IMG/VR virus record: IMGVR_UViG_3300044807_000022
Location: 21,064-85,063 of that record
From: a virus
Reading direction: 5' to 3' (one strand)
DNA length: 64,000 nucleotides
Positions 1-64,000 of the stretch are shown here, piece by piece (position 1 is the first letter of the stretch; every line of letters begins with the position of its first letter). The notes under the pieces are model-generated. The model did no database searches. It had not been told where the DNA came from and saw nothing but the letters and a program-made list of their open reading frames with translations. The translations under genes were made by a program, and so were the position numbers.

Positions 1-302
1 GCTCCACGTGCGGCATGACGTACCAGAAGCTCCCGCGCGGCGCAGAGCGCGCGAACTGGTGCTCGCACCTGCTGGAGTCGAACCCCAGCGGTGGCTACAC
101 GGCACGGGCGGGGGAAAGTCCAACTGCCGTTCGTATATTACGCCAAGTCTGCTTCACCGGGACCGGACTCATCTACGGAACTCGGGGGGCCAGAGGCGCA
201 GACCCACACGCGAACCTCGAAGCCTTCCAAGAAGAAGTAGCGGAGTACCACGAACGGTCTCACCGCACTGATACGCGAAAGCCCCGGAGGACTCGAACCA
301 GC
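1..302. other. Left-edge segment, no confident gene
   Basis: A plus-strand reading frame is open from the window edge and runs in frame into the scaffold gene at 303, but its translation upstream of 303 is not protein-like (basic, no domain) and a ribosome binding site precedes 303. It could hold the 3' end of an upstream gene or an extended scaffold N-terminus. It contains one copy of the dispersed palindrome (114-139) ending in TATATT. Confidence 0.4.
114..139 (+). promoter_or_regulatory. Palindromic element fused to TATATT (promoter-like)
   Basis: The element has GAA, six bases, ACTGCCGT, then TCGTATATT. The right arm of the dispersed palindrome is replaced by a good -10-like hexamer TATATT (134-139). 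Nearly the same arrangement recurs at 5974-5999 and near 60707-60733, each time ahead of a plus-strand gene. I infer a promoter overlapped by an operator; no clear -35 box is visible. Confidence 0.5.
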
Positions 303-869
303 ATGGACCCCATCGAAGTCGCCAAGTCGGAGTACGAGGCCCTGCTGAAGCGGCCCGAGCAGAAGACGCTCGACGCTGCCATCGAGCGGGCGGAAGCCGC
401 CGAGGCGAAGGTCGCCACGCTGGAGGAGGAGAAGGCCGCCGCCGAGAAGGCGAAGGCCGACGCCGAGGAGGCCAAGGAGGCAGCCGAGAAGAAGGTCTCG
501 GACGCCGAGGAGAAGGCCGCCGCCGCCGACCTCAAGACCAAGCGTCTCGACGCGCTGGGCGAGGGCTTCAAGGCCAAGCTCGGCGCGAAGACCAAGGAGC
601 GCCTGACCGAGCAGGCCGGGACCATGAAGGACCCGGAGTGGGAGGCGCGCCTGGAGGAGCTTGCCGAGGCGTACGGCGTCAAGCCGGACGAGGCCAAGGC
701 CAGCACCGAGGCGGACGGCGACGAGACCGTCTTCACGCGCGACGAGGTTGCGCGGAGCAAGACGGCCGGTGCCTCCGAGGAGGAGCACGCCTCCGCGCAG
801 CCGTCCGAGGCCGCGCAGAAGAACGTCGTCGGCGGGCTGTTCTCGATGGCCCGCGCGGGGAAGCTCTAG
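303..869 (+). CDS. Capsid scaffolding protein
   Basis: A 189-residue protein that probably chaperones procapsid assembly and is then removed. Residues about 20-85 are a highly charged Ala/Glu/Lys heptad-like stretch typical of a long coiled coil, and the C-terminal part is acidic, as in phage scaffolds. ATG 303 was chosen because GGAGG lies about a dozen bases upstream; the frame stays open further left without protein-like sequence. Its place directly before the decoration and major capsid genes supports the role. The assignment rests on composition and position, not on a recognised domain. Confidence 0.75.
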   Translation: MDPIEVAKSEYEALLKRPEQKTLDAAIERAEAAEAKVATLEEEKAAAEKAKADAEEAKEAAEKKVSDAEEKAAAADLKTKRLDALGEGFKAKLGAKTKERLTEQAGTMKDPEWEARLEELAEAYGVKPDEAKASTEADGDETVFTRDEVARSKTAGASEEEHASAQPSEAAQKNVVGGLFSMARAGKL

Positions 870-945
870 GGCAACCCCGCACCTGAACCACCTGATCTGA
901 CCACCACCACCTGAACCGAACGAGACCCGAGGAGCAAGAACCAAG

Positions 946-1545
946 ATGGACTACGGCATCTTCCCGCTGAAGGACGCATCTGCGCTCCCCAACGTCTCGG
1001 TGGCGCATCCCGGCGAGGTCTGGACCCGAGGCGTGGCCTCGGGCGCGATCCGACCGGGCCAGGCCGTCGTTCCGGTCAACCGGACCGTCAACGGCCGCGA
1101 CACGCTCTGCTACAAGGCGGTCGGCGGCTCGGCCGACGTGTCGAGCGCGGCAGTCGCGCCGTCGCAGGTCGCCATCGCCATGCGCAAGATCGAGGTCCCG
1201 GACCAGAACAGCGGCTCGCAGTACAACGAGGCGCTGGGTCCGAACCAGATCGTCAACCTCCCGATCAGCGACGGCGACTACGTGCGCACGTACTTCTCGG
1301 GGGCGTTCCACCTGACCCAGATCGTCGCGGCCGACTACAAGCCCGGCGACCGGATCGGCTACGACCCGGCGGCCACGCCGCAGACGGGCAAGGTCGGGCC
1401 GGGCGCGTGGCGCAAGTCGGCGGACGCCGGGGCGGTCCTGAAGGACCACTTCGAGGTCATCGAGTTCCGGCGCTTCGAGCCCGCCGGGGGTGTCGCCAAC
1501 GAGGGCATCCTGACCGTCCGCAAGCTCGGGGCCGCGCAGTTCTAG
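946..1545 (+). CDS. Head decoration protein-like
   Basis: A 199-residue protein between scaffold and major capsid, the usual position of a capsid decoration or stabilising protein. It is rich in short beta-type segments, Gly and Pro, and has no membrane segment or coiled coil. A good ribosome binding site (gaggag) precedes ATG 946. It could be another head protein such as a minor capsid or fibre component; the call rests mainly on gene order. Confidence 0.6.
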   Translation: MDYGIFPLKDASALPNVSVAHPGEVWTRGVASGAIRPGQAVVPVNRTVNGRDTLCYKAVGGSADVSSAAVAPSQVAIAMRKIEVPDQNSGSQYNEALGPNQIVNLPISDGDYVRTYFSGAFHLTQIVAADYKPGDRIGYDPAATPQTGKVGPGAWRKSADAGAVLKDHFEVIEFRRFEPAGGVANEGILTVRKLGAAQF

Positions 1546-1636
1546 GCCCCTGACCTGACCTGACGCGCGAGCAAACGCACCTACCCACCTTCCACACCGA
1601 AACCCTGACGAGAAACACGAGGAGCCCAGAGACCAG

Positions 1637-2584
1637 ATGGACAACGTGATCTTCAACACGCTCAAGGCCGTCCGGTCCGAGGAGAACGCGGAGCGGCGCG
1701 CCGAACTGATGGAGCGCTCGAACGCGGAGCTTGCTCAGCACTTCTCGCGCCCGCAGAACCAGGCCGACCTTCAGGAGTTGGCGTTCGACCTCCTGAACAA
1801 CGCCTGGAACGACACGACCCGGCAGGACATTCTGCCGGACCTCATCGACGTGAAGACGGTCGGCTTCGGCTCCGTCGATTACGTCAACGAGAACCTGTAC
1901 GGCATGCGGGCCTACTGGCAGGGTCCCGGCGGCCAGATTCTCTCGGACGTGCTGCGCTACTCGCGCACCACGATGCCGCGAGACGGGATGGTCGCCGCCA
2001 TCGACCTGCACGACGACGAAATCGCCACGGACTTCTGGGGCACGTTCCAGAAGCTCTCGGCGCACGCGTCGGAGAAGCTGGCCCTCCTCCCGGCCGAGCG
2101 CCTGGTGGAACTGATCCAGCGGGCCGTCACGTCGGGTGCCTACTTCGGCTCCTTCGCCGCGAGCACGCTCACGGCGGCCGAGGTCGATTCGGTCCTCGAC
2201 AACGTGGCCCTCAAGTCGGCGGGCAAGGTGTCCATCGTCGGGACCCGGTACGCGATCCGCAAGCTCGCGAACATCGGCCTGGCGTTCGGCCCCAACGTCC
2301 AGGAGCGGGTCTTCGACTCGGGCCAGATCGGCGTCTACAAGGGCTACCCGGTGGTCCAGTTGGACAACGAGCAGGAGAACTTCGAGGGGCAGTTCGCGCT
2401 GCCCAACGACGAACTCTGGCTCGTCGGCCGCAACGCCGGTCGTCTGACCTACTACGGCAACGAGGCCAAGGTCCAGACGCTCCAGCGCTCGGGCTTCTAC
2501 AAGCGCTGGGAGACGGAGCGCGCCGCAGGCATGCTCCTCTACGGCGCGGACTTCGGGCGGCTCGGCCGCATCAAGCTCACCTAA
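1637..2584 (+). CDS. Major capsid protein
   Basis: A 315-residue protein expected to form the icosahedral shell (HK97-type fold inferred). Size and position after scaffold and decoration genes fit. The N-terminal 60 residues are helical and charged, followed by a mixed alpha/beta region; the C-terminus (around AAGMLLYGADFGRL) looks like a typical capsid P-domain end. ATG 1637 has aggag upstream. About 110 bp of non-coding sequence follow before the next gene. Confidence 0.8.
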   Translation: MDNVIFNTLKAVRSEENAERRAELMERSNAELAQHFSRPQNQADLQELAFDLLNNAWNDTTRQDILPDLIDVKTVGFGSVDYVNENLYGMRAYWQGPGGQILSDVLRYSRTTMPRDGMVAAIDLHDDEIATDFWGTFQKLSAHASEKLALLPAERLVELIQRAVTSGAYFGSFAASTLTAAEVDSVLDNVALKSAGKVSIVGTRYAIRKLANIGLAFGPNVQERVFDSGQIGVYKGYPVVQLDNEQENFEGQFALPNDELWLVGRNAGRLTYYGNEAKVQTLQRSGFYKRWETERAAGMLLYGADFGRLGRIKLT

Positions 2585-2699
2585 GCGCCTTCAAGGGACG
2601 CACCGGGGGTAGGGAATCGACGGGGCGGTTGGTCAGACGACCGGCCGCCCCGTTAGCGTTCAGCAGTAGAGCAGTCAACAAGCGAACCGGAGGATGGAC

Positions 2700-3521
2700 A
2701 TGCCGCAGGACAAGACGCTCTGGAAGAACAACACCGCAAGCGTGGACCCCGAGCAGAAGGGGTTCATCATCGGGGTCTCGGTCTACGACCAGGAGCACAA
2801 GCAGACCCGCCAGCCGCTCATGCCCGGTGAGACCGTCTGGCTCACCGAGGACGAGCGCATCCTTACGGCGAACGCGCCGCGACTGGAGCAGGACAACCCG
2901 TTCACGAACGGCCACCTTCTCCAGGTCAACGAGGAGCAGCGGCCCATCGGCCGGTCCATCGGCGGCTCCACCACCACGACCGGCGAGACCGTCGCCCCCG
3001 TGGAGGACGTGGAGGCCACCGCCGCTGCCAAGGCCGAGGCGGACGCGCCCCCTGCCGATCCGGCCCCCGAGCCCGAGGCACCGGCCGCTCCCGAGGACCA
3101 CACGGTCGCGCCCCCGTCCGGCCCGCCGGTCGGCACGATCACCGAACTGCCGCCAGAGCTTCGCCTGGGCGGCGACAACGACACCGAGGCGGGCGAGCCC
3201 CCGGAGGTCTCAGGCCCCGTGAGCGTCGTCGGGGACGGAGAGGTCCGCGAGGTCGCAGAGGAGGAGCACGCGGCCGTAGGAGCCGCCACGGTGGCCGAGG
3301 AGACCGGCGCAGCCGTCCCGCCCGCCGGGGAGCCGCCCATCGGGGAGTACGCGCAGGACGAGGAGGTCGCGACCCCCGAGGCCGCAGCCGCCACGTCCGC
3401 CGAGGGGCCGCCGCCCGCGTCCCCGGACCCCATCGACCAGGAGCAGGGCCTTCACGCCCTGACCCCCGAGCCCGAGCCGACGCCCGAGAACGGGCCGGGC
3501 GGGCGCTTCCGGGTGAAGTAG
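2700..3521 (+). CDS. Head-associated protein with acidic Pro/Glu-rich tail
   Basis: A 273-residue protein. Residues 1-85 look folded (charged, with aromatic residues), while residues 90-273 are low-complexity Pro, Ala, Glu and Gly, probably disordered and strongly acidic. GGAGG directly abuts an ATG at 2694, so the second ATG at 2700 gives a workable spacing and is preferred. Position between capsid and connector genes suggests a head or neck role; the function is not recognised. Confidence 0.6.
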   Translation: MPQDKTLWKNNTASVDPEQKGFIIGVSVYDQEHKQTRQPLMPGETVWLTEDERILTANAPRLEQDNPFTNGHLLQVNEEQRPIGRSIGGSTTTTGETVAPVEDVEATAAAKAEADAPPADPAPEPEAPAAPEDHTVAPPSGPPVGTITELPPELRLGGDNDTEAGEPPEVSGPVSVVGDGEVREVAEEEHAAVGAATVAEETGAAVPPAGEPPIGEYAQDEEVATPEAAAATSAEGPPPASPDPIDQEQGLHALTPEPEPTPENGPGGRFRVK

Positions 3522-3525
3522 AGCT

Positions 3526-4176
3526 ATGGCGGTGACGGACCCTCGGGACGTACGGGTGATGATCCCGAGGGTCCGTCGTGCCCTCGACGGGCCGCAGGCG
3601 CTCACCAGCGGCTTCGTAGGGGGCCTCTCGGACGAGCAGGTCAAGAACTACATCGCGGATGCCGTCGCGAGCGTCATCTTCTACACGGGCGGCGTGTTCG
3701 GCGCGGCCCTCGAAGTGACCGAGCGCGACCCCGACTACAACGCCCCCTCGGAGTACCGCACCAGCCGCGAGTTGACGCTGCCCGAGCAAACCGTGATTGC
3801 CGTCCAGGCTTCGCTCGACCACTTCCATCACGAATTCAAGGGCGCGAAGGTCTCGGAGGCGATCCAGAACGAGTTCCAGTCGTGGGAGTGGTCGGTCAAC
3901 GGGCCGATGCTGCGCGACCAACTGAAGGCGCTCCTCGCACAGCGCGACGAGGCGCTGGACATGATCCGCCGCACGGGCAACGTCGGCGTGGACACCTACG
4001 CCTCGTTCCTGGCCGCGCAGGACGTGCAGGTCGCCATCGCCGTCGAGCCGTACACGATCTACGACACGGGCGGCTACATGCCCACGCGCGGCGGCGACTA
4101 CAGCGGCGGCGGCGTCAGCGGGCATACCGGCTTCGTCAGCGGTGACGGGCTCGGCGGCCTCGGGCTGTTCGGGTAG
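3526..4176 (+). CDS. Head-tail connector-like protein
   Basis: A 216-residue protein at the position of the head-completion adaptor. It contains several amphipathic helices, and its last 30 residues are Gly-rich and flexible. It starts 4 bp after the previous stop. Codons 4-17 are formed by a 15-bp perfect inverted repeat, which is odd for a coding start and may affect translation. Function is inferred from gene order only. Confidence 0.6.
   Translation: MAVTDPRDVRVMIPRVRRALDGPQALTSGFVGGLSDEQVKNYIADAVASVIFYTGGVFGAALEVTERDPDYNAPSEYRTSRELTLPEQTVIAVQASLDHFHHEFKGAKVSEAIQNEFQSWEWSVNGPMLRDQLKALLAQRDEALDMIRRTGNVGVDTYASFLAAQDVQVAIAVEPYTIYDTGGYMPTRGGDYSGGGVSGHTGFVSGDGLGGLGLFG
3534..3577. repeat. 15-bp perfect inverted repeat inside a gene start
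   Basis: GACGGACCCTCGGGA (3534-3548) and its exact complement (3563-3577) are separated by 14 bases, just inside the connector gene. The RNA would form a very stable hairpin 8 bases after the start codon. There is no T-run, so it is not a classical terminator. It may control translation or read-through between head and neck genes. Confidence 0.85.
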
Positions 4177-4181
4177 GGGCC

Positions 4182-4592
4182 ATGGACAACGCCGCCTTCG
4201 CGGACGCCCAGAAGCGCCTCACCGACTACGTGGGGGAGCAGGTCGTGCTGATGTTCCCGACCGAGACGGTGTGGCCGCCCGGCACGAAGCTCGACCCCGA
4301 GTCCGGCCAGCCGCTCGATCCCTGGGTCGAGCCGGTCTCGTCCGGCTTCACCGAGTGGACGGGCTCCGCGTCGGTGGGAAGGCGTCTCGCGAACTCCCGA
4401 CTGCAATCAGGAGTTGAGTTCGAGCCCATCGGCGTCCAGGAGGGCGGGCCGATGCAGGTCCTCATCCCCATGGACTACTACCCGATTTCGTCCGGCGAGG
4501 CGAAGTACGCGCGGGTGCGCGGTCGCGAGTGGAAGGTGGAGGACACCGAACTCGACGTGTTCCGCTACGTGCTGCAACTGGAGCCCCGATGA
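4182..4592 (+). CDS. Head-closure/stopper-like protein
   Basis: A 136-residue protein after the connector gene, where phages usually encode the head-closure protein. The sequence is mostly predicted beta (for example VLIPMDYYPISSGEAKYARV), in line with small beta-barrel stoppers. It starts 5 bp after the previous stop. No specific motif is recognised. Confidence 0.55.
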   Translation: MDNAAFADAQKRLTDYVGEQVVLMFPTETVWPPGTKLDPESGQPLDPWVEPVSSGFTEWTGSASVGRRLANSRLQSGVEFEPIGVQEGGPMQVLIPMDYYPISSGEAKYARVRGREWKVEDTELDVFRYVLQLEPR

Positions 4593-4645
4593 GCCGCTGG
4601 CGTCGGCGCTGGCGTAGGCGTCTGCCGCGACTGGTACTGGTGTAG
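4589..4645 (+). CDS. Possible 18-residue Arg/Trp-rich peptide
   Basis: This tiny frame begins with an ATGA overlap of the previous stop and encodes about seven Arg and two Trp among 18 residues. It ends 2 bp before the next gene. It may be a translational-coupling leader or chance. Confidence 0.22.
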   Translation: MSRWRRRWRRRLPRLVLV

Positions 4646-4647
4646 CC

Positions 4648-5142
4648 GTGCCGAACATCAGCCGACAGCAGATCATCGTGCAGTCCGTCCAGGACTACCT
4701 GCGGGCGAAGCTCGCCGCGCACGGCATCCCCGCCGACGCGGTGACGATGCTGAACGCGTTCGACTACCAGCAGTTCAACGACCGGCCGCTCGACAAGGAG
4801 TACGTCGCGGCGGGCTTCAACTTCGACAAGGGCACGAAGCCGCTGGAGCTTGGCTCCTCCCTCTGCCAGCGGACGCACGTGCTGGAGTTCTGGGTCTTCG
4901 CGACGACGCCGCAGCGTGGCGAGGCGCTGGCAGGCACGATCCGCGACTCGCTGGACGACGAGGGCCTGATCCCCCTGCTCGACTACAACCAGGACGGCGA
5001 CCCGATCATGGACTACCTGGAGGTCGAGAACCCCGGCCCACGGTCGCAGCGGCAGATTCACCCCGAGCCCAAGCCGTGGCAGGAGAACGCGTGGACCGTG
5101 ACCCTGCCCGTGATCGACACCTTCTACGCGAGCGATGAGTAG
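4648..5142 (+). CDS. Tail terminator/neck protein-like
   Basis: A 164-residue protein with a GTG start. Length and position (two genes after the connector) match tail terminator or tail completion proteins of siphophages. It is a mixed alpha/beta protein without membrane segments. Function is inferred from gene order; it could be a minor capsid protein. Confidence 0.5.
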   Translation: MPNISRQQIIVQSVQDYLRAKLAAHGIPADAVTMLNAFDYQQFNDRPLDKEYVAAGFNFDKGTKPLELGSSLCQRTHVLEFWVFATTPQRGEALAGTIRDSLDDEGLIPLLDYNQDGDPIMDYLEVENPGPRSQRQIHPEPKPWQENAWTVTLPVIDTFYASDE

Positions 5143-5230
5143 CCGGGGATGGTTCTGGCGGACGCCTCCTGGCCGCGCGCTCGCGTGGTTCTTCCGCCGC
5201 ATCGGCTGGACCGGCGACAACCTGGGGTAG
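5135..5230 (+). CDS. Small Trp/Arg-rich protein
   Basis: A 31-residue frame (four Trp, several Arg) overlaps the preceding stop by 8 bp and ends 6 bp before the next GTG start. With it the gene array has no gap, and it resembles the peptide at 4589 in composition. It may be a coupling peptide. Too short for a family call. Confidence 0.35.
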   Translation: MSSRGWFWRTPPGRALAWFFRRIGWTGDNLG

Positions 5231-5236
5231 CCCCCC

Positions 5237-5974
5237 GTGGCTGACTACTTTCAGCGCATCCTCCCGGACCTTGCTCAGGTCGAGCGGGTCTACAAGCTGT
5301 TCGTGGAAGTCGAGGCGGAACTCGTAACGGCCGTTAGGGTTTCGCCGGACCCCGCAGTGCGCCGCACCGCGCAGAATCAGGCCCGGCTGGTGCGCCGCGC
5401 CTACCAGCAGTTCCAGGAGGACCTGATCGCGCTCGCGCAGCGGTGCGCCGAGGTCGCCAACGAGGAGGTCATGCGCCTCTACCAGGACGCCCGCACCCCG
5501 CGCGGCGACACCGGCAACCCTCCCCACCTGTCCGAGGCCCTGCCCACGTCCGAGGCGGTGCCGACGCCGGTACCGGCGGGCGTCGTCGGCATCACGCGGC
5601 TGGACGCACTGGAGAAGTTCGAGTATTGGAAGGCGCAGGAGTTCGGCCTGGATGAGGGCTTCGTCGGCCGCGAGGTCAAGGGCTGGTTCTTTGGCACGGG
5701 CTTCAGCGGCCCGATCAGCGCGCCGGACCCCGGCCAGAGCCAGAACCACCCGCTGTTCAGGCCCTCCAGCACCGGCCGCACGATGCACATTCAGAACCCC
5801 ATCGAGCCCGGCCACTTCCTGACCGACACGGTGCGCACGGTCGAAGCGCTGTGGCTCAAGCTGATGAACGAGTCGGTGCGCGACGTGGTGCGTGACCTCG
5901 ACGCCGCGCTGGGCCAAGCCAGGCCCTCTGGCTACCGCGAGGGAGTGCTCCGTCGCGGTGCCCGTCGCCGTTAG
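5237..5974 (+). CDS. Structural protein of the neck region
   Basis: A 245-residue protein with a helical N-terminal half (residues 1-90) and a more irregular Gly/Pro-containing C-terminal half. It lies between neck and tail-tube genes, so a minor capsid or tail-attachment role is likely. One copy of the dispersed palindrome (5318-5343) is embedded in it and encodes part of ELVTAVRVSPD. No family is recognised. Confidence 0.5.
   Translation: MADYFQRILPDLAQVERVYKLFVEVEAELVTAVRVSPDPAVRRTAQNQARLVRRAYQQFQEDLIALAQRCAEVANEEVMRLYQDARTPRGDTGNPPHLSEALPTSEAVPTPVPAGVVGITRLDALEKFEYWKAQEFGLDEGFVGREVKGWFFGTGFSGPISAPDPGQSQNHPLFRPSSTGRTMHIQNPIEPGHFLTDTVRTVEALWLKLMNESVRDVVRDLDAALGQARPSGYREGVLRRGARRR
5318..5343. 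repeat. Dispersed palindrome copy (intragenic)
   Basis: Full GAA-N6-ACGGCCGT-N6-TTC match with a perfectly palindromic 8-bp core, inside the neck gene. Confidence 0.8.
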
Positions 5975-5999
5975 AAGTTCTGACGCCCGTTCGTATATT
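5974..5999 (+). promoter_or_regulatory. Palindromic element fused to TATATT
   Basis: GAA-N6-ACGCCCGT followed by TCGTATATT; TATATT covers 5994-5999. It starts on the last base of the upstream stop codon and lies 30 bp ahead of the next start. Nearly the same end as the copy at 114-139, so a promoter with an operator is likely. Confidence 0.5.
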
Positions 6000-6029
6000 A
6001 CGTCTGAATAGGGCTGTCTGGACTGGCGT

Positions 6030-6341
6030 ATGCGGCAACTACTGGAACTGGTCACTCGGTACATACAGGGTCGGAGACGACGCTACCTCGCGCAGATGCT
6101 CGGAGAGTTCGAGCGGAGCGTGGAGCCTCATCTGAACCTGGATGACCCGCAGGTGGTCGGTGGCGTGAACGAGTTCAAGGCGCTTGTACGCATGCGACTG
6201 AACGCTCTCGCGGTGGACGCCGTGGACGCGCTGAAGGCCACGCTGGAAGGCAAGAGCATCAACCAGGCCGGACAAGACCTACGCGACAGGCTGCACCCCG
6301 AGGGTCGGCCCCAACCCACCAGGAGACCAGACACCGCATGA
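6030..6341 (+). CDS. Small protein before tail tube, unknown
   Basis: A 103-residue, mostly helical protein with a basic patch (GRRRRYL) near residue 14. It overlaps the tail tube start by 4 bp (ATGA), so the two are translationally coupled. A promoter-like TATATT is about 30 bp upstream. It could be a head-tail joining or tail-chaperone type protein; no motif decides. Confidence 0.5.
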   Translation: MRQLLELVTRYIQGRRRRYLAQMLGEFERSVEPHLNLDDPQVVGGVNEFKALVRMRLNALAVDAVDALKATLEGKSINQAGQDLRDRLHPEGRPQPTRRPDTA

Positions 6342-7585
6342 GCGTTCGAGCCGGGGAAATCCTTCATGTAGCGGGCAACAACGTGATCGACCGCATCCAG
6401 TCGGCCGGTCTCGGCAACGTTCAGGTGCCCATCGAGCGCATCCTGGAGGTCGGCAACCGGGAGACCGTGGACAAGGTTCCGGGCGAGCCGGACTTCACGT
6501 TCTCGCTGGAGTCGCTGGACGTGTCCGTCGAGCTTCTGGCGTTCCTCTCGGGGCGCGTCTCGGCGGCGGCCTCGGGCTCGGCGTCGGTCGCGGAGACCGT
6601 CGCGGACGGGACCGAGTTCGACTGGCTCGACGTGGCCGGTCGCGCCATCAACATCGCTTCGCCGTGGAAGGACCCGAGCACGGGTTCAGCGGGCGTCGTG
6701 GAGGCGGGGCACCTGATCCCCGGCTACTACGTCACCCGCATGGCCTACCGCTACGGCGTGACGGACAACGCCACCCAGAGCGTGGACCTGTCCGGCGGCG
6801 CGTTCTTCTACGGCGAGTTCGCGCCGACCGAGGCGTTCTTCACGGGCGACGGCGCGACCGACGACTTCGTGACCCCGAACAACGCGGTCGGCTACCGCAA
6901 GGGTGGCGCGGACGGCACGACCTTCAAGTCGGTGTTCGGCGTCATCGTGGACGGCACGCTCCAGACCGAGGACGTGGACTACACGGTCACCCCGACGACC
7001 GTGGGCGCGGGCGCGCGCACGGTGACGTTCACGAACCCGCCCGCCAACGGCGCGGACGTGCGGCTCTGCTACTTCACGAACGCGGCCAAGGCGTTCCCGC
7101 AGACGGTCCACGCCTCGACGCTCGTCAAGCCCGGCGCGGTGCGCGGGCGCAACATCAAGATTCTCGTCAACGGCGACCGGATCGGCGGCGTGCAGAGCTT
7201 CGAGCTTGACGCCACCTGCACCGGCACGCTGGAGCGGGAAATGGGCACCGAGGACGTGGTGGGCTACACGCTCACCGAGACCAACGCGAACGGCACCATC
7301 ACGATCCGCGCCAAGGACAAGGACGCGTTCTTCACGTTCCTGTCCGAGGTCACGGGCGTCTCGCGCGCGGAGGTCTTCGGCTGGTTCAACCAGAACTCGG
7401 TCGAACTGGAGGTCTTGGTCGAGAACCCCAAGAACCCCGGCCAAATCCTCAAGACCCTGTACGTCAACGACGCGCAGTTCCAGCCGCCCGGCACCCCGGC
7501 GCGCGTCAACCAGGCGACCGACTTCGCCATCACGTGGGAGTCGAAGCGCGGCAGCTTCAAGGAGTACAAGGGAGAGCGGCCCTAG
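6338..7585 (+). CDS. Major tail tube protein
   Basis: A 415-residue beta-rich protein that should polymerise into the tail tube. Position before the tail assembly chaperone and tape measure is diagnostic. It is longer than usual tube proteins. Residues about 160-250 (FFTGDGATDDFV to VRLCYF) resemble an inserted beta domain of the type displayed on tail surfaces. The C-terminal part (AKDKDAFFTFLSEVTG onward) looks like the tube core. Two GC-rich hairpins follow the stop. Confidence 0.75.
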   Translation: MSVRAGEILHVAGNNVIDRIQSAGLGNVQVPIERILEVGNRETVDKVPGEPDFTFSLESLDVSVELLAFLSGRVSAAASGSASVAETVADGTEFDWLDVAGRAINIASPWKDPSTGSAGVVEAGHLIPGYYVTRMAYRYGVTDNATQSVDLSGGAFFYGEFAPTEAFFTGDGATDDFVTPNNAVGYRKGGADGTTFKSVFGVIVDGTLQTEDVDYTVTPTTVGAGARTVTFTNPPANGADVRLCYFTNAAKAFPQTVHASTLVKPGAVRGRNIKILVNGDRIGGVQSFELDATCTGTLEREMGTEDVVGYTLTETNANGTITIRAKDKDAFFTFLSEVTGVSRAEVFGWFNQNSVELEVLVENPKNPGQILKTLYVNDAQFQPPGTPARVNQATDFAITWESKRGSFKEYKGERP

Positions 7586-7605
7586 CGCCCTCGCGCCCTG
7601 ACATA

Positions 7606-7629
7606 GGCCCCGGCCACTGAGCCGGGGCC
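7606..7629. terminator. Hairpin after tail tube gene
   Basis: A 9-bp perfect GC stem (GGCCCCGGC/GCCGGGGCC) with a 6-base loop, 20 bp after the tail tube stop. No T-run, so it may slow or partly terminate transcription. Confidence 0.55.
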
Positions 7630-7681
7630 GCACGACGGCATCGTGGCCCCCATGGGGGTAGGAGCAGTAAACCGGCAAGCG

Positions 7682-7702
7682 CGGCCCCTTCCGGGGCCGT
7701 TT
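7682..7702 (+). terminator. Second hairpin with short T-run
   Basis: A 7-bp stem (CGGCCCC/GGGGCCG) with a 4-base loop followed by TTT, just upstream of the tail chaperone gene. Likely a partial terminator that lowers expression after the abundant tube protein. Confidence 0.55.
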
Positions 7703-7725
7703 GCACATCGAGAAGGAGACCAGTG

Positions 7726-8625
7726 ATGGAGCCCCAAGACCAGGTAGACGAAACCGTGACGACCGTCGAGACTTCAGAGGGGCAGGAGGGCGCGCAGGAG
7801 GGGAACGTTTCCCAGCCGCCGATCTTCGCGTACTCCCGCTACCTCGATCTGCCCGAGGAGTGCGAGGCCGAGCAGGCGAAGCGCGGCTCCTGCAAGGACC
7901 CCGAGCACTTCCACGCCTGGCTGCGGCTGCCCAACAAGTTCGAGCACAAGGAGATTCGCGACGAGGCGCTGGCCGCCAAGGCGCGCAAGGCCCGCGCGCT
8001 GCGCATGGAGGGCTCGAACGCGTACGAGGTCCTGGAGGAGGAAATGGACCGCCTCCTGTCCGAGGCCGACACCGAGGACATAATCGTGGAGCTTCTGTCG
8101 CTCGACCACGCGGAGGACGTGGAGAAGGCGAAGCGCGAGGTCATGTCCATCGAGGCCGACCCGCTCGCGAAGGACGACCCGAGCGACGAGGACGAGGAGC
8201 CGGTCCTTCTCTACGAGCACATCGACCGTGACCAGGCGCGGCTGGACGAGCTTCAGGACATGCCCGAGAGCGAGCGGCCCGAGGACGAGTACGTGGAGCT
8301 ACTGAACCACGTCCACGGCTACTACACCGCGCTCGACAAGGAGCTTCAGGCCATCCAGGAGCCCGCTCGGGAGGCGTTCAGGGCCAAGGAGAAGTCCGAA
8401 CTGGTGAACATCATCAGGCAGGCGCGCATCCGCGCGGAGGGCACGCAGGAGTTCCTGCACGTCTACAACGCCCACCAGTGGGTCGCGGGCACGCTCAAGT
8501 CCGACAAGTCCGGACGGAAGTTCGGTGATCTGGAGCACCTGAAGTCGGCGGCCCCCGAGGTCGTCACCGCGATCCAGATGGCCTTCTACCTGATGGAGAA
8601 CGACGACCAGGCGGGAAAAGCGTAG
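7726..8625 (+). CDS. Tail assembly chaperone, short form
   Basis: A 299-residue, very acidic helical protein (many Glu/Asp-rich segments) located between tail tube and tape measure. Such proteins (G-type chaperones) coat the tape measure during tail assembly. ATG 7726 is chosen because AAGGAG lies 7 bases before it; a GTG one codon earlier is also possible. The gene ends in a slippery site that gives a longer product. It is longer than many homologues. Confidence 0.75.
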   Translation: MEPQDQVDETVTTVETSEGQEGAQEGNVSQPPIFAYSRYLDLPEECEAEQAKRGSCKDPEHFHAWLRLPNKFEHKEIRDEALAAKARKARALRMEGSNAYEVLEEEMDRLLSEADTEDIIVELLSLDHAEDVEKAKREVMSIEADPLAKDDPSDEDEEPVLLYEHIDRDQARLDELQDMPESERPEDEYVELLNHVHGYYTALDKELQAIQEPAREAFRAKEKSELVNIIRQARIRAEGTQEFLHVYNAHQWVAGTLKSDKSGRKFGDLEHLKSAAPEVVTAIQMAFYLMENDDQAGKA

Positions 8626-8942
8626 CGGGTGAAGCGTGGATCAACACCGTCCGCTTCGCTCGTGACTTTGGCACGGTACGCGAACTCCTGCCCGATGGCA
8701 TCGACCGGCTCGTTGACGCGCCGTGGAAGCTGCACGACGCCATCTACAGGGCCATCGCGATCCTCGGCTTCGAGGAGCTTCCCAAGGACGAGCAGCCGCC
8801 CGAGGCGATCTGGCTGGACAACCGCGCGCTGCGCGAGTGGTTCAAGGCCGTCGAGGAGAAGCGCAAGACCGACGCGGACCCGGACCGCCAGATCGAGGAC
8901 CCCGTGAAGAACGACGCAGCGAGTGCCCTGATTAGAGGCTAG
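8613..8942 (+). CDS. Tail assembly chaperone -1 frameshift extension
   Basis: The zero-frame codons GCG GGA AAA GCG TAG contain the heptamer GGGAAAA (8613-8619), a canonical X XXY YYZ slippery site. After a -1 slip the frame reads SVAGEAWINTVRFARDF and stays open to 8942, overlapping the tape measure start by one base. The extension has protein-like sequence with no good start codon of its own, as in the G-T chaperone pair of lambda. Expected product: residues 1-298 of the short form plus about 107 residues. Confidence 0.8.
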   Translation, partial: GKSVAGEAWINTVRFARDFGTVRELLPDGIDRLVDAPWKLHDAIYRAIAILGFEELPKDEQPPEAIWLDNRALREWFKAVEEKRKTDADPDRQIEDPVKNDAASALIRG

Positions 8943-11900
8943 TGGCCGACTTCAACAACCCCAGCGGAGCAGGAGCGAACCTCGGTGAAATCGAGGCGCG
9001 TCTTGCTGCGATCAAGCAGTCGGTCGCGCAACTGGAGTCACGACTTCAGCGGGACGTAGCGGCCGAGTCGAAGGGGGCCAGGCCGGGACGGCGGGCGACC
9101 GAGCGCGCGGTGCGCGACGAGCTTGGTCCCGAGACCACGCGGACGCGGGTGGAGGGCACCAGGGCGACCGAGGCCGACACGGGCGCGACCGAGCGCAACA
9201 CGCGCGCCCACCAGAACCGCACCAGGACGCTTGAGGAGGAGCTACGCGCCCAGCGCAGGGCCACCCGACTCCAGCAGCCGGTTCCGCCGTCCGTGGCCGC
9301 CCAGCAGTCGCGCATCCTGCCACAGGCGGCCAACGCCGAGCAGGACGCGGCGGCGCTGCGGCGGCAGGTGGAGGCCAAGCGTCTCCTGGCGAGTCTCGAC
9401 GGCCGCATGCTCACCGAGCAGCAGGCGGTCAACTCCGCGCTCTCCCAGGACATACAGAAGCGCGAACTGGCGTCACAGGGTCTCCGCAAGCACGGAGCCC
9501 TGACCACCGAGTTCATCAGCGCCGCCGCGCGCGGCAACGTGACCCTGCGCGAAATGGGCTTCCAGGTCGGGGCCACGGTCGGCAAGTTCGCCGGGTGGAC
9601 CGCCGCCGCCGGGGCCACGTACGGCGCGCTCGCGGCGGTCACCGCTCTCGGCAAGGGTGCGCTCGACGCCTCCAGCCAGGTCCAGATTCTCTCGAACTAC
9701 ATCACCGAGGGCTTCGACTCGGATCGGGCCAGCGAGCAGCTACGGCAACTCGCTCAGCAGTTCAACCTCCCCGTGGACCAGGTGGGTGAAGCCTTCCAGG
9801 GGATGGGCAAGATATTCCACGACCAGGAGTCCGCTTTCCAGGCCACACAGGCGGCGCTCTACGGCGTGAAGGTGGGCGAGCTTTCGGCCGCCGACTCCAC
9901 CAAGTACCTGACCGCCATCGTGAACGGGTTCCACCTGCCCGCCGAGCGGCTGGCGACGATTCTCGATCAGGTCAACCAGGCCCAGAACAACTACGGCGTA
10001 GCGATCAAGGACACCGTAGCGGGCACCGGCCAGGCCGCAGGCGCGTGGCGCGCGGCGGGCGGCGACCTGAACCAGTTGCTCGCGCTGATCGTGACCGGCG
10101 AGAAGGTCACCGGCCGCTCGGGCGTGAACATCGGCACGGCGCTCCAGCGGTCGGCCGAAATCATCCAGCGCTCGCCCAAGTCGCAGGAGGCGCTGCGCGG
10201 CTACGGGATCGACCCGACGCAGAACATCACGTCGATCTACCAGGAGGCCATCCGCAAGGTTCAGTCGGGCCAGATCAAGGGACCCGACGTGAACAAGCTC
10301 GCGTCGGCGCTCGCGACCCCGCAACTGTCGTCGCGCATTTCACCGATCCTCCAGAACGCCGAGCTTTACAACAACATCTTGCGCGACACGTCGCCCGAGG
10401 CGTCGAAGGGCTCCGCGCAGCGCGAGTTGGAGAACCGGCTGAAGGCCGTCTCCGAGCGCGCCAAGGAGGTCGGCATCAACCTCCAGGCCATCGGGGTCGA
10501 GCTTGGCCGCGCGGGTGCGTTCGACGCGTTCGGTGGCCTGCTCATCACACTGAACCTGACCCTCAAGGCCCTGACCGAGGTCCTGTCGCTGGTCAACGAA
10601 CTGCCCAAGGGCGTGCGCGAGGCCGTCGTCGTGGCTGCCGAGCTTTACGGCATCCTGCGGCTGATCCGGCGCTTCCGCCCGCCGAGCCTGAACGCCGAGA
10701 CGGGCGAGGTCACGCAGACGGGGTTCCTGAAGCAGCGCCCCGAGACTTTCCAGCGCAAGACGCTCCAGGAGGCCGCGCGCAACCAGGTCAAGTTCTACCA
10801 GGACGAGCAGGAGCGGCTGGCCCGCAACCTGCCGACGCAGCGGCTCACTGCCTCCACCGCCGTCGAGACGCGCAACGCCGTCGCCGCGCGCGAGGCCGCC
10901 GCCGTGCAGGCTGGCAGCGCCGACGCCGGACGACGCCTGATCGCGGCCGAGACGGCGGCCACGAACTCGCTGGCTCGGGTGGCCGAGACCGAGGCGCAGC
11001 TTGCCGCCGTCGAGGCGCGCCTGATCGCCGCCCGCGAAGCTGAAACTGCCGTTAGCAATTCCAACCTGCGTCAGGCGAAGCGCCAGGGCAAGGATGCGAC
11101 CACGGTCGCTCGCGAGGCTGGCATCTACCACCAGCCCGGCACGACGGACCGGCCGACGCCGGATCGCCCCGTGCCGGTGGCCGGTGGCCCCGGCGCGGCC
11201 AAGCGGGTCTCGGAGGAGGCCACGAAGATCGCCCGGCAGGAGCAGGAGATAGCCGCCGCGCAGAGCAGGTTCGGTGGGGTCACCGAGCGCGTCTCGAACG
11301 GCTTCAACCGAGCGCGCGGCGGGATCGACCGACTGGCGTCAGGACTTCGCGGCTTCGCGGGCTCGATGGGTGGCTTGTTCACCGCCGGGCTCATCACGCT
11401 TTTCGCCGCCGACGCGCTCAAGAACTACTTCGAGAACCAGGGCAAGAAGGCCGACCGTCTCGGCAGCGGCCCGCAGAGCCAGGCCGAGGCCGACCGCTGG
11501 CGGGAGGGCGACTTCGGCCACTCGTTCGGTGACCTCTACGACCCGACGACCGACCGGCTGAACCGCGACACCGAGCAGCGCTACTACGACCTCCAGCAGC
11601 AGGTCATCAACGGCCGGAAGCCCTACTCGGCGTTCGTGCGCCACCGGCCCACGCGCTACCAGCAGGCGACGAGCCTGTTCCGGGATGCGCCGCCGCTCGG
11701 GAGCACGCAGCAGGGCTTCGGCCCGGACGATCCGTTCAACGCGCCCGGTCCCAACACCGGGTTCAACAACAAGCTCGGCCTGTTCGGTGCGCCGCCGCCC
11801 AAGCCGTCGTACACCGGCCCGGTGCCGTTCAGGTTCGTGGGCGACATTGTGGCCGACGCCAAGGCCGTCGTGGACCTCTACAAGCAGGGCAAGGCGTCCA

Positions 11901-13555
11901 GGCAGGAGGCTCAGGATGCGGTCCACAAGGCCCTCCAGGAGACGCAGACCGCGCGCGGGTCCGAGAAGGACGTAGCGGCGGGCAAGCGCCTCCTCCAGCA
12001 GACCCGCGCGGTGCTCGGCCCCGACGCGAAGCACCACATCAGCCTCCTCCAGGAACTCAAGGCGCTCTCGCCCAAGGACCTGATCGCGTACGTCCAGGGC
12101 AACACGGCGGCCATCGAAGGGCTCGGCACCGACAAGGGGAACCTGGGGGCCGCTGCGGTCGCTCTGCGGGCCGCTATCGCCAAGGGCGGGGCTCACCCGA
12201 CCGGAGACCAGGCGAAGGCGATCAAGGCCGCACGCGACGGCGTGAAGGCCACGCTCGCGCAGATCGACCAGGAGTACCAGGAGGCAGTGTCGCTCGCGGA
12301 CGGCAGCGCCGGGGCCGAGGCGCGCGCGTTCAACGAGGCCAAGGCCAAGATCGGCAAGACGCACGGCGGCAAGGACGCGGCGCGCCAGATGCAGACGCTC
12401 GTCAGCGAGGCCATCGCGCAGGCGTCGAAGGACCTCCAGGACGACCTGGTGCTCGCGCGCGGTGACCCGTCCAGGATCGCGGCGGCCTACCGGCGGGCGA
12501 TGCAGAAGGTCAAGGGCACCGGCAACTCGCGCCAGTCGCAGGTGGCTCAGCAGCAGCTTCTCGAACAGCAGTTCCAGCAGGACGTGACGAACATCGACTC
12601 GTCCACGAACCTCGCGGCTGCCCGCGACCCCGCCAACGCCATCGGTATCCGCCTGCGTGGCATCGGCCAGAAAATCGCAGCGGCAATCAGGACTTTCGGT
12701 CGCAACTCGAACCAGGTCCAAGACCTCATCGCCCAGCAGTACGACCTCCAGAAGCAGGCGGTCGATGAACAGGTCGCGCTCATCAACGCGAACACGTCGG
12801 TCGCGCAGGCGACGGCGAAGACCCCGGCGGGCGAGGCGCGCGCGGCGGTCAGCGGTGCGCTGGCGGCCTACAACGCCATGAAGGCGTCCGGCAAGTACAA
12901 GCCGTCCGAGCTTCGCGCCGCGTACGGCCAGTACCTCGCGGCCGTGAAGGGCCTCCACCAGCAGCTTCGCGCCGACGCTCAGGCGTACGCCGACTCCGTG
13001 ACCGCGCTCGCGCTCTCGCGCACCGACGACCCGGTGAAGCAGGCCACGATCCAGCTTCAGGCCGCCCTCCGCAACCTCCGCAGGGCACAGACGCCGACCG
13101 AGCGCAACCAGGCCCTCGCGGCGGTGAACACTGCGCGCCGGAACCGTCGCCAGACGATCCAGCAGGGCAAGTACGACGACATTGAGTATTACGCGAGCAT
13201 CGGCAAGCTCACCGCCGACGCCGAGATTCAGTCGCTCGAAGCGCTGGAGAAGTCCATCAAGGGCAACAAGAACCTGCGCCGCCAGATCAAGCAGCGCATC
13301 TACCAGTTGAAGCAGCAGTTGAACTCGGACGCCAACGGCCTCGACCTGAACCTCGACAACATCAAGCTCCCCACCACCTACGAGATTCGCCGCGCCGTGC
13401 TCGGCGGCGGCCCCCGGCGCTCGAACATCACCGTCCACAACCGTCCCACGGTGAACGTGGAAGTGAACGACCCCGGCGCTGCCGATGCGGTCTACACGGC
13501 CATCGAGGACACCCTTGGAACGTCGCTCACCGCCGCCAGGAGGGCAGGCCGCTAA
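8942..13555 (+). CDS. Tail tape measure protein
   Basis: A 1537-residue protein, the longest gene here, which sets tail length and aids DNA entry. Residues 1-150 are a coiled coil. Residues about 180-560 carry the conserved tape-measure region with a hydrophobic stretch near 216-242. A second hydrophobic helix lies near 800-830 (GGLFTAGLITLFAADAL). The remainder is helical with many Gln and Ala. GTG start overlaps the frameshifted chaperone stop. One dispersed palindrome lies at 11036-11061. By the usual rule of about 1.5 angstrom per residue the tail would be roughly 230 nm. Confidence 0.92.
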   Translation: MADFNNPSGAGANLGEIEARLAAIKQSVAQLESRLQRDVAAESKGARPGRRATERAVRDELGPETTRTRVEGTRATEADTGATERNTRAHQNRTRTLEEELRAQRRATRLQQPVPPSVAAQQSRILPQAANAEQDAAALRRQVEAKRLLASLDGRMLTEQQAVNSALSQDIQKRELASQGLRKHGALTTEFISAAARGNVTLREMGFQVGATVGKFAGWTAAAGATYGALAAVTALGKGALDASSQVQILSNYITEGFDSDRASEQLRQLAQQFNLPVDQVGEAFQGMGKIFHDQESAFQATQAALYGVKVGELSAADSTKYLTAIVNGFHLPAERLATILDQVNQAQNNYGVAIKDTVAGTGQAAGAWRAAGGDLNQLLALIVTGEKVTGRSGVNIGTALQRSAEIIQRSPKSQEALRGYGIDPTQNITSIYQEAIRKVQSGQIKGPDVNKLASALATPQLSSRISPILQNAELYNNILRDTSPEASKGSAQRELENRLKAVSERAKEVGINLQAIGVELGRAGAFDAFGGLLITLNLTLKALTEVLSLVNELPKGVREAVVVAAELYGILRLIRRFRPPSLNAETGEVTQTGFLKQRPETFQRKTLQEAARNQVKFYQDEQERLARNLPTQRLTASTAVETRNAVAAREAAAVQAGSADAGRRLIAAETAATNSLARVAETEAQLAAVEARLIAAREAETAVSNSNLRQAKRQGKDATTVAREAGIYHQPGTTDRPTPDRPVPVAGGPGAAKRVSEEATKIARQEQEIAAAQSRFGGVTERVSNGFNRARGGIDRLASGLRGFAGSMGGLFTAGLITLFAADALKNYFENQGKKADRLGSGPQSQAEADRWREGDFGHSFGDLYDPTTDRLNRDTEQRYYDLQQQVINGRKPYSAFVRHRPTRYQQATSLFRDAPPLGSTQQGFGPDDPFNAPGPNTGFNNKLGLFGAPPPKPSYTGPVPFRFVGDIVADAKAVVDLYKQGKASRQEAQDAVHKALQETQTARGSEKDVAAGKRLLQQTRAVLGPDAKHHISLLQELKALSPKDLIAYVQGNTAAIEGLGTDKGNLGAAAVALRAAIAKGGAHPTGDQAKAIKAARDGVKATLAQIDQEYQEAVSLADGSAGAEARAFNEAKAKIGKTHGGKDAARQMQTLVSEAIAQASKDLQDDLVLARGDPSRIAAAYRRAMQKVKGTGNSRQSQVAQQQLLEQQFQQDVTNIDSSTNLAAARDPANAIGIRLRGIGQKIAAAIRTFGRNSNQVQDLIAQQYDLQKQAVDEQVALINANTSVAQATAKTPAGEARAAVSGALAAYNAMKASGKYKPSELRAAYGQYLAAVKGLHQQLRADAQAYADSVTALALSRTDDPVKQATIQLQAALRNLRRAQTPTERNQALAAVNTARRNRRQTIQQGKYDDIEYYASIGKLTADAEIQSLEALEKSIKGNKNLRRQIKQRIYQLKQQLNSDANGLDLNLDNIKLPTTYEIRRAVLGGGPRRSNITVHNRPTVNVEVNDPGAADAVYTAIEDTLGTSLTAARRAGR
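11036..11061. repeat. Dispersed palindrome copy (intragenic)
   Basis: GAA-N6-ACTGCCGT-N6-TTC, inside the tape measure gene, where it encodes part of AETAVSNSNL. Confidence 0.75.
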
Positions 13556-13992
13556 TGCCGCGCACCGCCAACCGCTTCCTGAACCCGTGGACAGGTGCCA
13601 CGTACGACTGGCCGATCAACCACTCCGAGGAGGAGTCGTTCGGCAAGGCGCGGAACATCGAGCACACCGCGCCGACGAGCGCCAACGGGCTCATCCGTCA
13701 GCAGGGCGACGATAGTCCGATGACAATTAAGATTTCAGGGACGGTCTTCCACAAGGCGCAGCACCAGGCGTTCATCGACTGGTTCGAGCGGAGCCGGACG
13801 CAGACCATCTACTGGCGGAACTTCGACGGCGAGGAGTTCGAGGTCATCTTCACCAGCTACCAGCCGCAGAAGCACCGCACGCTGCGCAACCCGCGCGACT
13901 TCGCGAACGCGCCCTACCACTACTGGACGTACACGATGGAGTTCGACGTGGTGCGCTTCATATCGGGCGTCTGGGAAGACACCCTCCCCTAG
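13555..13992 (+). CDS. Minor tail protein (distal tail type)
   Basis: A 145-residue beta-rich protein that starts on the last base of the tape measure stop (TAATG). A small protein directly after the tape measure is usually the distal tail or adaptor protein that starts the tail tip. The segment HHxxxF-like WFERSRTQTIYWRNFDG is aromatic-rich. No defined motif; the call is from position. Contains a palindrome-like site at 13711-13736. Confidence 0.6.
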   Translation: MPRTANRFLNPWTGATYDWPINHSEEESFGKARNIEHTAPTSANGLIRQQGDDSPMTIKISGTVFHKAQHQAFIDWFERSRTQTIYWRNFDGEEFEVIFTSYQPQKHRTLRNPRDFANAPYHYWTYTMEFDVVRFISGVWEDTLP

Positions 13993-13996
13993 CCCC

Positions 13997-16135
13997 ATGG
14001 CTCTCGTTGACGACGCATTCGAGGTCCGCTGGCAGTGGGGCGACTGGTTCGAGACCCCCCCGGCATACGTCGGCCGGGTCAAGCCGACGCTGCGCGTGGC
14101 GATGCGGCGCGGCAAGCTCGTCCGTGCCTTCGATGAGTGGGACCCGCGCGACGACTTCGCCACGATCCCCGGCCAGTCGGTGCAGCACCCGTGGCAGGCG
14201 ACGTGGACCCCCAGCGAGGACTACGTGGACATTCCGGGCGTGCTCGACATGGACCTCGCGCAGGACTTCGCGAACAACGGCCAGACGCGCGCGACGATCC
14301 AGGTGGAGAACACCGTCATGGTCGAGCGGGTCGGCGCGCTCGGGCACATCTTCAGGACCATCGAGAAGGGCTACTTGAGCCCCTGGCGGGGATACAAGAA
14401 CGACAGTCTGAGTTTCCCCCCGCCCTCCGAGCCCAAGAACGAGTGGTTCCAGCGGCTCAACCGCAACGTGCAGATCACCGCCTGGGCCGGGTACGGCGAG
14501 GACTTCATGCTGCCGGTCTGGACCGGACTGGTGGACGACCTCGATATGTCATCGAAGCCCGCGAAGATCACCATTACTGCGCGGGACTTTGGACAGATAC
14601 TCACCGACCAGGTGGTGTTCGGGCGCATACGCGGACCGAACACGGTCAGGGAGCCCGTCGTCTTCGCGGACCGCGACAAGAGCACCATCATCGTCAAGGC
14701 GGCGGGTAAGCCCAAGGCGTCCTCGCACATGAAGGGCCACCCGCCCGCGTTCGGGATCGACAAGAGCAACAAGACGCGCTGGATCAGCAGCGGCCACGAC
14801 TCGGCGGACCACACCGAGTGGTTCCAGTTCGCCGTGCCCAAGGGCAAGTACGAGCGCCTGTATCTCTACCCGGCGTTCAACAACATGGAGTTGTTCATAT
14901 CGGTCCACGTGAAGAACAAGGGCCTGAAGGGCAAGCCTGCGCACGCGTTCGATCAGCCGGTCCCGAACGGCTGGCTGGACCTACCCGGTCACGGCTACGT
15001 GACGAACGACGAGGGTCAGACGATCCCGTTCATTCGACACATCAAGTCCACGCAGGCGAAGGGCACCTACTACAACATCGTGGACCTGAACGTGGGCGAC
15101 GGCACCGAGATTCGCCTGACGTTCAAGAAGCTGCGGCGGTGGAGTCACGACGGCCGCTACCACGCCGGGGTGTTCACCACGAACGCGCGTCACCGCAAGC
15201 TCAAGCCGAACGTGAAGAAGTCGAAGCTCATCCTGGTCGATGACGTGACCGACGTTGCGAAGGTCCTGTTCCGGTGGGCGGGCTTCAAGGAATGGGAGGT
15301 CGAGAAGTCGGGCGTGCGGCTCAAGGAGAACTTCGTCGTGCCGCGCTCGGACTCGCTGATGGACCCGGTGAAGAAGGTGTGCGAGCAGACCGGCTTCGTC
15401 TTCTTCATGGGTGATCCCACCACTTGGGAAGACTCGATTGGCGTTCCGATTTTGCGCCACAACTCCGTGTTCGGTGATCCGTCCGCCACGCGCGTCGTGC
15501 GCGACACCGATCTGCTCACCGGCATGAACGTGAAGATCAGCGACGACCCGCTCAAGTGGCCCATCTTCGTGCGTGGCAGGCTCAGCAAGGGCAAGAAGGA
15601 CAAGGAGGCCACCGGGCAGATCGGGCTGACCAACTTCTTTGGCGAGCCCAAGCGCGTCGGCGCGAAAATCTACCCGCCGTGGAAGGGCCGCATGGCCGAG
15701 GTAATGAAGCACGCCTTCCACTACGACACAAAGCTGAAGTCCGAGCTTGAGTGCCTGATGGCCTGCTACCTGATCGCACTCCAGATGGCGTTGCAGTCCG
15801 CGACGGCGGTGATCGAGATACCGGCGAACCCCGGAATCGAGTTGGACCATCAGATCGTGGTCAAGGACACCGCCACCGGGCTCACCCAGCGCCTCTACAT
15901 CGCGCAACGCAACATGACGCTGACGCGCGGCGAGAACACCAAGTTCACGATGACGCTCGGCGGCTCGCTGATCGACACCCCGGACATTCAGGGCGTGCTT
16001 GACGCGATGCGCAAGGTCGATTGGGGCGATCAGGAGGACGGCATCATTCCGGTCATGGCGAGCGGCCCTGGTGCCAACCTCAGCCAGGGCGACGAACTGG
16101 TCACGGCGAGTGGCCCCGGAGCCAACCTCACGTAA
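13997..16135 (+). CDS. Minor tail protein / baseplate hub
   Basis: A 712-residue protein in the position of the tail-associated hub. The N-terminal region (VRWQWGDWFETPPAYVG; ITITARDFGQILTD) resembles hub domains of siphophage tips, and the C-terminal quarter looks like a second beta domain. The last residues carry two tandem copies of ASGPGANL, a flexible repeat. It overlaps the next start by one base. A palindrome-like site lies at 14391-14416. Confidence 0.7.
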   Translation: MALVDDAFEVRWQWGDWFETPPAYVGRVKPTLRVAMRRGKLVRAFDEWDPRDDFATIPGQSVQHPWQATWTPSEDYVDIPGVLDMDLAQDFANNGQTRATIQVENTVMVERVGALGHIFRTIEKGYLSPWRGYKNDSLSFPPPSEPKNEWFQRLNRNVQITAWAGYGEDFMLPVWTGLVDDLDMSSKPAKITITARDFGQILTDQVVFGRIRGPNTVREPVVFADRDKSTIIVKAAGKPKASSHMKGHPPAFGIDKSNKTRWISSGHDSADHTEWFQFAVPKGKYERLYLYPAFNNMELFISVHVKNKGLKGKPAHAFDQPVPNGWLDLPGHGYVTNDEGQTIPFIRHIKSTQAKGTYYNIVDLNVGDGTEIRLTFKKLRRWSHDGRYHAGVFTTNARHRKLKPNVKKSKLILVDDVTDVAKVLFRWAGFKEWEVEKSGVRLKENFVVPRSDSLMDPVKKVCEQTGFVFFMGDPTTWEDSIGVPILRHNSVFGDPSATRVVRDTDLLTGMNVKISDDPLKWPIFVRGRLSKGKKDKEATGQIGLTNFFGEPKRVGAKIYPPWKGRMAEVMKHAFHYDTKLKSELECLMACYLIALQMALQSATAVIEIPANPGIELDHQIVVKDTATGLTQRLYIAQRNMTLTRGENTKFTMTLGGSLIDTPDIQGVLDAMRKVDWGDQEDGIIPVMASGPGANLSQGDELVTASGPGANLT

Positions 16136-16617
16136 TGCCGCCACGCGACGTACAGCGCGGCGCGGGCCGCATCAAGACGCACTCGCTCCAGCGTTCGCTG
16201 GCGGCGCTGTCGATCAACGTCGTGCGCGAGGAGAAGGCCCGCGAGGACGAGCTTGAGCCGCAGCGGCTCGCGGAGGGCGAGCAACAGTTCCAGATCGACG
16301 TGAGCGGCAAGGCCACGGGCGTACCTGACTGGCAGGACGCCTACCTCGACTTCACCGAGGCGCTGTTCTGCCTGGAGGGCGAGCGCGACAACCCGGCCGT
16401 CGAGCCGCAGTTCTGGTGGGGGGTCAAGCTCGATTCTGCGATTCCCGTCATGTTTTCCGTCCTGGTGATGGAGTGGAATACGGACCAGAACGAGGCGTTC
16501 ACCGGAGCCAAGTGCAAGGTGGGCGTGTGGTCGCTTAGCGGTGATGTGGAGTTTCGAGGTCGTGTCCACGTGACGTTTCAGGGCTACGGCACACCTGTCA
16601 TGGACGAATCGGAGTAG
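16135..16617 (+). CDS. Minor tail protein, unknown
   Basis: A 160-residue protein starting within the stop of the hub gene (TAATG). Its C-terminal 90 residues are beta-rich with several Trp. It sits between the hub and a large fibre-like protein, so a tail tip component is likely. No family recognised. Confidence 0.55.
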   Translation: MPPRDVQRGAGRIKTHSLQRSLAALSINVVREEKAREDELEPQRLAEGEQQFQIDVSGKATGVPDWQDAYLDFTEALFCLEGERDNPAVEPQFWWGVKLDSAIPVMFSVLVMEWNTDQNEAFTGAKCKVGVWSLSGDVEFRGRVHVTFQGYGTPVMDESE

Positions 16618-16620
16618 CGA

Positions 16621-18351
16621 ATGCACAAGGGCACCTTCTCGGGAATCTCGATCCTCGATCTGGGCGAGGGGATCACCGACGCCGGGGCGGCGTTCGGCGG
16701 ACAGGACCGTTCGATCATGGACCGGCTCCTGGAGGTCGGCGCGGTCACGCACCGCCACGACGCGCACGCTCCGCTGCCTGACCCCATCGCCGCGCCGAGC
16801 GCCGTTGTCGCGACCAGCGGCGGCGCGATCCCCGGCGACCGGACGATCTACGTCGGGTTCACCCTGCTCGACTCGTCGGGCGGCGAGACGCTGCTGTCCG
16901 AGGTCGAAATCGAGACGACGGCCGCGCAGTACGACGCGCCCACGACTGCGCCCGAGGCGAGCGCCGACTACAGCGCGGGCTCGCTGCTGACCGGCACCTA
17001 CCACTACGCGATCACCTTCACGGATGGCGTCGGCGGCGAGACCTCCATCGGCCCGCCCGTCGTCGTGACCCGCGACCCCGGCTACGCGTCGGGGCAGGTC
17101 CACCTGTGGGGCATGGCAGACGCGATGGCCGAGGTAGACGCGGCGGGCTGGCGGCTCTACCGCTCGACCGGGGGCGGCGAGTACGACTTCCTGGCCGAGG
17201 GGGCGACCGACACCTTCACCGACACCGGGGCGATCCCGCTCAACTGCGCCGTCCACCCACCGACCACATTCCAGAACACGACGGCGGGCGCGAATCTCCT
17301 GACTGTCGTCGTACCTTCAGGATCGGCTGGCGTGTCGTCGGCGGCGAGCCAGTTCCGCCTCTACCTGTCGGAGGACGGCCTGTTCGAGGACCCGTCCCTG
17401 TACGGCACCTACCCGCCGTCGAGCGCAGGCGTGGACATAGTGATCCCGTCGCTGCTGCTGCTGCGCGGAGCCCCGCCGCTCGTCTCGCAAGCGCTGCGCG
17501 GCGCGAACCAGATCGACCCCGACACGGAGTTGATCGACTGGCACTGGAAGCGCCCCGTGGCGACCGTAGGCGACCTGCCCGACGCGTCCGAGGGCGCGGA
17601 GGACGGCGACGTGCGCGTGGTGCTCTCAGACGGCCTCCCTCGCCGCTACCTGTCGGGCTCCTGGGACACCTGGAACATGGGCGCGGGCACGATCACCGCG
17701 CAGGGCAGCGCGGGCGTCGGCGCGATCAGACTGGTCGGCTCGGGCGAGGTCGGCGTCTCGGCCGTCACCACGTCGGCGGGCGAGACCACCTGGACGATCT
17801 ACGCGCCGAGCGCGGCGGCTGGCGGCGGCGGCGCTGGGTCCATCAACGTCCACTACGCGAAGGTCTCGAACGAGGTCACCGACCTGGAGTTCGCCCCGGA
17901 CGGCCTCACCGTCACCGTCAACGTCACGGACGGCTTCGCGACGGTCATCCACAAGCCCGCCGGACGCACGGAGACGGGGCAGGAGTGGTTCACGTCGTCG
18001 GGCGACGTGGTGGACGATGCCGTCATCAGCCTCGCGCCGGGCTACCGACTGATCCACTGCTCGGTAAACCAGGCGGCGCGCGTGCGCGTCTACTCGGATG
18101 CCGCCGCGCAGGCGGCCGACTCGGCGCGCGGGATCGGCGTGGCCCCGACCGGCGACCACGGCGTGATCTACGAGCACGTCTTCCCGACCGGCTCGCTGGA
18201 CCATCGCATCGCCCCGAACATCATGGGCTCGGTGTTCGACAACCCCGGCGGCGGGATCGCGGAAGTGCCCATCACGATCACGGCCATGGACAGCGAGGCG
18301 TCCACCATCGTCACGTTCTGGTGGCAGCAGACGGAAGCCTATAACCCCTAA
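16621..18351 (+). CDS. Tail fibre / receptor-binding-type protein
   Basis: A 576-residue protein with beta-rich, Gly/Ser/Thr-rich repeats typical of tail fibres. Residues 50-190 look like fibronectin-type beta sandwiches (TYHYAITFTDGVGGETSIG; WRLYRSTGGGEYDF), which occur in phage structural proteins. A Gly-rich linker is near residue 400, followed by a distinct beta C-terminal domain. The gene end is followed by a palindrome copy at 18342-18367. Receptor binding is inferred from order and composition. Confidence 0.65.
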   Translation: MHKGTFSGISILDLGEGITDAGAAFGGQDRSIMDRLLEVGAVTHRHDAHAPLPDPIAAPSAVVATSGGAIPGDRTIYVGFTLLDSSGGETLLSEVEIETTAAQYDAPTTAPEASADYSAGSLLTGTYHYAITFTDGVGGETSIGPPVVVTRDPGYASGQVHLWGMADAMAEVDAAGWRLYRSTGGGEYDFLAEGATDTFTDTGAIPLNCAVHPPTTFQNTTAGANLLTVVVPSGSAGVSSAASQFRLYLSEDGLFEDPSLYGTYPPSSAGVDIVIPSLLLLRGAPPLVSQALRGANQIDPDTELIDWHWKRPVATVGDLPDASEGAEDGDVRVVLSDGLPRRYLSGSWDTWNMGAGTITAQGSAGVGAIRLVGSGEVGVSAVTTSAGETTWTIYAPSAAAGGGGAGSINVHYAKVSNEVTDLEFAPDGLTVTVNVTDGFATVIHKPAGRTETGQEWFTSSGDVVDDAVISLAPGYRLIHCSVNQAARVRVYSDAAAQAADSARGIGVAPTGDHGVIYEHVFPTGSLDHRIAPNIMGSVFDNPGGGIAEVPITITAMDSEASTIVTFWWQQTEAYNP

Positions 18352-18371
18352 CGGGAGTTAGGACTTCTCAG

Positions 18372-19028
18372 GTGGTCCTCGACTTCCTCAACGCAGCACC
18401 GACCCAGGCACAGGAGGACGCCGCGCGGGCGGTGCTCGGCCCCACCTGCCTGTTCAAGTGGAGCCAGTTCGATCACACCGTGCGCGTCCAGTGGGTCGAT
18501 CACCCAGGTCCGGTCGGGGGCATCCCGCCGGGGCAGATCGACACCGAGTTCTACGCCTACACCACCATCGGGGCCGGGCCGACGCCGACGCTCGACGTGC
18601 AGCTACGGAACACGCTCGGGCTCGGGCCGGACGCGGAGGGCGACTTCTACAAGCTGAGCCGCTACCCGCCGAACACGCTCAACTTCATCACCGAGTGCAT
18701 GGTCCACGAATTGGGCCACATCGTCGTCGGCTATATCCCGGACGCTGACGTGCTGTTCCCGCCGCTGTTCTACCTGAACGGGCGGCAGGGCACGGCGGCC
18801 GACTGGCAGCCGCACGACCGGCATGAGTACCTTCAGATTGTGGAGGCCACCGTCGAGACCTTCAAGGACGCGTACTACCCCAGCCGCGCGACCGACTCGT
18901 TCTCCTTCTGGCGCATGCCGCGCGGCAACTTCGCCGCGTTCATCCGCCTGTTCCCGCAGCCGGGCGAGGACCTGACGCCGTACCCCAAGTGGCACATCAC
19001 GTTCTTCGCGCCGGGCGGTGAGACCTAA
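18372..19028 (+). CDS. Putative zinc metalloprotease-like tail protein
   Basis: A 218-residue protein with GTG start. Residues 112-116 are HELGH, the zinc-binding and catalytic HExxH motif, in a helix MVHELGHIVVGY. A Glu-rich helix about 45 residues later (EYLQIVEATVETFKD) could give the third ligand. This resembles small matrixin or gluzincin-type peptidases. Its place within tail genes suggests a virion-bound enzyme that could cut a host surface protein. No signal peptide is visible. Activity is inferred from the motif only. Confidence 0.6.
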   Translation: MVLDFLNAAPTQAQEDAARAVLGPTCLFKWSQFDHTVRVQWVDHPGPVGGIPPGQIDTEFYAYTTIGAGPTPTLDVQLRNTLGLGPDAEGDFYKLSRYPPNTLNFITECMVHELGHIVVGYIPDADVLFPPLFYLNGRQGTAADWQPHDRHEYLQIVEATVETFKDAYYPSRATDSFSFWRMPRGNFAAFIRLFPQPGEDLTPYPKWHITFFAPGGET

Positions 19029-19804
19029 TGCCGCCGCCCTACTACGGCACCGACGCGTACAACCAGAGCAAGGGCAACTGGAACTCGTTCGCGAGCGAGA
19101 CCATCCCGCCGCAGAAGCGCGGTGGTCCGCTCGTCGCGAGCGGTGACTTCAGGCGCACCGCTGGAGAGTGGCCCACGATTGCGCTGGTCGATTACGCGTT
19201 CCTCGGCATCCCCGGCGACGGCGGCATCCGCTCGGTCTCGCAGGAGTTCTTGGACTGGCCGAACAACAACTTCCCGTTCTTTCAGAGCGGCTGGACGATG
19301 CAGCAGGGCTGGATGGTCTGGGTCAGGTGGAAGTTCTACAACGGGCCGGTGATGCCGCAGCATGAGGTCCAGGTGCCGTGGGGCAACCAGCCAGAGGGCT
19401 CGTTCCTCGGCCCCGACCGTTTCAAGGACCCGAACGTCCACACTCTGATCTTCCCGTCCGGTGTGCCGTTGTGGACCTACACGATGCAACTGCCGTCAGA
19501 GGTTGATCGGTTCACCTGCGACATGCAGTACGTCGGTGGGCCGCAGACGCACATCAACAACTTCTTCGGCTTCGGCTCCTTCTACCTCAGCCACCAGATC
19601 GCCCCCGAGCCGCCGCCGTGGCCGTACAAGGAGCCCATCGTCGTGCCGTCGCCAGCCGGGACGCGCAGGTACGACCGCAACACGGCCGTCAAGCTCGCGC
19701 GGCACCACCTGGAGCGCCGACAGCGGGGCTCGCGCCGGGTGAGCGGCAACGCCGCCGACCCTCTCCTGTTCAACGGGCAGGACCCGAACACGATCATCAC
19801 GTAG
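19028..19804 (+). CDS. Minor tail/fibre protein, unknown
   Basis: A 258-residue protein, Trp- and Pro-rich, starting within the stop of the protease-like gene (TAATG). The middle is probably a beta domain (GWTMQQGWMVWVRWKFYNG). The last 45 residues are Arg-rich. It is the last gene of the tail block before recombination genes and probably part of the adsorption apparatus. Confidence 0.5.
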   Translation: MPPPYYGTDAYNQSKGNWNSFASETIPPQKRGGPLVASGDFRRTAGEWPTIALVDYAFLGIPGDGGIRSVSQEFLDWPNNNFPFFQSGWTMQQGWMVWVRWKFYNGPVMPQHEVQVPWGNQPEGSFLGPDRFKDPNVHTLIFPSGVPLWTYTMQLPSEVDRFTCDMQYVGGPQTHINNFFGFGSFYLSHQIAPEPPPWPYKEPIVVPSPAGTRRYDRNTAVKLARHHLERRQRGSRRVSGNAADPLLFNGQDPNTIIT

Positions 19805-19862
19805 TCGTCCGGCGCGGCGGCCAGAATCTCCTCGGTCGAGAACTCGTAACTGGAGGTAGGTT

Positions 19863-20918
19863 TTGGGACAGGGACAGCAGCGGGCACCATTGCCGGTCGG
19901 CTCGGCACGCGGACGTGAAGGGGCGCGCTGGTACAACCAGCGACCCACGTCCGAGGAGATAGCCGCCTGGTTCAAGGACAACGTGCCGATGCACGACGGC
20001 ATGGACCCGGCGCGCTACGTCGGCGGCCTGACGCTGATCCCCGGCAAGGAGTTCCCCGAGGAGCCGTTCACGCCCCAGGGCGGCGGCAACACCGTCCTGC
20101 GCAAGGTCATCAACCAGGTCCTCACGCCGTACTGCAAGGTCGAGACGCGGGTCCAATACTTCTGGGACCTGATGGCGAAGAAGCAGGCCGACTGGATCGG
20201 CATGATCGAGCCGGTCGAGCCGATGCACGACGGCGGCAACCGGACGCTGCCACCGGGCTTCTTCTACGCGAACTACAAGGTCGAGAGCAAGGACGTGACG
20301 TTCGTGTGCTGCACGATGCGCGTCCGGGTGATCGAGCGCGAGGGCGCACAGTGGGTGGACGTGCCCGAGCGCTGGGCCGGTGGCCGCAAGGTCGGCGGCG
20401 GACGCATCCTCCAGGGCATCCCCGTGATCGAGTCGCCGCCCGCGACCAAGATGATCCCGGTCCTGACGACCAGCGGCTACGGCAACAACACGACCGTCAC
20501 CGCCGACCCGCACATGCTGATGAAGGCCGAGACGGGGGCCACGGGCCGCGCGCTCGGACTCGCCGGGATGCTCGTCGTGCCGGGCACGGGGATCGCCACG
20601 GCCGAGGACATGCTGGAGGCCGCGTCTCAGGGCGCTCCTCCCGCGACAGACGGTGCGGCGGACGTTTCCCTGCCCGAGGTCGCCTCTGCCCCGCAGGAGG
20701 CCGCCAGCGGCTCTCAGGAGCCCGATACGCGGTCGGCGCTCGAAGTCCTGCAAGCCGAGGTCGAGGAGAAGGTCCAGCGGCTCCAGGAGGCCGACCCCGC
20801 GAAGCATGAGGAGTTCCAGCGCTGGGCGCGCGAGGATCGCGGCTTCAAGGACCTGGCCTCGCTCAACGAGAGCCAGCTACGCGGCGTCTCGCGCAAGCTG
20901 GATCGCGACCTCAAGTAG
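19863..20918 (+). CDS. Single-strand annealing protein (Erf/RecT-like)
   Basis: A 351-residue protein likely to anneal single-stranded DNA in phage recombination. The segment ETGATGRALGLAGMLV followed by GIATAEDM matches the conserved part of Erf-type annealing proteins, in which a Glu-Thr-x-Ala-x-GRAL stretch is typical. Residues 250-351 are a charged helical tail. The start is TTG with a strong GGAGG 7 bases upstream. It is followed 2 bp later by a VRR nuclease, an expected partner. Confidence 0.7.
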   Translation: MGQGQQRAPLPVGSARGREGARWYNQRPTSEEIAAWFKDNVPMHDGMDPARYVGGLTLIPGKEFPEEPFTPQGGGNTVLRKVINQVLTPYCKVETRVQYFWDLMAKKQADWIGMIEPVEPMHDGGNRTLPPGFFYANYKVESKDVTFVCCTMRVRVIEREGAQWVDVPERWAGGRKVGGGRILQGIPVIESPPATKMIPVLTTSGYGNNTTVTADPHMLMKAETGATGRALGLAGMLVVPGTGIATAEDMLEAASQGAPPATDGAADVSLPEVASAPQEAASGSQEPDTRSALEVLQAEVEEKVQRLQEADPAKHEEFQRWAREDRGFKDLASLNESQLRGVSRKLDRDLK

Positions 20919-20920
20919 CC

Positions 20921-21328
20921 GTGACCGAGAAGGCGTGGCAGGCTCAGGTGGTCGAGCTTGCCACGCTCTACGGCTGGCTCGTCTACCACACGTACGACAG
21001 CCGCCGCAGCAACCCCGGCTGGCCCGACCTGGTGCTCGTTCGCGCAAACACCGGGGAAATCGTCTACGCCGAGTTGAAGACCGACAAGGGGAAGACGACG
21101 CCCGCTCAGGACGTGTGGCTGGCCGCCCTGCGGGCGTGCGGGCAGGAGGCACACGTCTGGCGGCCCTGCGACTTCGACGCCGTTCACGAGCGGCTGAAGC
21201 GCCCCAGGGAAAGTCGAACTGCCGTCAGGGCTTCGTGCCCAAAGGAGAAGACCTCCTCAAAACGGGCCGAGGACTCCTTGGGCGAGGTCGAGCTTTGGCC
21301 CCGGCTGGGCGAGACGGGCCTGCTCTGA
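20921..21328 (+). CDS. VRR-NUC domain nuclease
   Basis: A 135-residue protein. Residues 1-90 match the small stand-alone VRR-NUC fold of PD-(D/E)xK nucleases: GWPDLVLV provides the Asp and ELKTDKGK the Glu and Lys, followed by Gln in TTPAQ. Such phage enzymes cut branched DNA. The last 40 residues are basic and atypical, and contain a palindrome copy (21209-21234), suggesting a C-terminal extension formed around that site. GTG start. Confidence 0.8.
   Translation: MTEKAWQAQVVELATLYGWLVYHTYDSRRSNPGWPDLVLVRANTGEIVYAELKTDKGKTTPAQDVWLAALRACGQEAHVWRPCDFDAVHERLKRPRESRTAVRASCPKEKTSSKRAEDSLGEVELWPRLGETGLL
21209..21234. repeat. Dispersed palindrome copy (intragenic)
   Basis: GAA-N6-ACTGCCGT-N6-TTC, within the C-terminal extension of the VRR-NUC gene (encodes part of RESRTAVRASC). 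Confidence 0.8.
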
Positions 21329-21465
21329 TTCCCCTGCCTGGGGTAACCCCTCGCAGAAACGGTCGGAAAGAGCAGGCACATGACGCCTCATCAGGTTTAG
21401 GGCGCTCGCGCCGTCTGCTACAACTGCCGCCGCGCAGGGCTGGCTACTGGACTCCGGGGAGGACA

Positions 21466-21503
21466 GAGGACGGGCCGCGACCGTGATTCGCGGTGCCGTC
21501 CTC
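21466..21503. terminator. Strong hairpin before Cas4-like gene
   Basis: GAGGACGG and CCGCGA pair with TCGCGG and CCGTCCTC, giving a 14-bp stem with a small bulge and a 7-base loop. It lies in the 230-bp gap after the VRR-NUC gene. No T-run. Because it covers a possible GTG start at 21493, the downstream gene more likely starts at 21559. Confidence 0.6.
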
Positions 21504-21558
21504 CCCCGTCTCTAGCCTGGCGACTGCCAGAAAATCGAGACGGTCGTCGGGGGAACAG

Positions 21559-22758
21559 TTGAAGCTACCGGGCAACGCAATCGGCATCACGGACCTGCTG
21601 TCCTACCAGGACTGTCCGCGTCGATTCGCGTTCGGGATGCGGCGGCACGACAAGAGCCCCGTGGTCCACCCCGACACGGGCGTCGAGTTCATCATGGGCG
21701 ATGCGCCCGAGGCCGAGTCGCCCGCGACCGCGTACGGCTCGGCGGTCCACGATGCCATCGAGCTAGTGGACGACCTGCTGACCCCGCAGGAGGCCGTCGA
21801 GCGCGTCTTCCCCAAGTACGGGCCGTGGCTCGAACCGGCCGACCTGGACCGCCTGATCGAGGACCTGGCGATCTACAAGGGCCGCGACTACACGGGCGTC
21901 CGGATCGTCGCGCAGGAGGACGACATGCGCGTGCCGCTGTTCGTCCACGACGGCGAGCAAATCTACTTCCGCTTCAAGCTCGACAAGCTCTACCAGCGGC
22001 TAGACGACGACGCGTCGTTCATCCACATCGACTACAAGACCTCGAAGTGGTCGAAGTCGCAGGCCGAGGTTCACAACGACCTCCAGATGTGGGCCTACAA
22101 CTTTGGCATCCACGAACTGTTCCCCGAGTGCGAGCGCCTGCTTCAGACCTACGACCAGTTGCGGTTCGGTCAGGTGAACACGCGCAAGACGGAGAAGCAA
22201 CGCGCGCAGATGAAGCAGTGGCTCATCGCCGCCACGAAGGCCGTCCTGGAGGACCGGAGGCTACTGCCCAAGTTCAACCAGTGGTGCCCGTGGTGTGAGA
22301 TAGCGAACGACTGCCCGATCATCAGCCGCCTCTCGGACTACTCGCTCTCGAAGATCGCGATTATGGCCCCCGAGGAGCAGCAGGGCCGCAAGAAGGTCAT
22401 CACGCTCGACCCGGACCTGTTCACCACCTACGCCGAGGAGCTACCGCGCATCAGCCTCGCGCGCAAGACCCTGGAGAAGGTGGAGAAGGCCATCCGCGAT
22501 GCCATCAAGGACCTGCCCGAGGACAAGCGCAACGCGCTCGGCTTCACGGCGAACGAGCGCGGGGGTGGCACGAAGTTCGGGCCGGAAGAACTCCGCGCTG
22601 TTTACGAGCTATTAGGCGACGAGTTCTGGCACATAATCGGCCTGACGAAGGCACAATTGGAGTCGTACTTTGAGGACGACAAGGACACGATCAACGCTGT
22701 CCTGGAACTCGGAACGGAGACTGTCGGCGCAGCGGTGCTGAAGGAACTGGCCGCGTAG
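21559..22758 (+). CDS. Cas4/RecB-family PD-(D/E)xK exonuclease
   Basis: A 399-residue protein likely to resect DNA ends for recombination. Motifs: DLLSYQDCPRRF at the N-terminus, a core with FRFKLDKLY and HIDYKTSKW (Asp and x-Tyr-Lys), and a C-terminal Cys group CPWCEIANDC. A first Cys plus three later Cys is the pattern of an iron-sulphur cluster in Cas4 and AddB nucleases. TTG 21559 is preferred: GGGGGA is 7 bases upstream and a hairpin occludes an earlier GTG. The C-terminal 120 residues are helical and not part of the nuclease core. Confidence 0.8.
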   Translation: MKLPGNAIGITDLLSYQDCPRRFAFGMRRHDKSPVVHPDTGVEFIMGDAPEAESPATAYGSAVHDAIELVDDLLTPQEAVERVFPKYGPWLEPADLDRLIEDLAIYKGRDYTGVRIVAQEDDMRVPLFVHDGEQIYFRFKLDKLYQRLDDDASFIHIDYKTSKWSKSQAEVHNDLQMWAYNFGIHELFPECERLLQTYDQLRFGQVNTRKTEKQRAQMKQWLIAATKAVLEDRRLLPKFNQWCPWCEIANDCPIISRLSDYSLSKIAIMAPEEQQGRKKVITLDPDLFTTYAEELPRISLARKTLEKVEKAIRDAIKDLPEDKRNALGFTANERGGGTKFGPEELRAVYELLGDEFWHIIGLTKAQLESYFEDDKDTINAVLELGTETVGAAVLKELAA

Positions 22759-22774
22759 AACTGGAGAAAGGAAT

Positions 22775-22821
22775 GGTGCCCCGCGACTGCCTGCTTTGGC
22801 TGGCTGCGGTCGCGGGGCACC
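22775..22821. terminator. 13-bp perfect hairpin terminator-like
   Basis: GGTGCCCCGCGAC (22775-22787) pairs exactly with 22809-22821 across a 21-base loop, 17 bp after the nuclease stop. No T-run follows. Probably ends or attenuates the recombination transcript before the replication genes. Confidence 0.6.
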
Positions 22822-22886
22822 GGGGGTGAACTGGTGATCTGTAGCACATCTGCTGCGCGTTGGCAACTTCATAGCGGTGAACTGGC

Positions 22887-23612
22887 GTGAAGCGCCGCTT
22901 CGATCTGAACGATCAGGGCGACCTCGTTGACCGCCACGGCTACGCGCTCGACGTGCGTTCGCTGCTGTCTCACCCGGTCGTTTCGGTCACGCTCGACATG
23001 CCGTCTGCGGGGGGGCCTTTAGGGGGGGGAGGTACGTCTGGACCTTCAGAACAGCAAGAGCTTGAAACACCAACGAACCCACAGGATGGGGGTGTGGGGG
23101 AAGGTGAAACTGCCGACAAGGCTTCGCTCGTCTGGGCCACCTACGTCGAGGCGATGGAGCCACGCGACAAGGCGCTGCACCCCGCCGAACGCAAGCTCAT
23201 CAACGAGGCGCTGAAGGTCGCGACCGTCGCTGAGTGCCAGCGCTCGATCTGGGGCTGTCGTCGCTCGCCGTTCCACATGGGCGACAACGCCAAGCGGAGG
23301 AAGTACAACCGCCTGTCGCACATTCTCAAGGGCAAGCGAGGCGTCCGCACTCTGCGCGAGCAGATCGACTTCATGCTCGACCTTGCCGACAAGCACGGTG
23401 TCGGTGACCTGGACGCCACGGGCTCCGAGCAGACCGTCATCGACCCGGCGAAGCTGGAGCGCATGAAGCGTCAGGTCTTCCGGGCATTCGACATGGCGGA
23501 CTCGGCGCAGGCCGCCGAGCAGGCAGAGCGTGCCGAGCAGTGGCTCAACGAGCACGGCTGGCAGGTCATCAGAAATGGCAACGACCGTCCGAAGATCGAG
23601 AGGAAGGCATGA
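22887..23612 (+). CDS. Replication-associated protein, helicase-loader/initiator-like
   Basis: A 241-residue protein with GTG start. Residues 80-180 (WATYVEAMEPRDKALHPAER; IWGCRRSPFHMGDN; KYNRLSHILKGKRG) match a conserved protein that is common in actinophages just before replication helicases; its exact role is not known to me. The N-terminal part has a Gly-rich linker coded by G-tracts (8-9 Gs). Position ahead of a DnaB-type helicase supports a replication role. A palindrome copy lies at 23100-23125. Confidence 0.55.
   Translation: MKRRFDLNDQGDLVDRHGYALDVRSLLSHPVVSVTLDMPSAGGPLGGGGTSGPSEQQELETPTNPQDGGVGEGETADKASLVWATYVEAMEPRDKALHPAERKLINEALKVATVAECQRSIWGCRRSPFHMGDNAKRRKYNRLSHILKGKRGVRTLREQIDFMLDLADKHGVGDLDATGSEQTVIDPAKLERMKRQVFRAFDMADSAQAAEQAERAEQWLNEHGWQVIRNGNDRPKIERKA
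23100..23125. repeat. Dispersed palindrome copy (intragenic)
   Basis: GAA-N6-ACTGCCGA-N6-TTC in the replication-associated gene, next to the G-tract region. Confidence 0.65.
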
Positions 23613-23818
23613 GCATCGAACTGGCGCTCGCAGACGCGGCGCGCAACTGCAAGCGGGAGAGCGCGAAGGCGACGGTGACGCTGCGCTCGGGCGTGCAGAT
23701 CACCGGCAGCCTGGAGGCGCAGTCCGGCGCGGACCTCGGGACGCGCCTCCTCCACACAGACGGCGGCTGGGTAACCGTTCGGGTCGATGAGGTTGCAGCC
23801 GTGGAGTCGCACCGATGA
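23609..23818 (+). CDS. Small beta-rich protein, unknown
   Basis: A 69-residue protein overlapping both neighbours by 4 bp. The sequence (VTLRSGVQITGSLEA; GWVTVRVDEVAAVESHR) reads like a small SH3/Sm-like barrel. It belongs to the replication operon. No family recognised. Confidence 0.5.
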   Translation: MSIELALADAARNCKRESAKATVTLRSGVQITGSLEAQSGADLGTRLLHTDGGWVTVRVDEVAAVESHR

Positions 23819-24021
23819 TCGGCCGAGGGCTCCTGCTGAAGCGGACCATGCGGCAGTACGCCGACGACGCGAAGCTGTTCCGAGCGGGCGTCGAGGGCTA
23901 CCTGGAGACCTGCGTCAGGCTCGATCTGCTGGCGACTCCGCGAGCGGCGCTGCGTGCTGGCAGGACGTACCTGCGCGCCGAGCGCCAGCGTGAGCGCCGG
24001 ATGGCGCAGGTGGACCGATGA
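23815..24021 (+). CDS. Small basic helical protein, unknown
   Basis: A 68-residue, Arg-rich, mainly helical protein coupled by 4-bp overlaps to both neighbours. No motif is seen. Confidence 0.45.
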   Translation: MIGRGLLLKRTMRQYADDAKLFRAGVEGYLETCVRLDLLATPRAALRAGRTYLRAERQRERRMAQVDR

Positions 24022-24632
24022 GCACGCGACCGCCGACCGACGACGAGCGCCTGAGTGGCGGGGTGATCCAGTCGCACATGCTGCCACCGCCACCGCCGCA
24101 CGACTGGCACGCGGCGATCATCGCCAGCGTCGTGAAGGCGTACGGGCGCTTCAGGCGGCCCGTCTACGTCGAGATAGGGGTTGACCGGGGGGCGACCATG
24201 CGGCACGTCTCTCAGCACGCCGCAGAGAGCCACGCGGTGGACGTGACGTTCGAGCACGTCAACGGTCCGCTGGGCGTGAACGTCAACCGCTGGGAGGAGC
24301 CGAGCGACGAGTTCTTCCGCCGCGTCGGTGACGGCCGCCTGCCCATCGCTCCGGACGTGGTGTTCGTGGACGGTGACCACGACGGCGATCAGGTGACCAA
24401 GGACCTCTGGAACGCGCTGTCGATCACCCATGAGGACGGCACGGTGATCTTGCACGACACGCACCCGATGGAGCCGCAGTACCTCCACTGGTGCTCGACG
24501 GCGTACGAGGCGCGCATGGCAGCCGAGGCGGACCCGAGCCTCACCACGTGGACGATCCCGCTGTTCCCTGGCCTGACGCTCGTCTCGAAGCTCACGCCGC
24601 CGTTCGTGGAGGCACGCGCTCATGCTGCGTAA
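24018..24632 (+). CDS. Class I SAM-dependent methyltransferase
   Basis: A 204-residue protein. VYVEIGVDRGATMRH is motif I of the Rossmann SAM fold (residues about 50-64), DVVFVDGDHDGDQV is the later strand with acidic residues, and GTVILHDTHP closes the core, as in the small-molecule and sugar methyltransferases of the Methyltransf_24 type. Target unknown. Sugar O-methylation of virion glycans would fit the glycosyltransferase cassette 3 kb downstream. Confidence 0.7.
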   Translation: MSTRPPTDDERLSGGVIQSHMLPPPPPHDWHAAIIASVVKAYGRFRRPVYVEIGVDRGATMRHVSQHAAESHAVDVTFEHVNGPLGVNVNRWEEPSDEFFRRVGDGRLPIAPDVVFVDGDHDGDQVTKDLWNALSITHEDGTVILHDTHPMEPQYLHWCSTAYEARMAAEADPSLTTWTIPLFPGLTLVSKLTPPFVEARAHAA

Positions 24633-24714
24633 GCTCTGGGCGGCGTTCCTCTCCTGGGCCGAGGGTGCCGTCCAGGACTCGGAGGCGCGCATGCGCCACT
24701 CGGTGGACAAGTGA
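24622..24714 (+). CDS. 30-residue peptide, coupled
   Basis: A short helical frame (MLRKLWAAFLSWAEG...) overlaps the methyltransferase end by 11 bp and the helicase GTG start by 4 bp. Amphipathic N-terminus. Kept because it keeps the operon gapless and coupled. Confidence 0.4.
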   Translation: MLRKLWAAFLSWAEGAVQDSEARMRHSVDK

Positions 24715-26093
24715 GCGACGGCCAGCTTCCGCACTCACAGGAGGCCGAGGCGTCGGTCGTTGGGCAGCTTCTCGCGCAGCCGAAAGTCGTGGCTGACGTT
24801 GTGGGAACCATGCTCGAACCGGCGCACTTCTACCTCGCGCCGTACCGGCTGATCTACGAGCGGATCGTGGAGTCGTACTACGCCGACGAGAGCATCGACG
24901 CGCTGGTCATCGCGGAGAGCGTCGGCAAGGAACTCGCCCGCATCACGGGCACCACAGAGGCCGAGGCCGTTCGCAAGGTGACGACGCTCGCGAAAGGCCA
25001 ACGGCAGTTAGCAGTTCGTCAGGCCAAGGACCACGCCGCTGTGGTGAAGAAGCACTCCGACTTCCGCGCCGTGATCGACCTGGCCCACACGGCACTGCGC
25101 GAGGTCGAGGCCGAGCAGCGCGACCCCGACGTGATCGCAGCGGACCTGAGTCAGGCGTACATGCGCATCGCCACCGACTCGATCCTCACCCATGAGATTC
25201 ACGACTTTGGCGACCTGGGGCGGCGCTTCACCCGCGACATGCAGATGCTCATGGCGGCACGCGCGCAGGGCATCGAACTCGGCGCGTATTTCGGCTACAG
25301 GTTCATAGACGAGTACACCCGTGGGCTCCAGCCGACCGAGCTACTGATAAGCGCAGGCGAGCCCGGCGCGGGCAAGAGCCTCTGCTGGTGGCGAGCGGCG
25401 CGCAACTTCGCTGAGCGCCAGATGCAGAAGCCCGAGGACATGCGTCTGGGCACGCTGGTCCTGTCGCTCGAAATGGGCGAGGGGCCGTCGAACGCGCGCC
25501 TGGCGCAGTCGCTCGCGGGCATCGACGGCGGGGCCATCCGTGAAGGCACGCTGTCGCAGCAGGAGCTTCAGCGGATCGTCAAAAGGTGGAAGGCCAATCA
25601 GGACATTCCGCTCTACTTCAACTTCACAAGCACGCTGAAGGCGAGCCAGATGCGTGCGCTGATCGTGGAGGCCATCCGGCGGCACAACATCGGCGTGGTC
25701 ATCATCGACCACTTCCGGTACTTCGACATGGACGACCGGCATCAGAACCCGGTGGTCGAGGACGAGGAGAAGGCCCGGTTCCTGAAGGAGGCCATCGCGA
25801 AGGACCTCAACATCGCCGTGGTCTGCCTAGCCCACACGCTCAAGAGCATCGAGACCGTGGACAAGCGCCCGAGGCTGTCGCACCTGCGCGGCTCCGGTCA
25901 GGTCGCGGCGCATGCCGACTTCGTGCAGTTCATCTACCGGCCCTACCCATACGCGACCCAGGAGCAGATCGACATGGGCGACGTGTCCATTGACGACGCC
26001 GAGAGCATCTGGGCGAAGAACCGGCACGGACTCGAAGACACGCATGAGTTCAAGCTGGACCTCGCCATCGCTGACATGCGAGACAAGCCGTGA
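24711..26093 (+). CDS. DnaB-type replicative DNA helicase
   Basis: A 460-residue hexameric helicase homologue that would unwind the fork. The N-terminal region PHSQEAEASVVGQLL is typical of DnaB. The RecA-like core carries Walker A GEPGAGKS (about residues 215-222) and Walker B VVIIDHFRYF; the later VVCLAHTLKSI and HLRGSGQVAAHAD match the DnaB/DnaB-phage Q and sensor regions. GTG start coupled to the preceding peptide. A palindrome copy (24992-25017) lies in the linker region. Confidence 0.9.
   Translation: MSDGQLPHSQEAEASVVGQLLAQPKVVADVVGTMLEPAHFYLAPYRLIYERIVESYYADESIDALVIAESVGKELARITGTTEAEAVRKVTTLAKGQRQLAVRQAKDHAAVVKKHSDFRAVIDLAHTALREVEAEQRDPDVIAADLSQAYMRIATDSILTHEIHDFGDLGRRFTRDMQMLMAARAQGIELGAYFGYRFIDEYTRGLQPTELLISAGEPGAGKSLCWWRAARNFAERQMQKPEDMRLGTLVLSLEMGEGPSNARLAQSLAGIDGGAIREGTLSQQELQRIVKRWKANQDIPLYFNFTSTLKASQMRALIVEAIRRHNIGVVIIDHFRYFDMDDRHQNPVVEDEEKARFLKEAIAKDLNIAVVCLAHTLKSIETVDKRPRLSHLRGSGQVAAHADFVQFIYRPYPYATQEQIDMGDVSIDDAESIWAKNRHGLEDTHEFKLDLAIADMRDKP
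24992..25017. repeat. Dispersed palindrome copy (intragenic)
   Basis: GAA-N6-ACGGCAGT-N6-TTC inside the helicase gene (encodes part of GQRQLAVRQA). Confidence 0.8.
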
Positions 26094-26416
26094 GGGCGCG
26101 CGTACCGGCCCCCCGGCAGTTGAAGCGCCCGCAGCGCCCGCTGCCGCGCCTCGTCGGCAAGAAGCCGCGCACCATCAAGCAGTGGGCGACGTTCGTGCCC
26201 CTGCGGAGACCGCGACGGCCGTCAGTACATCTGCTCGCCTTCGAGGAAGAAGTCGTCGCTCGCAAGGTGAGCCAACTCGTCACGTGGAAGCAGCGCCCGG
26301 TGACCGCGAAGGAGGTCATGGTGGCGAACCCCGGCCTGTTCCACCCCCACCGTCTGGAGCCGGTGATGCAGCGGGTCCGCCACGTCAACCGCTACACGGA
26401 GAGGGCCGCCGCATGA
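26090..26416 (+). CDS. Basic protein, possible winged helix
   Basis: A 108-residue protein, Arg/Lys/Pro-rich at the N-terminus, with a C-terminal helical part (VTAKEVMVANPGLFHPHRLEPVM) that could be a helix-turn-helix. GTG start overlaps the helicase stop. Probably DNA-binding; unknown family. Confidence 0.45.
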   Translation: MRARVPAPRQLKRPQRPLPRLVGKKPRTIKQWATFVPLRRPRRPSVHLLAFEEEVVARKVSQLVTWKQRPVTAKEVMVANPGLFHPHRLEPVMQRVRHVNRYTERAAA

Positions 26417-26652
26417 ACGGACCGCGCATGACACGCAACCAGCGGGCCATCCTGCCGCTGATCCCCACCGACAAGGACAAGGCCAAGGACACGCACACGC
26501 TGGCGCGTGAACTGACCGAGCAGGAGACGAGCGCCTTCAACTACGACGCGACGTACTCGATCCTGCGCCAGCTTCGCCTCGCAGGAGTAGTCGAGCGCAT
26601 CGGGCGTCCGGCTGCCTGGTACCGCATCGAACAACAAGGAGCCCCCTCGTGA
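26413..26652 (+). CDS. Small winged-helix DNA-binding protein
   Basis: A 79-residue protein. The segment HTLARELTEQETSAFNYDATYSILRQLRLAGVVERI then PAAWYRI has the shape of a winged helix: recognition helix and a short beta wing. 4-bp overlaps on both sides. Probably a transcription regulator. Confidence 0.55.
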   Translation: MNGPRMTRNQRAILPLIPTDKDKAKDTHTLARELTEQETSAFNYDATYSILRQLRLAGVVERIGRPAAWYRIEQQGAPS

Positions 26653-27146
26653 GCACCATCCAGAAGTTGCAACGGCCGTCAGAAGATGCCACGCAGGAGG
26701 AGCGGCGCTCGTACTTCACGGCACTCCGCAAGGCGCTGGACGACGCGGGCATCGGCTACGGCGAGGAGTTCGCCATCGTGCGCGTGGGCGAGACCATCGG
26801 CACCGGCCCGGCCGCCGATAGCCCGAGCGCGAATGGCCTGGGCGGGTTCGCTCGCGACTCGGCCACGTCACGCAAGGCGGCGCTCGACAACTACCCGCGC
26901 TCAGGCACGCAACGCGCCAAGGTCCTCCGCGCGATCACGGAGGCGGCACGCCTCGGCGGCGGGGTTACTCGCGACGAGTTGTGCCTGGCGCTCACCATGC
27001 CGCCGAACGTGCTCACGCCGCGTGTGAAGGAACTGATCGACGGCGGCTGGGCGAAGGAAGACCCCGACATGAAGCGCCGCACGCGCGCGGGCTCGGAGGC
27101 CGTCGTCGTGTTCGCGACCGACAAGGCGATGAACCATGGCACCTAG
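26649..27146 (+). CDS. Winged-helix-type protein
   Basis: A 165-residue protein with GTG start. Residues 80-150 (RAKVLRAITEAARLGGGVTRDELCLALTMPPNVLTPRVKELIDGGWA) form a clear winged helix-turn-helix of the MarR/DprA type. The N-terminal 60 residues are helical. A palindrome-like site at 26663-26688 covers codons 6-14, right after the start. May be a regulator that also controls its own gene. Confidence 0.55.
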   Translation: MSTIQKLQRPSEDATQEERRSYFTALRKALDDAGIGYGEEFAIVRVGETIGTGPAADSPSANGLGGFARDSATSRKAALDNYPRSGTQRAKVLRAITEAARLGGGVTRDELCLALTMPPNVLTPRVKELIDGGWAKEDPDMKRRTRAGSEAVVVFATDKAMNHGT

Positions 27147-27471
27147 ACGCAAGGGCAAGCAGGAGAAGCTGGCGTCGGCGCTGACCATCGGCGGCCGAAT
27201 CTCCGACTACCGTCAGAAGAAGGGCCTGAGCTACGACGACCTCATCGAGGCGTGCAAGGGCGTCTGGCGCGACCCGTGGCGACGGCCGGTCACGAAGTCC
27301 TACCTCCAGAAGTTGGAGAAGGGCAAGGTGCGCGATCTGTCGGCGCACACGGACAACACGCTCGGCAAGGACGGCGAAGTGATCGAAGTCGTGGGCGGCT
27401 TCCCTGCCGTCGCCGCGCGTCTCTGCAAGGCGTTCGGCTGCACACCCCTGGACCTACTGGAGGAGCGCTGA
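27136..27471 (+). CDS. Helix-turn-helix XRE-like regulator
   Basis: A 111-residue basic protein. ISDYRQKKGLSYDDLIEACKG and the following helix pair resemble a Cro/C1-type (XRE) DNA-binding domain with an insert; the C-terminal FPAVAARLCKAFGCTPLDLLE matches the last helices of that fold. Overlaps neighbours by 11 bp and 1 bp. Confidence 0.55.
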   Translation: MAPRRKGKQEKLASALTIGGRISDYRQKKGLSYDDLIEACKGVWRDPWRRPVTKSYLQKLEKGKVRDLSAHTDNTLGKDGEVIEVVGGFPAVAARLCKAFGCTPLDLLEER

Positions 27472-28286
27472 TGGTCAGCGGAGACGTGATCGGTGGAGTG
27501 ATCGACAACGGCGAGTACGCGGCGCTCGACGCGTTCGCTGATTCGTGGCGCAGGACGCAGGGCTCCTCCACGGTGCCGCCGATGGTCTGGGACGTGGGAG
27601 CGAACGTGGGCGACTACTCGCTCGCCGTGCTGCGCCGCTTGCCGAGCGCGCACATCATCGCGTTCGAGCCGCAGTCCGGGGCCTACGGCACGCTCGCGAG
27701 AACGTTCGCTGAGGCGCGCAACGTGCGCTGCAACAACGTCGGACTGTCGTCGCACGATCACCCCGGCCTGCTCTACAAGACAACCCACCCGGCGTGCTAC
27801 CTCGCCTCCACGGTGGCGCAGTCGGGGGAGCGCCTGGGCGTGAGCATCGACACGACCGAGGAGGCGCAGTTCTTCGCGGGCGAGCACATGATGGGCCTGG
27901 AGCAGATCGACTACATCGACTGGCTCAAGATCGACACCGAGGGCCATGAGCTTGAAGTGCTCAGGGGCTTTGGCGACAAGCTCGTCCACGACGTGAAGGT
28001 GGTCCAGTTCGAGTACAACCTGGCCGCCGTCGAGCGGGGCGTGCGCTTCCTGGACCTGTGGAACATGGTCTGCCCGATGTTCGAGGTCTACCGGCTGGAC
28101 GAGGACGGCACCGTCACCTACCTGCCCGAGTACGACGCGGCGCAGGAGGGCGACGAGGGTGGTTCGCAGCGCAACTACCTGGGCGTCCACATCGAGTGCG
28201 AGTGGTTCGCCTTCGAGAAGGACCGTCCGGTCGGAACGGCAGACTGTCGTCCGGAGTTCGAGCGAGACACTGGAGAAGCGGCATGA
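27471..28286 (+). CDS. FkbM-family methyltransferase
   Basis: A 271-residue SAM-dependent methyltransferase. WDVGANVGDYSLAVLRR is motif I, IIAFEPQSGAYGTLARTF the Asp/Glu motif of FkbM enzymes, and IDWLKIDTEGHELEVLRGF the conserved strand with the DxEGxE signature. FkbM enzymes O-methylate sugars in polyketides and glycans. ATG 27471 overlaps the preceding stop. It opens a run of glycosyltransferase genes. A palindrome copy lies at 28234-28259. Confidence 0.85.
   Translation: MVSGDVIGGVIDNGEYAALDAFADSWRRTQGSSTVPPMVWDVGANVGDYSLAVLRRLPSAHIIAFEPQSGAYGTLARTFAEARNVRCNNVGLSSHDHPGLLYKTTHPACYLASTVAQSGERLGVSIDTTEEAQFFAGEHMMGLEQIDYIDWLKIDTEGHELEVLRGFGDKLVHDVKVVQFEYNLAAVERGVRFLDLWNMVCPMFEVYRLDEDGTVTYLPEYDAAQEGDEGGSQRNYLGVHIECEWFAFEKDRPVGTADCRPEFERDTGEAA
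28234..28259. repeat. Dispersed palindrome copy (intragenic)
   Basis: GAA-N6-ACTGTCGT-N6-TTC at the end of the FkbM gene. Confidence 0.7.
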
Positions 28287-28420
28287 CGATCATCTGGTTC
28301 GGTCGGTGGTGGTGGGCGCGGCTCGGCCCGTTCACGTTCCATCGGCACTACACGCCCTTCAGGATCAAGGGCCAGCGCCGCTGGACGCCGTTCGTCACGA
28401 TCAGGTGGGCCGGGCCGTGA
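28283..28420 (+). CDS. Small Trp/Arg-rich protein
   Basis: A 45-residue basic protein with six Trp (GRWWWARLGPFTFHRHYTPF), coupled by ATGA and GTGA overlaps to the genes on either side. Too short for a family, but conserved operon spacing suggests it is translated. Confidence 0.45.
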   Translation: MTIIWFGRWWWARLGPFTFHRHYTPFRIKGQRRWTPFVTIRWAGP

Positions 28421-29220
28421 GGTACCTGTCCGTCGCGGCGATCTTCAAGAACGAAGCGCCCTACCTGCGCGAGTGGATCGAGTTCCACCGCATGGTCGGG
28501 GTCGAGCACTTCTACCTGTACGACAACGGGTCCACGGACAACCCCGTGCTGGAGCTTCGCGAGTACATCATGGAGAACGTCGTCACGCTGCGCCCGTGGC
28601 CGGGCAAGGTCGCGCAGAAGTCCGCCTACGAGGCGGCGCTGTCGCAAAGTCGTGACGCCAGTCGGTGGCTCGCGTTCATCGACCTGGACGAGTACCTGTG
28701 GAGCCCGGTCGAGGTACACCCGTTCGGGTGGATGCCGCTCCCGGAGGTCCTGGCGAGCTACGAAGATCACCCGGCGGTCGTCGCCAACTGGTGCGTGTTC
28801 GGCCCGAGCGGGAACGAGACCAAGCCCGAGGACCTGGTGATCGACGCCTACTGCGGTCGAGTGCCGGACGACGACCCGATCAACACCCACGTCAAGAGCA
28901 TCGTCAACCCCCGTGAGGTCCTGGGCTACACGGACCCGCACTCGTTCACCTACTCGCGCGGCGTGGCGGTGAACGAGGAGCACTACCCGGTGATGGGGCC
29001 GCTGACCGACTACGTGTCGTTCGACGTGCTGCGGGTGAACCACTACTTCACGAAGTCGCGCGAGGAGGCCGAGGCCAAGTGGGGCAGGGGTCGCGCCGAT
29101 ACGGGCACGACGCGCGACTGGTCCGAGTTCGAGGCGCTGGCCGCTACCGCCACGGTGCGCGACCTTGACCTGTCGAACGCGTGGGGGGAGCCGCTACGCG
29201 AGAGGCTGGGCCGGACGTGA
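28417..29220 (+). CDS. GT92-type glycosyltransferase
   Basis: A 267-residue protein. AIFKNEAPYLREWIEFHRMVGVEHFYLYDNGS is the start of the GT92 fold (DUF23-like); SRWLAFIDLDEYLW contains the metal-binding DLDEY; HVKSIVNP and VNHYFTKSREEAEAKW match the family's C-terminal motifs. It would transfer a sugar from a nucleotide donor. GTG start. Target unknown; phage virion proteins are one possibility. Confidence 0.85.
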   Translation: MRYLSVAAIFKNEAPYLREWIEFHRMVGVEHFYLYDNGSTDNPVLELREYIMENVVTLRPWPGKVAQKSAYEAALSQSRDASRWLAFIDLDEYLWSPVEVHPFGWMPLPEVLASYEDHPAVVANWCVFGPSGNETKPEDLVIDAYCGRVPDDDPINTHVKSIVNPREVLGYTDPHSFTYSRGVAVNEEHYPVMGPLTDYVSFDVLRVNHYFTKSREEAEAKWGRGRADTGTTRDWSEFEALAATATVRDLDLSNAWGEPLRERLGRT

Positions 29221-29360
29221 GCACCACGCCGACACCCCCGCCCCCGCCTACGCCGCCGTACGACCTGTGGCTCCAGTATCAGGCCACCGCCATCGACCAC
29301 TGCCTGAAGCTCGGCGGGGTGGTCATCGACCCGTCACCGAAAGCGGGGTTCGCGAAGTGA
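29217..29360 (+). CDS. Short Pro-rich protein
   Basis: A 47-residue frame with a run of Pro at the N-terminus and a helical C-terminal part. GTGA overlaps on both sides. No family recognised. Confidence 0.4.
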   Translation: MSTTPTPPPPPTPPYDLWLQYQATAIDHCLKLGGVVIDPSPKAGFAK

Positions 29361-29629
29361 GTTCCGAGGCGAAGAACCTGGCGGTCATCACGGCCGCCGT
29401 CAGGCAGCACAACGCGACGTGCGCGTATCCCGCAACTGCCGTCAGGATGAACCCCTTCGAGGTCGAGCGCCTGGGCTGGGACGAGATTCTGGGCGTGCCC
29501 ATCGAGCCTGACCCGAGCATGGGCAGCGCGCAGTTCCGGATCGACTGCGGCAAGCCGACCGGCGCTCCCTCCGAGGAGGAGGAGGCCACGGTCGCCAACC
29601 CGATCCGTGCGGAGCCGGTGTTCGCATGA
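29357..29629 (+). CDS. Small acidic protein, unknown
   Basis: A 90-residue protein with an acidic segment (SEEEEATVANP) near its end. GTG start by coupling. A palindrome-like site (29426-29451) encodes YPATAVRMN. Function unknown. Confidence 0.45.
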   Translation: MSSEAKNLAVITAAVRQHNATCAYPATAVRMNPFEVERLGWDEILGVPIEPDPSMGSAQFRIDCGKPTGAPSEEEEATVANPIRAEPVFA

Positions 29630-29781
29630 GGCTCGACAGGGTGGCCGCACTGGCGCACATCGCCTACTCGCACATCTACGGGCGCATCCCCGTGGCGGGC
29701 AAGCGCGAACAGACGAGGCTCAACGCGGCGCTCGCGGTGTGGCGCGCGCGTGAGCGGCGGCGGGGCAGGCAACCGGCGTGA
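29626..29781 (+). CDS. Small basic helical protein
   Basis: A 51-residue basic helical protein with 4-bp overlaps on both sides. No motif. Confidence 0.4.
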   Translation: MRLDRVAALAHIAYSHIYGRIPVAGKREQTRLNAALAVWRARERRRGRQPA

Positions 29782-30272
29782 CCCGCGAACAGGCCATCGG
29801 GTACCTGGCGGGCATCATCGACGGTGAGGGGTCCGTCTGCGGTGGGAGCAACCGGCACGTAGCCATTGCGAACACCGACCGGGCGATCATCGACGCCACC
29901 GTGACCGCCTGCGAGGCGGTGGGGATCGAGCCGCGCGTCAACGGGCCGTACCAACCCCGGTCGAGGAAGAAGTGGAGCGAGTTCTGGGTCGTCGTCATCC
30001 GGGGGCCAGCGAACCTCCAACTGGCGTCGGAGCTTCCCCTGGCGGCCACGAAGAAGCGTGAGGCGCTGATTGAACTCGCCACGTTCCCGTGCCGTCGCTA
30101 CACGCGCACCAGCGAAATCCCGGCAGAGGAGCTACGCGCGCTCTACGAGGGCCGACGCCTCACGCAGGGTGAAGTCGCTGCGGAAATGGGCGTTGCCAAG
30201 AGCACTGTCGAGCGCTGGATGCAGAAGGCGGGCATCCCGTGCCGTCCGAGGGGGCCACGATGCGCCCGCTGA
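29778..30272 (+). CDS. LAGLIDADG-like protein with C-terminal HTH
   Basis: A 164-residue protein. Residues 7-18 (YLAGIIDGEGS) are one LAGLIDADG helix with its acidic residue, and the following beta strands fit a single-motif homing endonuclease, which would act as a dimer. Residues 130-160 (LTQGEVAAEMGVAKSTVERWMQKAGI) are a helix-turn-helix. No intron or intein is visible around it, so it may be free-standing or serve as a regulator. GTG start. Confidence 0.7.
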   Translation: MTREQAIGYLAGIIDGEGSVCGGSNRHVAIANTDRAIIDATVTACEAVGIEPRVNGPYQPRSRKKWSEFWVVVIRGPANLQLASELPLAATKKREALIELATFPCRRYTRTSEIPAEELRALYEGRRLTQGEVAAEMGVAKSTVERWMQKAGIPCRPRGPRCAR

Positions 30273-31057
30273 TCGTGGTCCCGACGTATATCAATGCGCC
30301 GCAGGACCTCGCGGTGGTGATGGACTGCCTGAAGTCGGCCAACCGTACGGCTGGGGAGGACGCGGACGTGCTCGTGGTCGATGACTGCTCGCCGCGCCAA
30401 GACCTCGTGGATGCGCTCGACGGCGCGAAGTCGAGGCTGGAGTTCGAGCTTCACCGCAAGGACGAGAACACGGGCTTCTCGAAGACGGTGAACGTCGGGC
30501 TGCGCCGGGCTCTCGATGAAGGGCGTGACGCCATCCTCGCGAACGCCGATCTGGAGTTCATAGATCGTGGCTGGGTGCCACTGATGCAGCGACAGCAGAC
30601 CTCCGACGAGGACGGCACTCTCGCGTACGTAGTCGGCGCGCTGCTGCTCTACCCGAACGGGCTGATCCAGCACGCGGGCGACTACTTCTCGTTCCTCGAC
30701 CGGGTGTTCTCGCACTGGCTCCAGTACGGGCCGCAGGACCTACCCGAGGCGCAGCGTGCGCAGCCGAGTCTCGTGACGGGGGCGCTCCAGTTCATCCGCC
30801 ACGAATGCCTGACGACAGTCGGGCTGTACGACGAGCAGTTCAAGCTCGGCTACGAGGACGTGGACTACTGCATCCGCGTGTTCAACGCCGGGCAGGAGTG
30901 CGTGTACCAGCCGCACGTCCGGGCCTATCACTTCGAGTCGATGTTCCGAGGTCGCAAGAGCGACAAAATCATCGCGTGGGAGACTGAAAGCTGGGTCTAC
31001 TTTATGACCAAGTGGCGCAACCAGTCCTTCGCGCGGTTCATTCCAAGGATCGTATGA
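30260..31057 (+). CDS. GT2-family glycosyltransferase
   Basis: A 265-residue GT-A fold enzyme. IVVPTYINAPQDL starts the nucleotide-binding fold, VLVVDDCSPRQDL is the first acidic motif, AILANADLEFIDRGW takes the place of the metal-binding DxD, and LGYEDVDYCIRVFNAG is the catalytic ED region typical of rhamnosyl-type GT2 enzymes. ATG 30260 overlaps the LAGLIDADG gene. Acts in the cytoplasm. Confidence 0.88.
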   Translation: MRPLIVVPTYINAPQDLAVVMDCLKSANRTAGEDADVLVVDDCSPRQDLVDALDGAKSRLEFELHRKDENTGFSKTVNVGLRRALDEGRDAILANADLEFIDRGWVPLMQRQQTSDEDGTLAYVVGALLLYPNGLIQHAGDYFSFLDRVFSHWLQYGPQDLPEAQRAQPSLVTGALQFIRHECLTTVGLYDEQFKLGYEDVDYCIRVFNAGQECVYQPHVRAYHFESMFRGRKSDKIIAWETESWVYFMTKWRNQSFARFIPRIV

Positions 31058-31560
31058 ACGACGACCGTCACGAAGTAGGTCCCGCCGCGTTCTCCCCCGA
31101 CCGCCTGTACCGCTACATGCTCACGCGGGAGTGGGACAAGGCGGCCCCTCGCCTGATGGTGGTGGGCCTCAACCCGAGCACCGCCGACGAGCACTCGCTG
31201 GACCCGACGCTGCGGCGCGTGCGCGAGTTCGCCAAGCGCTGGGGCATGGGCGGGTTCGTAATGACGAATCTGTTCGCCTTCAGGGCGACCAAGCCCAAGG
31301 ACATGATGGCCGCCGCCAATCCGGTCGGCCCCATGAACGACCAATGGCTAGAGCACCTGGCGAAGGATTCGGGCCTGGTCCTCGCCGCCTGGGGTGCGCA
31401 CGGCGGCTTCCTCGACCGCGACAAGCGCGTGCTCGAACTCCTGACGACCGTTAGAGGTTCACCGCCGCTCTGTCTGGGGACGACAGCGAAGGGCTTCCCC
31501 CGCCACCCGCTCTACCTCAAGAGCGACACCGATCCGATCCCGTACCTGGGCCGACTGTGA
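31054..31560 (+). CDS. DUF1643 family protein
   Basis: A 168-residue protein. LMVVGLNPSTADEHSLDPTLRRVREFAKRWGMGGFVMTNLFAFRAT is the hallmark of DUF1643 proteins, which are found in phages and defence-related loci with unknown function. LVLAAWGAHG and LGTTAKGFPRHPLYL are the other conserved blocks. Complete length. A perfect palindrome copy (31435-31460) is embedded near the C-terminus. Confidence 0.85.
   Translation: MNDDRHEVGPAAFSPDRLYRYMLTREWDKAAPRLMVVGLNPSTADEHSLDPTLRRVREFAKRWGMGGFVMTNLFAFRATKPKDMMAAANPVGPMNDQWLEHLAKDSGLVLAAWGAHGGFLDRDKRVLELLTTVRGSPPLCLGTTAKGFPRHPLYLKSDTDPIPYLGRL
31435..31460. repeat. Dispersed palindrome copy (intragenic, strong)
   Basis: GAACTCCTG-ACGACCGT-TAGAGGTTC: the outer arms and core are symmetric. 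Inside the DUF1643 gene, coding for LTTVRGS. Confidence 0.85.
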
Positions 31561-32582
31561 AGGCGCTGTTCGTCGGCAAGGGCAAGGCGCGCACGGCGTG
31601 GTACCGCTGCTACCTGCCTGCGATCTACATGGGGGCCGACTGGTCGGGCCTCGAAGGCGTGCCGCCGAACGAGGTACACGTCACCGGGCAGGTGGGCGAC
31701 AACACGCAGCGGCCCAATATGTTCGACTACGACGTGGTGGTCATCCAGCAACCGGCCGATCAGGCGTGGCTCGACCACATCAAGAGGCTGCGGGCCGCTG
31801 GTGTGAAAGTGCTAGTGGAGATAGACGATTACGTCCACGGCATCCCGAGGAAGAAGGACCACGACTTCCGCGAGCACTTCACCCCCGAGTACCTGCGTGG
31901 GCTCGAACGCTGCATGCGCGCCGCCGATGGGCTCATCTGCTCCACCGAGTACCTGGCGAAGCGCTACCGACAGTTCAACGATCAGGTCTGGGTCTGCCTC
32001 AACTGCCTCGACATAGCTCGCTACCGACTGACCCGCCCGCCGCGTTCGACGGTGAACATCGGGTGGGCCGGTGCGACGGCGCACGCCGAGGCGGTGATGG
32101 GCTGGCTGCAAGCCGTCGCCAACGTCATGTTCGCGAAGGACAACACGTGCTTCGTGTCCATCGGCCAGCCGTTCGCGGAGCCGTTCAAGGAGCACTTCCT
32201 GGACCGGGCCATCAGCATCCCCTTCACGATGCTGGAGACCTACCCGGCCGCCATGACGATGTTCGACATAGCGCTCGCGCCTGCGGGTCGTGGCTCGTTC
32301 TACCGAGGCAAGTCCGACCTGCGCTGGCTGGAGGCGGGCGCGCTCGGCATCCCGCTCATTGCGAGCCCCAAGGTCTACCCGATGATCGAGCACGGCGTGA
32401 CGGGTTTCCATGCGTCGTCCGCCCAGGAGGTCGAGGAGGTCTTGTTCGACCTGGTGGCCGACGAGGAAAAGCGAACGAGAGTCGGAGAATCCGTCAAGCG
32501 CTACGTGCTGGAGGAACGCTCGATGGAGGTCGGCGTGGCGCAGTGGCAAGCGGCGCTGGGGGAAGTTGTCGCAGCATCGTAA
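31557..32582 (+). CDS. GT4-like glycosyltransferase
   Basis: A 341-residue GT-B type enzyme. The N-terminal domain (YDVVVIQQPADQAWL; VEIDDYVHGIP) and the C-terminal domain with GWAGATAHAEAV, DIALAPAG, and SDLRWLEAGALGIPLIAS (acidic residue pair separated by the usual spacing) fit group 1 glycosyltransferases. GTG start overlaps DUF1643 by 4 bp. Last of the sugar genes; a TAAATT-bearing palindrome-like site overlaps its stop. Confidence 0.8.
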   Translation: MKALFVGKGKARTAWYRCYLPAIYMGADWSGLEGVPPNEVHVTGQVGDNTQRPNMFDYDVVVIQQPADQAWLDHIKRLRAAGVKVLVEIDDYVHGIPRKKDHDFREHFTPEYLRGLERCMRAADGLICSTEYLAKRYRQFNDQVWVCLNCLDIARYRLTRPPRSTVNIGWAGATAHAEAVMGWLQAVANVMFAKDNTCFVSIGQPFAEPFKEHFLDRAISIPFTMLETYPAAMTMFDIALAPAGRGSFYRGKSDLRWLEAGALGIPLIASPKVYPMIEHGVTGFHASSAQEVEEVLFDLVADEEKRTRVGESVKRYVLEERSMEVGVAQWQAALGEVVAAS

Positions 32583-32619
32583 ATTAGGGGTAGCGAGCAA
32601 CCGCGAAACGGGGGTCGGA

Positions 32620-32718
32620 ATGCTGGCAAGGCTGAGGACGGTGGCAGGGCACACGCTCTGGCTCCTGGACTACCACACGACGGTCATCCGCCGGAACGCC
32701 AAGGCTCGGGGCGCATGA
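32620..32718 (+). CDS. 32-residue basic protein
   Basis: ATG 32620 follows GGGGGTCGGA. The product (MLARLRTVAGHTLWLLDYHT...) is basic with a hydrophobic core. Upstream lies a palindrome-like element with TAAATT near 32577, a possible promoter. The stop overlaps the next ATG. Confidence 0.4.
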   Translation: MLARLRTVAGHTLWLLDYHTTVIRRNAKARGA

Positions 32719-32924
32719 GGGCCTGTGCGGGCTCCTGTGGCGTCCTGAGCGCCGAGGCGGCCCATGTGAGGGAAGTCGCCGCCCACCACGGCCGCGAGGC
32801 GCTGAGGGCGCTCCTGCTGGGCCGTGTGCGGGTGCTCGCCACGCTGCCGGTCCGAGTCGCCTTCTCCCTGGTCGCCGGGGTCCCGGAGCACTTCACCTAT
32901 GAAAGCACCACTACACCCCGTTAG
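32715..32924 (+). CDS. Small protein, unknown
   Basis: A 69-residue protein coupled by an ATGA overlap. Three Cys/His near the N-terminus and a hydrophobic C-terminal stretch. No family. Confidence 0.4.
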   Translation: MRACAGSCGVLSAEAAHVREVAAHHGREALRALLLGRVRVLATLPVRVAFSLVAGVPEHFTYESTTTPR

Positions 32925-33027
32925 CACCTGCGCGGTGAACCCGCACCTGGCCCCCGGTCACTGTGGGTGTTACGACTGCGGCAAGAAGCTCGTCGCCGCC
33001 TACGCCCCGCACGTTCTCAAGCGCTAA
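32899..33027 (+). CDS. Small CxC/CxxC protein
   Basis: A 42-residue frame with HCGCYDCGKK, a zinc-knuckle-like cysteine group. It overlaps the upstream frame by 26 bp. The Cys spacing makes translation plausible. Confidence 0.4.
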   Translation: MKAPLHPVSTCAVNPHLAPGHCGCYDCGKKLVAAYAPHVLKR

Positions 33028-33059
33028 CGGCCGTCGCGCGATCCGTCCGGTCGGGGGCT

Positions 33060-33065
33060 TAGCGT
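33060..33065 (+). promoter_or_regulatory. Leaderless-type -10 TAGCGT
   Basis: TAGCGT ends 8 bases before the sigma-like gene's ATG (33074), and no ribosome binding site is present. This is the layout of leaderless actinobacterial transcripts. Confidence 0.45.
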
Positions 33066-33073
33066 CCTCGACC

Positions 33074-33700
33074 ATGGTGAAGTCAACAGGGACGGTCACG
33101 GATCAGCAGATCGCGGCGTACGAGGGGCTGGTCTGCTCCACCACGGAGCTTCACGTCGCCACGGTGAACATCGAGCGCGACGACCTGCGGCAACTGTTCC
33201 GCATCAAGGTCTGGCAGGCGCTCCGGAGCTACAACCCGACGCGCTCGAACATGAAGGAGAAGGATTACGTCTTCTCCTGTGTCTTCAACCTCGCCAAGGA
33301 CCTGCACCGGGGCACGAAGTACAAGCCACGCCCGGAGAGCTACATCGAGGACCTGGCACCGGCTCGCGACAGCGGCGGCGTCGAGCGCTCGGGCCGCGAC
33401 CGCTGGGAAGCGGAGCATGGGTTGGCCGTCGAGCGGGACACGATCTTCTCGGAGGTCGAGGTCGAGAAAGTCCCGATTCCAAACACACTTTCCAAGGTCG
33501 AGGCCCAGGTCGTGTGCTTGCTCTACTCCGACTACCGGCAGGGTGAGATTGCTCGTCGCCTCGGACTCTCGAAGCGCGAAATGGAAGGGGCCATGCGCGG
33601 CATCAAGACGAAGTTGGCCGACTTCAAGCCAGGCGACGGCGCGCAGATCGTCACCCTGCCCATCCCGGAACAGCAGGAGCAGCAGGCGGTCGCGGCCTAG
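33074..33700 (+). CDS. Sigma-70-like factor
   Basis: A 208-residue protein. Residues 30-85 (IERDDLRQLFRIKVWQALRSY ... VFSCVFNLAKDLHR) resemble sigma region 2, and residues 140-185 (LSKVEAQVVCLLYSDYRQGEIARRLGLSKREMEGAMRGIKTKL) are a region 4 helix-turn-helix. It may direct host polymerase to late phage promoters. It is the last plus-strand gene before the switch and overlaps the convergent gene by 4 bp. Confidence 0.65.
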   Translation: MVKSTGTVTDQQIAAYEGLVCSTTELHVATVNIERDDLRQLFRIKVWQALRSYNPTRSNMKEKDYVFSCVFNLAKDLHRGTKYKPRPESYIEDLAPARDSGGVERSGRDRWEAEHGLAVERDTIFSEVEVEKVPIPNTLSKVEAQVVCLLYSDYRQGEIARRLGLSKREMEGAMRGIKTKLADFKPGDGAQIVTLPIPEQQEQQAVAA

Positions 33701-34002
33701 CGCGTGTACGCCGCGCCAAGCTCCGCGACGATGACCTCGGGGAGCGTGTCGCGGATGCCGTCGAGCACGTTGCGCGAGCGCTCGTAAAGCTCGTCCTCGC
33801 TGAGGTTCCCGGCCTTCCAGTCGCGCACGGCGAGCACCAGGTAGCAGAGTCGTTCGAGCAGGTCGTCGGACGCCGCCATGTCCTCCAGCAGTTCGCGTGC
33901 CTCCTCGGCCGCCTTCTCCGCAGCCTCGACCCGCTCGCCCAGCGCCTTCATGGCCGGGGCGAAGACGAACTGGCGCTTGACCTCGGGCTTCACTTGGCCC
34001 AT
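33697..34002 (-). CDS. Small coiled-coil protein
   Basis: A 101-residue helical, acidic protein with a short coiled coil (RVEAAEKAAEEARELLEDM). It is the last gene of the long minus-strand block and converges on the sigma-like gene. Function unknown. Confidence 0.5.
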   Translation of the reverse strand: MGQVKPEVKRQFVFAPAMKALGERVEAAEKAAEEARELLEDMAASDDLLERLCYLVLAVRDWKAGNLSEDELYERSRNVLDGIRDTLPEVIVAELGAAYTR

Positions 34003-34667
34003 ACGGAACTCCTGATTACCGTCTGAGGATCAAGGCCGTCAAGCTCCGAGACAATTTCGGCCACGACGGCGGGGAAGTGCGGCTCGGGCCAGGACCATGC
34101 CGGGCTGTCCTCGAACGGTGGCTTGTCGGGCGCGTACAGGTAGCCGATCCCCGTGCCCGACCCCGCGTGCCAGAGCGGGTAGAACTCGCCGTCCAGGAAC
34201 GGGTGCGCGGGGAACGTCAGCGGCTCGGGGGCGAGCCCGTGGCGCGGGTCCATGCCCTGGTCCATGCTCAGGTCCACGATCCACTCCTCGTTGACGACGA
34301 GCACAAGGTGGCCGGGCCAGGAGTCGGCGTTGGTCGGTATGTCGCCCCAGCCGACCGCGCGGGCGTAGGTGCCGTCCTCGGCCTCCCACGCCTCCCGCTC
34401 GGCCCTGGTCTCGGGCAGTAGGAACTTGCCCTCGCGTTCGGAGCGGTCCTGCGCGGCGCGGTTCCAGACGAGAACCTGACACGGCACCGGGCGCGACGGG
34501 ATGCCGTAGTGGTCGCAGACCATCTTGGCGATGCGCGTGCTCGATATGCAGTTGTTCAGCGTGCCGGTGGCGACCTTCAGGATCGGGAATCGCCCAACTG
34601 CCGGTAGACCTTCTGCCACGACTTGAGCAAGCACGTGGCGGGGGAGGAAATGCTCGCGGAGGTCCAT
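33990..34667 (-). CDS. Transglutaminase-like protein
   Basis: A 225-residue protein. LNNCISSTRIAKMVCDHYGIPSRPV supplies a Cys at the start of a helix, GHLVLVV the His, and WIVDLSMDQ the Asp of a papain/transglutaminase-like triad in the right order. Such phage proteins are rare; a role in protein crosslinking or peptide cutting is only inferred. ATG 34667 chosen, since the sequence upstream is low in protein character. A palindrome copy at 34006-34031 overlaps the C-terminal codons. Confidence 0.6.
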   Translation of the reverse strand: MDLREHFLPRHVLAQVVAEGLPAVGRFPILKVATGTLNNCISSTRIAKMVCDHYGIPSRPVPCQVLVWNRAAQDRSEREGKFLLPETRAEREAWEAEDGTYARAVGWGDIPTNADSWPGHLVLVVNEEWIVDLSMDQGMDPRHGLAPEPLTFPAHPFLDGEFYPLWHAGSGTGIGYLYAPDKPPFEDSPAWSWPEPHFPAVVAEIVSELDGLDPQTVIRSSVWAK

Positions 34668-34669
34668 GG

Positions 34670-35038
34670 CTACTGGTGGTGGATCGGGCCGGACTGCGCG
34701 CCGCCGCCGCCCTCCAGCAGGCGGGCAAGCTCGGGGTTCTCGCCCAGCACCGACGCTATCGCGCCGCCGAGCAGGGGCACCGCGCACTCGGGGTGGTGGG
34801 GCGCGACGACCATGCCCATCAGCGGCGTGTCCGGGTTCTTGTCCGGAGAGGACGCTGCGTCGAATACGAGCACCAGGTGGTCCAACTCAAACCCCGCGTC
34901 CACCATCGCCTTCTGCGCCGCCGTGATCGCGTTGTCGATCCCCAGGATCGCCATGTCCTCGCCCGTGCGCTGGTCCTCGGGCGTCTCGCGGATGCGCTGT
35001 ATGCGGTCGTCTGTTACGTCGGTCGAGTCCTCGTTCAT
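34670..35038 (-). CDS. Acidic protein, unknown
   Basis: A 122-residue protein, acidic at the N-terminus with a hydrophobic middle (LDHLVLVFDAAS; LMGMVVAPHH). It follows the integrase by a 4-bp overlap (TCAT). No family recognised. Confidence 0.45.
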   Translation of the reverse strand: MNEDSTDVTDDRIQRIRETPEDQRTGEDMAILGIDNAITAAQKAMVDAGFELDHLVLVFDAASSPDKNPDTPLMGMVVAPHHPECAVPLLGGAIASVLGENPELARLLEGGGGAQSGPIHHQ

Positions 35039-36045
35039 GCGGCCTTGGCCTCCTCGCGTGGTGCGGTTGCTCGGTCGAATCGTGCGGCGGCTCGCGCGGA
35101 CGCCGCCTCCAGGTCATCGCGCACGACCTTCGTGTAGCACTCGGTCTGCGCGATGCTCGAATGCCCAAGGTACTGCGACACGTACTTGAGGGGCATCCCG
35201 GCACGCAGCCACTCGGTCGCGCAGGTGTGCCTGAAGCGGTGCAGGCTCCAGTCGCCCGCCGTCAGGAGCAGGCCGCCGAACCGCGTCGAGTTCATCGGCC
35301 GCAGCGCCCAGCGCGGGTGCAGGCAGAGCCAGGTGAAGTCGTGCCCCGGCTGAAGCAGGGTGCGCCAGTCGAGCCATGCCTGGAGCGCGGCGCGGGCTCG
35401 CGGCTGCATCGGGACCTCGCGGAACTTGGGACGGCCGTCACCCTTTCGCGTGCCCTCCCGGATGATGGCGTAGCGGTTCAGCGGATGCACGTCCTCGATG
35501 GTCGCCGCGTATATCTCCGAGCGCCGCATGCCCTCGTTCAGCGCGAGCGACACGATGGCGTCGATCTGGAGACGCATGCCGTGCTTCCAGACGCGCCCGT
35601 AGCCCGCGTTGCCCTGCTGCCAGCGTCCGATGGTGCTCTCGGCCGCGTAGGGCCACCGCGCGTTTAGCTCCCGGTAGAAGGCGTCAAGTTCGATGCGCGA
35701 GTAGGGCTTGGGGTCCGAGCGCGCGGTGCTCTCTCGCGGCGGGGCCACGTCGCGGATGCGGAGGAGGCGGTCGCCGTCGATGAGCCGCCGTCGCCACGCC
35801 CACGTGTAGAAGGGCATGAGCATGTTGCGGTACTGGCGGACGGTGTTCGGGCTGAGCGGTCGGTCAAGCGCCGCGCGCAGGAAGGTGGCTACCTCGTCGT
35901 GGTCGGCCTCGACCAGTGGGGTCCCACCTAGCGCTGCCTCGAACTCGCGCAGCACGCGCTCCTGCCGCTGCCGCCGGTCCTCGCTGATCCCGTTGTAGCC
36001 GTGGTGGTGCTCGCAGAACTCCGCGATCACGTCCTCGCCAGCCAT
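35035..36045 (-). CDS. int: Tyrosine recombinase (integrase)
   Basis: A 336-residue site-specific recombinase. An N-terminal SAM-like core-binding domain (VATFLRAALDRPLSPNTVRQYRN) precedes the catalytic domain, with the first Arg in LNEGMRRSEIYAA, HxxR in SLHRFRHTCATEWL, the second His in YLGHSSIAQTE and Tyr in CYTKV. This shows the phage is temperate or a prophage. ATG 36045 is chosen for its GGGGGTGGG ribosome binding site. A perfect palindrome copy (35422-35447) is embedded in it. attP is not identified. Confidence 0.93.
   Translation of the reverse strand: MAGEDVIAEFCEHHHGYNGISEDRRQRQERVLREFEAALGGTPLVEADHDEVATFLRAALDRPLSPNTVRQYRNMLMPFYTWAWRRRLIDGDRLLRIRDVAPPRESTARSDPKPYSRIELDAFYRELNARWPYAAESTIGRWQQGNAGYGRVWKHGMRLQIDAIVSLALNEGMRRSEIYAATIEDVHPLNRYAIIREGTRKGDGRPKFREVPMQPRARAALQAWLDWRTLLQPGHDFTWLCLHPRWALRPMNSTRFGGLLLTAGDWSLHRFRHTCATEWLRAGMPLKYVSQYLGHSSIAQTECYTKVVRDDLEAASARAAARFDRATAPREEAKAA
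35422..35447. repeat. Dispersed palindrome copy (intragenic)
   Basis: GAACTTGGG-ACGGCCGT-CACCCTTTC with a perfectly palindromic core, inside the integrase gene. Confidence 0.8.
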
Positions 36046-36074
36046 GTTGCCCACCCCCATGCGCGTAGAAGTCC

Positions 36075-36123
36075 GAAACGAAAACAACGGGCGAGCCACG
36101 CTGGCCTACGCGTGACTCGCCCG
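36075..36123 (-). terminator. Intrinsic terminator upstream of integrase
   Basis: CGGGCGAG-CACG pairs with CGTG-CTCGCCCG (36088-36123). Read on the minus strand the hairpin is followed by TTGTTTT, a classical rho-independent terminator that ends the transcript of the HTH/RG gene before the integrase. The integrase therefore probably has its own promoter. Confidence 0.8.
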
Positions 36124-36138
36124 TGGACGGTAGCCGCT

Positions 36139-36624
36139 CTAGGCGACGGCCGTCTCCAGCGCCTTCTCGACCCGCTGAAGCTGGTCCACTTCTCCCTCGA
36201 CCGTGATCTTGCGCTCCCGCAGGACCGCCTGCTCGGCGGCAAGCTCCTCGGCGCGAGCGTCGATGGAGTCGCGCTCGTCCGTGAGTTCCTGCTGCCGGGC
36301 GGCCATCTGCTTGATCGCCTCGTCCAGGGCGGGGATGCCGTCCAGGTGGACGCTGCCGTTGGAACGTGCGACGGCAGTCGAGCGATTCGACGCCGCTGCC
36401 GTCGTCGCCGCCCGGCCGCGCCCCCGGCCACGGCCACGCCGCCTGCCGCCGCCCCGGCTCGCGTAGCTCTTGGGCACCAGCCCCCGAGCCTTGAGCCGCT
36501 TGATGTGCGAGCGGACGCCGTTCTCCGTGAGCTTCAGCGCCTTCGCCATTTCCGCGACGGTCTTCCCGTCGTTGATGAGGTCCAGCACTTCCTGCTGCCT
36601 CTCCGTGGCTGCTCCTGTTGCCAT
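36139..36624 (-). CDS. HTH, RG-rich, coiled-coil DNA-binding protein
   Basis: A 161-residue protein with three parts: residues 5-50 form a LuxR/sigma-4-type helix-turn-helix (KTVAEMAKALKLTENGVRSHIKRLKARGL), residues 55-72 are GGGRRRGRGRGRGR, and residues 95-160 form a coiled coil that should dimerise. The architecture suits binding of dyad-symmetric DNA, so it is a candidate partner for the dispersed palindromes, one weaker copy of which lies inside the gene. Followed by a strong terminator. Confidence 0.65.
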   Translation of the reverse strand: MATGAATERQQEVLDLINDGKTVAEMAKALKLTENGVRSHIKRLKARGLVPKSYASRGGGRRRGRGRGRGRAATTAAASNRSTAVARSNGSVHLDGIPALDEAIKQMAARQQELTDERDSIDARAEELAAEQAVLRERKITVEGEVDQLQRVEKALETAVA

Positions 36625-36628
36625 CCGA

Positions 36629-36856
36629 CTACCTCCAGTTAGTTGCCGTCAGGTCGTGTTCTGCCTGCACGGAACGCCTTTCTCGTTCCAGTGTACGGGC
36701 ATCTTGCTCCTCGTTCAAGCGGTGTTGTCCACAGGCGATGGCGGCAAGCGCCTCGGGGTCGTCCACGTCGTCGCGAAGTGCGTCCGCGACCTGCTCCTCG
36801 TCGTACCCCATGAACGCGAGGAATCGCGCCTTGTCCTCGGGCGTGTCGAGCATCAT
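36629..36856 (-). CDS. Small charged protein, unknown
   Basis: A 75-residue acidic/charged protein (ALRDDVDDPEALAAIA...). Starts with two overlapping ATGs on the preceding stop. No family. Confidence 0.45.
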   Translation of the reverse strand: MMLDTPEDKARFLAFMGYDEEQVADALRDDVDDPEALAAIACGQHRLNEEQDARTLERERRSVQAEHDLTATNWR

Positions 36857-37869
36857 GTGATGACCCCCTCGTTCGGGTTGCCGATGGGTTCGGGCTCCTC
36901 CAGCCAGCGTCGGTACGTCTCGCGCTCGAACTTGCCCGCAGCGATGGCCCTGTCGATGGCCTCCTCCAGGAACGCGCGAAGACCCTGACCCTCGAAGAAC
37001 TCGCGAATGTGCCCAGGGATTGGGCGGTCGGGCGCGAGCGCCGGATCGCCAGTGGGCGTGATGCACTTCTCGCGAATCTCGCGCTCCAGCACCATGTCCA
37101 CCTTCTTGTCGCGGTCGGCCGCGAAGAACTCCTCCTCCCACGCCTTCTCCTGCTGGCGCTTGCGCAGGCGCACCGCGCGCAACTCCAGCGCCTCCTCGTA
37201 GGCCCAGGCCCCCTGGTCGCGCGCCTGCGTGGCGAAGCGGTCGAACAGCATGCCGTAGCTGATGCCGTGTTCGGCCTCCTCGGGGTTCAGGTTGCGGTCG
37301 CTGATGTGGCTCCATATGTCGTGCCACACGTAGTCCCAGCGCTCGTCGCTCGGCCAGTCGTATGTCAGCGCATCGCCTCGGCGGATGGCGACTCGTGGGT
37401 CGTTGTAGTAAGGCCCGATTGTCGTCACGATTTCGGGGTCGAACTCCACCACGTCGATGTGGGTGACCTCGGGCTTGGCGAGGAGGGCGCTGACGACGCA
37501 GCCCAACCCCAGGCCGTGGACGAGCACGCGGCCGGTACCGTGCTCGATGGCGTGGAAGTGGCCTTCGATTTCGGCGGGCGTGTCGGACATGACGGGCGTC
37601 CAGTCCTTCACGTCGTTGTCCTCGACCTCCTGCGCCGTGGCGCGCCGTCTGAGCGTGATGTAGTGGCCGGGCGGAACCAGGCGCTCGATCATGGACTCGC
37701 GGCGGTATGGGTCGCGCTCGGTGAGCATGGCGTGCAGTGTGCGCGCGCGGACCTCGGCCTCGTCCACGTCGAAGTGGTACGCCTGCCAGCGCGTGCCCTC
37801 GAAGTCCTCGATGAAGTCGGACACGCGGGCGGCTGCCCACGGGTCGGTGTAGTTCGGCCTAGCCGACAT
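36853..37869 (-). CDS. Spermidine-synthase-like methyltransferase
   Basis: A 338-residue protein. RVLVHGLGLGCVVSALL is SAM/aminopropyl motif I, THIDVVEFDPEIV the ribose-binding acidic motif, DPRVAIRRGDALTYDW and WDYVWHDIW the following strands, as in spermidine-synthase-like methyltransferases. Residues 215-338 are a helical charged extension. Substrate unknown. It overlaps neighbours by 4 and 11 bp. Confidence 0.65.
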   Translation of the reverse strand: MSARPNYTDPWAAARVSDFIEDFEGTRWQAYHFDVDEAEVRARTLHAMLTERDPYRRESMIERLVPPGHYITLRRRATAQEVEDNDVKDWTPVMSDTPAEIEGHFHAIEHGTGRVLVHGLGLGCVVSALLAKPEVTHIDVVEFDPEIVTTIGPYYNDPRVAIRRGDALTYDWPSDERWDYVWHDIWSHISDRNLNPEEAEHGISYGMLFDRFATQARDQGAWAYEEALELRAVRLRKRQQEKAWEEEFFAADRDKKVDMVLEREIREKCITPTGDPALAPDRPIPGHIREFFEGQGLRAFLEEAIDRAIAAGKFERETYRRWLEEPEPIGNPNEGVIT

Positions 37870-38299
37870 GCGTGCCCTCCTCTGGGTCGAGTCCTCTCCG
37901 CGCTCGTCGCGCGCGGAGCTTGTCCGCCGTACGCCTTGCGTTCAGGCCGGGGTCCTGAAGCTCGGCCATGCCGTGCGCCGCCGCCTCGGCTCCGGACGCG
38001 AACAGCGGGACCGGCGACACGTAGTCCAGCGCTGCTTCGTAGCCCTCCCGCGTGACCGCGCCCGCGAGGACCGCGATGCGCAGGCCCATCGACTCCTCCA
38101 TGTCGTGGCACCCGACCCACCCGGCGCAGAGACGGCCGTTCTGCTGATGGCAGAAGAACGCGGCGGGGAGTTGGTCGCCGGTCGGCCCGTCGTAGCGCGG
38201 GAGCTTGTCGTACTCCTCCTCGGACCACACGCCGCTCGGGCAGTCGCGCCTGTACGGGCATGACGCACACGGGTAGGGGGCCGGTGCGCTAGTCGCCAT
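37859..38299 (-). CDS. DUF6283-type Cys-rich protein
   Basis: A 146-residue protein. PCASCPYRRDCPSGVWSEEEYDKLP, FFCHQQNGRLCAGWVGCHDM and SPVPLFASGAEAAAHGM match a small phage family that I recall as DUF6283; the Cys/His pattern suggests zinc or iron-sulphur binding and resembles WhiB proteins loosely. Function unknown. ATG 38299 used. Confidence 0.7.
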   Translation of the reverse strand: MATSAPAPYPCASCPYRRDCPSGVWSEEEYDKLPRYDGPTGDQLPAAFFCHQQNGRLCAGWVGCHDMEESMGLRIAVLAGAVTREGYEAALDYVSPVPLFASGAEAAAHGMAELQDPGLNARRTADKLRARRARRGLDPEEGTHVG

Positions 38300-38528
38300 G
38301 GATGAGCTTCCCCACAAGCGGGCGCTGCTCGCGGTCGCGCAGGTTCGGCACCGCCTCGCCGCCCAGCACCAGCACGCACGACCCGTACTCGTCGTTCAGT
38401 TCGTGCGCGTTGACGACCTTGCGCAGCGTGCCGTCGCCCATGTCCACCAGGAACGGGGCGTCTCCGTTCAGGTGGAAGTCCATCACGTCGTCGTGGCGCA
38501 CGGTGAGGCTGAAGTCGTTGTCAGGCAT
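38289..38528 (-). CDS. Small protein, unknown
   Basis: A 79-residue protein, mainly beta by its pattern. Its ribosome binding site (GGAGGTTC) lies within the palindrome at 38533-38558. No family. Confidence 0.5.
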   Translation of the reverse strand: MPDNDFSLTVRHDDVMDFHLNGDAPFLVDMGDGTLRKVVNAHELNDEYGSCVLVLGGEAVPNLRDREQRPLVGKLIHGD

Positions 38529-38532
38529 GGTC

Positions 38533-38558
38533 GAACCTCCGATTGTCGTTCTACGTTC
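38533..38558. repeat. Dispersed palindrome over a start site
   Basis: GAA-N6-ATTGTCGT-N6-TTC. On the minus strand it includes the Shine-Dalgarno sequence of the gene starting at 38528, so a bound protein could block its expression. Confidence 0.75.
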
Positions 38559-38793
38559 CAGGTGACTTGATGAGCGCCCCAGGGGAGACGTTCTCGAACT
38601 CCACCGCGACCAGGCTGCCGTCGCGATTTAGTTTGACGATGGCGCGCGGGTGTTCCTTGCCCACGCGCTGCGTCTCACAGATGACGCCGCCGTTGGCGTT
38701 GGCGTCCTTGGGCTCGCTCTTGAGCTTGAACCGAATCTTCGTGCCAACCTCGACGCGGCCCTCTACGAGGGTGCCCTTCGCCCAGGAGGTCAT
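38551..38793 (-). CDS. Small beta-rich protein
   Basis: An 80-residue protein (GTLVEGRVEVGTKIRFKL; AIVKLNRDGSLVAVEFENV) that reads like a small beta-barrel. 4-bp overlap with the upstream gene. Function unknown. Confidence 0.5.
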   Translation of the reverse strand: MTSWAKGTLVEGRVEVGTKIRFKLKSEPKDANANGGVICETQRVGKEHPRAIVKLNRDGSLVAVEFENVSPGALIKSPGT

Positions 38794-38993
38794 ACGCGCC
38801 TCCCGCGCTGGTGGTCGTGCATGTGGATCGGCTCGTCGGTGTAGGTGACGGTCATAACCGGCCTGCGGCGGTAGCGCACCGTGAACCCTTCGAGCTTCGT
38901 GCGCAGCGCGTCCACCAGGTCCTCGGGGTCCGACTGCGTGTCGTCGCCCTCAAGCTGGATGGAAAGCGTGACGGTGGTCTTGCGATCAGGCAT
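38790..38993 (-). CDS. Small protein, unknown
   Basis: A 67-residue protein with alternating beta pattern (KTTVTLSIQLEG; RPVMTVTYTDEP) and a helix between. Overlaps both neighbours. Function unknown. Confidence 0.45.
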   Translation of the reverse strand: MPDRKTTVTLSIQLEGDDTQSDPEDLVDALRTKLEGFTVRYRRRPVMTVTYTDEPIHMHDHQRGRRV

Positions 38994-39195
38994 GGTTGGC
39001 CTCCCGCGAGCGTGCGACCGCCTCCGCGAGTGCGTCACCCGTCTCATAGACCGTGCCGTCGTCGTCCTCGTTGATCCAGGCGTTCCGGCCCCAGGGGTAG
39101 AAGCCCTGCGACCGGATCAGCGCGTCCTCGGCCTCGGTCAGGTGGTCGGCCTCGATCCGGTCGGCGTCGATGGGTGCGAACCTGGTCCCGGTCAT
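38986..39195 (-). CDS. Small acidic protein, unknown
   Basis: A 69-residue acidic protein with YPWGRNAWINEDDDGTVY. Overlaps both neighbours by a few bases. Function unknown. Confidence 0.45.
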   Translation of the reverse strand: MTGTRFAPIDADRIEADHLTEAEDALIRSQGFYPWGRNAWINEDDDGTVYETGDALAEAVARSREANHA

Positions 39196-39395
39196 GGGGT
39201 CGCCTCATCGAAGTCGTAGCCGGTGACGGGTCGCCACTCGGTGACCTCGCGCTCGTCGGCGTCGATGATGCGGGGGTAGCCGTCGCGTCGGGCCTGCTGC
39301 ACCACGTCGCTGAAGTTCGTGCCGCTGAACTTGCACACGCCGCGAGGGTCGTTCGAGTCAGCGGCCCGTTGGGCCGTCAGGCGGTACTCCATCAT
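39192..39395 (-). CDS. Small protein, unknown
   Basis: A 67-residue protein (GVCKFSGTNFSDVVQQARRDGYPRI). Its Shine-Dalgarno lies in the palindrome at 39399-39424. Function unknown. Confidence 0.45.
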   Translation of the reverse strand: MMEYRLTAQRAADSNDPRGVCKFSGTNFSDVVQQARRDGYPRIIDADEREVTEWRPVTGYDFDEATP

Positions 39396-39609
39396 CTTGA
39401 ACCTCCGATTTCAGTTGGGACTTCCCACGGCAGCCAATGGCGATGAGCCCGGCCCGCCAGAGCTTGTTCCTCGCCCGGCGCAAGGCGTCGGGGTGGGTCT
39501 GCATGTTGCGCACCAGTTCTGCCGTGTCGAACAGGTGGTCGGGGTCGTCGCGGTGGGCGTCGAGCACCCGCCGCTCCAGTGCGTTCAGGATCAGGTGCCG
39601 CTCGTTCAC
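39358..39609 (-). CDS. Small helical protein, possible winged helix
   Basis: An 83-residue protein with GTG start. HLFDTAELVRNMQTHPDALRRARNKLWRAGLI has winged-helix spacing. Its end overlaps the next gene by 38 bp, more than usual here, so that 3' end or the neighbour's start could be off. Confidence 0.45.
   Translation of the reverse strand: MNERHLILNALERRVLDAHRDDPDHLFDTAELVRNMQTHPDALRRARNKLWRAGLIAIGCRGKSQLKSEVQDDGVPPDGPTGR
39399..39424. repeat. Dispersed palindrome over a start site
   Basis: GAA-N6-ATTTCAGT-N6-TTC, covering the ribosome binding site of the minus-strand gene starting at 39395 and the end of the gene above it. Confidence 0.75.
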
Positions 39610-39959
39610 GTGTTGAACACGTCCGTCGTGCCGCCCGTGCGGTCGCGCGTGACGATGCAGACGGCATCGGTGGGCACGGACCGGCCGGTGTTGGCCGACA
39701 CGTCCCTGGCGATCCCGACCTGCGCCAGCGTGACGCGACGGAAGCCGCGAAGCTGGCCGTCGAGCGGGAGCGTCATGCGGTACTCGCCGTACAGCGGGTG
39801 GCCGCCGACGCCCGGCTCCTCGGTCAGGAGGACGCAGGACGAGTGCGTGCCGTCGCGGCGCGTGCGCGCGGCCTTGACCACGCAGAGCTTGGGCTTGCCG
39901 CCGCTGGTCAGCGGGCCGATGAACACGCGCCCCTTGCGCGGGGTCAGGTCTTCCGTCAT
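39606..39959 (-). CDS. Small protein, unknown
   Basis: A 117-residue protein, basic N-terminal half, beta-rich (KPKLCVVKAARTRRDG; YRMTLPLDGQ). Coupled on both sides by 4-bp overlaps. Function unknown. Confidence 0.45.
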   Translation of the reverse strand: MTEDLTPRKGRVFIGPLTSGGKPKLCVVKAARTRRDGTHSSCVLLTEEPGVGGHPLYGEYRMTLPLDGQLRGFRRVTLAQVGIARDVSANTGRSVPTDAVCIVTRDRTGGTTDVFNT

Positions 39960-40885
39960 GCGTCCTCCTCGATCCGTGTGAGCATGTCCACGCTGCACGT
40001 GGCGTGCCCACCCTTGTCTAGGTCTACTCCGGTCGAATGGTCGTTCGCGCCGAGCGACCACGGGCTGACACCGGAAACCGTGCCCAGGTCGCCGTTGGGG
40101 AGTTGTACGCGGTCGCCATCCTTGAACGGATTCGCCACCACGGGCATGCCGCTGACGACGGTCGTGCCGCCGGGGCCAGCGCCGGGGGCCACTGTCGGCG
40201 CGGGGGCTGCGGAAGGCGCGACGACCGTCAGGGGTTCCGCGCAGACGAAGCACTTGGGCTCGTCGTCGTCCTCGGGTGGTGTCCACGGTCGCTTGCCGAG
40301 CAGCTTGCCGTCCTTCTGCGCCGCGCCGACCTTGCCGCAAAGCTCCGAGCAGGCACCGTAGGTCTTGCCGTAGTCGTCGGCCACGACCCACGCCTCGATG
40401 CCCGCCGCCTGGGTGGCTCCGCACTCGCTGCACGTGCCGTCGATGATCTTGTCGGGCTCCGCGCCGCAGGAGGGGCACACGCCCGCCGTGGAGAGCGCTG
40501 CGGCGCTTGCCGTGCCCAGCGCCTCCTCCAGGTCGTCCTCGGTCTTCAGCGGCTTAGGGGGCTTTACACGCGCTGCGGCGTCCGCGAACAGGTCGTCCAC
40601 GCTCTTGCCGCGCGCCTGACGCACGTAGTCGGCGTAGCTCGGGCCGCTCTGCCAGTCGGTCCTGCCCGTATCGGGCGCGTCGGGGAAGTGCGCGCCAGCG
40701 GGGTCCAGGTCGTCCTCGTCCTCGTCGTCGTCCACGTCGGGCGCGCTCGCGTTGGGGTCGCCGTGGAACCCGCAACCGGGGCATGAGCCCACGTTCGGGT
40801 CGTCGTCGTCGGGGTCAAGCTGCGTGCCGCACTGCGGGCAGAACATCTTCCCCGCGAGAATGTCGGCAGCGTCGTCGTCAGCCAT
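39956..40885 (-). CDS. Multi-zinc-ribbon protein
   Basis: A 309-residue protein with several CxxC pairs: FCPQCG with SCPGCG (residues 15-40), VCPSCGAE with TCSECG (about 135-155), ACSELCG and KCFVC. Between them are acidic and Pro/Ala-rich linkers. The C-terminus has a beta domain (DRVQLPNGDLGTVSGV) like a small SH3 fold. It could bind nucleic acid or act as a hub; no family is recognised. A palindrome copy (40212-40237) encodes LTVVAPS. Confidence 0.55.
   Translation of the reverse strand: MADDDAADILAGKMFCPQCGTQLDPDDDDPNVGSCPGCGFHGDPNASAPDVDDDEDEDDLDPAGAHFPDAPDTGRTDWQSGPSYADYVRQARGKSVDDLFADAAARVKPPKPLKTEDDLEEALGTASAAALSTAGVCPSCGAEPDKIIDGTCSECGATQAAGIEAWVVADDYGKTYGACSELCGKVGAAQKDGKLLGKRPWTPPEDDDEPKCFVCAEPLTVVAPSAAPAPTVAPGAGPGGTTVVSGMPVVANPFKDGDRVQLPNGDLGTVSGVSPWSLGANDHSTGVDLDKGGHATCSVDMLTRIEEDA
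40212..40237. repeat. Dispersed palindrome copy (intragenic)
   Basis: GAA-N6-ACGACCGT-N6-TTC in the multi-zinc-ribbon gene. Confidence 0.75.
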
Positions 40886-41222
40886 GCGTTGGTGCCTCCT
40901 CGTAGGGGGTCGGGTCGCCCGAGCGGGCCTCGAAGAACCCGTCGTGCGCGCGCTTGATGGTGTGACGCAGTTGCGCCTTGGTCAGGACCGTGGCGTGCGG
41001 GAACATCGACACTGACCGCTCGCGCAGGCCGGTCCGGTCACCGCGCTCGATCAGGTCGTGGCACGGATCGCAGGCGGCCCACGGGGTCGTGCTGTTCATG
41101 CCCACGGCGGCGAGTCCACCTTTCGGCCTCGCAAGGAGCGCGGTCACCTGCACGCGCCCGGCGGGGTAGCTCCAGCACACCGGGCGCTGTGAGCAGAAGT
41201 CGCACTTGGGCTCCTCGGTCAT
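40878..41222 (-). CDS. Small zinc-binding protein
   Basis: A 114-residue protein. CDFCSQRPVCW near the N-terminus and ACDPCHDLI about 40 residues later make a probable zinc site. The palindrome-like site at 41232-41257 lies just upstream of ATG 41222. Function unknown. Confidence 0.5.
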   Translation of the reverse strand: MTEEPKCDFCSQRPVCWSYPAGRVQVTALLARPKGGLAAVGMNSTTPWAACDPCHDLIERGDRTGLRERSVSMFPHATVLTKAQLRHTIKRAHDGFFEARSGDPTPYEEAPTHG

Positions 41223-41839
41223 GCTGCCTCCGATCCTGCGACGGTAGTTGCGGTTTCGTCGTAGCGGGCGATGGCCCACGCGATGGCGTGACAGCACCAG
41301 AGGAACTGCCAGTCGTACTCGCGCAGGTCCCACTCCCACGTCTCCAGGTGAACGCCGACGCTCTCCTCCAGGAGTTGCAGGCGCTCGCGCCCCTCCTCCG
41401 GGTGGAGCGTCCAGTCGTACAGGACCTCGCGCTCCAGCGCTTCGATCAGGAGCGACGGGTAGATCATGTCGCCGTCCTCACCGTACTCAAGCTCGTCGCG
41501 CGCCCAAAAGAGCACGCGTTCGCGCAGGGCGTCGTGCGAGTACACACGCGCGCCATCGGGTCGGGGGGCCTGCAACTTCTGGCTCCAGTAGTCCGGGTTG
41601 ATCCCGTGGTCGCTCCTGAAGAACTGGAACATATCTCGGATGCGCGAGAACACGAAGTCGCCCGCGTCTCCGACGATGGCGAGGTAGCCGGGCCAGGTCA
41701 CCACGTCGAACCCGTAGATGTAGGTGCCCGGCTGCTGGCAGCGCAGGTGCCGGTAGAGACCGGCGTCCTTGATGACGGTCAGAACGTGCTCGGCGGTCTC
41801 CTGCTCGAAGCGGGCCTTGGAACGCTCGACTGTCGTCAT
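41219..41839 (-). CDS. Conserved-looking protein, unknown
   Basis: A 206-residue alpha/beta protein rich in Trp and Tyr (YGFDVVTWPGYLAIVGDAG; DWQFLWCCHAIAWAIARYD). Two palindromes bracket it: one at 41820-41845 over its start codon, one near its stop. No domain recognised. It directly precedes nothing but the RuvB-like gene in the operon (4-bp overlap). Confidence 0.5.
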   Translation of the reverse strand: MTTVERSKARFEQETAEHVLTVIKDAGLYRHLRCQQPGTYIYGFDVVTWPGYLAIVGDAGDFVFSRIRDMFQFFRSDHGINPDYWSQKLQAPRPDGARVYSHDALRERVLFWARDELEYGEDGDMIYPSLLIEALEREVLYDWTLHPEEGRERLQLLEESVGVHLETWEWDLREYDWQFLWCCHAIAWAIARYDETATTVAGSEAA

Positions 41840-41845
41840 GGCTTC
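41820..41845. repeat. Dispersed palindrome over a start codon
   Basis: GAA-N6-ACTGTCGT-N6-TTC. It contains the ATG (41837-41839) of the minus-strand gene. Confidence 0.75.
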
Positions 41846-42969
41846 CTCCCGGTGAGTAGCTGGCGGGCTCGCTTGATGCCCAGGTCGGTGAGCTTCCGGC
41901 CACGGGACGTGACCTGCACGTAGCCCTTCTCGATCAGCCACGGTTCGACGCGCAGGTTGATCGACTTCGTGTCGCGCGACTTGCCGATGGCGGTGGCGAT
42001 GGTGTTCACACTCGCCTGGTAGCTCACTTCGTCCGTCGTCTTGTTCACCGAGCGGCAGCGCTCGTAGAGGAACGTCAGCATGTTCACCATGTCGCGCGTG
42101 AGCCCGTCAGGCTCGACGGCGTTCAGGTCGAACAGGACCTCACGTGCGAGCGCCGCGTCGATGGTGCCGCCGCTCCCCGCGAGTCGCGAGCCGTTCTTCA
42201 TGTAGTTGTTCAGCACGCGCGGCGTGCGGCGTGCGGCGGCGGCGAACATCTGCTTCGCCGTGTCGGTGATCGTCAGGCCGAGCACGTCCGCGTTGAACTG
42301 CGCGATCTGCTCCATGTGGTGGCCGTCGTACGGCTCCAGGTGCGGGCGCAGCGCGAACCTGTTCAGGAACGCGTCGGGCAGCATGCCCTCGTCGGTCGTG
42401 GTGCCGATGATGCAGATGTGCGGGTAGGGCAGGACGCCGACGCCGGTCGTGATCGTCCGGTCCTCCATGAGCGCGTACAGGACCTCAGGCTGGGTGGCGC
42501 TCGACTTGCCGCGCCGCTCCATCACGGCCTGCTGGTGAATCTCCTCGATTCGGAGAATGTCGCCGTCACGCATGACCTGGCGAAGTTCGAGCAGGGTGTC
42601 CATCGAGACGGGGGCCTCGGCCTCGTAGACCTCGACTCCCATTTCGTTTGCGATCACGTGACTGAAGGTGGACTTTCCGGTGCCGCTCGGGCCGACAAGA
42701 AGCGTGTGGTCCAGCGGCTCGTCGGCGGCGATGCAGGCATCGACCACGCGCTCCATGAGCCGGACGGCCTTCTCCTGGCCGATGACCTGGTGGAACAGGT
42801 GCGGGCGCAGCGGGTTCTGCGTGCGGTCGCTCGACGTGCTGGGCGCGGGGCCACCCGTGGTCGGGGTGGCCTCTGCCTCCACCGCAGCGGCACGCACTGC
42901 GCCCTCCGCACGGGCGGCTTCGATGGCGCGCGCCTCGTCCGTCAGGGGTGGGTGGTAGAGGGTCTTCAT
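41836..42969 (-). CDS. RuvB-like AAA+ ATPase
   Basis: A 377-residue protein. LRPHLFHQVIGQEKAV and DHTLLVGPSGTGKST (Walker A, about 93-100) match RuvB. Walker B is ILRIEEIH (residues 138-145), Glu in place of the usual Asp. IIGTTTDEGMLPDAFLNRF is sensor 1, RRTPRVLNNYMKN is sensor 2, and EPWLIEKGYVQVTSRGRKLTDLG is the C-terminal winged helix of RuvB. The first 50 residues are an added low-complexity tail. No RuvA or RuvC partner is seen here. It could move branched DNA during replication or recombination. Confidence 0.85.
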   Translation of the reverse strand: MKTLYHPPLTDEARAIEAARAEGAVRAAAVEAEATPTTGGPAPSTSSDRTQNPLRPHLFHQVIGQEKAVRLMERVVDACIAADEPLDHTLLVGPSGTGKSTFSHVIANEMGVEVYEAEAPVSMDTLLELRQVMRDGDILRIEEIHQQAVMERRGKSSATQPEVLYALMEDRTITTGVGVLPYPHICIIGTTTDEGMLPDAFLNRFALRPHLEPYDGHHMEQIAQFNADVLGLTITDTAKQMFAAAARRTPRVLNNYMKNGSRLAGSGGTIDAALAREVLFDLNAVEPDGLTRDMVNMLTFLYERCRSVNKTTDEVSYQASVNTIATAIGKSRDTKSINLRVEPWLIEKGYVQVTSRGRKLTDLGIKRARQLLTGRKP

Positions 42970-43322
42970 ACGTCCTGGTTCTCCTTCTCGTGTGGGTAGG
43001 CGTTCTGCTCCACGTACTGCGCAGTCTCGCCGGTCGGGTCGAGCGCGTGCGCCGCTTCGAGCAGGGCGGGCCGCCGGGGGCCGCTGGACTCGAACTGGCA
43101 CTCCTCGCGGATCAGGTCGAGCATGAGCAGGCGGCCGTCGCGACCGGGAGGCACGACGCCCATCGCTTCGAGCAAGTCGTTCGCCTCCATGCGCTCCAGC
43201 GCGTCGAGCGCGACCGTTGCGGCGGCGTGCGGGTCCCACTCCATGCCGCGCTCGTCGGCGTCGTGCTTGTCGGCCGCTAGTGCGCGGGCGAGCATCGGGT
43301 GAAGCGTCTCGCGGTCGATCAT
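42966..43322 (-). CDS. Small helical protein, unknown
   Basis: A 118-residue helical protein, acidic. Coupled to the RuvB-like gene by a 4-bp overlap. Function unknown. Confidence 0.45.
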   Translation of the reverse strand: MIDRETLHPMLARALAADKHDADERGMEWDPHAAATVALDALERMEANDLLEAMGVVPPGRDGRLLMLDLIREECQFESSGPRRPALLEAAHALDPTGETAQYVEQNAYPHEKENQDV

Positions 43323-43783
43323 GTGTCCTCCGTCGTGATTTCGCCTGCGTCCAGGATGACGAACCGGGACTCGTCCACGGTCGGGGTGCTGATGCGCTGC
43401 TCGGCGTAGAGCGGGTGCGCCCTGATCTGCTCCAGGACCTCGACGTTCTGCTCCTCCGTGAGCGGGTTCGGTCCCGTCAGGCCGATGTACGCCTCACGCG
43501 AGGCGTTGTGCAGGTAGCCGACGATCCACCAGTACATGACCGCCATGTTGTGCTCCTCGGAGCCCTCCATGCGGCGCACTACTTCGATGGTCGCCGTGGC
43601 CTCGTCCGGCGCGTCGGTCTCGAAGATTTCGGTGGCGACGAACACGCCGGGCACGCGCATCTGCTCCGCGAGTGCTTCACCCGAGACGATCAGGTTGTCC
43701 GTGAACGTGGCAACGGTCATGGGGGCGGGGCCGCCGGGCGTCGGCATGTGCGTGTAGACGGTGCAGCGAATCGCTTCACGCAT
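43319..43783 (-). CDS. Conserved-looking protein, unknown
   Basis: A 154-residue alpha/beta protein (PAPMTVATFTDNLIVSGEALA; VFVATEIFETDAPDEATATIEVVRRM). No known motif. Part of the RuvB-MoxR operon. Confidence 0.45.
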   Translation of the reverse strand: MREAIRCTVYTHMPTPGGPAPMTVATFTDNLIVSGEALAEQMRVPGVFVATEIFETDAPDEATATIEVVRRMEGSEEHNMAVMYWWIVGYLHNASREAYIGLTGPNPLTEEQNVEVLEQIRAHPLYAEQRISTPTVDESRFVILDAGEITTEDT

Positions 43784-43958
43784 GGCTCTTGCTCCTCGGT
43801 CGGGTCTGGGCGGGCTGCCGCTCGACGGGTTCGACGGTGACGCGCTCGACCCAGGGAAACCCTGACGCCAGTTTGGCGATCCGGTCGAGCGCGTCAGCCG
43901 CCTCGTTCTTCGTGTCGGCCTCGATCTGGAGGACGAGCCTGCCGTCGTACGCGGTCAC
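43776..43958 (-). CDS. Small protein, unknown
   Basis: A 60-residue protein with a beta-alpha-beta pattern (DGRLVLQIEADTKNEAADALDRIAKLASGFPWVERVTVEPV), like a ferredoxin-fold half. GTGA-type coupling to the upstream gene. A palindrome-like copy lies at 43856-43881. Confidence 0.5.
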   Translation of the reverse strand: MTAYDGRLVLQIEADTKNEAADALDRIAKLASGFPWVERVTVEPVERQPAQTRPRSKSHA

Positions 43959-44938
43959 GCCGCGTCCTCTGCGGCAAGCTCGTCCGCACGCTGTACGAGC
44001 GCGTCGATCTGCTGGTCCACGATGTGCGTGGCCTCCGACGCCCTCTTGAGCTTCGTGCCGAGCATGTCCGCGTACTTCGCGATCTGCTCCTCCAGGGCCT
44101 TGCGCTCCTGGATGACGTTGCGGAGGAGGTCCTTCCTGATGTAGCTCGGATTGCGGTCGAGCACGGCCGCGACCTTCGCGACCATTTCCTCGGCCGCGCC
44201 CTGCACGTGCTGCGTGAAGTGCTTCTCGACACGCTCGCGCTCCAGGTCGCCATTCGCGATGGCGATGGACCACAGTTCGGCGTCACCGTCGTAAAGCTCC
44301 TCCAGGACGGTCGTGATCGAGTCGAGCACCTTCTGCTGCTTGTCGCCCTTGGGCACGAAGTACAGGCCGCCCGCCTTGCCGCGCAGGTTCGACGCGCCCA
44401 GCCGGTGCAGTTGGCCGCGCACGGCGTTCCGCACCTTCTGGCCGGGCACGCGCGAGGAGTTCTTCGCGTAGTAGTCCCGGATCGCGTCCTCGATGCCCTC
44501 GCCCGCGAGCGCTGCCGCGTGCTCGGACTCCAGCGCCTCGACCGCGATGGTCTCGTCCGCCTTGTCGAACGTGACGCGCAGCGCCTTGGGGTGGTCGATG
44601 ACCCGATGCTCCAGGTCTCGGATGAGCCGCGTGATCTGGTACGTGCAGTCGCGCGAGGTCTCCGAAAGCTCGTCCACCTTGATTTCGGTGATGCGGCCGT
44701 TCATGCGCCGCGTCTCGACCGAACGACAGGCACGCTGGAACACGTGGACGGCGTTGCGCGCCTGCGGCACCAGGTCGGTGTCCAGGTCGTGCCCCGCCCA
44801 CATGCGCAGGAGCTTCGTGCCTTCGATGGGCCGGTCCGGGATGGTGTACGTGGCGGCCCACCCGAGAATGTGGTCCATGGTGATGTTGCCGCCGGGGGTG
44901 ACGGCCACTGCGCCCTTGGGCAGTCGCTTACGAGCCAT
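43955..44938 (-). CDS. Phage protein, DUF6744-like
   Basis: A 327-residue, largely helical protein. The N-terminal GAVAVTPGGNITMDHIL and the charged helices after it (PGQKVRNAVRGQL; LYFVPKGDKQQKVLDSI) recall a phage protein that I associate with DUF6744 and MoxR neighbours; I am not sure of the name. The C-terminal third is a coiled coil. Start ATG 44938 has its ribosome binding site inside the palindrome 44942-44967. Confidence 0.5.
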   Translation of the reverse strand: MARKRLPKGAVAVTPGGNITMDHILGWAATYTIPDRPIEGTKLLRMWAGHDLDTDLVPQARNAVHVFQRACRSVETRRMNGRITEIKVDELSETSRDCTYQITRLIRDLEHRVIDHPKALRVTFDKADETIAVEALESEHAAALAGEGIEDAIRDYYAKNSSRVPGQKVRNAVRGQLHRLGASNLRGKAGGLYFVPKGDKQQKVLDSITTVLEELYDGDAELWSIAIANGDLERERVEKHFTQHVQGAAEEMVAKVAAVLDRNPSYIRKDLLRNVIQERKALEEQIAKYADMLGTKLKRASEATHIVDQQIDALVQRADELAAEDAA

Positions 44939-44941
44939 TCT

Positions 44942-44967
44942 GAACCTCCGATTGCAGTTGCGGTTTC
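44942..44967. repeat. Dispersed palindrome over a ribosome binding site
   Basis: GAA-N6-ATTGCAGT-N6-TTC upstream of ATG 44938. On the minus strand CGGAGGTTC of the left arm is the Shine-Dalgarno. Nearly the same sequence stands at 46798-46823 before the vWA gene. Confidence 0.8.
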
Positions 44968-45122
44968 GTTGAAGGGTTCGACCCACGCCGGGTCTGGCTT
45001 GCAGAGGTTTCTCTGGGCCAGAGCCCATCCCCCCCTGCCGCGCCCGGCGCGGGCCTTGCGGCGTCACGTGCCGCCGCCGTTCTGCGTACGCCTGCTGCTC
45101 TGGCCGACTGCGTACGCATGTC

Positions 45123-46793
45123 TTAGGTGATCGCGGTGGCGAGTTGGTCGGTGGCCTCGTTCGCGCCCGAGAGCGACAGGTCGCTCACGTGGACCTGCGT
45201 CTCGGCCATCTGTGCGAGGTAGCCGTACGAGCCGCCGATGCCCACGCCGTGGATGCGGACGCCGCGACCGTTCAGGCGATCCTTCAACTCCTGGTCGTCA
45301 GCGCCAAAGTGGTCCTCGCCATCCGTGATGATTACGAGGTCCGCCTTCTTGAACTCGGGCACCTGCTCCATGATCTTCGCGCCGTGCGCGACGGCCGGGC
45401 CAATGTCCGTGCCGCCGCCGAAGTAGTGCGACGTGAAGTCGATGATGTGCTCGGGGTCGAGCGTTTGGCGTCCGGGGAAGAACCACGCGTGCTGTTCGCT
45501 CGCGGAGCCGAACTCGATGCACGCCGCGTCTCGCTTCTCCTTGTGTGCGATGTTCACCAGCGCCAGCGAGACCGCGCGTGCCCACACGTTGCGGTCGCCA
45601 TACATGGACCCGCTGCCGTCCACCAGCACGACGACGGGGCCACGGCCCTCGGGCTCGTTCCCGCGTAGCTCGTACTGAGCGATGGCCTTCTCGTGATACC
45701 GACGCATGAACTCCAGTCGGAAGATCGGGTGCTTGAGCTTCGCCAGTTCGTGTGGGAGCGCGAGGCTGATCGTGTCGCCCAACTCCACGTCCACGACCTC
45801 CTCGAAGCCACCGACGACGCGGTTGGCGCGCTTGAACCGCATGTCACGCTCCAGGCGGCCCATCAGTTCGGCCACCTTGCGCAGCATGTCGTTCTTGCGC
45901 CACATTTCCGCGAGCGCGAACATCTTGTCCGGGGCGATGCGCGAGCCCGCGCCAGCACCCACGCCGGGCATAGCCATCATGGCCTCGGCGTCTTCCTTCG
46001 CCTGAGCCACGGCGTCGTCCACCGCGTCGGCCACGGCCATGCCCATGCCTGCCGCCTGCTGCTGCTGCACCTGCGCGTCGAGGCTCTGCTGGGCCTGCGT
46101 GTGCGCCGCTGCCAGGTCGGCCATTTCCTGCTGCTGTTCGGGCGTCATGGTGTTCTGCTCGAACGCGTCACGCAGCGCCTCCAGCTTGCGCTCCAGGTCC
46201 TCCAGCGAAAGCTCCTGCTCGCGCATCTGCTCGGACCGGCGTGCGTGCTCCGACAGGACGCCGGTCTTCAGCGATTCGCTGAGCGACTGCGTGAGACCCA
46301 TCGTGGCGAACGCCGCCTCGAACTCGTTCATGCGCGTGGTCGGGCGCGTGTCCATGAACTCGTCGCTGTTGATGATTCGCGACATGATGCGGCGGTGCAG
46401 TTCGTGCGAGGGCTTGATCTGGTGGTCGCCCATCGGCTTTGGCTCGTCGTACGTGAAGTACGCGCGGAAGGCGTCGGACGCGAGGTCGGGCCAGAGCGAC
46501 CACGGACCCTCGGGCATGGCGACCTGGTGCTGGCACTTCGCGCACGTGACCTCCGCGCCGTCGATCTGCCAGTCGGGCTCGTCAGTGCCGCAGTTCGGGC
46601 ACTTCGTCGGGGGATCGCCCTGCGGGACGTTCGGGCTGTTCTCGAAGATGGCGTTGAACTTGGGGGCCTTGTCCCTGAAGTCCTCCAGGTACGAATCGTC
46701 CACGCGGTCGTGCGTGACCACGGACGAGGACAGGTCGGTCATTCGCTGCTCTGTCCGGTTGAACAGGTTCTTCACGCGGTCCATCAGGCCCAT
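45123..46793 (-). CDS. vWA-domain protein, ViaA/CobT-like
   Basis: A 556-residue protein. Residues 65-87 carry CPNC and CAKC, a zinc ribbon. Residues 200-270 are a Gln-rich coiled coil. The C-terminal von Willebrand A domain starts VVVLVDGSGSMYGDR (MIDAS DxSxS, about residue 390), with DLVIITDGEDHFG as its last metal-binding strand. The pairing with a MoxR-type ATPase resembles RavA-ViaA and CobS-CobT systems, which remodel or metallate partner proteins. Phage target unknown. Confidence 0.85.
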   Translation of the reverse strand: MGLMDRVKNLFNRTEQRMTDLSSSVVTHDRVDDSYLEDFRDKAPKFNAIFENSPNVPQGDPPTKCPNCGTDEPDWQIDGAEVTCAKCQHQVAMPEGPWSLWPDLASDAFRAYFTYDEPKPMGDHQIKPSHELHRRIMSRIINSDEFMDTRPTTRMNEFEAAFATMGLTQSLSESLKTGVLSEHARRSEQMREQELSLEDLERKLEALRDAFEQNTMTPEQQQEMADLAAAHTQAQQSLDAQVQQQQAAGMGMAVADAVDDAVAQAKEDAEAMMAMPGVGAGAGSRIAPDKMFALAEMWRKNDMLRKVAELMGRLERDMRFKRANRVVGGFEEVVDVELGDTISLALPHELAKLKHPIFRLEFMRRYHEKAIAQYELRGNEPEGRGPVVVLVDGSGSMYGDRNVWARAVSLALVNIAHKEKRDAACIEFGSASEQHAWFFPGRQTLDPEHIIDFTSHYFGGGTDIGPAVAHGAKIMEQVPEFKKADLVIITDGEDHFGADDQELKDRLNGRGVRIHGVGIGGSYGYLAQMAETQVHVSDLSLSGANEATDQLATAIT

Positions 46794-46797
46794 GTCT

Positions 46798-46823
46798 AAA
46801 CCTCCGATTGCAGTTGCGATTTC
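46798..46823. repeat. Dispersed palindrome over a ribosome binding site
   Basis: AAA-N6-ATTGCAGT-N6-TTC, a one-base variant, before the vWA gene start at 46793. Confidence 0.7.
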
Positions 46824-46827
46824 ATAT

Positions 46828-46882
46828 GGCAGCGCCCAGGCGTCGAACCTGGACCATCGGAGCGCCAGTGCTCCGCGCCGCC
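46828..46882 (-). ncRNA. tRNA-like RNA fold in an operon spacer
   Basis: On the minus strand 8-base ends GGCGGCGC and GCGCTGCC pair with one G-U wobble. Inside are a 5-bp hairpin GGAGC/GCTCC with a 6-base loop, a 6-base spacer, and a 5-bp hairpin CCAGG/CCTGG with loop TTCGACG, very like a tRNA T-arm. There is no anticodon arm and no CCA. The G-U wobble is an A-C mismatch on the plus strand, so the minus-strand RNA is the one that folds well. It lies between the MoxR and vWA genes and would be co-transcribed. Confidence 0.45.
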
Positions 46883-46892
46883 ACCCGAGGAC

Positions 46893-48113
46893 TTACGACG
46901 GGTTGATGCCGAACGCTTCCTTCTGCACCCAATCCTTGTCGGACTGGATCGACTTCGCGAGTTCCGCGAGCGTGGACGCGTCTCGGCCGTCCTTGTTCGC
47001 GGCCTCCAGCTTCTCCTCGACCTTCGCGCTGAGCAGGTCGAGCAGGCGCTTCACGCGGATGGCCTGACCGATCTGCTCCTGGTTGTTCGGGTCGATGGTG
47101 CCTGCGGCCGTGAGTTGCTGGAACTCGACCTTGATCGGGTCGTACTCGTCCTGGTACTTCGCAGCCGCGCGCTCGAACTCGGACGCGAAGTCGAGCACGA
47201 TGCGGTAGGCGGTCTGCTCGTCCTCGGGCTCGCGCCAGATGACGTGCTGGAACACCTTTATGTCGTCGGACAGCACTTCGTCGCGACCGGCCATGTACGC
47301 CTTCGCCTGCATGAGCTTCACGCCCGCGCCGAACCGGCGAGGGTTGATGTGAAGGTTCTGCTCCATGCACATGCGACGGAGACGTGCGAGGTCGTCCATC
47401 ACGGAGTCCGGCACGTCGATGGCGGCCGTCTCGCTGATGGCCGCGTTCACGTCGTCCACGGTCATCTGCGTGAACGTCGTCGCGACCGTGTTGCCGAGCC
47501 TGCGCGCGATCTGCCCACGCAGCACGGCCTTGAACCCGTCGTCCGAGCGTACGTCGTGGACCATCTTCGTTACGACGATCCGGTCACGGAACGCGCGCAG
47601 GTCGTCGCGGTCCAGGCCCGGCAGTTCGTTCGACGCGAAGCCGCACGTCCACAGGGGCACGGGGATCGCGCCCCCGTTGTTGTCGAACTGGCGCTCGTTG
47701 ATGATCTTGAGCATCGAGTTCAGCACGTTCGCGGGGGCCTTGAAGACCTCATCCACGAACGCCAGGTGCGCGTCCGGGAGCTTGCCCGAGACGTTGCGCT
47801 CGAACTTGTCCTGCTCCAGCGCCTTCAGCGACACCGGACCCAGAAGCTCCTCGGCGGGCGTCTGCTTGAACACCAGCCGCTCGAAGTAGCGCGCGCCGTC
47901 CACGTGGCGCGCGAGGAGCCGCAGGGTCATCGACTTCGCCACGCCGGGGATGCCGATGAACAGCGGGTGCTCCATCGCGAGCAGGCAGAGGTAGATCAGT
48001 TCGACCTCCTCGTTGCGCTCGACCAGTTCGGCCTTGTCCTCGCGCATGCACTGCTGCAACTGCTGCGCGAGGGACGGCGTGGCCGCCTTCGCCTTCGCTC
48101 CTGTTGTTGCCAT
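46893..48113 (-). CDS. MoxR/RavA-type AAA+ ATPase
   Basis: A 406-residue AAA+ protein of the MoxR class. Walker A is GIPGVAKS (54-61), Walker B AFVDEVF (118-124), and KAPANVLNSMLKIINERQF plus FASNELP are typical of RavA/MoxR ATPases. The second half is helical, with MoxR lid-like helices then a charged tail. Its vWA partner is encoded 99 bp downstream. Known RavA-ViaA pairs act as chaperones on membrane or respiratory proteins; here the substrate is unknown. Confidence 0.85.
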   Translation of the reverse strand: MATTGAKAKAATPSLAQQLQQCMREDKAELVERNEEVELIYLCLLAMEHPLFIGIPGVAKSMTLRLLARHVDGARYFERLVFKQTPAEELLGPVSLKALEQDKFERNVSGKLPDAHLAFVDEVFKAPANVLNSMLKIINERQFDNNGGAIPVPLWTCGFASNELPGLDRDDLRAFRDRIVVTKMVHDVRSDDGFKAVLRGQIARRLGNTVATTFTQMTVDDVNAAISETAAIDVPDSVMDDLARLRRMCMEQNLHINPRRFGAGVKLMQAKAYMAGRDEVLSDDIKVFQHVIWREPEDEQTAYRIVLDFASEFERAAAKYQDEYDPIKVEFQQLTAAGTIDPNNQEQIGQAIRVKRLLDLLSAKVEEKLEAANKDGRDASTLAELAKSIQSDKDWVQKEAFGINPS

Positions 48114-48143
48114 GCTCCTGTGACCTCCTCGGTGGTCCTGGTT

Positions 48144-48179
48144 CTACTGCCTGAAACCGGCTATGCCGGAAAGTGTGAC
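48144..48179 (-). promoter_or_regulatory. 36-bp element, copy 1
   Basis: On the minus strand it reads GTCACACTTTCC, four bases, TAGCCGGTTT, then CAGGCAGTAG. It is 30 bp upstream of the MoxR start at 48113. Same length in all four copies. Probable promoter or operator of the MoxR-vWA operon. A palindrome copy overlaps it (48169-48194). Confidence 0.55.
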
Positions 48180-48184
48180 GGTGG

Positions 48185-48259
48185 CTAGAGCTTCGTGATC
48201 GCGGCCACCACGTCGATCAGGATGGCCGCGCTGAGCACGACCTTCGTTCGTACGCTCAT
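48185..48259 (-). CDS. 24-residue hydrophobic peptide
   Basis: MSVRTKVVLSAAILIDVVAAITKL is one short membrane helix. The ATG overlaps the previous stop (GCATGA), which argues for real translation. Function unknown. Confidence 0.45.
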   Translation of the reverse strand: MSVRTKVVLSAAILIDVVAAITKL

Positions 48260-49026
48260 GCGTGCCTCCGGTTCTGGGTCTCCTCGATCACGACCTCATG
48301 CGGGGCGAAGACGAGTCGATGCCCGGCCTCGGATGCACGCTCGACCAGTTCGAGCCCCACGCGCGTACGCTTGACCGCGCGCTGGCTCACGGTGAGCACG
48401 TTCGCCTGCACTCCCTCGTCGGGGTGCGGGTAGCAGACGGCCACGGGGTGCTGGCCGCTGAAGATGACGCCGTTCTCCACGCGCACGTGCCCGGCCGTGA
48501 TGTGGTTCCAGCCCCAGCGTCCGCGAGGGTTGCCGACGATCACGTCGAGTGCCTGTTCGTGCCGTTCGACGCGCCGCTCACGCGCGCGCTCGTTCGCCTC
48601 CTCGGCCCTGCGTGCCTCGAACTCGCCGTAGGTCTCGTCGTGCTCGATCCACTCGCCGTCGCTGTTGAGGGTCGCGCGCGGGTTCGCACGTACGCACTCG
48701 CCGTAGCCGGTGCGCCAGTCGTCGCCCAGCTTCACGAAGATCGCGGACTCGCCTGAGCCGCGCGCCACGCGGGCGAAGGCGCGCACGCCGGATGCCATGC
48801 TCATGCGGTCGGCCGTGCTGATCGTCTCCCAGCCACCCGTGTAGAAGGTGAGCATGCCGTCCGGGTAGAAGGTGACCACGTTCGTAGCGTGGAAGCGGAT
48901 CGCGTACGCGGTGTCGCTCGGGTCGTGCCCGTCCAGGCGCATGATCCGCGTGTTGCGCGCGATGGGCTTGCCCGCGTCGGGGCGCTTCGCCTTCGCGTGA
49001 AGCCGTGCTGCCTCCTCGTAGTCCAT
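48256..49026 (-). CDS. Conserved-looking protein, unknown
   Basis: A 256-residue protein. The first half has AIRFHATNVVTFYPDGMLTFYTGGWETISTADRM, a segment that I have seen in phage proteins but cannot name. The last third is helical and basic (FEARRAEEANERARERR). Start ATG 49026. It may be part of the early minus-strand operon. Confidence 0.5.
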   Translation of the reverse strand: MDYEEAARLHAKAKRPDAGKPIARNTRIMRLDGHDPSDTAYAIRFHATNVVTFYPDGMLTFYTGGWETISTADRMSMASGVRAFARVARGSGESAIFVKLGDDWRTGYGECVRANPRATLNSDGEWIEHDETYGEFEARRAEEANERARERRVERHEQALDVIVGNPRGRWGWNHITAGHVRVENGVIFSGQHPVAVCYPHPDEGVQANVLTVSQRAVKRTRVGLELVERASEAGHRLVFAPHEVVIEETQNRRHA

Positions 49027-49070
49027 CGCCAGCCTCCGTTCGTCGCGATCCCGCGACTGCCGTTGGGAGT

Positions 49071-49232
49071 TTACACCTTCCGGCAACTGCCAGAAGGCTC
49101 GGGCTGTCCGAACACGTAGGGCGCTACGCGCTCGAAGTCGTGGGGCTCGGGCATTTCGTCCGGCTCCACGGCCACGCGGGCGTCACGCGCCCGTTCGCTG
49201 AGTGCGAGGCGGTCGGTGTCCTCGTTGCCCAT
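49071..49232 (-). CDS. Short acidic protein, unknown
   Basis: A 53-residue protein, acidic, with a Cys near the end. It lies in the gap between larger genes and starts 4 bp after the next gene's stop. Moderately good coding character. Function unknown. Confidence 0.4.
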   Translation of the reverse strand: MGNEDTDRLALSERARDARVAVEPDEMPEPHDFERVAPYVFGQPEPSGSCRKV

Positions 49233-49235
49233 AGC

Positions 49236-49649
49236 TCAGTCCTCCGCAGGGTTCGTGTACGTCTCGGTCGGGTCCTCGTCCAGCACGCGCGCGACCGGGA
49301 TCACGTCCACGTCGTCGCTGCCGGGCACGGTGCTCTTGATGCAGATGAGCGCGTGGCCGTGGCCGGTCGTCTTCTCGCGAGCGTGCATGAGGAACACGTC
49401 GTCGTTCGCTGCCGCCTGCATCAGCGTGTCGAAGTTCGCGCGGTCCTCGGGCAGGAGCGCGGTCGGGCGTGGGTCCTCGCCGCCCAGGTGTGCGCGCATG
49501 GCGTCGATGGCGTCACGCAACGGCCGGAAGTGCTCGTTGAGCGTCAGCTTGGCGACCTTCTCGCTCTGCCCGCTCGCTTCGTTGAGGAGTTCGCTCGCGC
49601 GGCGCTCGGCCGCGCCGAGTACGAGGTCCATCTGCTCGGGCGTCAGCAT
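49236..49649 (-). CDS. Small protein, unknown
   Basis: A 137-residue protein, helical N-terminal half, beta-rich C-terminal half (FLMHAREKTTGHGHALICIKSTVPG). ATG 49649 overlaps the end of the upstream gene by 7 bp. Function unknown. Confidence 0.5.
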   Translation of the reverse strand: MLTPEQMDLVLGAAERRASELLNEASGQSEKVAKLTLNEHFRPLRDAIDAMRAHLGGEDPRPTALLPEDRANFDTLMQAAANDDVFLMHAREKTTGHGHALICIKSTVPGSDDVDVIPVARVLDEDPTETYTNPAED

Positions 49650-49834
49650 GCGACCACCTGCGCGCTCCTGCCCTGCCAGACCTCCGCGTGGAAGTCCGCG
49701 CGGTCGCTGGCGGGCGTCCAGAGGACCACGATGCGCGATGCCTCGGGGTGCTGTTCGCTCGCGCGAGCATGCGCCGCAGCGCGTGCCTTCTCGCACGGCG
49801 CGTTCCCGCGTTCGGGCAGACGGTATATCCGCAT
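49643..49834 (-). CDS. Small basic protein, unknown
   Basis: A 63-residue basic protein. The 36-bp element copy 2 stands 22 bp upstream of its start, so it begins an operon. Function unknown. Confidence 0.5.
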   Translation of the reverse strand: MRIYRLPERGNAPCEKARAAAHARASEQHPEASRIVVLWTPASDRADFHAEVWQGRSAQVVAC

Positions 49835-49855
49835 GGCTGGCCTCCAGTTCGAGTT

Positions 49856-49891
49856 CTACCTGCCCAAACCGGCTAGGCAGGAAAGTGTGAC
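49856..49891 (-). promoter_or_regulatory. 36-bp element, copy 2
   Basis: Minus strand: GTCACACTTTCC, TGCC, TAGCCGGTTT, GGGCAGGTAG. The arms CCTGCC and GGCAGG are complementary. A palindrome-like copy follows at 49881-49906. Upstream of the gene starting at 49834. Confidence 0.6.
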
Positions 49892-50058
49892 GTTCGTCGG
49901 AAGATTTCGCCCGCGCTCGTGGGCTCCAGGGCGGGAGGCACGAGGAGCCGTTGAGCGCGGGCACGTGATTCTGAGGCTCACGCGAGGGCCTGTAGTTCGC
50001 ATCACCTTGACGGTAGGTCCCACCGCTTGCGCGGGTCAGCCGGATCAGGTGAGAGGCG

Positions 50059-50080
50059 CGCGCACGGGATTACGTGCGCG
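50059..50080 (-). terminator. Hairpin after minus-strand gene
   Basis: CGCGCACG and CGTGCGCG pair across a 6-base loop, 30 bp beyond the stop of the gene ending at 50110. No T-run. The surrounding 49892-50109 stretch shows no gene. Confidence 0.4.
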
Positions 50081-50109
50081 GGTTCGCTGCGTGTGTGGGG
50101 TACGACGAT

Positions 50110-50346
50110 CTAGCGGTGCATGTCCAGGGGCGCGAGCAGGATCGGCTTGCCGTCGCCCTCGAAGACCAGTTCGCCCGTGACCGCTCGGGCATCCAACAGC
50201 GCGCGGTCGCCAGCGGCACGCAGGACCTCGCCCAGGTCGGGCCGTCCGCGTTCGCTGCGCACGCTCGCACGCGCGTAAAGCTCGTCGGCGCGGTGGAGCG
50301 CCAGTTCGCGGGCCATCAGGAGTTGCATCGGGATCGCGTGGCTCAT
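50110..50346 (-). CDS. Small protein, unknown
   Basis: A 78-residue protein, helical first half, beta-rich end (GELVFEGDGKPILLAPLDM). 4-bp overlap with the upstream gene. Function unknown. Confidence 0.45.
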   Translation of the reverse strand: MSHAIPMQLLMARELALHRADELYARASVRSERGRPDLGEVLRAAGDRALLDARAVTGELVFEGDGKPILLAPLDMHR

Positions 50347-50489
50347 CGTGCCACCTTACGCGGTGCGCACGCGTGGCAGATGCAGTTGCGCCCGTGGACA
50401 GGCTGCACCTTCGGCATCCGCACGCACGGGGGCGCGGGGCGCGTGGTTCGCAGCATGGCGAAGTAGCGGCTGTCGCGAGTGCTCGGCAT
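50343..50489 (-). CDS. 48-residue CxCHxC protein
   Basis: A short basic protein with CICHACAPRK, a compact metal-binding group. A clear GGAGG precedes ATG 50489. Function unknown. Confidence 0.45.
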   Translation of the reverse strand: MPSTRDSRYFAMLRTTRPAPPCVRMPKVQPVHGRNCICHACAPRKVAR

Positions 50490-50741
50490 GATGCCTCCGG
50501 TGGTTGAAGTGTTCGCGGGCGCGTGCCGGGGAGGAGCACGCGCCCGCTGGCGGGGTCGCCGGGTGAAGACTCGCCCCGTGCTCAGTTGTGCGCCTATATG
50601 CGCGCACGGGGCGTGGCAGCGAGGCGCGATGCCTGTTCGCTGCTCAAGTTCGTTCGCGCTCGACCCGAGGGGAGCGCGTTCGTTCGTAAGAGTTCGCCGT
50701 TCGCTGTTCGCATGAGCGCCAGCGTGCGGCCCCTGCGCGGG

Positions 50742-50771
50742 GGCGCGCCCGGACACTGTGCCGGGCGCGCC
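50742..50771. terminator. 11-bp perfect hairpin
   Basis: GGCGCGCCCGG and CCGGGCGCGCC with an 8-base loop, 10 bp after the stop of the minus-strand gene ending at 50782. No T-run. The surrounding 50490-50781 stretch shows no gene. Confidence 0.6.
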
Positions 50772-50781
50772 GATGCGCGGG

Positions 50782-51042
50782 TCAGTCGATCACCCCGAGG
50801 GTCAGAGCGCGCGCGACCGGCGCGAGGGGGTAGCGCTTGAGCTTGGGCTCGGGGTTGGGGTTGGCGTCGCTTGCGCGTGCCGTGGTCTCGACCGCGAGCA
50901 TGAGCGCGCCCGTGGTCACGTTCTTCTCGACCGCGTAGCGCTTGCGCGCGTCGTCGGGGTCGGTCACGAACTCGCGTACGGTCTCATACGCGGGAGCGTC
51001 GGCCGGGCGCGTCGTCGCGGCGGCCTGATCGAGCAGTGACAT
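50782..51042 (-). CDS. Small protein, unknown
   Basis: An 86-residue protein with GAGGAG before its ATG. The 36-bp element copy 3 is 23 bp upstream. Divergent from the sigma-like gene at 51142; the element may control both. Function unknown. Confidence 0.5.
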   Translation of the reverse strand: MSLLDQAAATTRPADAPAYETVREFVTDPDDARKRYAVEKNVTTGALMLAVETTARASDANPNPEPKLKRYPLAPVARALTLGVID

Positions 51043-51065
51043 GGATTCTCCTCAAGTCGGGGTCA

Positions 51066-51101
51066 CTACCTGCCGAAACCGGTTACTATGGAAAGTGTGA
51101 C
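51066..51101 (-). promoter_or_regulatory. 36-bp element, copy 3, in a divergent intergenic region
   Basis: Minus strand: GTCACACTTTCC, ATAG, TAACCGGTTT, CGGCAGGTAG. It overlaps a palindrome copy (51091-51116) and lies between the divergent genes starting at 51042 and 51142, so it is a likely shared regulatory site. Confidence 0.6.
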
Positions 51102-51141
51102 GGCCGTCAGAGGATCGGCCGCAGAACCGGAAGGGGTCTCA

Positions 51142-52227
51142 ATGTCGGTACTAGCTGAAGCGGTTGAAGTCGAGACGGCAGAGCGGGAGCGACCCGCGAG
51201 GGAAGCGGCGGCCGTGGTCGCGGCGGCACGCGTGGCCGATGAGCGCGTGACAGAGCGGGAGCTACTGACGGCATGCGGTCGCGCGGTCGCGGTCGCGTGT
51301 CGGTCTCTGTCGCACGATGAGCGGGAGGACCTGACCGCTCACCTGGCAGAGACGATCGCGCGGAAGGCGGGCGCACTGACGGCCGCCGCTCACGTGCGCG
51401 GCGATGAGCGGACCCCGCACGATTGGACCCCGCCGCGCCGACTGATCGCACACTCCTACCTGACCCGCCGCGCCGCTCACCTGTGGGCGCGGGAGCGGGA
51501 GCGACTGATCGCGGGTCGCGCCGATGCGCGGCCGTCCATGCTTGACCAGTCACGGCAGGCGGGCGCGCTCAGTCTCAACCCTGGCGGCACGCTTGAGTCA
51601 GAGGACCCGGACACGGACACGGGCGCAAGCTCGCGGTCAATCCTGGCGGCGGCGGCGGACCTGGCGGGCCACCCCGCGCCCGCTCCCGAGAACGTGGACG
51701 TGGCGCGCACGTGCGAGGCCCTAGGCGTCTCTGCCACTGCGGCCGATGCCGTGCGCGCCGCTCTGAGCGGTTGGGGGTCGGCGCTTGACCTGGCGCGCGC
51801 TCTGAACGTGTCGCACGCGTCGGCGCGTAAGCGTCTCCAGCGCGGGCGCGATGCCGTGCGGGCGCGCTACCCGGACCCGGCCGCTCTGCTAGCCGCTCTG
51901 GGCGATGCCCTGGCGGACGCGCCCGATCCTGAGCGCGTGGCAGAGCGGGTCCGCCTGAGCGCCGCAGAGCGCGCCGCAGAGGATGCCGTGACGGCCGTCA
52001 AGCGTTCCCCTGCGCACGGGTCCGGGGTCCGCTCTGACCCGGCCGTCACCCTGCGCGCCACGCGCCGCAATTGGCGGGGCTACCTGCGCGGGGTCACGGG
52101 TCCGGCGCGCCCGGCCGTGACCTACTGCGGCCGGACCTGGCGGGCACCCCGTGAGCAGGGGGCCACCTGGCAAGCGCCCGTCACGCGGGAGGCCCTGATC
52201 GCGGGGGGTTGGATCACCCCGGCCTAG
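51142..52227 (+). CDS. Sigma-like regulator
   Basis: A 361-residue protein, Ala/Arg/Glu-rich. Residues about 195-245 (SATAADAVRAALSGWGSALDLARALNVSHASARKRLQRGRDAVRARY) are a sigma region 4-type helix-turn-helix, preceded by a region that could be sigma region 2 (ACRSLSHDEREDLTAHLAETIARKAGAL). The remainder is basic, with a C-terminal module (VTYCGRTWRAPREQG). ATG 51142 is used; it follows GGAAGGGG. It starts the right arm, with a strong terminator after it. Codon and dinucleotide style differ from its neighbours. Confidence 0.55.
   Translation: MSVLAEAVEVETAERERPAREAAAVVAAARVADERVTERELLTACGRAVAVACRSLSHDEREDLTAHLAETIARKAGALTAAAHVRGDERTPHDWTPPRRLIAHSYLTRRAAHLWARERERLIAGRADARPSMLDQSRQAGALSLNPGGTLESEDPDTDTGASSRSILAAAADLAGHPAPAPENVDVARTCEALGVSATAADAVRAALSGWGSALDLARALNVSHASARKRLQRGRDAVRARYPDPAALLAALGDALADAPDPERVAERVRLSAAERAAEDAVTAVKRSPAHGSGVRSDPAVTLRATRRNWRGYLRGVTGPARPAVTYCGRTWRAPREQGATWQAPVTREALIAGGWITPA
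51980..52005. repeat. Dispersed palindrome copy (intragenic)
   Basis: GAT-N6-ACGGCCGT-N6-TTC, one mismatch in the left arm, within the sigma-like gene (encodes DAVTAVKRSP). Confidence 0.65.
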
Positions 52228-52263
52228 GTCACACTCTCCCGCCTAGCCGGTTTGGCGGGGTAG
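52228..52263 (+). promoter_or_regulatory. 36-bp element, copy 4
   Basis: GTCACACTCTCC, CGCC, TAGCCGGTTT, GGCGGGGTAG. Relative to copy 2 both arms changed together (CCTGCC/GGCAGG to CCCGCC/GGCGGG), which keeps the complementarity. It sits right behind the sigma-like stop codon. Confidence 0.55.
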
Positions 52264-52280
52264 CTGAAGTCTCGGCACTG

Positions 52281-52306
52281 GCGGCCATCCCTAGCGGGGT
52301 GGCCGC
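52281..52306 (+). terminator. Terminator after sigma-like gene
   Basis: GCGGCCA-T-CCC pairs with GGG-G-TGGCCGC around a TAGC loop and is followed by TCTGCTTT. Likely intrinsic terminator. Confidence 0.65.
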
Positions 52307-52339
52307 TCTGCTTTGACGGCACGGCTAGAGACGGCATGT

Positions 52340-52385
52340 CGGCAGGTAGCGCCATGGTGGCGCGGCACCCTGGCGCTACCTGCCG
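52340..52385. repeat. 14-bp stem hairpin
   Basis: CGGCAGGTAGCGCC (52340-52353) pairs perfectly with 52372-52385; the 18-base loop contains a second short hairpin. The arms contain GGCAGGTAG, the end sequence of the 36-bp element. Possibly the core of a structured RNA. Confidence 0.7.
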
Positions 52386-52667
52386 CTTCCCCCTAGCCAC
52401 GGCCCGACCGCAGAGCGTCCCACTAGGACCCCGCCAGTAGGACTAGCCGAGACTGACCCCGGCCGACTGATCGACCCGCCGCGCAAGCGTCGAAATTTTC
52501 TGCCGAGGGCAATGGGAACAGCACCGATGCGAGGACCCCGCTCTGAGAGACGCTAGCCGCCGCTCAGAGCCTTGCAAGGCATCGGGCCAACCCTGACCTA
52601 CCCCTGAAGCTCAGGCGGCGGGAGAGCACGACTCAAGCTCACCTAGCCACCTGCCGATAGAGAGGAC

Positions 52668-52775
52668 ATGAGCACCATGGTCCGCTACCTGCCCCACCTG
52701 ATCGCCACCGTATCCGTGGCGCTCATGCTCTGGGCCATCGTGGCAGTCTGTCAGGCGGCGCAGCATGTCGCCTAG
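52668..52775 (+). CDS. 35-residue membrane peptide
   Basis: MSTMVRYLPHLIATVSVALM then LWAIVAVCQAAQHVA: one transmembrane helix. GAGAGGAC stands directly upstream. Overlaps the next gene by 11 bp. Function unknown; small phage membrane peptides often modify host entry or lysis. Confidence 0.55.
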   Translation: MSTMVRYLPHLIATVSVALMLWAIVAVCQAAQHVA

Positions 52776-52947
52776 CGCCGCACGGCTCATCATGGACGCC
52801 ATGGTCGCAGCGACCCGGCCGTCCACCCTGACCCCTGCCGAATGTCTCGACCGCGCCGCAGAGCGCAGCGAGGAGAGAAGGCAGGAACTACGCGCCATGT
52901 CGGACCGGCGCAGTGCCCCGCGCAGCACCCCGGACCGGCGCGCCTAG
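52765..52947 (+). CDS. 60-residue basic protein
   Basis: A helical, Arg-rich protein (MSPSAARLIMDAMVAATRPS...). Coupled to the peptide above. No family. Confidence 0.45.
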   Translation: MSPSAARLIMDAMVAATRPSTLTPAECLDRAAERSEERRQELRAMSDRRSAPRSTPDRRA

Positions 52948-53535
52948 CACCCTCCCACGGGCGCAGAGCGCCGGTCCAGTGGAGGACCGACCCGCTAACC
53001 CCCCCCTTTCCGCCCTAGAACATGCGTCCAGGCCCATCCGCCTACATCGGACCCACGCGCACGCTACACCTGAAAAATCCCGATTCCTCCTATCATTGAA
53101 GTCTTCAACTATTCGAGTTCTCGGCATACCCTGGGGCCTGGAACCCGCTGGTAGAGCGATCTGGGGGCCAGGGAGGGCCTGGGATCGGCCTACGGGACCA
53201 CCCGCGCCGCCGAAACTCGCGGAAACCCACCCGAACTCGGGAATGGTGCCTACCCCATCGCTCCGAGAGCCCAATACCCGTCTGGTGTAAGTCCGAACTG
53301 CCGTTAGGCTTTCCAGAGCCGTTTGCGCATGCACGGGCTCAGGTGCGGGTACCTCCCGATCTGTGCCATCGGCCTTGACACCGCCATCGGCACCTGGTAG
53401 CGCGCATCGCGACTTGACACCCGGCCTCGCCACCTTCACCCTTCGCTTCGCGGCGGCGGCCCTGGTCCGGCTCTCGTCATCTGCTCGGGACCCCTTCCTC
53501 TGGTCGCCGCCGCCTCGCGCTGTAGCCTCCCGCGC
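52948..53535. other. Non-coding stretch with AT-rich island
   Basis: No gene is supported. It includes one of the few AT-rich spots of the window (about 53068-53120), where TTGAAGTCTTCAA is a 13-base palindrome; TTGAAGCCTTCAA recurs at 59338. A palindrome-like copy (TAA-N6-ACTGCCGT-N6-TTC) is at about 53286-53311. Candidate for a control region or an attachment site; nothing decides. Confidence 0.4.
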
Positions 53536-53727
53536 ATCGGACCCGCCGACCTCTACCTGCTCGGCCTCTGGCAGCGCGACACGGGCTACAACGTCGCCGC
53601 CGCCTACGCCTTCCACGACCGGGTGCCGAACGGCTGGCTGAGCCTCGCCACGCTGGAGACGTTCGCGTTCGAGTCGCTGGCCTCGCCGCCGGTCTCCTGG
53701 GCCGCCTCGCGCGCCCTGCTCGCCTGA
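53536..53727 (+). CDS. Possible gene without a standard start
   Basis: The frame GPADLYLLGLWQRDTGYNVA then AYAFHDRVPNGWLSLATLE has good protein character to a stop at 53725-53727. Upstream codons become Arg/Pro-like and there is no ATG, GTG or TTG. A TAGCCT hexamer ends 7 bases before an ATC codon (53536), the spacing of leaderless genes in this window. It may be a gene fragment or a gene starting at a rare ATC. Confidence 0.3.
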   Translation: MGPADLYLLGLWQRDTGYNVAAAYAFHDRVPNGWLSLATLETFAFESLASPPVSWAASRALLA

Positions 53728-53851
53728 CGGCCTTGCCCTCGTTGCCATCGGCCCGTACCCTTCGCTCGGGCGGCGGTGAGCCCGGCCGGGCCTAACGCGT
53801 TCATACCGAGTCGGGAGCCGTCGTCCACCACCCGACCAGAGGAGGCTCATC

Positions 53852-54145
53852 GTGGCACGCAGGATCGCACTGGACCAGAACGAGCGGGCGGGCCTGCTCG
53901 CGCTCCGCGAGGTAGACCCCGACGCCGAGCAGTGGGTCGCGCCGTGGGCGTCGGGCGTGGACCTCGGCGAGCACGGGGCCGACCTGGCGGCGACGACCTA
54001 CAGCGGCGGCATCGCCGTCTTCCGTCGCCTCGCGACCCGCAAGCTCGTTGACGGCGAGCCGGGGGTGCGCGGCGAGCACCGTGGCTACTCGCTGAACGAC
54101 AAGGGCCGGGAGGCGCTGGCCCAGATCGACGCGGAGGCGACGTGA
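53852..54145 (+). CDS. Winged-helix (MarR-like) protein
   Basis: A 97-residue protein with GTG start and GAGGAGG upstream. TYSGGIAVFRRLATRKLVDGEPG then HRGYSLNDKGREALAQI is a winged helix: recognition helix and beta wing. Probably a transcription regulator for the right arm. Confidence 0.6.
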   Translation: MARRIALDQNERAGLLALREVDPDAEQWVAPWASGVDLGEHGADLAATTYSGGIAVFRRLATRKLVDGEPGVRGEHRGYSLNDKGREALAQIDAEAT

Positions 54146-54471
54146 CCCTCGCTGCGCGCGCCCGGCGCGCCTACTGGAAGCACGTCCGGCGCTACCAGTT
54201 CGAGACGTGCGGTCGCCACGACCACCCGTACGAGGCGATCCGGCGCGGCTGCGGTCGCCCGGTCGGCCTCGTCTGGGGCGCACCGGCTGGCATCTGGAAC
54301 TTCGTCGTGACCGGCGAGCGCGAGACGACCTACACGGTGCGCGCGGGCACGGCGGGCGGCCCTGTGGAGGAGCGCGCGGAGGGCGTCGGCGGCATCCTGT
54401 GCCTGCACTGCTTCGACCGCCTCGCGCTTGAGCGCGGCATCCTCCTCAAGTACGAGGCGCGACCGCTGTGA
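54142..54471 (+). CDS. Cys-rich zinc-binding-type protein
   Basis: A 109-residue protein. CGRHDHPYEAIRRGCGRPVGLVWGAP and GGILCLHCFDRLALERGIL form the Cys/His pattern of a small phage protein that is common in actinophages (two-part zinc site with Trp). GTG start coupled to the gene before. Function unknown. Confidence 0.55.
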   Translation: MTLAARARRAYWKHVRRYQFETCGRHDHPYEAIRRGCGRPVGLVWGAPAGIWNFVVTGERETTYTVRAGTAGGPVEERAEGVGGILCLHCFDRLALERGILLKYEARPL

Positions 54472-54725
54472 GGTCGATCCTGCTCATCATCGCCGGGCTC
54501 GGGCTGATCCTCGTCGGCATCGGCGGCGGCACCAGCAGCGTGCCGCTCGCGATCATCGGCGGCATCCTGACCGGCTACTCGCTCGGCGTCTTCCACTCCC
54601 TCGGAGCGGCGCGCCTCGCGGTCCTCGAAAAGGCCGTCGAGCGGCCCGCGTGTACGTGTGGTGACGGCAGCGCCGAGGAGGACCGGAGCGCCGTGCTGCG
54701 ATGCCCGGTGCATGGGCATGGCTGA
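54468..54725 (+). CDS. Membrane protein with two helices
   Basis: An 85-residue protein with GTG start. SILLIIAGLGLILVGIGGG and VPLAIIGGILTGYSLGV are two transmembrane helices; the rest is a short Cys-containing cytoplasmic tail (PACTCGDGSAEEDRSAV). It could be a holin by topology, but it is 4 kb from the lysin gene. Confidence 0.6.
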   Translation: MRSILLIIAGLGLILVGIGGGTSSVPLAIIGGILTGYSLGVFHSLGAARLAVLEKAVERPACTCGDGSAEEDRSAVLRCPVHGHG

Positions 54726-55173
54726 CGCGTACATCAGGGGCGACGACGGCGAGTGGTCCTACCTCGGGAAGGCCATCGTGAACCCGTGCCAGGTGCCCGA
54801 CTGCGGCGAGCCCTCCACGTGGACCTTCGAGGCGTCCGGCCCGGCCGAGGCGTTCGAGGTCCTGGTCGGCTGCCTGGTCGAGCCGGGCGACAAGCTCCGT
54901 CTCTGCGATCCGCACGCGGAGGCGCTGCCGCGCGGAGGTCGAGTCGCGGCCGGACGGGCGCGTCAACTCCTGGGGGTCCGCATGACCGCGTTCGGGACGG
55001 CCGAGCGGACCGACAAGCTGCTCGATGAAAGTCAGGACGCCCGTCGCGACTTCCTGGCCTGTCCCAAGTGGCGCTTCATCGAGCGGGCTCGGCGGGAGCG
55101 CGAGTGGCTGGCGCTGGTCGAGAAGCTGCGGCAGAACGAGCGCGAGCGCGGTAAGCTGCGCACGCCGGGGTAG
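54718..55173 (+). CDS. Protein with small zinc site and helical tail
   Basis: A 151-residue protein. NPCQVPDCGEPSTWTFEASG and LCDPHAEALP give Cys/His residues for metal binding. The C-terminal half is a charged helix (FIERARREREWLALVEKLRQNERERGKL). ATG 54718 or 54712; the overlap with the previous stop favours 54718. Function unknown. Confidence 0.5.
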   Translation: MADAYIRGDDGEWSYLGKAIVNPCQVPDCGEPSTWTFEASGPAEAFEVLVGCLVEPGDKLRLCDPHAEALPRGGRVAAGRARQLLGVRMTAFGTAERTDKLLDESQDARRDFLACPKWRFIERARREREWLALVEKLRQNERERGKLRTPG

Positions 55174-55702
55174 CCCAGATCGAACCGCCCCGTCCTAGTA
55201 GGCGCGTCTCTAGGGCGGGTGCCGGGAAGACCACGGGGCGGGCTGGCGGCGGCCGGGCGGTCCTTGGGCCGGGGCCGACTCCGCTGGCTGGAACGCGAGG
55301 GGTTGTGGCCTCGCCCCCGGCGCTACACTGCCGGGCGCGGCGTGCGCTGGTGGTGGCCTGTCACGGCCGATGAAAGAGCCACCGGCCTCGCCGCTCCTCT
55401 GATCGGGATGGGCCGCCGCTCGCCTTGCCAGACGTGCCGAGCGGCGGCCCGCTTTCCCGTGGTACCCTGCTCGACGCGGCGCGCCTGCATCCAGGGTCTC
55501 GGCCTCGGCCCACGCCCTGCACCAGGCGCTCCGCGATCCCATCGCGTCCGAGGGGACGGCGGCGGGGCCGGGCATGAAGTGGGTTGTGGCAAACCCGTCC
55601 GGCCTCGCCGCTTGACCCTGCCGGTAGCCTCGCTCGCTGCGCCGGGCGGCCTGTAGTTGAGCCTCCGGGTCGTCCGGCGCTCCATCCGTGTACGCTGCCG
55701 CC
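55174..55702 (+). other. 529-bp stretch without a confident gene
   Basis: No protein stands out. It contains four TAnnnT hexamers at about 55324, 55461, 55625 and 55691 (TACACT, TACCCT, TAGCCT, TACGCT), the last preceding a real-looking membrane peptide at 55703. A GTG frame after TACACT (from about 55342 to 55656) gives a Cys-containing but low-complexity product. Probably a region of short leaderless transcripts. Confidence 0.35.
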
Positions 55703-55786
55703 GTGCCGACCGCCGGGATCATCCTCATCTGCGACCTGGCGGCCATCGTGGTCGTCGCCGTGATCGCGGTCAAGGCGGGCTGGTGA
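55703..55786 (+). CDS. 27-residue membrane peptide
   Basis: GTG 55703 lies 6 bases after TACGCT with no ribosome binding site, a leaderless layout. The product (PTAGIILICDLAAIVVVAVIA...) is one transmembrane helix. Stop overlaps the next ATG by one base. Confidence 0.5.
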   Translation: MPTAGIILICDLAAIVVVAVIAVKAGW

Positions 55787-56034
55787 TGGTTCGGCCGGTC
55801 CACGCCGAGCGCCACCTGCGCCCCGTCGAGCCGCCTCCTCCCGAGCCTGACCCGCCGCGTCGGCCGGGCCTCGCCGTGTTCCTGACCGGCACGATCTGCG
55901 CCCTCGTCATCCTGGCCCTGATGATCGTCCTCGGCGCTGGCCTTGTCGCGGTCGGCTACGGGCTCGGCCTCGCCACGGGCATGATGGTCGTGGCGGTGGC
56001 GGTGGTCGAGAGGGACGGGCACAAGAACCCCTGA
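55786..56034 (+). CDS. Membrane protein, unknown
   Basis: An 82-residue protein. Pro-rich N-terminus, then a long hydrophobic stretch (LAVFLTGTICALVILALMIV; GLATGMMVVAVAVV), probably two transmembrane helices. Coupled on both sides. A holin-like role is possible. Confidence 0.55.
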   Translation: MVRPVHAERHLRPVEPPPPEPDPPRRPGLAVFLTGTICALVILALMIVLGAGLVAVGYGLGLATGMMVVAVAVVERDGHKNP

Positions 56035-56333
56035 TGGCCGTCAGCCGATCCAAGCCGCACTGCCCGTTCTGCAACGGCTGGCAGGCGGTCAGACGCCGCC
56101 GCCCGGACTCGGGGGTCCTGGGCCTCGCGCCGTGCCCGCGCTGCACGTCGCGGCTCCCACGTGGCTTCGCCGCCACCGGCCTCGCTGCCATGGACTTCGA
56201 CTCGACTGACTCGCCCTCGGTCGATCAGGCGTTCCCGGACGGCAACTACCGCTGGCCCGACCCCGGCGAGGTCTGCCTCGACGTGCTCGCGACCGTGCAG
56301 TTGTACTGGCCTCGGACCGGACCGCCCCAATGA
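56034..56333 (+). CDS. Zinc-ribbon protein
   Basis: A 99-residue protein. CPFCNGWQAVRRRR and LAPCPRCTSRLP form a zinc ribbon at the N-terminus; the C-terminal half (NYRWPDPGEVCLDVL) is beta/irregular. Overlaps neighbours. Function unknown. Confidence 0.55.
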   Translation: MAVSRSKPHCPFCNGWQAVRRRRPDSGVLGLAPCPRCTSRLPRGFAATGLAAMDFDSTDSPSVDQAFPDGNYRWPDPGEVCLDVLATVQLYWPRTGPPQ

Positions 56334-56668
56334 CCGCCAACCGGAGCTTCAAGCAACGCGTGCGCGCTCGCATGGAGGAGACTGGCGAGAAGTACACCGA
56401 GGCGCGCCGCGCCCTCCTGGAGGCGGATGGCCGCCAGCCGGATAGTGTGACGCCCGTTAAACGATCCGAGCCGCAGCAGAGCGACGAGTCGTTGGTCCGG
56501 GGCTTCTTCGAGGAGCTTGATCGCCGCATCGCGGGCACCAGCGGGTCGCTGTCGCGCGAGCGCCGCGAGCGACTGGCGAATCTGAAGCCCGTCCTCGTCA
56601 AGCGGCACAAGGACGATCCCGAGGGCTTCGCCCGCCGCCTGCGCGACTCCCTGCCGTCGCTGCGCTAA
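56330..56668 (+). CDS. Small basic protein with VRARM..TGE motif
   Basis: A 112-residue protein. SFKQRVRARMEETGEKYTEARRALLE is a short motif that recurs at the N-terminus of many actinobacterial and phage proteins of unknown role. The rest is helical and basic. A palindrome-like copy (56441-56466) encodes VTPVKRS. TAAGCT overlaps its stop and could start a new transcript. Confidence 0.5.
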   Translation: MTANRSFKQRVRARMEETGEKYTEARRALLEADGRQPDSVTPVKRSEPQQSDESLVRGFFEELDRRIAGTSGSLSRERRERLANLKPVLVKRHKDDPEGFARRLRDSLPSLR

Positions 56669-56913
56669 GCTGCCGCGCGTCTGGCGGTGACGGGCGGCCC
56701 ACACGGGGCTCATCCGTTGATATAGCGCCTTCCCTCGGGAGGGTTCGAGCCAGCGTGGCGGTGACGCCCCCGCCCCCGGTGCCCCCTACATGACGCCGGG
56801 GATCATGGGATCAGGCCGAGCCTGCTGCCTCTGGCGAGTCTCCGACGACACACGGCCCAGCCGTGGAGTTCGACCCGCACCGCCGGACACCTAACCCCAA
56901 CGAGGAGGCTCCA

Positions 56914-57291
56914 GTGAAGCCGAGCATCTGCCGGATGGTCGCGTATCGCAGCCGCACGGGCAAGTACACCGTGCCCGCCGTCATCACCGCCACGCAGGAC
57001 TCGCTCGATCCCGGCGGCGTCCAGGCGTACATCGACTCGGGCGGCGTCCGAGGCGTCCCACCGCTGACCGGACCGGACCACGTTCACCTGACCGTCTTCA
57101 CGCCGGGGCTGCCCGGCCAGCGGGCGAAGGCGAGCGACTTCAAGGGCGAGCGCGCCGACGCGCCGATCAGCGAGAACAACGGCGGCTCCTACCAGGAGTG
57201 GGACGTGCCGCTCGACGGCTCCGAGGGCCACCCGGTCTCAAAGGTGGGCGAGCAGTCGCCGGGCACGTGGGCATGGCCCGAGCGCGTCTAG
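56914..57291 (+). CDS. Small protein, unknown
   Basis: A 125-residue beta-rich protein (YTVPAVITATQDSLDPGGV; HVHLTVFTPGLPG) with GTG start and a very good GAGGAGG. It follows a 245-bp gap without a gene. Looks like a small phage protein of unknown function, with a Trp/Pro-rich C-terminus. Confidence 0.55.
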   Translation: MKPSICRMVAYRSRTGKYTVPAVITATQDSLDPGGVQAYIDSGGVRGVPPLTGPDHVHLTVFTPGLPGQRAKASDFKGERADAPISENNGGSYQEWDVPLDGSEGHPVSKVGEQSPGTWAWPERV

Positions 57292-57635
57292 CGCTGACGC
57301 CGCGAGGCACGCCGACGCGGCCACCGGCCCAGACGGTCCTGGTGCCCGTGATCGAGCAGATGGAGGACCTGATCGAGGCGGGCGTGCGCATGCGCGACGA
57401 CGCCGCCTGCACCTGCCCGCTCTACGTGGGCGGCGATCCGGCGTGCTACTACCACGGCCTGCGGGACCGGCACCTGCCGGACCTGCTCGCCGTGGACCCG
57501 CCGACTTGGGCGTGGCCGTACGCCTGCCATCGGCACGGGCACGTCTGGGAGTGGGGCTCCGACCGCTGCACGCAGTGCCGGGCTCCTTACGCAGAGTTCG
57601 GTCCGGAAGTCCTGATTGCCGTCGAAGGTTCATAA
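57273..57635 (+). CDS. Cys-rich protein, zinc-binding type
   Basis: A 120-residue protein. CTCPLYVGGDPACYYHGLRDRH and ACHRHGHVWEWGSDRCTQC carry Cys/His groups for two zinc sites. Overlaps the previous gene by 19 bp. A strong palindrome copy (57606-57631) ends 4 bp before the next start. Function unknown. Confidence 0.5.
   Translation: MARARLALTPRGTPTRPPAQTVLVPVIEQMEDLIEAGVRMRDDAACTCPLYVGGDPACYYHGLRDRHLPDLLAVDPPTWAWPYACHRHGHVWEWGSDRCTQCRAPYAEFGPEVLIAVEGS
57606..57631. repeat. Dispersed palindrome before a start codon
   Basis: GAA-N6-ATTGCCGT-N6-TTC, ending 4 bp before ATG 57635. Confidence 0.75.
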
Positions 57636-57877
57636 TGGCGGACACGAGCACGACCGCCGTGAAGGGGGCGACGTATCTGCCCAAGGCCGTGCCCATCGGC
57701 CAGGACGCGCTGACGGTGCTGGAGGTAAACGAGACGACGGTGTGGGTTGTGCGTCATCACGCGGTAACGGGAGTCGAGCGCTGGCCGACCCCGCTCAACC
57801 GGCAGCACTTCGAGGCGCTGCACGTCGAGTGCGACCACTACAGCGCGTGGCGAGCTAGGATGCCCGATCAGAAGTAG
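57635..57877 (+). CDS. Small protein, unknown
   Basis: An 80-residue beta-type protein (DALTVLEVNETTVWVVRHHAVTG). TAATG coupling with the previous stop. TAGGAT near its end could be the -10 of the next gene. Function unknown. Confidence 0.45.
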   Translation: MADTSTTAVKGATYLPKAVPIGQDALTVLEVNETTVWVVRHHAVTGVERWPTPLNRQHFEALHVECDHYSAWRARMPDQK

Positions 57878-57903
57878 GGGCAGGACAACAGGAGGAGGCT
57901 CAC

Positions 57904-58569
57904 ATGCGCAGGTGGAAGCGGTGGCAGAAGGTCACGTTCTGGGTGATCGTGGCGCTCATCGCCATCGGGATCATCCAACTGATCCTGAGCGGCGGCGGGC
58001 ACGACACATCGGCTGAGGCGGCGACGAGGTACCCGCACGGCCTGCCGCGCTGCACGAAGGCGGCGCACGCGAAGAAGCGCTGCACGAAGAAGCAGGCGAA
58101 CAAGGTCATGGCATACGGCAGGCGCGGGCACGACTCGAAGCCACGCACGCTGCGCCAGCGCCGCCCACCGCTGAAGACGCAGGCGCACTCCGCGTCCTCG
58201 GCCTGTCGCACGTGGAGGCCGCGCATCAAGCGCATCGCCCGCGCCGGGGAAATCTACTGGCGCGGCGCGACCATCCACTGGTGCTTCAACTGGAACCGGG
58301 TCACCAGCGCGCGCGTCATCACGGACGCTGACGTGACCACGCTCGGGCGGTTCCTCGGCTTCGACCACATCAGCACGCAGGAGCCCGTGCAGGGCTACTA
58401 CAACTGGAACGGCCACAAGAACGGTGGGTACCTGCTCTACCAGCGGTTCGTCTTCGAGCAGTGCATCCCCGTGATTCAATTCGGGCCGTTCTGCAACGAC
58501 AGGAAGGGATGGTTCAAGGTGTTCGGACACTACGACGGGTCGGGCCACGCGAGCGGGAACGCACCATGA
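57904..58569 (+). CDS. Membrane-anchored secreted protein
   Basis: A 221-residue protein. Residues 1-9 are basic, residues 11-30 (FWVIVALIAIGIIQLILSGG) are one transmembrane helix, and the rest is outside: a basic, Cys-containing linker followed by a Trp/Tyr-rich domain (EIYWRGATIHWCFNWNRVTSARVITDADVTTLGRFLGFDH). Four Cys in the outer domain could form disulphides. GGAGGAGG is upstream. Function unknown; a cell-surface role (superinfection exclusion or lysis) is possible. Confidence 0.55.
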   Translation: MRRWKRWQKVTFWVIVALIAIGIIQLILSGGGHDTSAEAATRYPHGLPRCTKAAHAKKRCTKKQANKVMAYGRRGHDSKPRTLRQRRPPLKTQAHSASSACRTWRPRIKRIARAGEIYWRGATIHWCFNWNRVTSARVITDADVTTLGRFLGFDHISTQEPVQGYYNWNGHKNGGYLLYQRFVFEQCIPVIQFGPFCNDRKGWFKVFGHYDGSGHASGNAP

Positions 58570-58790
58570 CCGCCGACTACCCAACGATGGAGCAGGTCGA
58601 GGCCGACGACGTGACCGTCGAGCAACTGCTGGAGTGGAACCAGCACCTACCCGCGCCCGAGGAGGGCACCGAGGAGTACGAGGTCCTGGCCGCCATCGTG
58701 GCGAAGCTGCGCGGCATCCAGGCCGACGTGGCGCAGACGGACGGCGCAGAGCTTCCGCATGCCGACCATCCCGGCTGGCCGTTCCAGTGA
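58566..58790 (+). CDS. Small acidic protein, paralogue A
   Basis: A 74-residue acidic helical protein. DYPTMEQVEADDVTVEQLLEW matches the protein encoded at 58805 (AYPTAEQVEAADVRQLLGW), so the two are tandem duplicates. 4-bp overlap with the gene before. Function unknown. Confidence 0.55.
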   Translation: MTADYPTMEQVEADDVTVEQLLEWNQHLPAPEEGTEEYEVLAAIVAKLRGIQADVAQTDGAELPHADHPGWPFQ

Positions 58791-58804
58791 GCGGCGGCAT
58801 CGAC

Positions 58805-59008
58805 ATGAGCGCCTACCCGACCGCCGAGCAGGTGGAGGCGGCCGACGTGCGCCAGCTACTCGGGTGGGTGCGGGGCCTGCCCTCGCCCGACGACGAGCAC
58901 CGGCCACTGCTGGACCGGATCATCGAGCGCATGCAGGCGCTCCGCGAGCAGGACCCGAGCGCGTACGTCTCCGCGTCGAAGTCGCTGATGCGGGGGCCGG
59001 GCGAATGA
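58805..59008 (+). CDS. Small acidic protein, paralogue B
   Basis: A 67-residue protein homologous to paralogue A. ATG 58805 aligns with the start of paralogue A; a GTG at 58787 overlapping the upstream stop is the alternative. The helix continues as LLDRIIERMQALREQ. Function unknown. Confidence 0.5.
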   Translation: MSAYPTAEQVEAADVRQLLGWVRGLPSPDDEHRPLLDRIIERMQALREQDPSAYVSASKSLMRGPGE

Positions 59009-59541
59009 GGGACGAGGACGACACGCCGACGTGGAAGGCTGGGGCGACCTGGAAGGAGGGAAGCCCTGACGACAGTTCCGCGATCCACGGTCGAGCGATC
59101 CACGCCTACATCGAGGACCTGGCACGCAGGGACGCGCTGACTCGCGAGGGTCAGACCTACAAGTGGCTCCGCGACCACTGGCCGTGGTACCTGCGCTGGG
59201 CGATGGGCTATCCGCGCGCCATCGCAGTGCTCGACCGGCTCGGCCTCGTCACACTGCCGGTGTTCGTGGACCAGCGGGACGCGCCCGGCGTCATCAGCAT
59301 GGAGCGTGCGCTGGAGGTAGTCGGAGTTCCACAACCGTTGAAGCCTTCAACTAACGCGTGGACGATTCAGGTCTACGGGTACGACGTGAAGCTGCACGCT
59401 CGCGCCTGGGCGCTCGGGCCGGACGGCCAGCGGATCGACGTGACCCTGACGCCGGGCATGTTCGACGGTCACGCCTGCCTGATCCTTGACCCCGGCCCCG
59501 TGGCCGAGGCGATCAACGAGTGGGAGCTACGCGGGCGCTAG
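59005..59541 (+). CDS. Conserved-looking protein, unknown
   Basis: A 178-residue protein with aromatic-rich helices (TYKWLRDHWPWYLRWAMGYPRAIAVLDRLGL) and a beta C-terminal half. ATGA coupling. Contains a palindrome-like copy (59060-59085) and TTGAAGCCTTCAAC at 59338. Function unknown. Confidence 0.45.
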   Translation: MRDEDDTPTWKAGATWKEGSPDDSSAIHGRAIHAYIEDLARRDALTREGQTYKWLRDHWPWYLRWAMGYPRAIAVLDRLGLVTLPVFVDQRDAPGVISMERALEVVGVPQPLKPSTNAWTIQVYGYDVKLHARAWALGPDGQRIDVTLTPGMFDGHACLILDPGPVAEAINEWELRGR

Positions 59542-59561
59542 GTTCCGTCCGGCGGCCTGCC

Positions 59562-59567
59562 TACGGT
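59562..59567 (+). promoter_or_regulatory. Leaderless-type -10 TACGGT
   Basis: TACGGT ends 7 bases before ATG 59575 of the lysin gene, with no ribosome binding site. Consistent with a leaderless transcript. Confidence 0.45.
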
Positions 59568-59574
59568 GGCCGCC

Positions 59575-60132
59575 ATGAACTTCACACGCGAGCAACTTGA
59601 CGCCGAGCTTCACCGCTTCGTTCACCTGGCCTCCGTAGCCGACCTCCGCGACCTTGCCGAGCGCAAGGGGCAGGGCGTGATCGGCGCGCCGCTCATCCTG
59701 GCGATGGGCTCGCGCGAGACCGGCCTGTCGAACATCGCGGGCGACCACGGCCACGGGCGCGGCACCTGGCAGCAGGACGACCGCTTCCAGACCGACTGGC
59801 TGCGCCACCAGCGCGGCTGCCGCTCGGGCACGAACACGCCGCTGCGCGGCCACACGGCGCTGGAGCCCGGCTTCGTGCCGACCGTCGCCGCCGGGGCCGA
59901 CCGCCTGGTCACGATCTTCGTCGGCAACTACGTCTTCGTGCGCAAGCAGGGCTTCAGCGCGAAGACGGCCCGCAAGATCGTCGTGTCCTCGTACAACGCC
60001 GGTCTGACCGGCGCGCTGAACGGCCAACGGCAGTTCGGGGATTCCGACCACAACACGGCGCACGGCGACTACGCCAAGGACGTGCTCGCTCGGGCCGTCG
60101 TCTTCTCCTCGCTGCTCAAGAAGATCAAGTAG
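59575..60132 (+). CDS. Lytic transglycosylase-like endolysin
   Basis: A 185-residue protein. ILAMGSRETGLSNIAGDHGHGRGTWQ carries the catalytic Glu and following Gly/Gln motif of goose-type or Slt lysozyme folds, and IVVSSYNAGLTGALNGQ matches the conserved SYNAG near the active site. HGDYAKDVLAR closes the domain. No signal peptide or binding domain is seen, so it may need a holin or act from the virion. ATG 59575 is preferred for its leaderless TACGGT. Confidence 0.7.
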   Translation: MNFTREQLDAELHRFVHLASVADLRDLAERKGQGVIGAPLILAMGSRETGLSNIAGDHGHGRGTWQQDDRFQTDWLRHQRGCRSGTNTPLRGHTALEPGFVPTVAAGADRLVTIFVGNYVFVRKQGFSAKTARKIVVSSYNAGLTGALNGQRQFGDSDHNTAHGDYAKDVLARAVVFSSLLKKIK

Positions 60133-60170
60133 TCTTCACCGCTGGTAGGTGAACCAGCGGAGGAGGAGAC

Positions 60171-60557
60171 ATGCCCCCAGGAATGACGTTGCGAGACGCG
60201 TACGAGCACGTCCAGCACCGCAAGGAACAGGCCAGCTTCGATGAGTGGCCCCCGGCGCTGGTGCCGACCGTCTCGCTGGTGGCGCGCAAGGTCCGAGACC
60301 AACTCGGCACGACCGACCCTCGGGTGATCGAATCCACCATGAACGGCATGGCGTGGGTCTGCCAGATGCTCTACGAGGAGAACATGGACCCCGAGGAGGC
60401 CATGGACGTGCCGATGGACCTGTCGCGCAACGTCCTCGGCACGCTCCCGCCCGCCCTGGTCGAACGGCTCACCCTGCGGCAGGCCGTCGATCTTGGCATC
60501 GGCGCGGGGTTCTTCACCGGCCTGTGGATGGGCGTGCTCATGCGTGACGCGGTGTGA
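60171..60557 (+). CDS. Protein with C-terminal hydrophobic helix
   Basis: A 128-residue protein, helical, with GGAGGAGGAG before ATG 60171. A hydrophobic segment at the C-terminus (DLGIGAGFFTGLWMGVLM) could be one membrane helix. It follows the lysin gene; a holin-related role is possible but not shown. Confidence 0.5.
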   Translation: MPPGMTLRDAYEHVQHRKEQASFDEWPPALVPTVSLVARKVRDQLGTTDPRVIESTMNGMAWVCQMLYEENMDPEEAMDVPMDLSRNVLGTLPPALVERLTLRQAVDLGIGAGFFTGLWMGVLMRDAV

Positions 60558-60730
60558 GCACGCCGCTCACGCCGGAACCGCTCGACGCCAAGGCGCTCGC
60601 GGCGATCATCGGCTACAAGCCTGAGAAGGGCAAGGTCGTCGTGCTGCACGGCGACCGCACGTTCTGGCTGCACGATGGGCTCTGGTACGACTACGAGCAG
60701 GCAGGGGAAAGTCCCGACGACAGTTCGTAG
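60554..60730 (+). CDS. 58-residue protein
   Basis: A small protein (AKALAAIIGYKPEKGKVVVLHG; FWLHDGLWYDYEQAG) starting in the GTGTGA overlap. Its stop lies inside a palindrome-promoter element. Function unknown. Confidence 0.45.
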   Translation: MSTPLTPEPLDAKALAAIIGYKPEKGKVVVLHGDRTFWLHDGLWYDYEQAGESPDDSS

Positions 60731-60733
60731 ATT
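60707..60733 (+). promoter_or_regulatory. Palindromic element fused to TAGATT
   Basis: GAAAGTCC-CG-ACGACAGT-TCG-TAGATT: third copy of the promoter-like variant (see 114-139 and 5974-5999), spacer one base longer. It lies 10 bp upstream of the GTG at 60743. Confidence 0.5.
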
Positions 60734-60742
60734 ACCCCTGAC

Positions 60743-61222
60743 GTGACGGACAAGGAACGAATCGCCACCCTCCTGCGCCAAGGCTTCAGCGCCATCGCCA
60801 TCGCGGCGATTCTGAACACCGACCTGGCGACCATCGACGCCGTGCAAGTGGGCGACGGCGAGTTGCCGGACTCCGGTGGCGGCGGCGGTGTCGAGCCCGG
60901 CCCCTGGCACGCGTTCGCGCACACCGGCCCTGGCCCCGGTACCTGGTGGAACGGCTTCACCGATGCCCCCGAGACGCCGGTCCTGTATCGCCGCACGGGC
61001 GACCTGATCGAAATGACCGGCATCGCGTCCGGCGGCACCGCGAGCCCCGGCAACGCCATCGTCGCCTTCCCGGTGGACATACTGCCGTCCGGCGACGTGT
61101 ACTTCGATGAGGCGGACCTGCGGGTTCACATCATCGAGGGCGTGGCCTACCTCGTCGTGATCGACGGCGACGGCGCGCCGTATGACCTGAGTGTCGTCAG
61201 CTTCCTAGCGCCAGAGGAGTAG
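60743..61222 (+). CDS. Fibre-tip-like protein, paralogue 1
   Basis: A 159-residue protein. Residues 1-45 (ERIATLLRQGFSAIAIAAIL, VQVGDGELP) are shared with the next gene; a Gly-rich linker follows, then a unique beta-rich domain (GDLIEMTGIASGGTASPGNAI). The layout suggests a common anchoring module with exchangeable binding domains, like small tail-fibre or accessory adsorption proteins. GTG start 10 bp after a TAGATT. Confidence 0.55.
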   Translation: MTDKERIATLLRQGFSAIAIAAILNTDLATIDAVQVGDGELPDSGGGGGVEPGPWHAFAHTGPGPGTWWNGFTDAPETPVLYRRTGDLIEMTGIASGGTASPGNAIVAFPVDILPSGDVYFDEADLRVHIIEGVAYLVVIDGDGAPYDLSVVSFLAPEE

Positions 61223-61226
61223 GACC

Positions 61227-61700
61227 GTGGCAACCGACGCAGAACGCATCAGCACGCTCCTCCGTCAGGGGTTCAGTGCCGACGCCATCGCCGCGCTCCT
61301 CGACACGGACCTGGCGACCGTTCACGACGTGCAGGTGGGCGACGGCGAGTTGCCCGCGTCGGGCGGTGGGGGTAGCGGACTCGTCGTCGGCACCTGGGAG
61401 ACCAGGGAGGACCTGCCCTCGACGCTCGACGGCGACGGGTACGACCTCGCCGGGGTCGAGGGGGCGAGCGAGCTTGAGTTCCAGTGGGTGGGGCAGCCGA
61501 GCGCCAGCGGCGGCTTCTCGATCACCGACGCGGACACCAGCGAGGAGTACGGCTTCGACATGCAGTCGTTCGGGGACTGGACCCCGCTGATGACGATACG
61601 GTGCATCGTCCCGCCGGGGGCCGACGTGCATATCCAGCCGATGTTCGGCGCGACCGACAGCTTCGTCTCCCAGCGGCTTCGCCGCCGCACCCTCAGCTAG
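61227..61700 (+). CDS. Fibre-tip-like protein, paralogue 2
   Basis: A 157-residue protein. The first 45 residues (ERISTLLRQGFSADAIAALL, VQVGDGELPASGGGG) repeat those of paralogue 1, while the C-terminal beta domain (GASELEFQWVGQPSASGGFSI) is unrelated. GTG start 4 bp after the previous stop. Tandem duplication with domain divergence. Confidence 0.55.
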   Translation: MATDAERISTLLRQGFSADAIAALLDTDLATVHDVQVGDGELPASGGGGSGLVVGTWETREDLPSTLDGDGYDLAGVEGASELEFQWVGQPSASGGFSITDADTSEEYGFDMQSFGDWTPLMTIRCIVPPGADVHIQPMFGATDSFVSQRLRRRTLS

Positions 61701-61761
61701 ACTGCCCGCTGGCGGCGGCCCGTGAGGGCGGCTTCTAACTGGCTGGCGAACTGGAGGGGTG

Positions 61762-62121
61762 ATGGCAGAGACGATCTTCGAGCGCGCGTCACGGCGTGCG
61801 AAGGGGCGCGGGCTCGGTGGCGGGAACGCGGTCCGGAGCCGCCCTGGCGACGACACGCGGCCCGGCCATGTCTGGGTCTGCCACCACTGCGCGTTCACGA
61901 CGACCGACGTGCAGGAGGCGCTGGAGCACCCGTACGCCGAGCCGGGCAACTTCACGCACTGGCTGCATGAGCATCCTCTCGGCAACCGGGGCATGCCCGC
62001 CGTCCGCGAGATTCACTCCAGCGACGTAGGTGGCTGCTACCTGTCGCCCATCCCGGCGGCCAGCGCATCGGACGATGCCAGGCGGTGGCGGGATCGAGCC
62101 AGCGCTGGCGGGGTCTTCTGA
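61762..62121 (+). CDS. C2H2-like small zinc protein
   Basis: A 119-residue protein. VWVCHHCAFTTTDVQEALEHPYAEPGNFTHWLHEH has CxxC and two His with zinc-finger spacing. The basic N-terminus precedes it. ATG 61762 is chosen for GGAGG 5 bases upstream. Function unknown; possibly DNA binding. Confidence 0.55.
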   Translation: MAETIFERASRRAKGRGLGGGNAVRSRPGDDTRPGHVWVCHHCAFTTTDVQEALEHPYAEPGNFTHWLHEHPLGNRGMPAVREIHSSDVGGCYLSPIPAASASDDARRWRDRASAGGVF

Positions 62122-62149
62122 CGTGCGAAGTTCTGACGGGAATCAGACG

Positions 62150-62329
62150 ATGGTCAAGGTCTACGACGCGGCGACGAGCGACGGCAAGGCTCGCCTCACG
62201 ATCTGGGCCGAGAACCCGCCGCCGCCCGACGTGCTCGCGTTCTGGGAGTCGGGCCAGCGGGTCGCCGCGACCTACTGGATGGACGACGAGGGGCGGGTGG
62301 AGCCGTGCAGTACACCTACCGCCATCTGA
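62150..62329 (+). CDS. Small protein, unknown
   Basis: A 59-residue protein (KVYDAATSDGKARLTIWAEN) with a beta pattern. A palindrome-like site (GAAGTTCTG-ACGGGAAT) overlaps its upstream region. Function unknown. Confidence 0.4.
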   Translation: MVKVYDAATSDGKARLTIWAENPPPPDVLAFWESGQRVAATYWMDDEGRVEPCSTPTAI

Positions 62330-62523
62330 ACATCATCGTGTGCGGCGACGGGCGCAGGGTCTTCGACAAGGGCCTCAAGATCGTGCCGAGGACCGGCGGC
62401 GACAAGTGCGTGGTCGAGCTTTACCAGGACGGCGAGCTACTGGCGCGCGGCGTGGGCGACGACCTGAACCTCGCCGCCGACTTGGTGTGCCAGCAGGTGT
62501 TGCAGGAGGCCGCCAGTGCGTGA
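62305..62523 (+). CDS. Small protein, unknown
   Basis: A 72-residue alpha/beta protein (CVVELYQDGELLARGVGDD). GTG start inside the previous gene. Function unknown. Confidence 0.45.
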   Translation: MQYTYRHLNIIVCGDGRRVFDKGLKIVPRTGGDKCVVELYQDGELLARGVGDDLNLAADLVCQQVLQEAASA

Positions 62524-62605
62524 CCCGGCCGTACTCATCGTTGTGCTCGTCCTCCTGCCGTTCGTGTTCGGTGGCCGTGGGAACCGTCGCCATGGGCGCT
62601 GGTAG
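62516..62605 (+). CDS. 29-residue membrane peptide
   Basis: A single hydrophobic helix (AVLIVVLVLLPFVFGG) followed by a basic tail. GTG overlaps the previous stop (GTGCGTGA). Function unknown. Confidence 0.45.
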   Translation: MRDPAVLIVVLVLLPFVFGGRGNRRHGRW

Positions 62606-63026
62606 CGTCCGAGGGCAGCGCCCGGACCTGATCGTCTACGACGAGGCCGTGGACGTGCCAGAGTCGCCATACAAGCTGGAGGAGCCGCCGGACAACCTGA
62701 AGGGCGCGTTCCTCTCGGGCACGCTGGTCCACACGTCGTTCTCGGGTGTGGCCTACATCAACATTCAGCGCGAGTGGGACGAATGGAAGGTGCGCCTGGA
62801 GAGGATCGCTCGCGAGCGCGGCATCCGCATGGGCCTGAAGGCATGGCTCGACACCGGGGCCACCGAGTCGAGGGCGCAGATGATCGTGCAACTGCAAGTG
62901 GACGATCCCGAGCTACCGGACGCGCACCGCGTGAAGACCTACCAGGCCATCGACGGCTGGCCGCAGGAGGCGATCTGGAAGGCGCTGCACGCGGCGGGCC
63001 TGGTGCTGGAGCGCGAGCTTCCATGA
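62592..63026 (+). CDS. Small protein, unknown
   Basis: A 144-residue protein. Mixed helix/strand (VAYINIQREWDEWKVRLERIARERGI; AQMIVQLQVDDPELPDAH). Overlaps the previous gene by 14 bp. Function unknown. Confidence 0.5.
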   Translation: MGAGSVRGQRPDLIVYDEAVDVPESPYKLEEPPDNLKGAFLSGTLVHTSFSGVAYINIQREWDEWKVRLERIARERGIRMGLKAWLDTGATESRAQMIVQLQVDDPELPDAHRVKTYQAIDGWPQEAIWKALHAAGLVLERELP

Positions 63027-63559
63027 GCGCGATCCCGGAGCCCGAGCTACCGCGCCGGTTCGGCATGGACCAGCGCGCGCTCGCCGCCGCGAACATCATG
63101 CGGCGACAGCTTCACGCCGAACCGGCGCACCCCGTCGAGTACGGCTGCCAGTTCGAGTACGCGGAGGTCCTGCCGTCGCTCGTCGGCCTGCCGTCCGGCT
63201 GGCTGTGGATAGCCGACTCGGGGCGCTTCGAGCGGCCGTTCCTGGCTGGCGCGTTGGCGGTGATGGCGGTCCACCGCATGCGCGACCTGCTGCCAGGCGA
63301 GCGGCTGTGGATGCACCTGTACCCGGAGCCCATGCAGACCGGCGTCGGCATCGACCCGCGCACGCTCGTCATGCAGCCGTGGGTGTCCATCGACACGGAG
63401 CGGCAGGACTACGCGATCTGGAAGACGACGGGCGCGCTGTACGAGTCGGACCCCTGGGAGGGCGTGGCCGACGACCCGATCTGGGTGCCTCCCGCCGAGG
63501 CTGTCGAAAAGCTAACGGGAGTTACACCATTCGATCTGCCGGGACCGCCCAGCCTCTAA
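63023..63559 (+). CDS. Conserved-looking protein, unknown
   Basis: A 178-residue protein, Trp/Met-rich (LPSLVGLPSGWLWIADSG; ERLWMHLYPEPMQTGVGIDP). ATGA coupling. A palindrome-like site (63506-63531) lies near its end. Function unknown. Confidence 0.45.
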   Translation: MSAIPEPELPRRFGMDQRALAAANIMRRQLHAEPAHPVEYGCQFEYAEVLPSLVGLPSGWLWIADSGRFERPFLAGALAVMAVHRMRDLLPGERLWMHLYPEPMQTGVGIDPRTLVMQPWVSIDTERQDYAIWKTTGALYESDPWEGVADDPIWVPPAEAVEKLTGVTPFDLPGPPSL

Positions 63560-63679
63560 TTGCGAAGCTCGCGGGTAAAGCCCCTGCAAACCGGCCGGGA
63601 CCGGGCGCGGGGCCAGCACGGGGTGGGCGATCTTGATACGTTCCCGCCGTCCAGTCAGCTACCCCAAAGGGGGCGCAGT

Positions 63680-63988
63680 ATGGAAGCATCGCAGAGGACC
63701 GGCGGCACGGACGGAGGCCAGAAGACGTGGCTCCTCGGGTTCCAGTGGTCGTACGAAGGCATGACGCTGGACGAGGCTCGCGAGAAGGCCGAGCAGATCG
63801 CGGACTACGCCGAGGGCATCGGCGTGAACCGCGTAGCGGGGTCCGTGGCGAACGCGCGCGAGCGTGACGCCATCGAGTCGTTCGAGTTCGGCTCGCAGGA
63901 GCCGTTCCGCAACCAGCACGCGATCACGGGGCACTCCTCCGTGGCCGGGGCCATCGCCAGCGGGTCGGGAGCACGCCAGCCCGCATAG
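63680..63988 (+). CDS. Small protein at window end, unknown
   Basis: A 102-residue protein with an AAAGGGGG ribosome binding site. The sequence TWLLGFQWSYEGMTLDEAREKAEQIADYAEGIGVNRVAGS has an alpha/beta look. A GATACGTT promoter-like hexamer lies upstream near 63636. Function unknown. Confidence 0.5.
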   Translation: MEASQRTGGTDGGQKTWLLGFQWSYEGMTLDEAREKAEQIADYAEGIGVNRVAGSVANARERDAIESFEFGSQEPFRNQHAITGHSSVAGAIASGSGARQPA

Positions 63989-64000
63989 GGGGCCGACGTG

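Follow-up and report, generated by a model that had tools for sequence, protein, structure and literature searches.

The features of tRNA that RNase P and RNase Z recognize are its elbow and its acceptor helix, and a hairpin made of acceptor and T stem is enough for RNase P. In tRNA-Sec (RF01852), the acceptor and the T arm are 8 bp and 5 bp long. PMC11693755 describes mascRNA as an RNA in which the two guanosines of a reduced D arm form an elbow with the T arm, in which the tRNA linker residues are missing, and which is processed by RNase P and RNase Z. Plant mitochondrial t-elements are cut by the same two enzymes, which sets transcript ends, according to PMC11658184. The M3 RNA of phage and the phage-derived antisense C4 RNA are substrates of bacterial RNase P, as stated in PMC11143913, and RNase P acts in bacterial polycistronic mRNAs, as the titles of two papers cited in PMC4919922 indicate (Alifano 1994; Li & Altman 2003).

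Here we analyze a 55-nt element of a viral genome that can be placed beside each of these systems. Like mascRNA and menRNA (RF01684; human MALAT1 and MEN-beta), it has an acceptor stem, a T arm, and a reduced D arm with two guanosines, and the tRNA linker residues are absent. Unlike the element, mascRNA retains an arm equivalent to the anticodon arm and derives from a human long noncoding RNA, and RNase P and RNase Z have been described as processing it. With plant t-elements it shares a tRNA-like sequence beside genes, and one mark of a t-element-type processing signal, a tRNA-like structure bordering a protein gene in sense orientation, is found in it; t-elements differ in being mitochondrial, homologous to tRNA genes, and typically tRNA-like in predicted structure, with processing shown. 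M3 and C4 are phage-encoded non-tRNA substrates of bacterial RNase P, as the element may be, and its likeness to the sites in bacterial polycistronic mRNAs would be the action of RNase P in operon transcripts. It resembles tRNA-Sec in its 8-bp acceptor, 5-bp T arm, and small GG-containing D loop, but has neither an anticodon arm nor a long variable arm. In the accessible parts of the open-access literature on RNase P, mascRNA, t-elements, and MoxR, we found no phage element described as lacking the anticodon arm.

Results

Genomic context

The window, that is, the whole stretch of 64,000 nucleotides analyzed, is part of a viral contig of 85,063 bases with a GC content of 68%. A tyrosine integrase is encoded in the contig, as is a DnaB-type helicase (Pfam). 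A capsid gene is likely present, named by its place and its relatives without a Pfam match, and putative terminase- and portal-like genes were named from sequence without a domain scan. The genes for a MoxR-type AAA ATPase and a von Willebrand factor A (vWA)-domain protein share the minus strand and are separated by a spacer of 99 nt (Table 1). The sequence-only reading had placed the element in this spacer at the coordinates given in the table, correctly, and its strand is the minus strand.

Table 1. Features in and around the moxR–vWA spacer
Feature	Position	Strand	Basis or remark
MoxR-type AAA ATPase gene, upstream of element	46893..48113	-	Pfam bpMoxR 4.4e-40
tRNA-like element, 55 nt, without anticodon arm	46828..46882	-	R2 26.7 bits, E 1.6e-4; predicted fold
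Acceptor-like closing stem, 5' strand GGCGGCGC	46875..46882	-	read directly; pairs with 46828-46835
D-arm-like hairpin GGAGC-ACTGGC-GCTCC, GG in loop (RNA loop ACUGGC)	46859..46874	-	pair probabilities 1.0
Junction GATGGT, in place of nt 26 and variable loop	46853..46858	-	alignment to tRNA positions in R2
T arm CCAGG-TTCGACG-CCTGG (RNA loop UUCGACG)	46836..46852	-	read directly
Acceptor-like stem, 3' strand GCGCTGCC; next base A, without encoded CCA	46828..46835	-	read directly
Repeated leader with Shine-Dalgarno GGAGG, 5' of vWA	46794..46823	-	copies at 44939-44967, 39400-39434
vWA-domain gene, downstream of element	45123..46793	-	Pfam VWA_2 2.5e-8
Long stem, -52.7 kcal/mol, in next spacer (vWA / following gene; spacer 44939-45122), then leader copy	44974..45060	-	z -3.74; leader 44939-44967

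By the count of a purpose-made crude gene caller, the minus-strand row comprises 31 genes; 18 of the 30 adjacent pairs overlap, 3 are separated by less than 30 nt, and in 9 the spacer is 30 nt or longer, so the moxR–vWA spacer is not unique in the row. A terminator or an internal promoter can be ruled out as the identity of the element, with no promoter-like or terminator-like site found in 44800–48400 when an intrinsic terminator was defined as a GC stem followed by a T run. Elsewhere in the row, a 50-base repeat with copies 70-100% alike (48144-48193, 49856-49905, and 51066-51115) sits, on the gene map, directly upstream of three minus-strand genes, moxR and two others, and is a candidate phage promoter or operator.

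Predicted fold

Read along the minus strand, the parts follow one another as closing stem, D-like hairpin, GATGGT, T arm, closing stem, A, TATG, the leader with GGAGG, and the vWA start; they stand in the right order for a tRNA, in sense orientation, between two genes. The closing stem has 8 pairs including one G·U, and none of the 18 drawn pairs is nonstandard. The drawn structure has an energy of -30.6 kcal/mol versus a minimum of -32.8. Pair probabilities are 0.98–1.0 for 16 of the 18 drawn pairs and 0.32–0.36 for the two inner pairs of the closing stem, which compete with a longer T stem. The sequence-only reading claimed a closing stem, a D-like hairpin, and a T arm with loop UUCGACG, and these are seen both in the sequence and in the predicted fold, whereas an anticodon arm is absent from both.

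The T arm has the TTCRA loop and the 5-bp stem adjoining the acceptor that characterize a tRNA T arm. Departures from tRNA geometry are also evident. The closing stem can be extended outwards by two pairs, U-A at 0.83 and G·U at 0.75, to 10 bp, so it does not end at tRNA length, and when it is read as 8 bp, the tRNA linker (positions 8–9) is missing. The base after the 3' acceptor strand bears out the claim that no CCA is encoded, which says little because the tRNA-Lys of one relative (G007) also lacks an encoded CCA.

Fold stability on its own is ordinary, or modestly unusual at most. The z score of the fold energy is -3.2 for the 55 nt (-2.6 in a separate script) and -1.9 for the 99-nt spacer; 47 of 11,628 stretches of 55 nt are at least as stable as the element, and among 36 spacers of 30–700 nt, 11, counting the element's own, contain a segment of equal or greater stability on one strand. 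The element is nevertheless more tRNA-like than chance gives. The combination of a TTCGA T arm, a 7-bp acceptor, and an inner 5-bp hairpin was seen once, against a mean of 0.04 in 100 shuffles. In a second test that imposed tRNA-like spacing, 1000 shuffles gave 29 cases of T arm plus acceptor, 6 with the hairpin added, and 3 with GG in its loop as well. The pattern GGTTCGANNCC has 4 matches in the window, that of the T arm included, versus 0.92 expected.

Standard tools and covariance models

ARAGORN calls no tRNA gene in the window or in the rest of the contig, and Rfam at gathering thresholds returns nothing in the window. A permissive Rfam scan of 301 bases finds no tRNA-like family, neither mascRNA nor tRNA. 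When the scan is confined to 63 bases, mascRNA-menRNA comes first (16.3 bits, E 0.19, against an RF01684 gathering score of 42.5), followed by tRNA-Sec (13.4 bits, E 1.3, far under its 47-bit cut-off), both sub-threshold, and the element accordingly does not belong to the mascRNA/menRNA family. With the tRNA model RF00005, it is the sole match in the genome at 11.6 bits (E 1.19), below the gathering score of 29 bits, and, with no readable anticodon arm, it is not a full tRNA.

R2, an armless-tRNA covariance model, was built from 34 phage tRNAs after deletion of their anticodon arms, its rows being hand-picked from 98 tRNAs with those found through the T-arm pattern of the element left out. In 85,263 bases (the 85-kb contig), the element is the sole R2 match, at 26.7 bits and E 1.6e-4, values to be read with the fact that R2 was designed after the element had been seen and that its calibration is rough. 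With filters off, the runner-up in the surrounding 8 kb scores 9.1 bits. An independent tRNA-Thr (L112:4186-4257) scores 31.0 bits, while the 26.7 bits of the G007 tRNA-Lys are not independent because its armless form is an R2 training sequence. When R2 was used in a two-stage genome search, it gave 0 matches in the element's own genome, the first pass missing the element, so zero counts elsewhere from the same search are weak.

A tRNA model without the D arm also fits the element (21.0 bits, E 2.3e-4), about as significantly as R2. The signal therefore comes largely from the acceptor and T arm, and the identity of the missing arm is not firm; reading the hairpin as a D arm is better than the D-less reading in bits only. 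Taken together, the element appears to be tRNA-like and without an anticodon arm, matching the armless-tRNA model significantly and the D-less model too. The central claim of the sequence-only reading, a tRNA-like RNA lacking the anticodon arm, gains support from R2 and the shuffles.

R1, the element's own model, was built from one sequence given twice. It reaches only 14.5–16.1 bits in the other 23 records, which is chance-like and rules out a conserved RNA family. Over 16 sources, its best other matches were a tRNA of another virus (25.1 bits) and positions 746–802 of the plus strand of the window (24.0 bits, E 0.023), within a gene and without a T loop, so the bare two-hairpin shape recurs in the same DNA.

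A DNA search within its own genome re-finds the leader only, and a repeat family is thereby rejected. Both further copies of the leader (Table 1) precede other mapped genes and have no R2 match there. The long stem followed by a leader copy in the next spacer means that structured RNA plus leader recurs in the operon; as a second tRNA-like element this spacer is ruled out, with neither an R2 match nor one to R3, the D-less model.

Relatives and distribution

Portal and capsid alignments gave 34 distinct related contigs, of which 23 were used and 11 of at most 10.6 kb were left out; searches by MoxR or vWA alone found no relatives. A vWA gene was found in 8 of the 23, many of the rest being fragments, and the MoxR and vWA proteins of these eight are 30–45% identical to those of the window. 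Three of them (G002, G006, and G009) have moxR and vWA 1–9 nt apart, and three others (G001, G003, and G005) have an extra open reading frame between the two genes. The remaining two (G004 and G008) have an apparently noncoding spacer with plain strong hairpins, the vWA start of G008 being uncertain because the vWA frame is open upstream. The sequence-only reading had staked itself on stems conserved in relatives, and this has so far not been borne out, the element being absent at the junction in all eight relatives read; they are too distant for this absence to disprove function. At 30–45% identity, they supply no homologue in which covariation of the stems could be followed.

The moxR–vWA pair itself is widespread in viruses. 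In all 26 loci found by the vWA alignment (L097-L122, some near-identical; GC 36% to 69%), tblastn places moxR upstream of vWA, in the same orientation and no more than 3 kb away. R2 has no match at the moxR–vWA junction of any of these loci, and one true tRNA elsewhere in them; for L103 and the more distant loci, the junctions were checked by R2 alone. As far as seen, the element is lineage-specific, with one copy in one genome. A search for nucleotide relatives in phages and plasmids gave short pieces only (E 0.3–10). In the genome contigs collection, the exact 22-nt 3' end of the element has 0 matches, a search that does not address variants of the sequence, and a portal search for prophages that might reveal the host gave no relative.

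Kinship with tRNA was also followed through the T arm. The 23-base pattern GGTCCAGGTTCGANNCCTGGNCG occurs in 10 viral stretches, some near-identical. Nine lie inside ARAGORN tRNAs, and the tenth (L081) lies at a contig end, in a tRNA body nearly the same as the tRNA-Ile of L080. These matches fit a tRNA ancestry of the T arm and are not strong evidence alone, considering how large the collection is and that a TTCGA loop is part of the pattern. A T-arm pattern allowing 3 mismatches matched 22 of the 23 records, as did its backward control, and is hence uninformative.

tRNA genes over the cut-off occur in 2 of 16 relatives' records, a tRNA-Lys (G007) and a 104-nt tRNA (G005). The latter (L069:1501-1604; G005:C1:61517-61620) scores 45.7 bits with RF00005 and is missed by ARAGORN at default settings. 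In 281,712 bases of relatives' loci, which overlap in part, include near-identical contigs, and contain six (L085–L090) brought in by R2 itself, R2 exceeds 16 bits at the G007 tRNA-Lys, part of the G005 tRNA, a contig with a tmRNA 3' end, and one place in G004, which at 16.7 bits is the best match that is neither tRNA nor tmRNA 3' end.

Two of these places are of interest in their own right. The G004 place (L087:1480-1560; G004:C1 about 59535-59615) has a T arm, a near-complete acceptor, and an arm with a 7-nt loop (CTCAACA), apparently without a D arm; the D-less model gives it 17.4 bits (E 0.0044), and RF00005 does not match it. The G001 contig begins inside a tmRNA 3' end (L123:1-41; G001:C1:1-41), cut at its 5' side and scoring 39.4 bits with RF00023 (E 1.3e-13; cut-off 47 bits), which suggests an attachment site in ssrA. 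No 14-base exact direct repeat of the first 600 bases of this contig was found within its last 2366.

Discussion

The reading that we favor, tentatively, is that the element is a tRNA-derived or tRNA-mimicking intercistronic RNA, probably a signal for RNase P/RNase Z processing or for mRNA protection. Strand, position, tRNA-likeness above chance, and predicted structure support it, as do the lack of any promoter-like or terminator-like site in 44800–48400 and the precedents of mascRNA, M3, and C4; we infer that co-transcription, elbow contacts, cleavage, and an effect on expression would follow. In that case, moxR and vWA would be carried on one phage transcript with the element between them. 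The acceptor stem, the T arm, and the GG-bearing D-like hairpin could together build an elbow like that of tRNA upon a helix of 12–13 bp, which RNase P and RNase Z would recognize, and the missing anticodon arm would keep the element out of translation. It is conceivable that host RNase P cuts near 46882/46883 and RNase Z near 46827, so that the moxR message would gain a new 3' end and the vWA message would retain its own leader and Shine-Dalgarno sequence. Weighing against this reading are the single copy in one genome, the comparable fit of the D-less model, the missing linker and the possible 10-bp stem, the low RF00005 score, the R1 match inside a gene, and the equally stable folds in many other spacers.

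The most ordinary readings that survive are an intercistronic stem-loop and a fresh pseudo-tRNA. The first, which we regard as rather doubtful, would be an ordinary stem-loop, there to shield the mRNA or to uncouple translation, and tRNA-like by chance in GC-rich DNA. Such a role would sit well with the plain hairpins in both relatives with an apparently noncoding spacer, with the long stem before the same leader repeat in the next spacer of the operon, with the equally stable stretches in other spacers, and with the two-hairpin shape without T loop inside a gene. It has more difficulty with the joint presence of T-loop motif, acceptor, GG loop, and spacing, which is rare by chance.

That rarity is also what a pseudo-tRNA would explain, namely, a tRNA gene captured by the phage that lost its anticodon arm in one recent deletion and is now functionless. 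We consider this unlikely. tRNA genes do occur in two of the relatives' records, the element is lineage-specific, and the junction accepts inserts, as the extra reading frame in three of eight relatives illustrates. The remaining stems are, however, all intact, although a very recent deletion would look alike; a full-length parent tRNA was not found in the contig by ARAGORN or RF00005; and the exact 22-nt 3' end is unmatched in the genome contigs collection, which is silent on variants.

A stable small RNA acting in trans, as a decoy for RNase P or tRNA-modifying enzymes, could make use of the compact predicted fold with its consensus T loop, but the element is a single copy inside a gene row with no sign seen of release or abundance, and we consider this very unlikely. 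An attachment site derived from the 3' end of a host tRNA can in effect be ruled out despite the tyrosine integrase and the relative's contig with a tmRNA 3' end at its start, as the integrase gene lies 10.7 kb away, the 22-nt search gave no exact match, and an attP from a tRNA 3' end would not be expected to include a D-like arm along with the complementary 5' acceptor strand. The interpretation offered by the sequence-only reading thus stands in its tRNA-likeness, while sequence does not separate the decayed tRNA, the decoy, and the processing signal that it named.

Returning to the tRNA-like intercistronic signal, it could be speculated in a more specific form, which we rate as improbable, that host RNase P and RNase Z excise a minimal phage tRNA mimic as message punctuation and thereby uncouple MoxR from its vWA partner. 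Such a mimic would be a bacterial equivalent of mascRNA and of the tRNA punctuation seen in mitochondria. It is possible for an armless tRNA relic to go unnoticed by ARAGORN and by the tRNA model of Rfam and still be picked up by a model without the anticodon arm, and a scan with such a model could be applied across phage genomes. If the element is cleaved, a tRNA elbow on an acceptor helix would suffice for a phage to borrow the host's tRNA-processing enzymes as message scissors.
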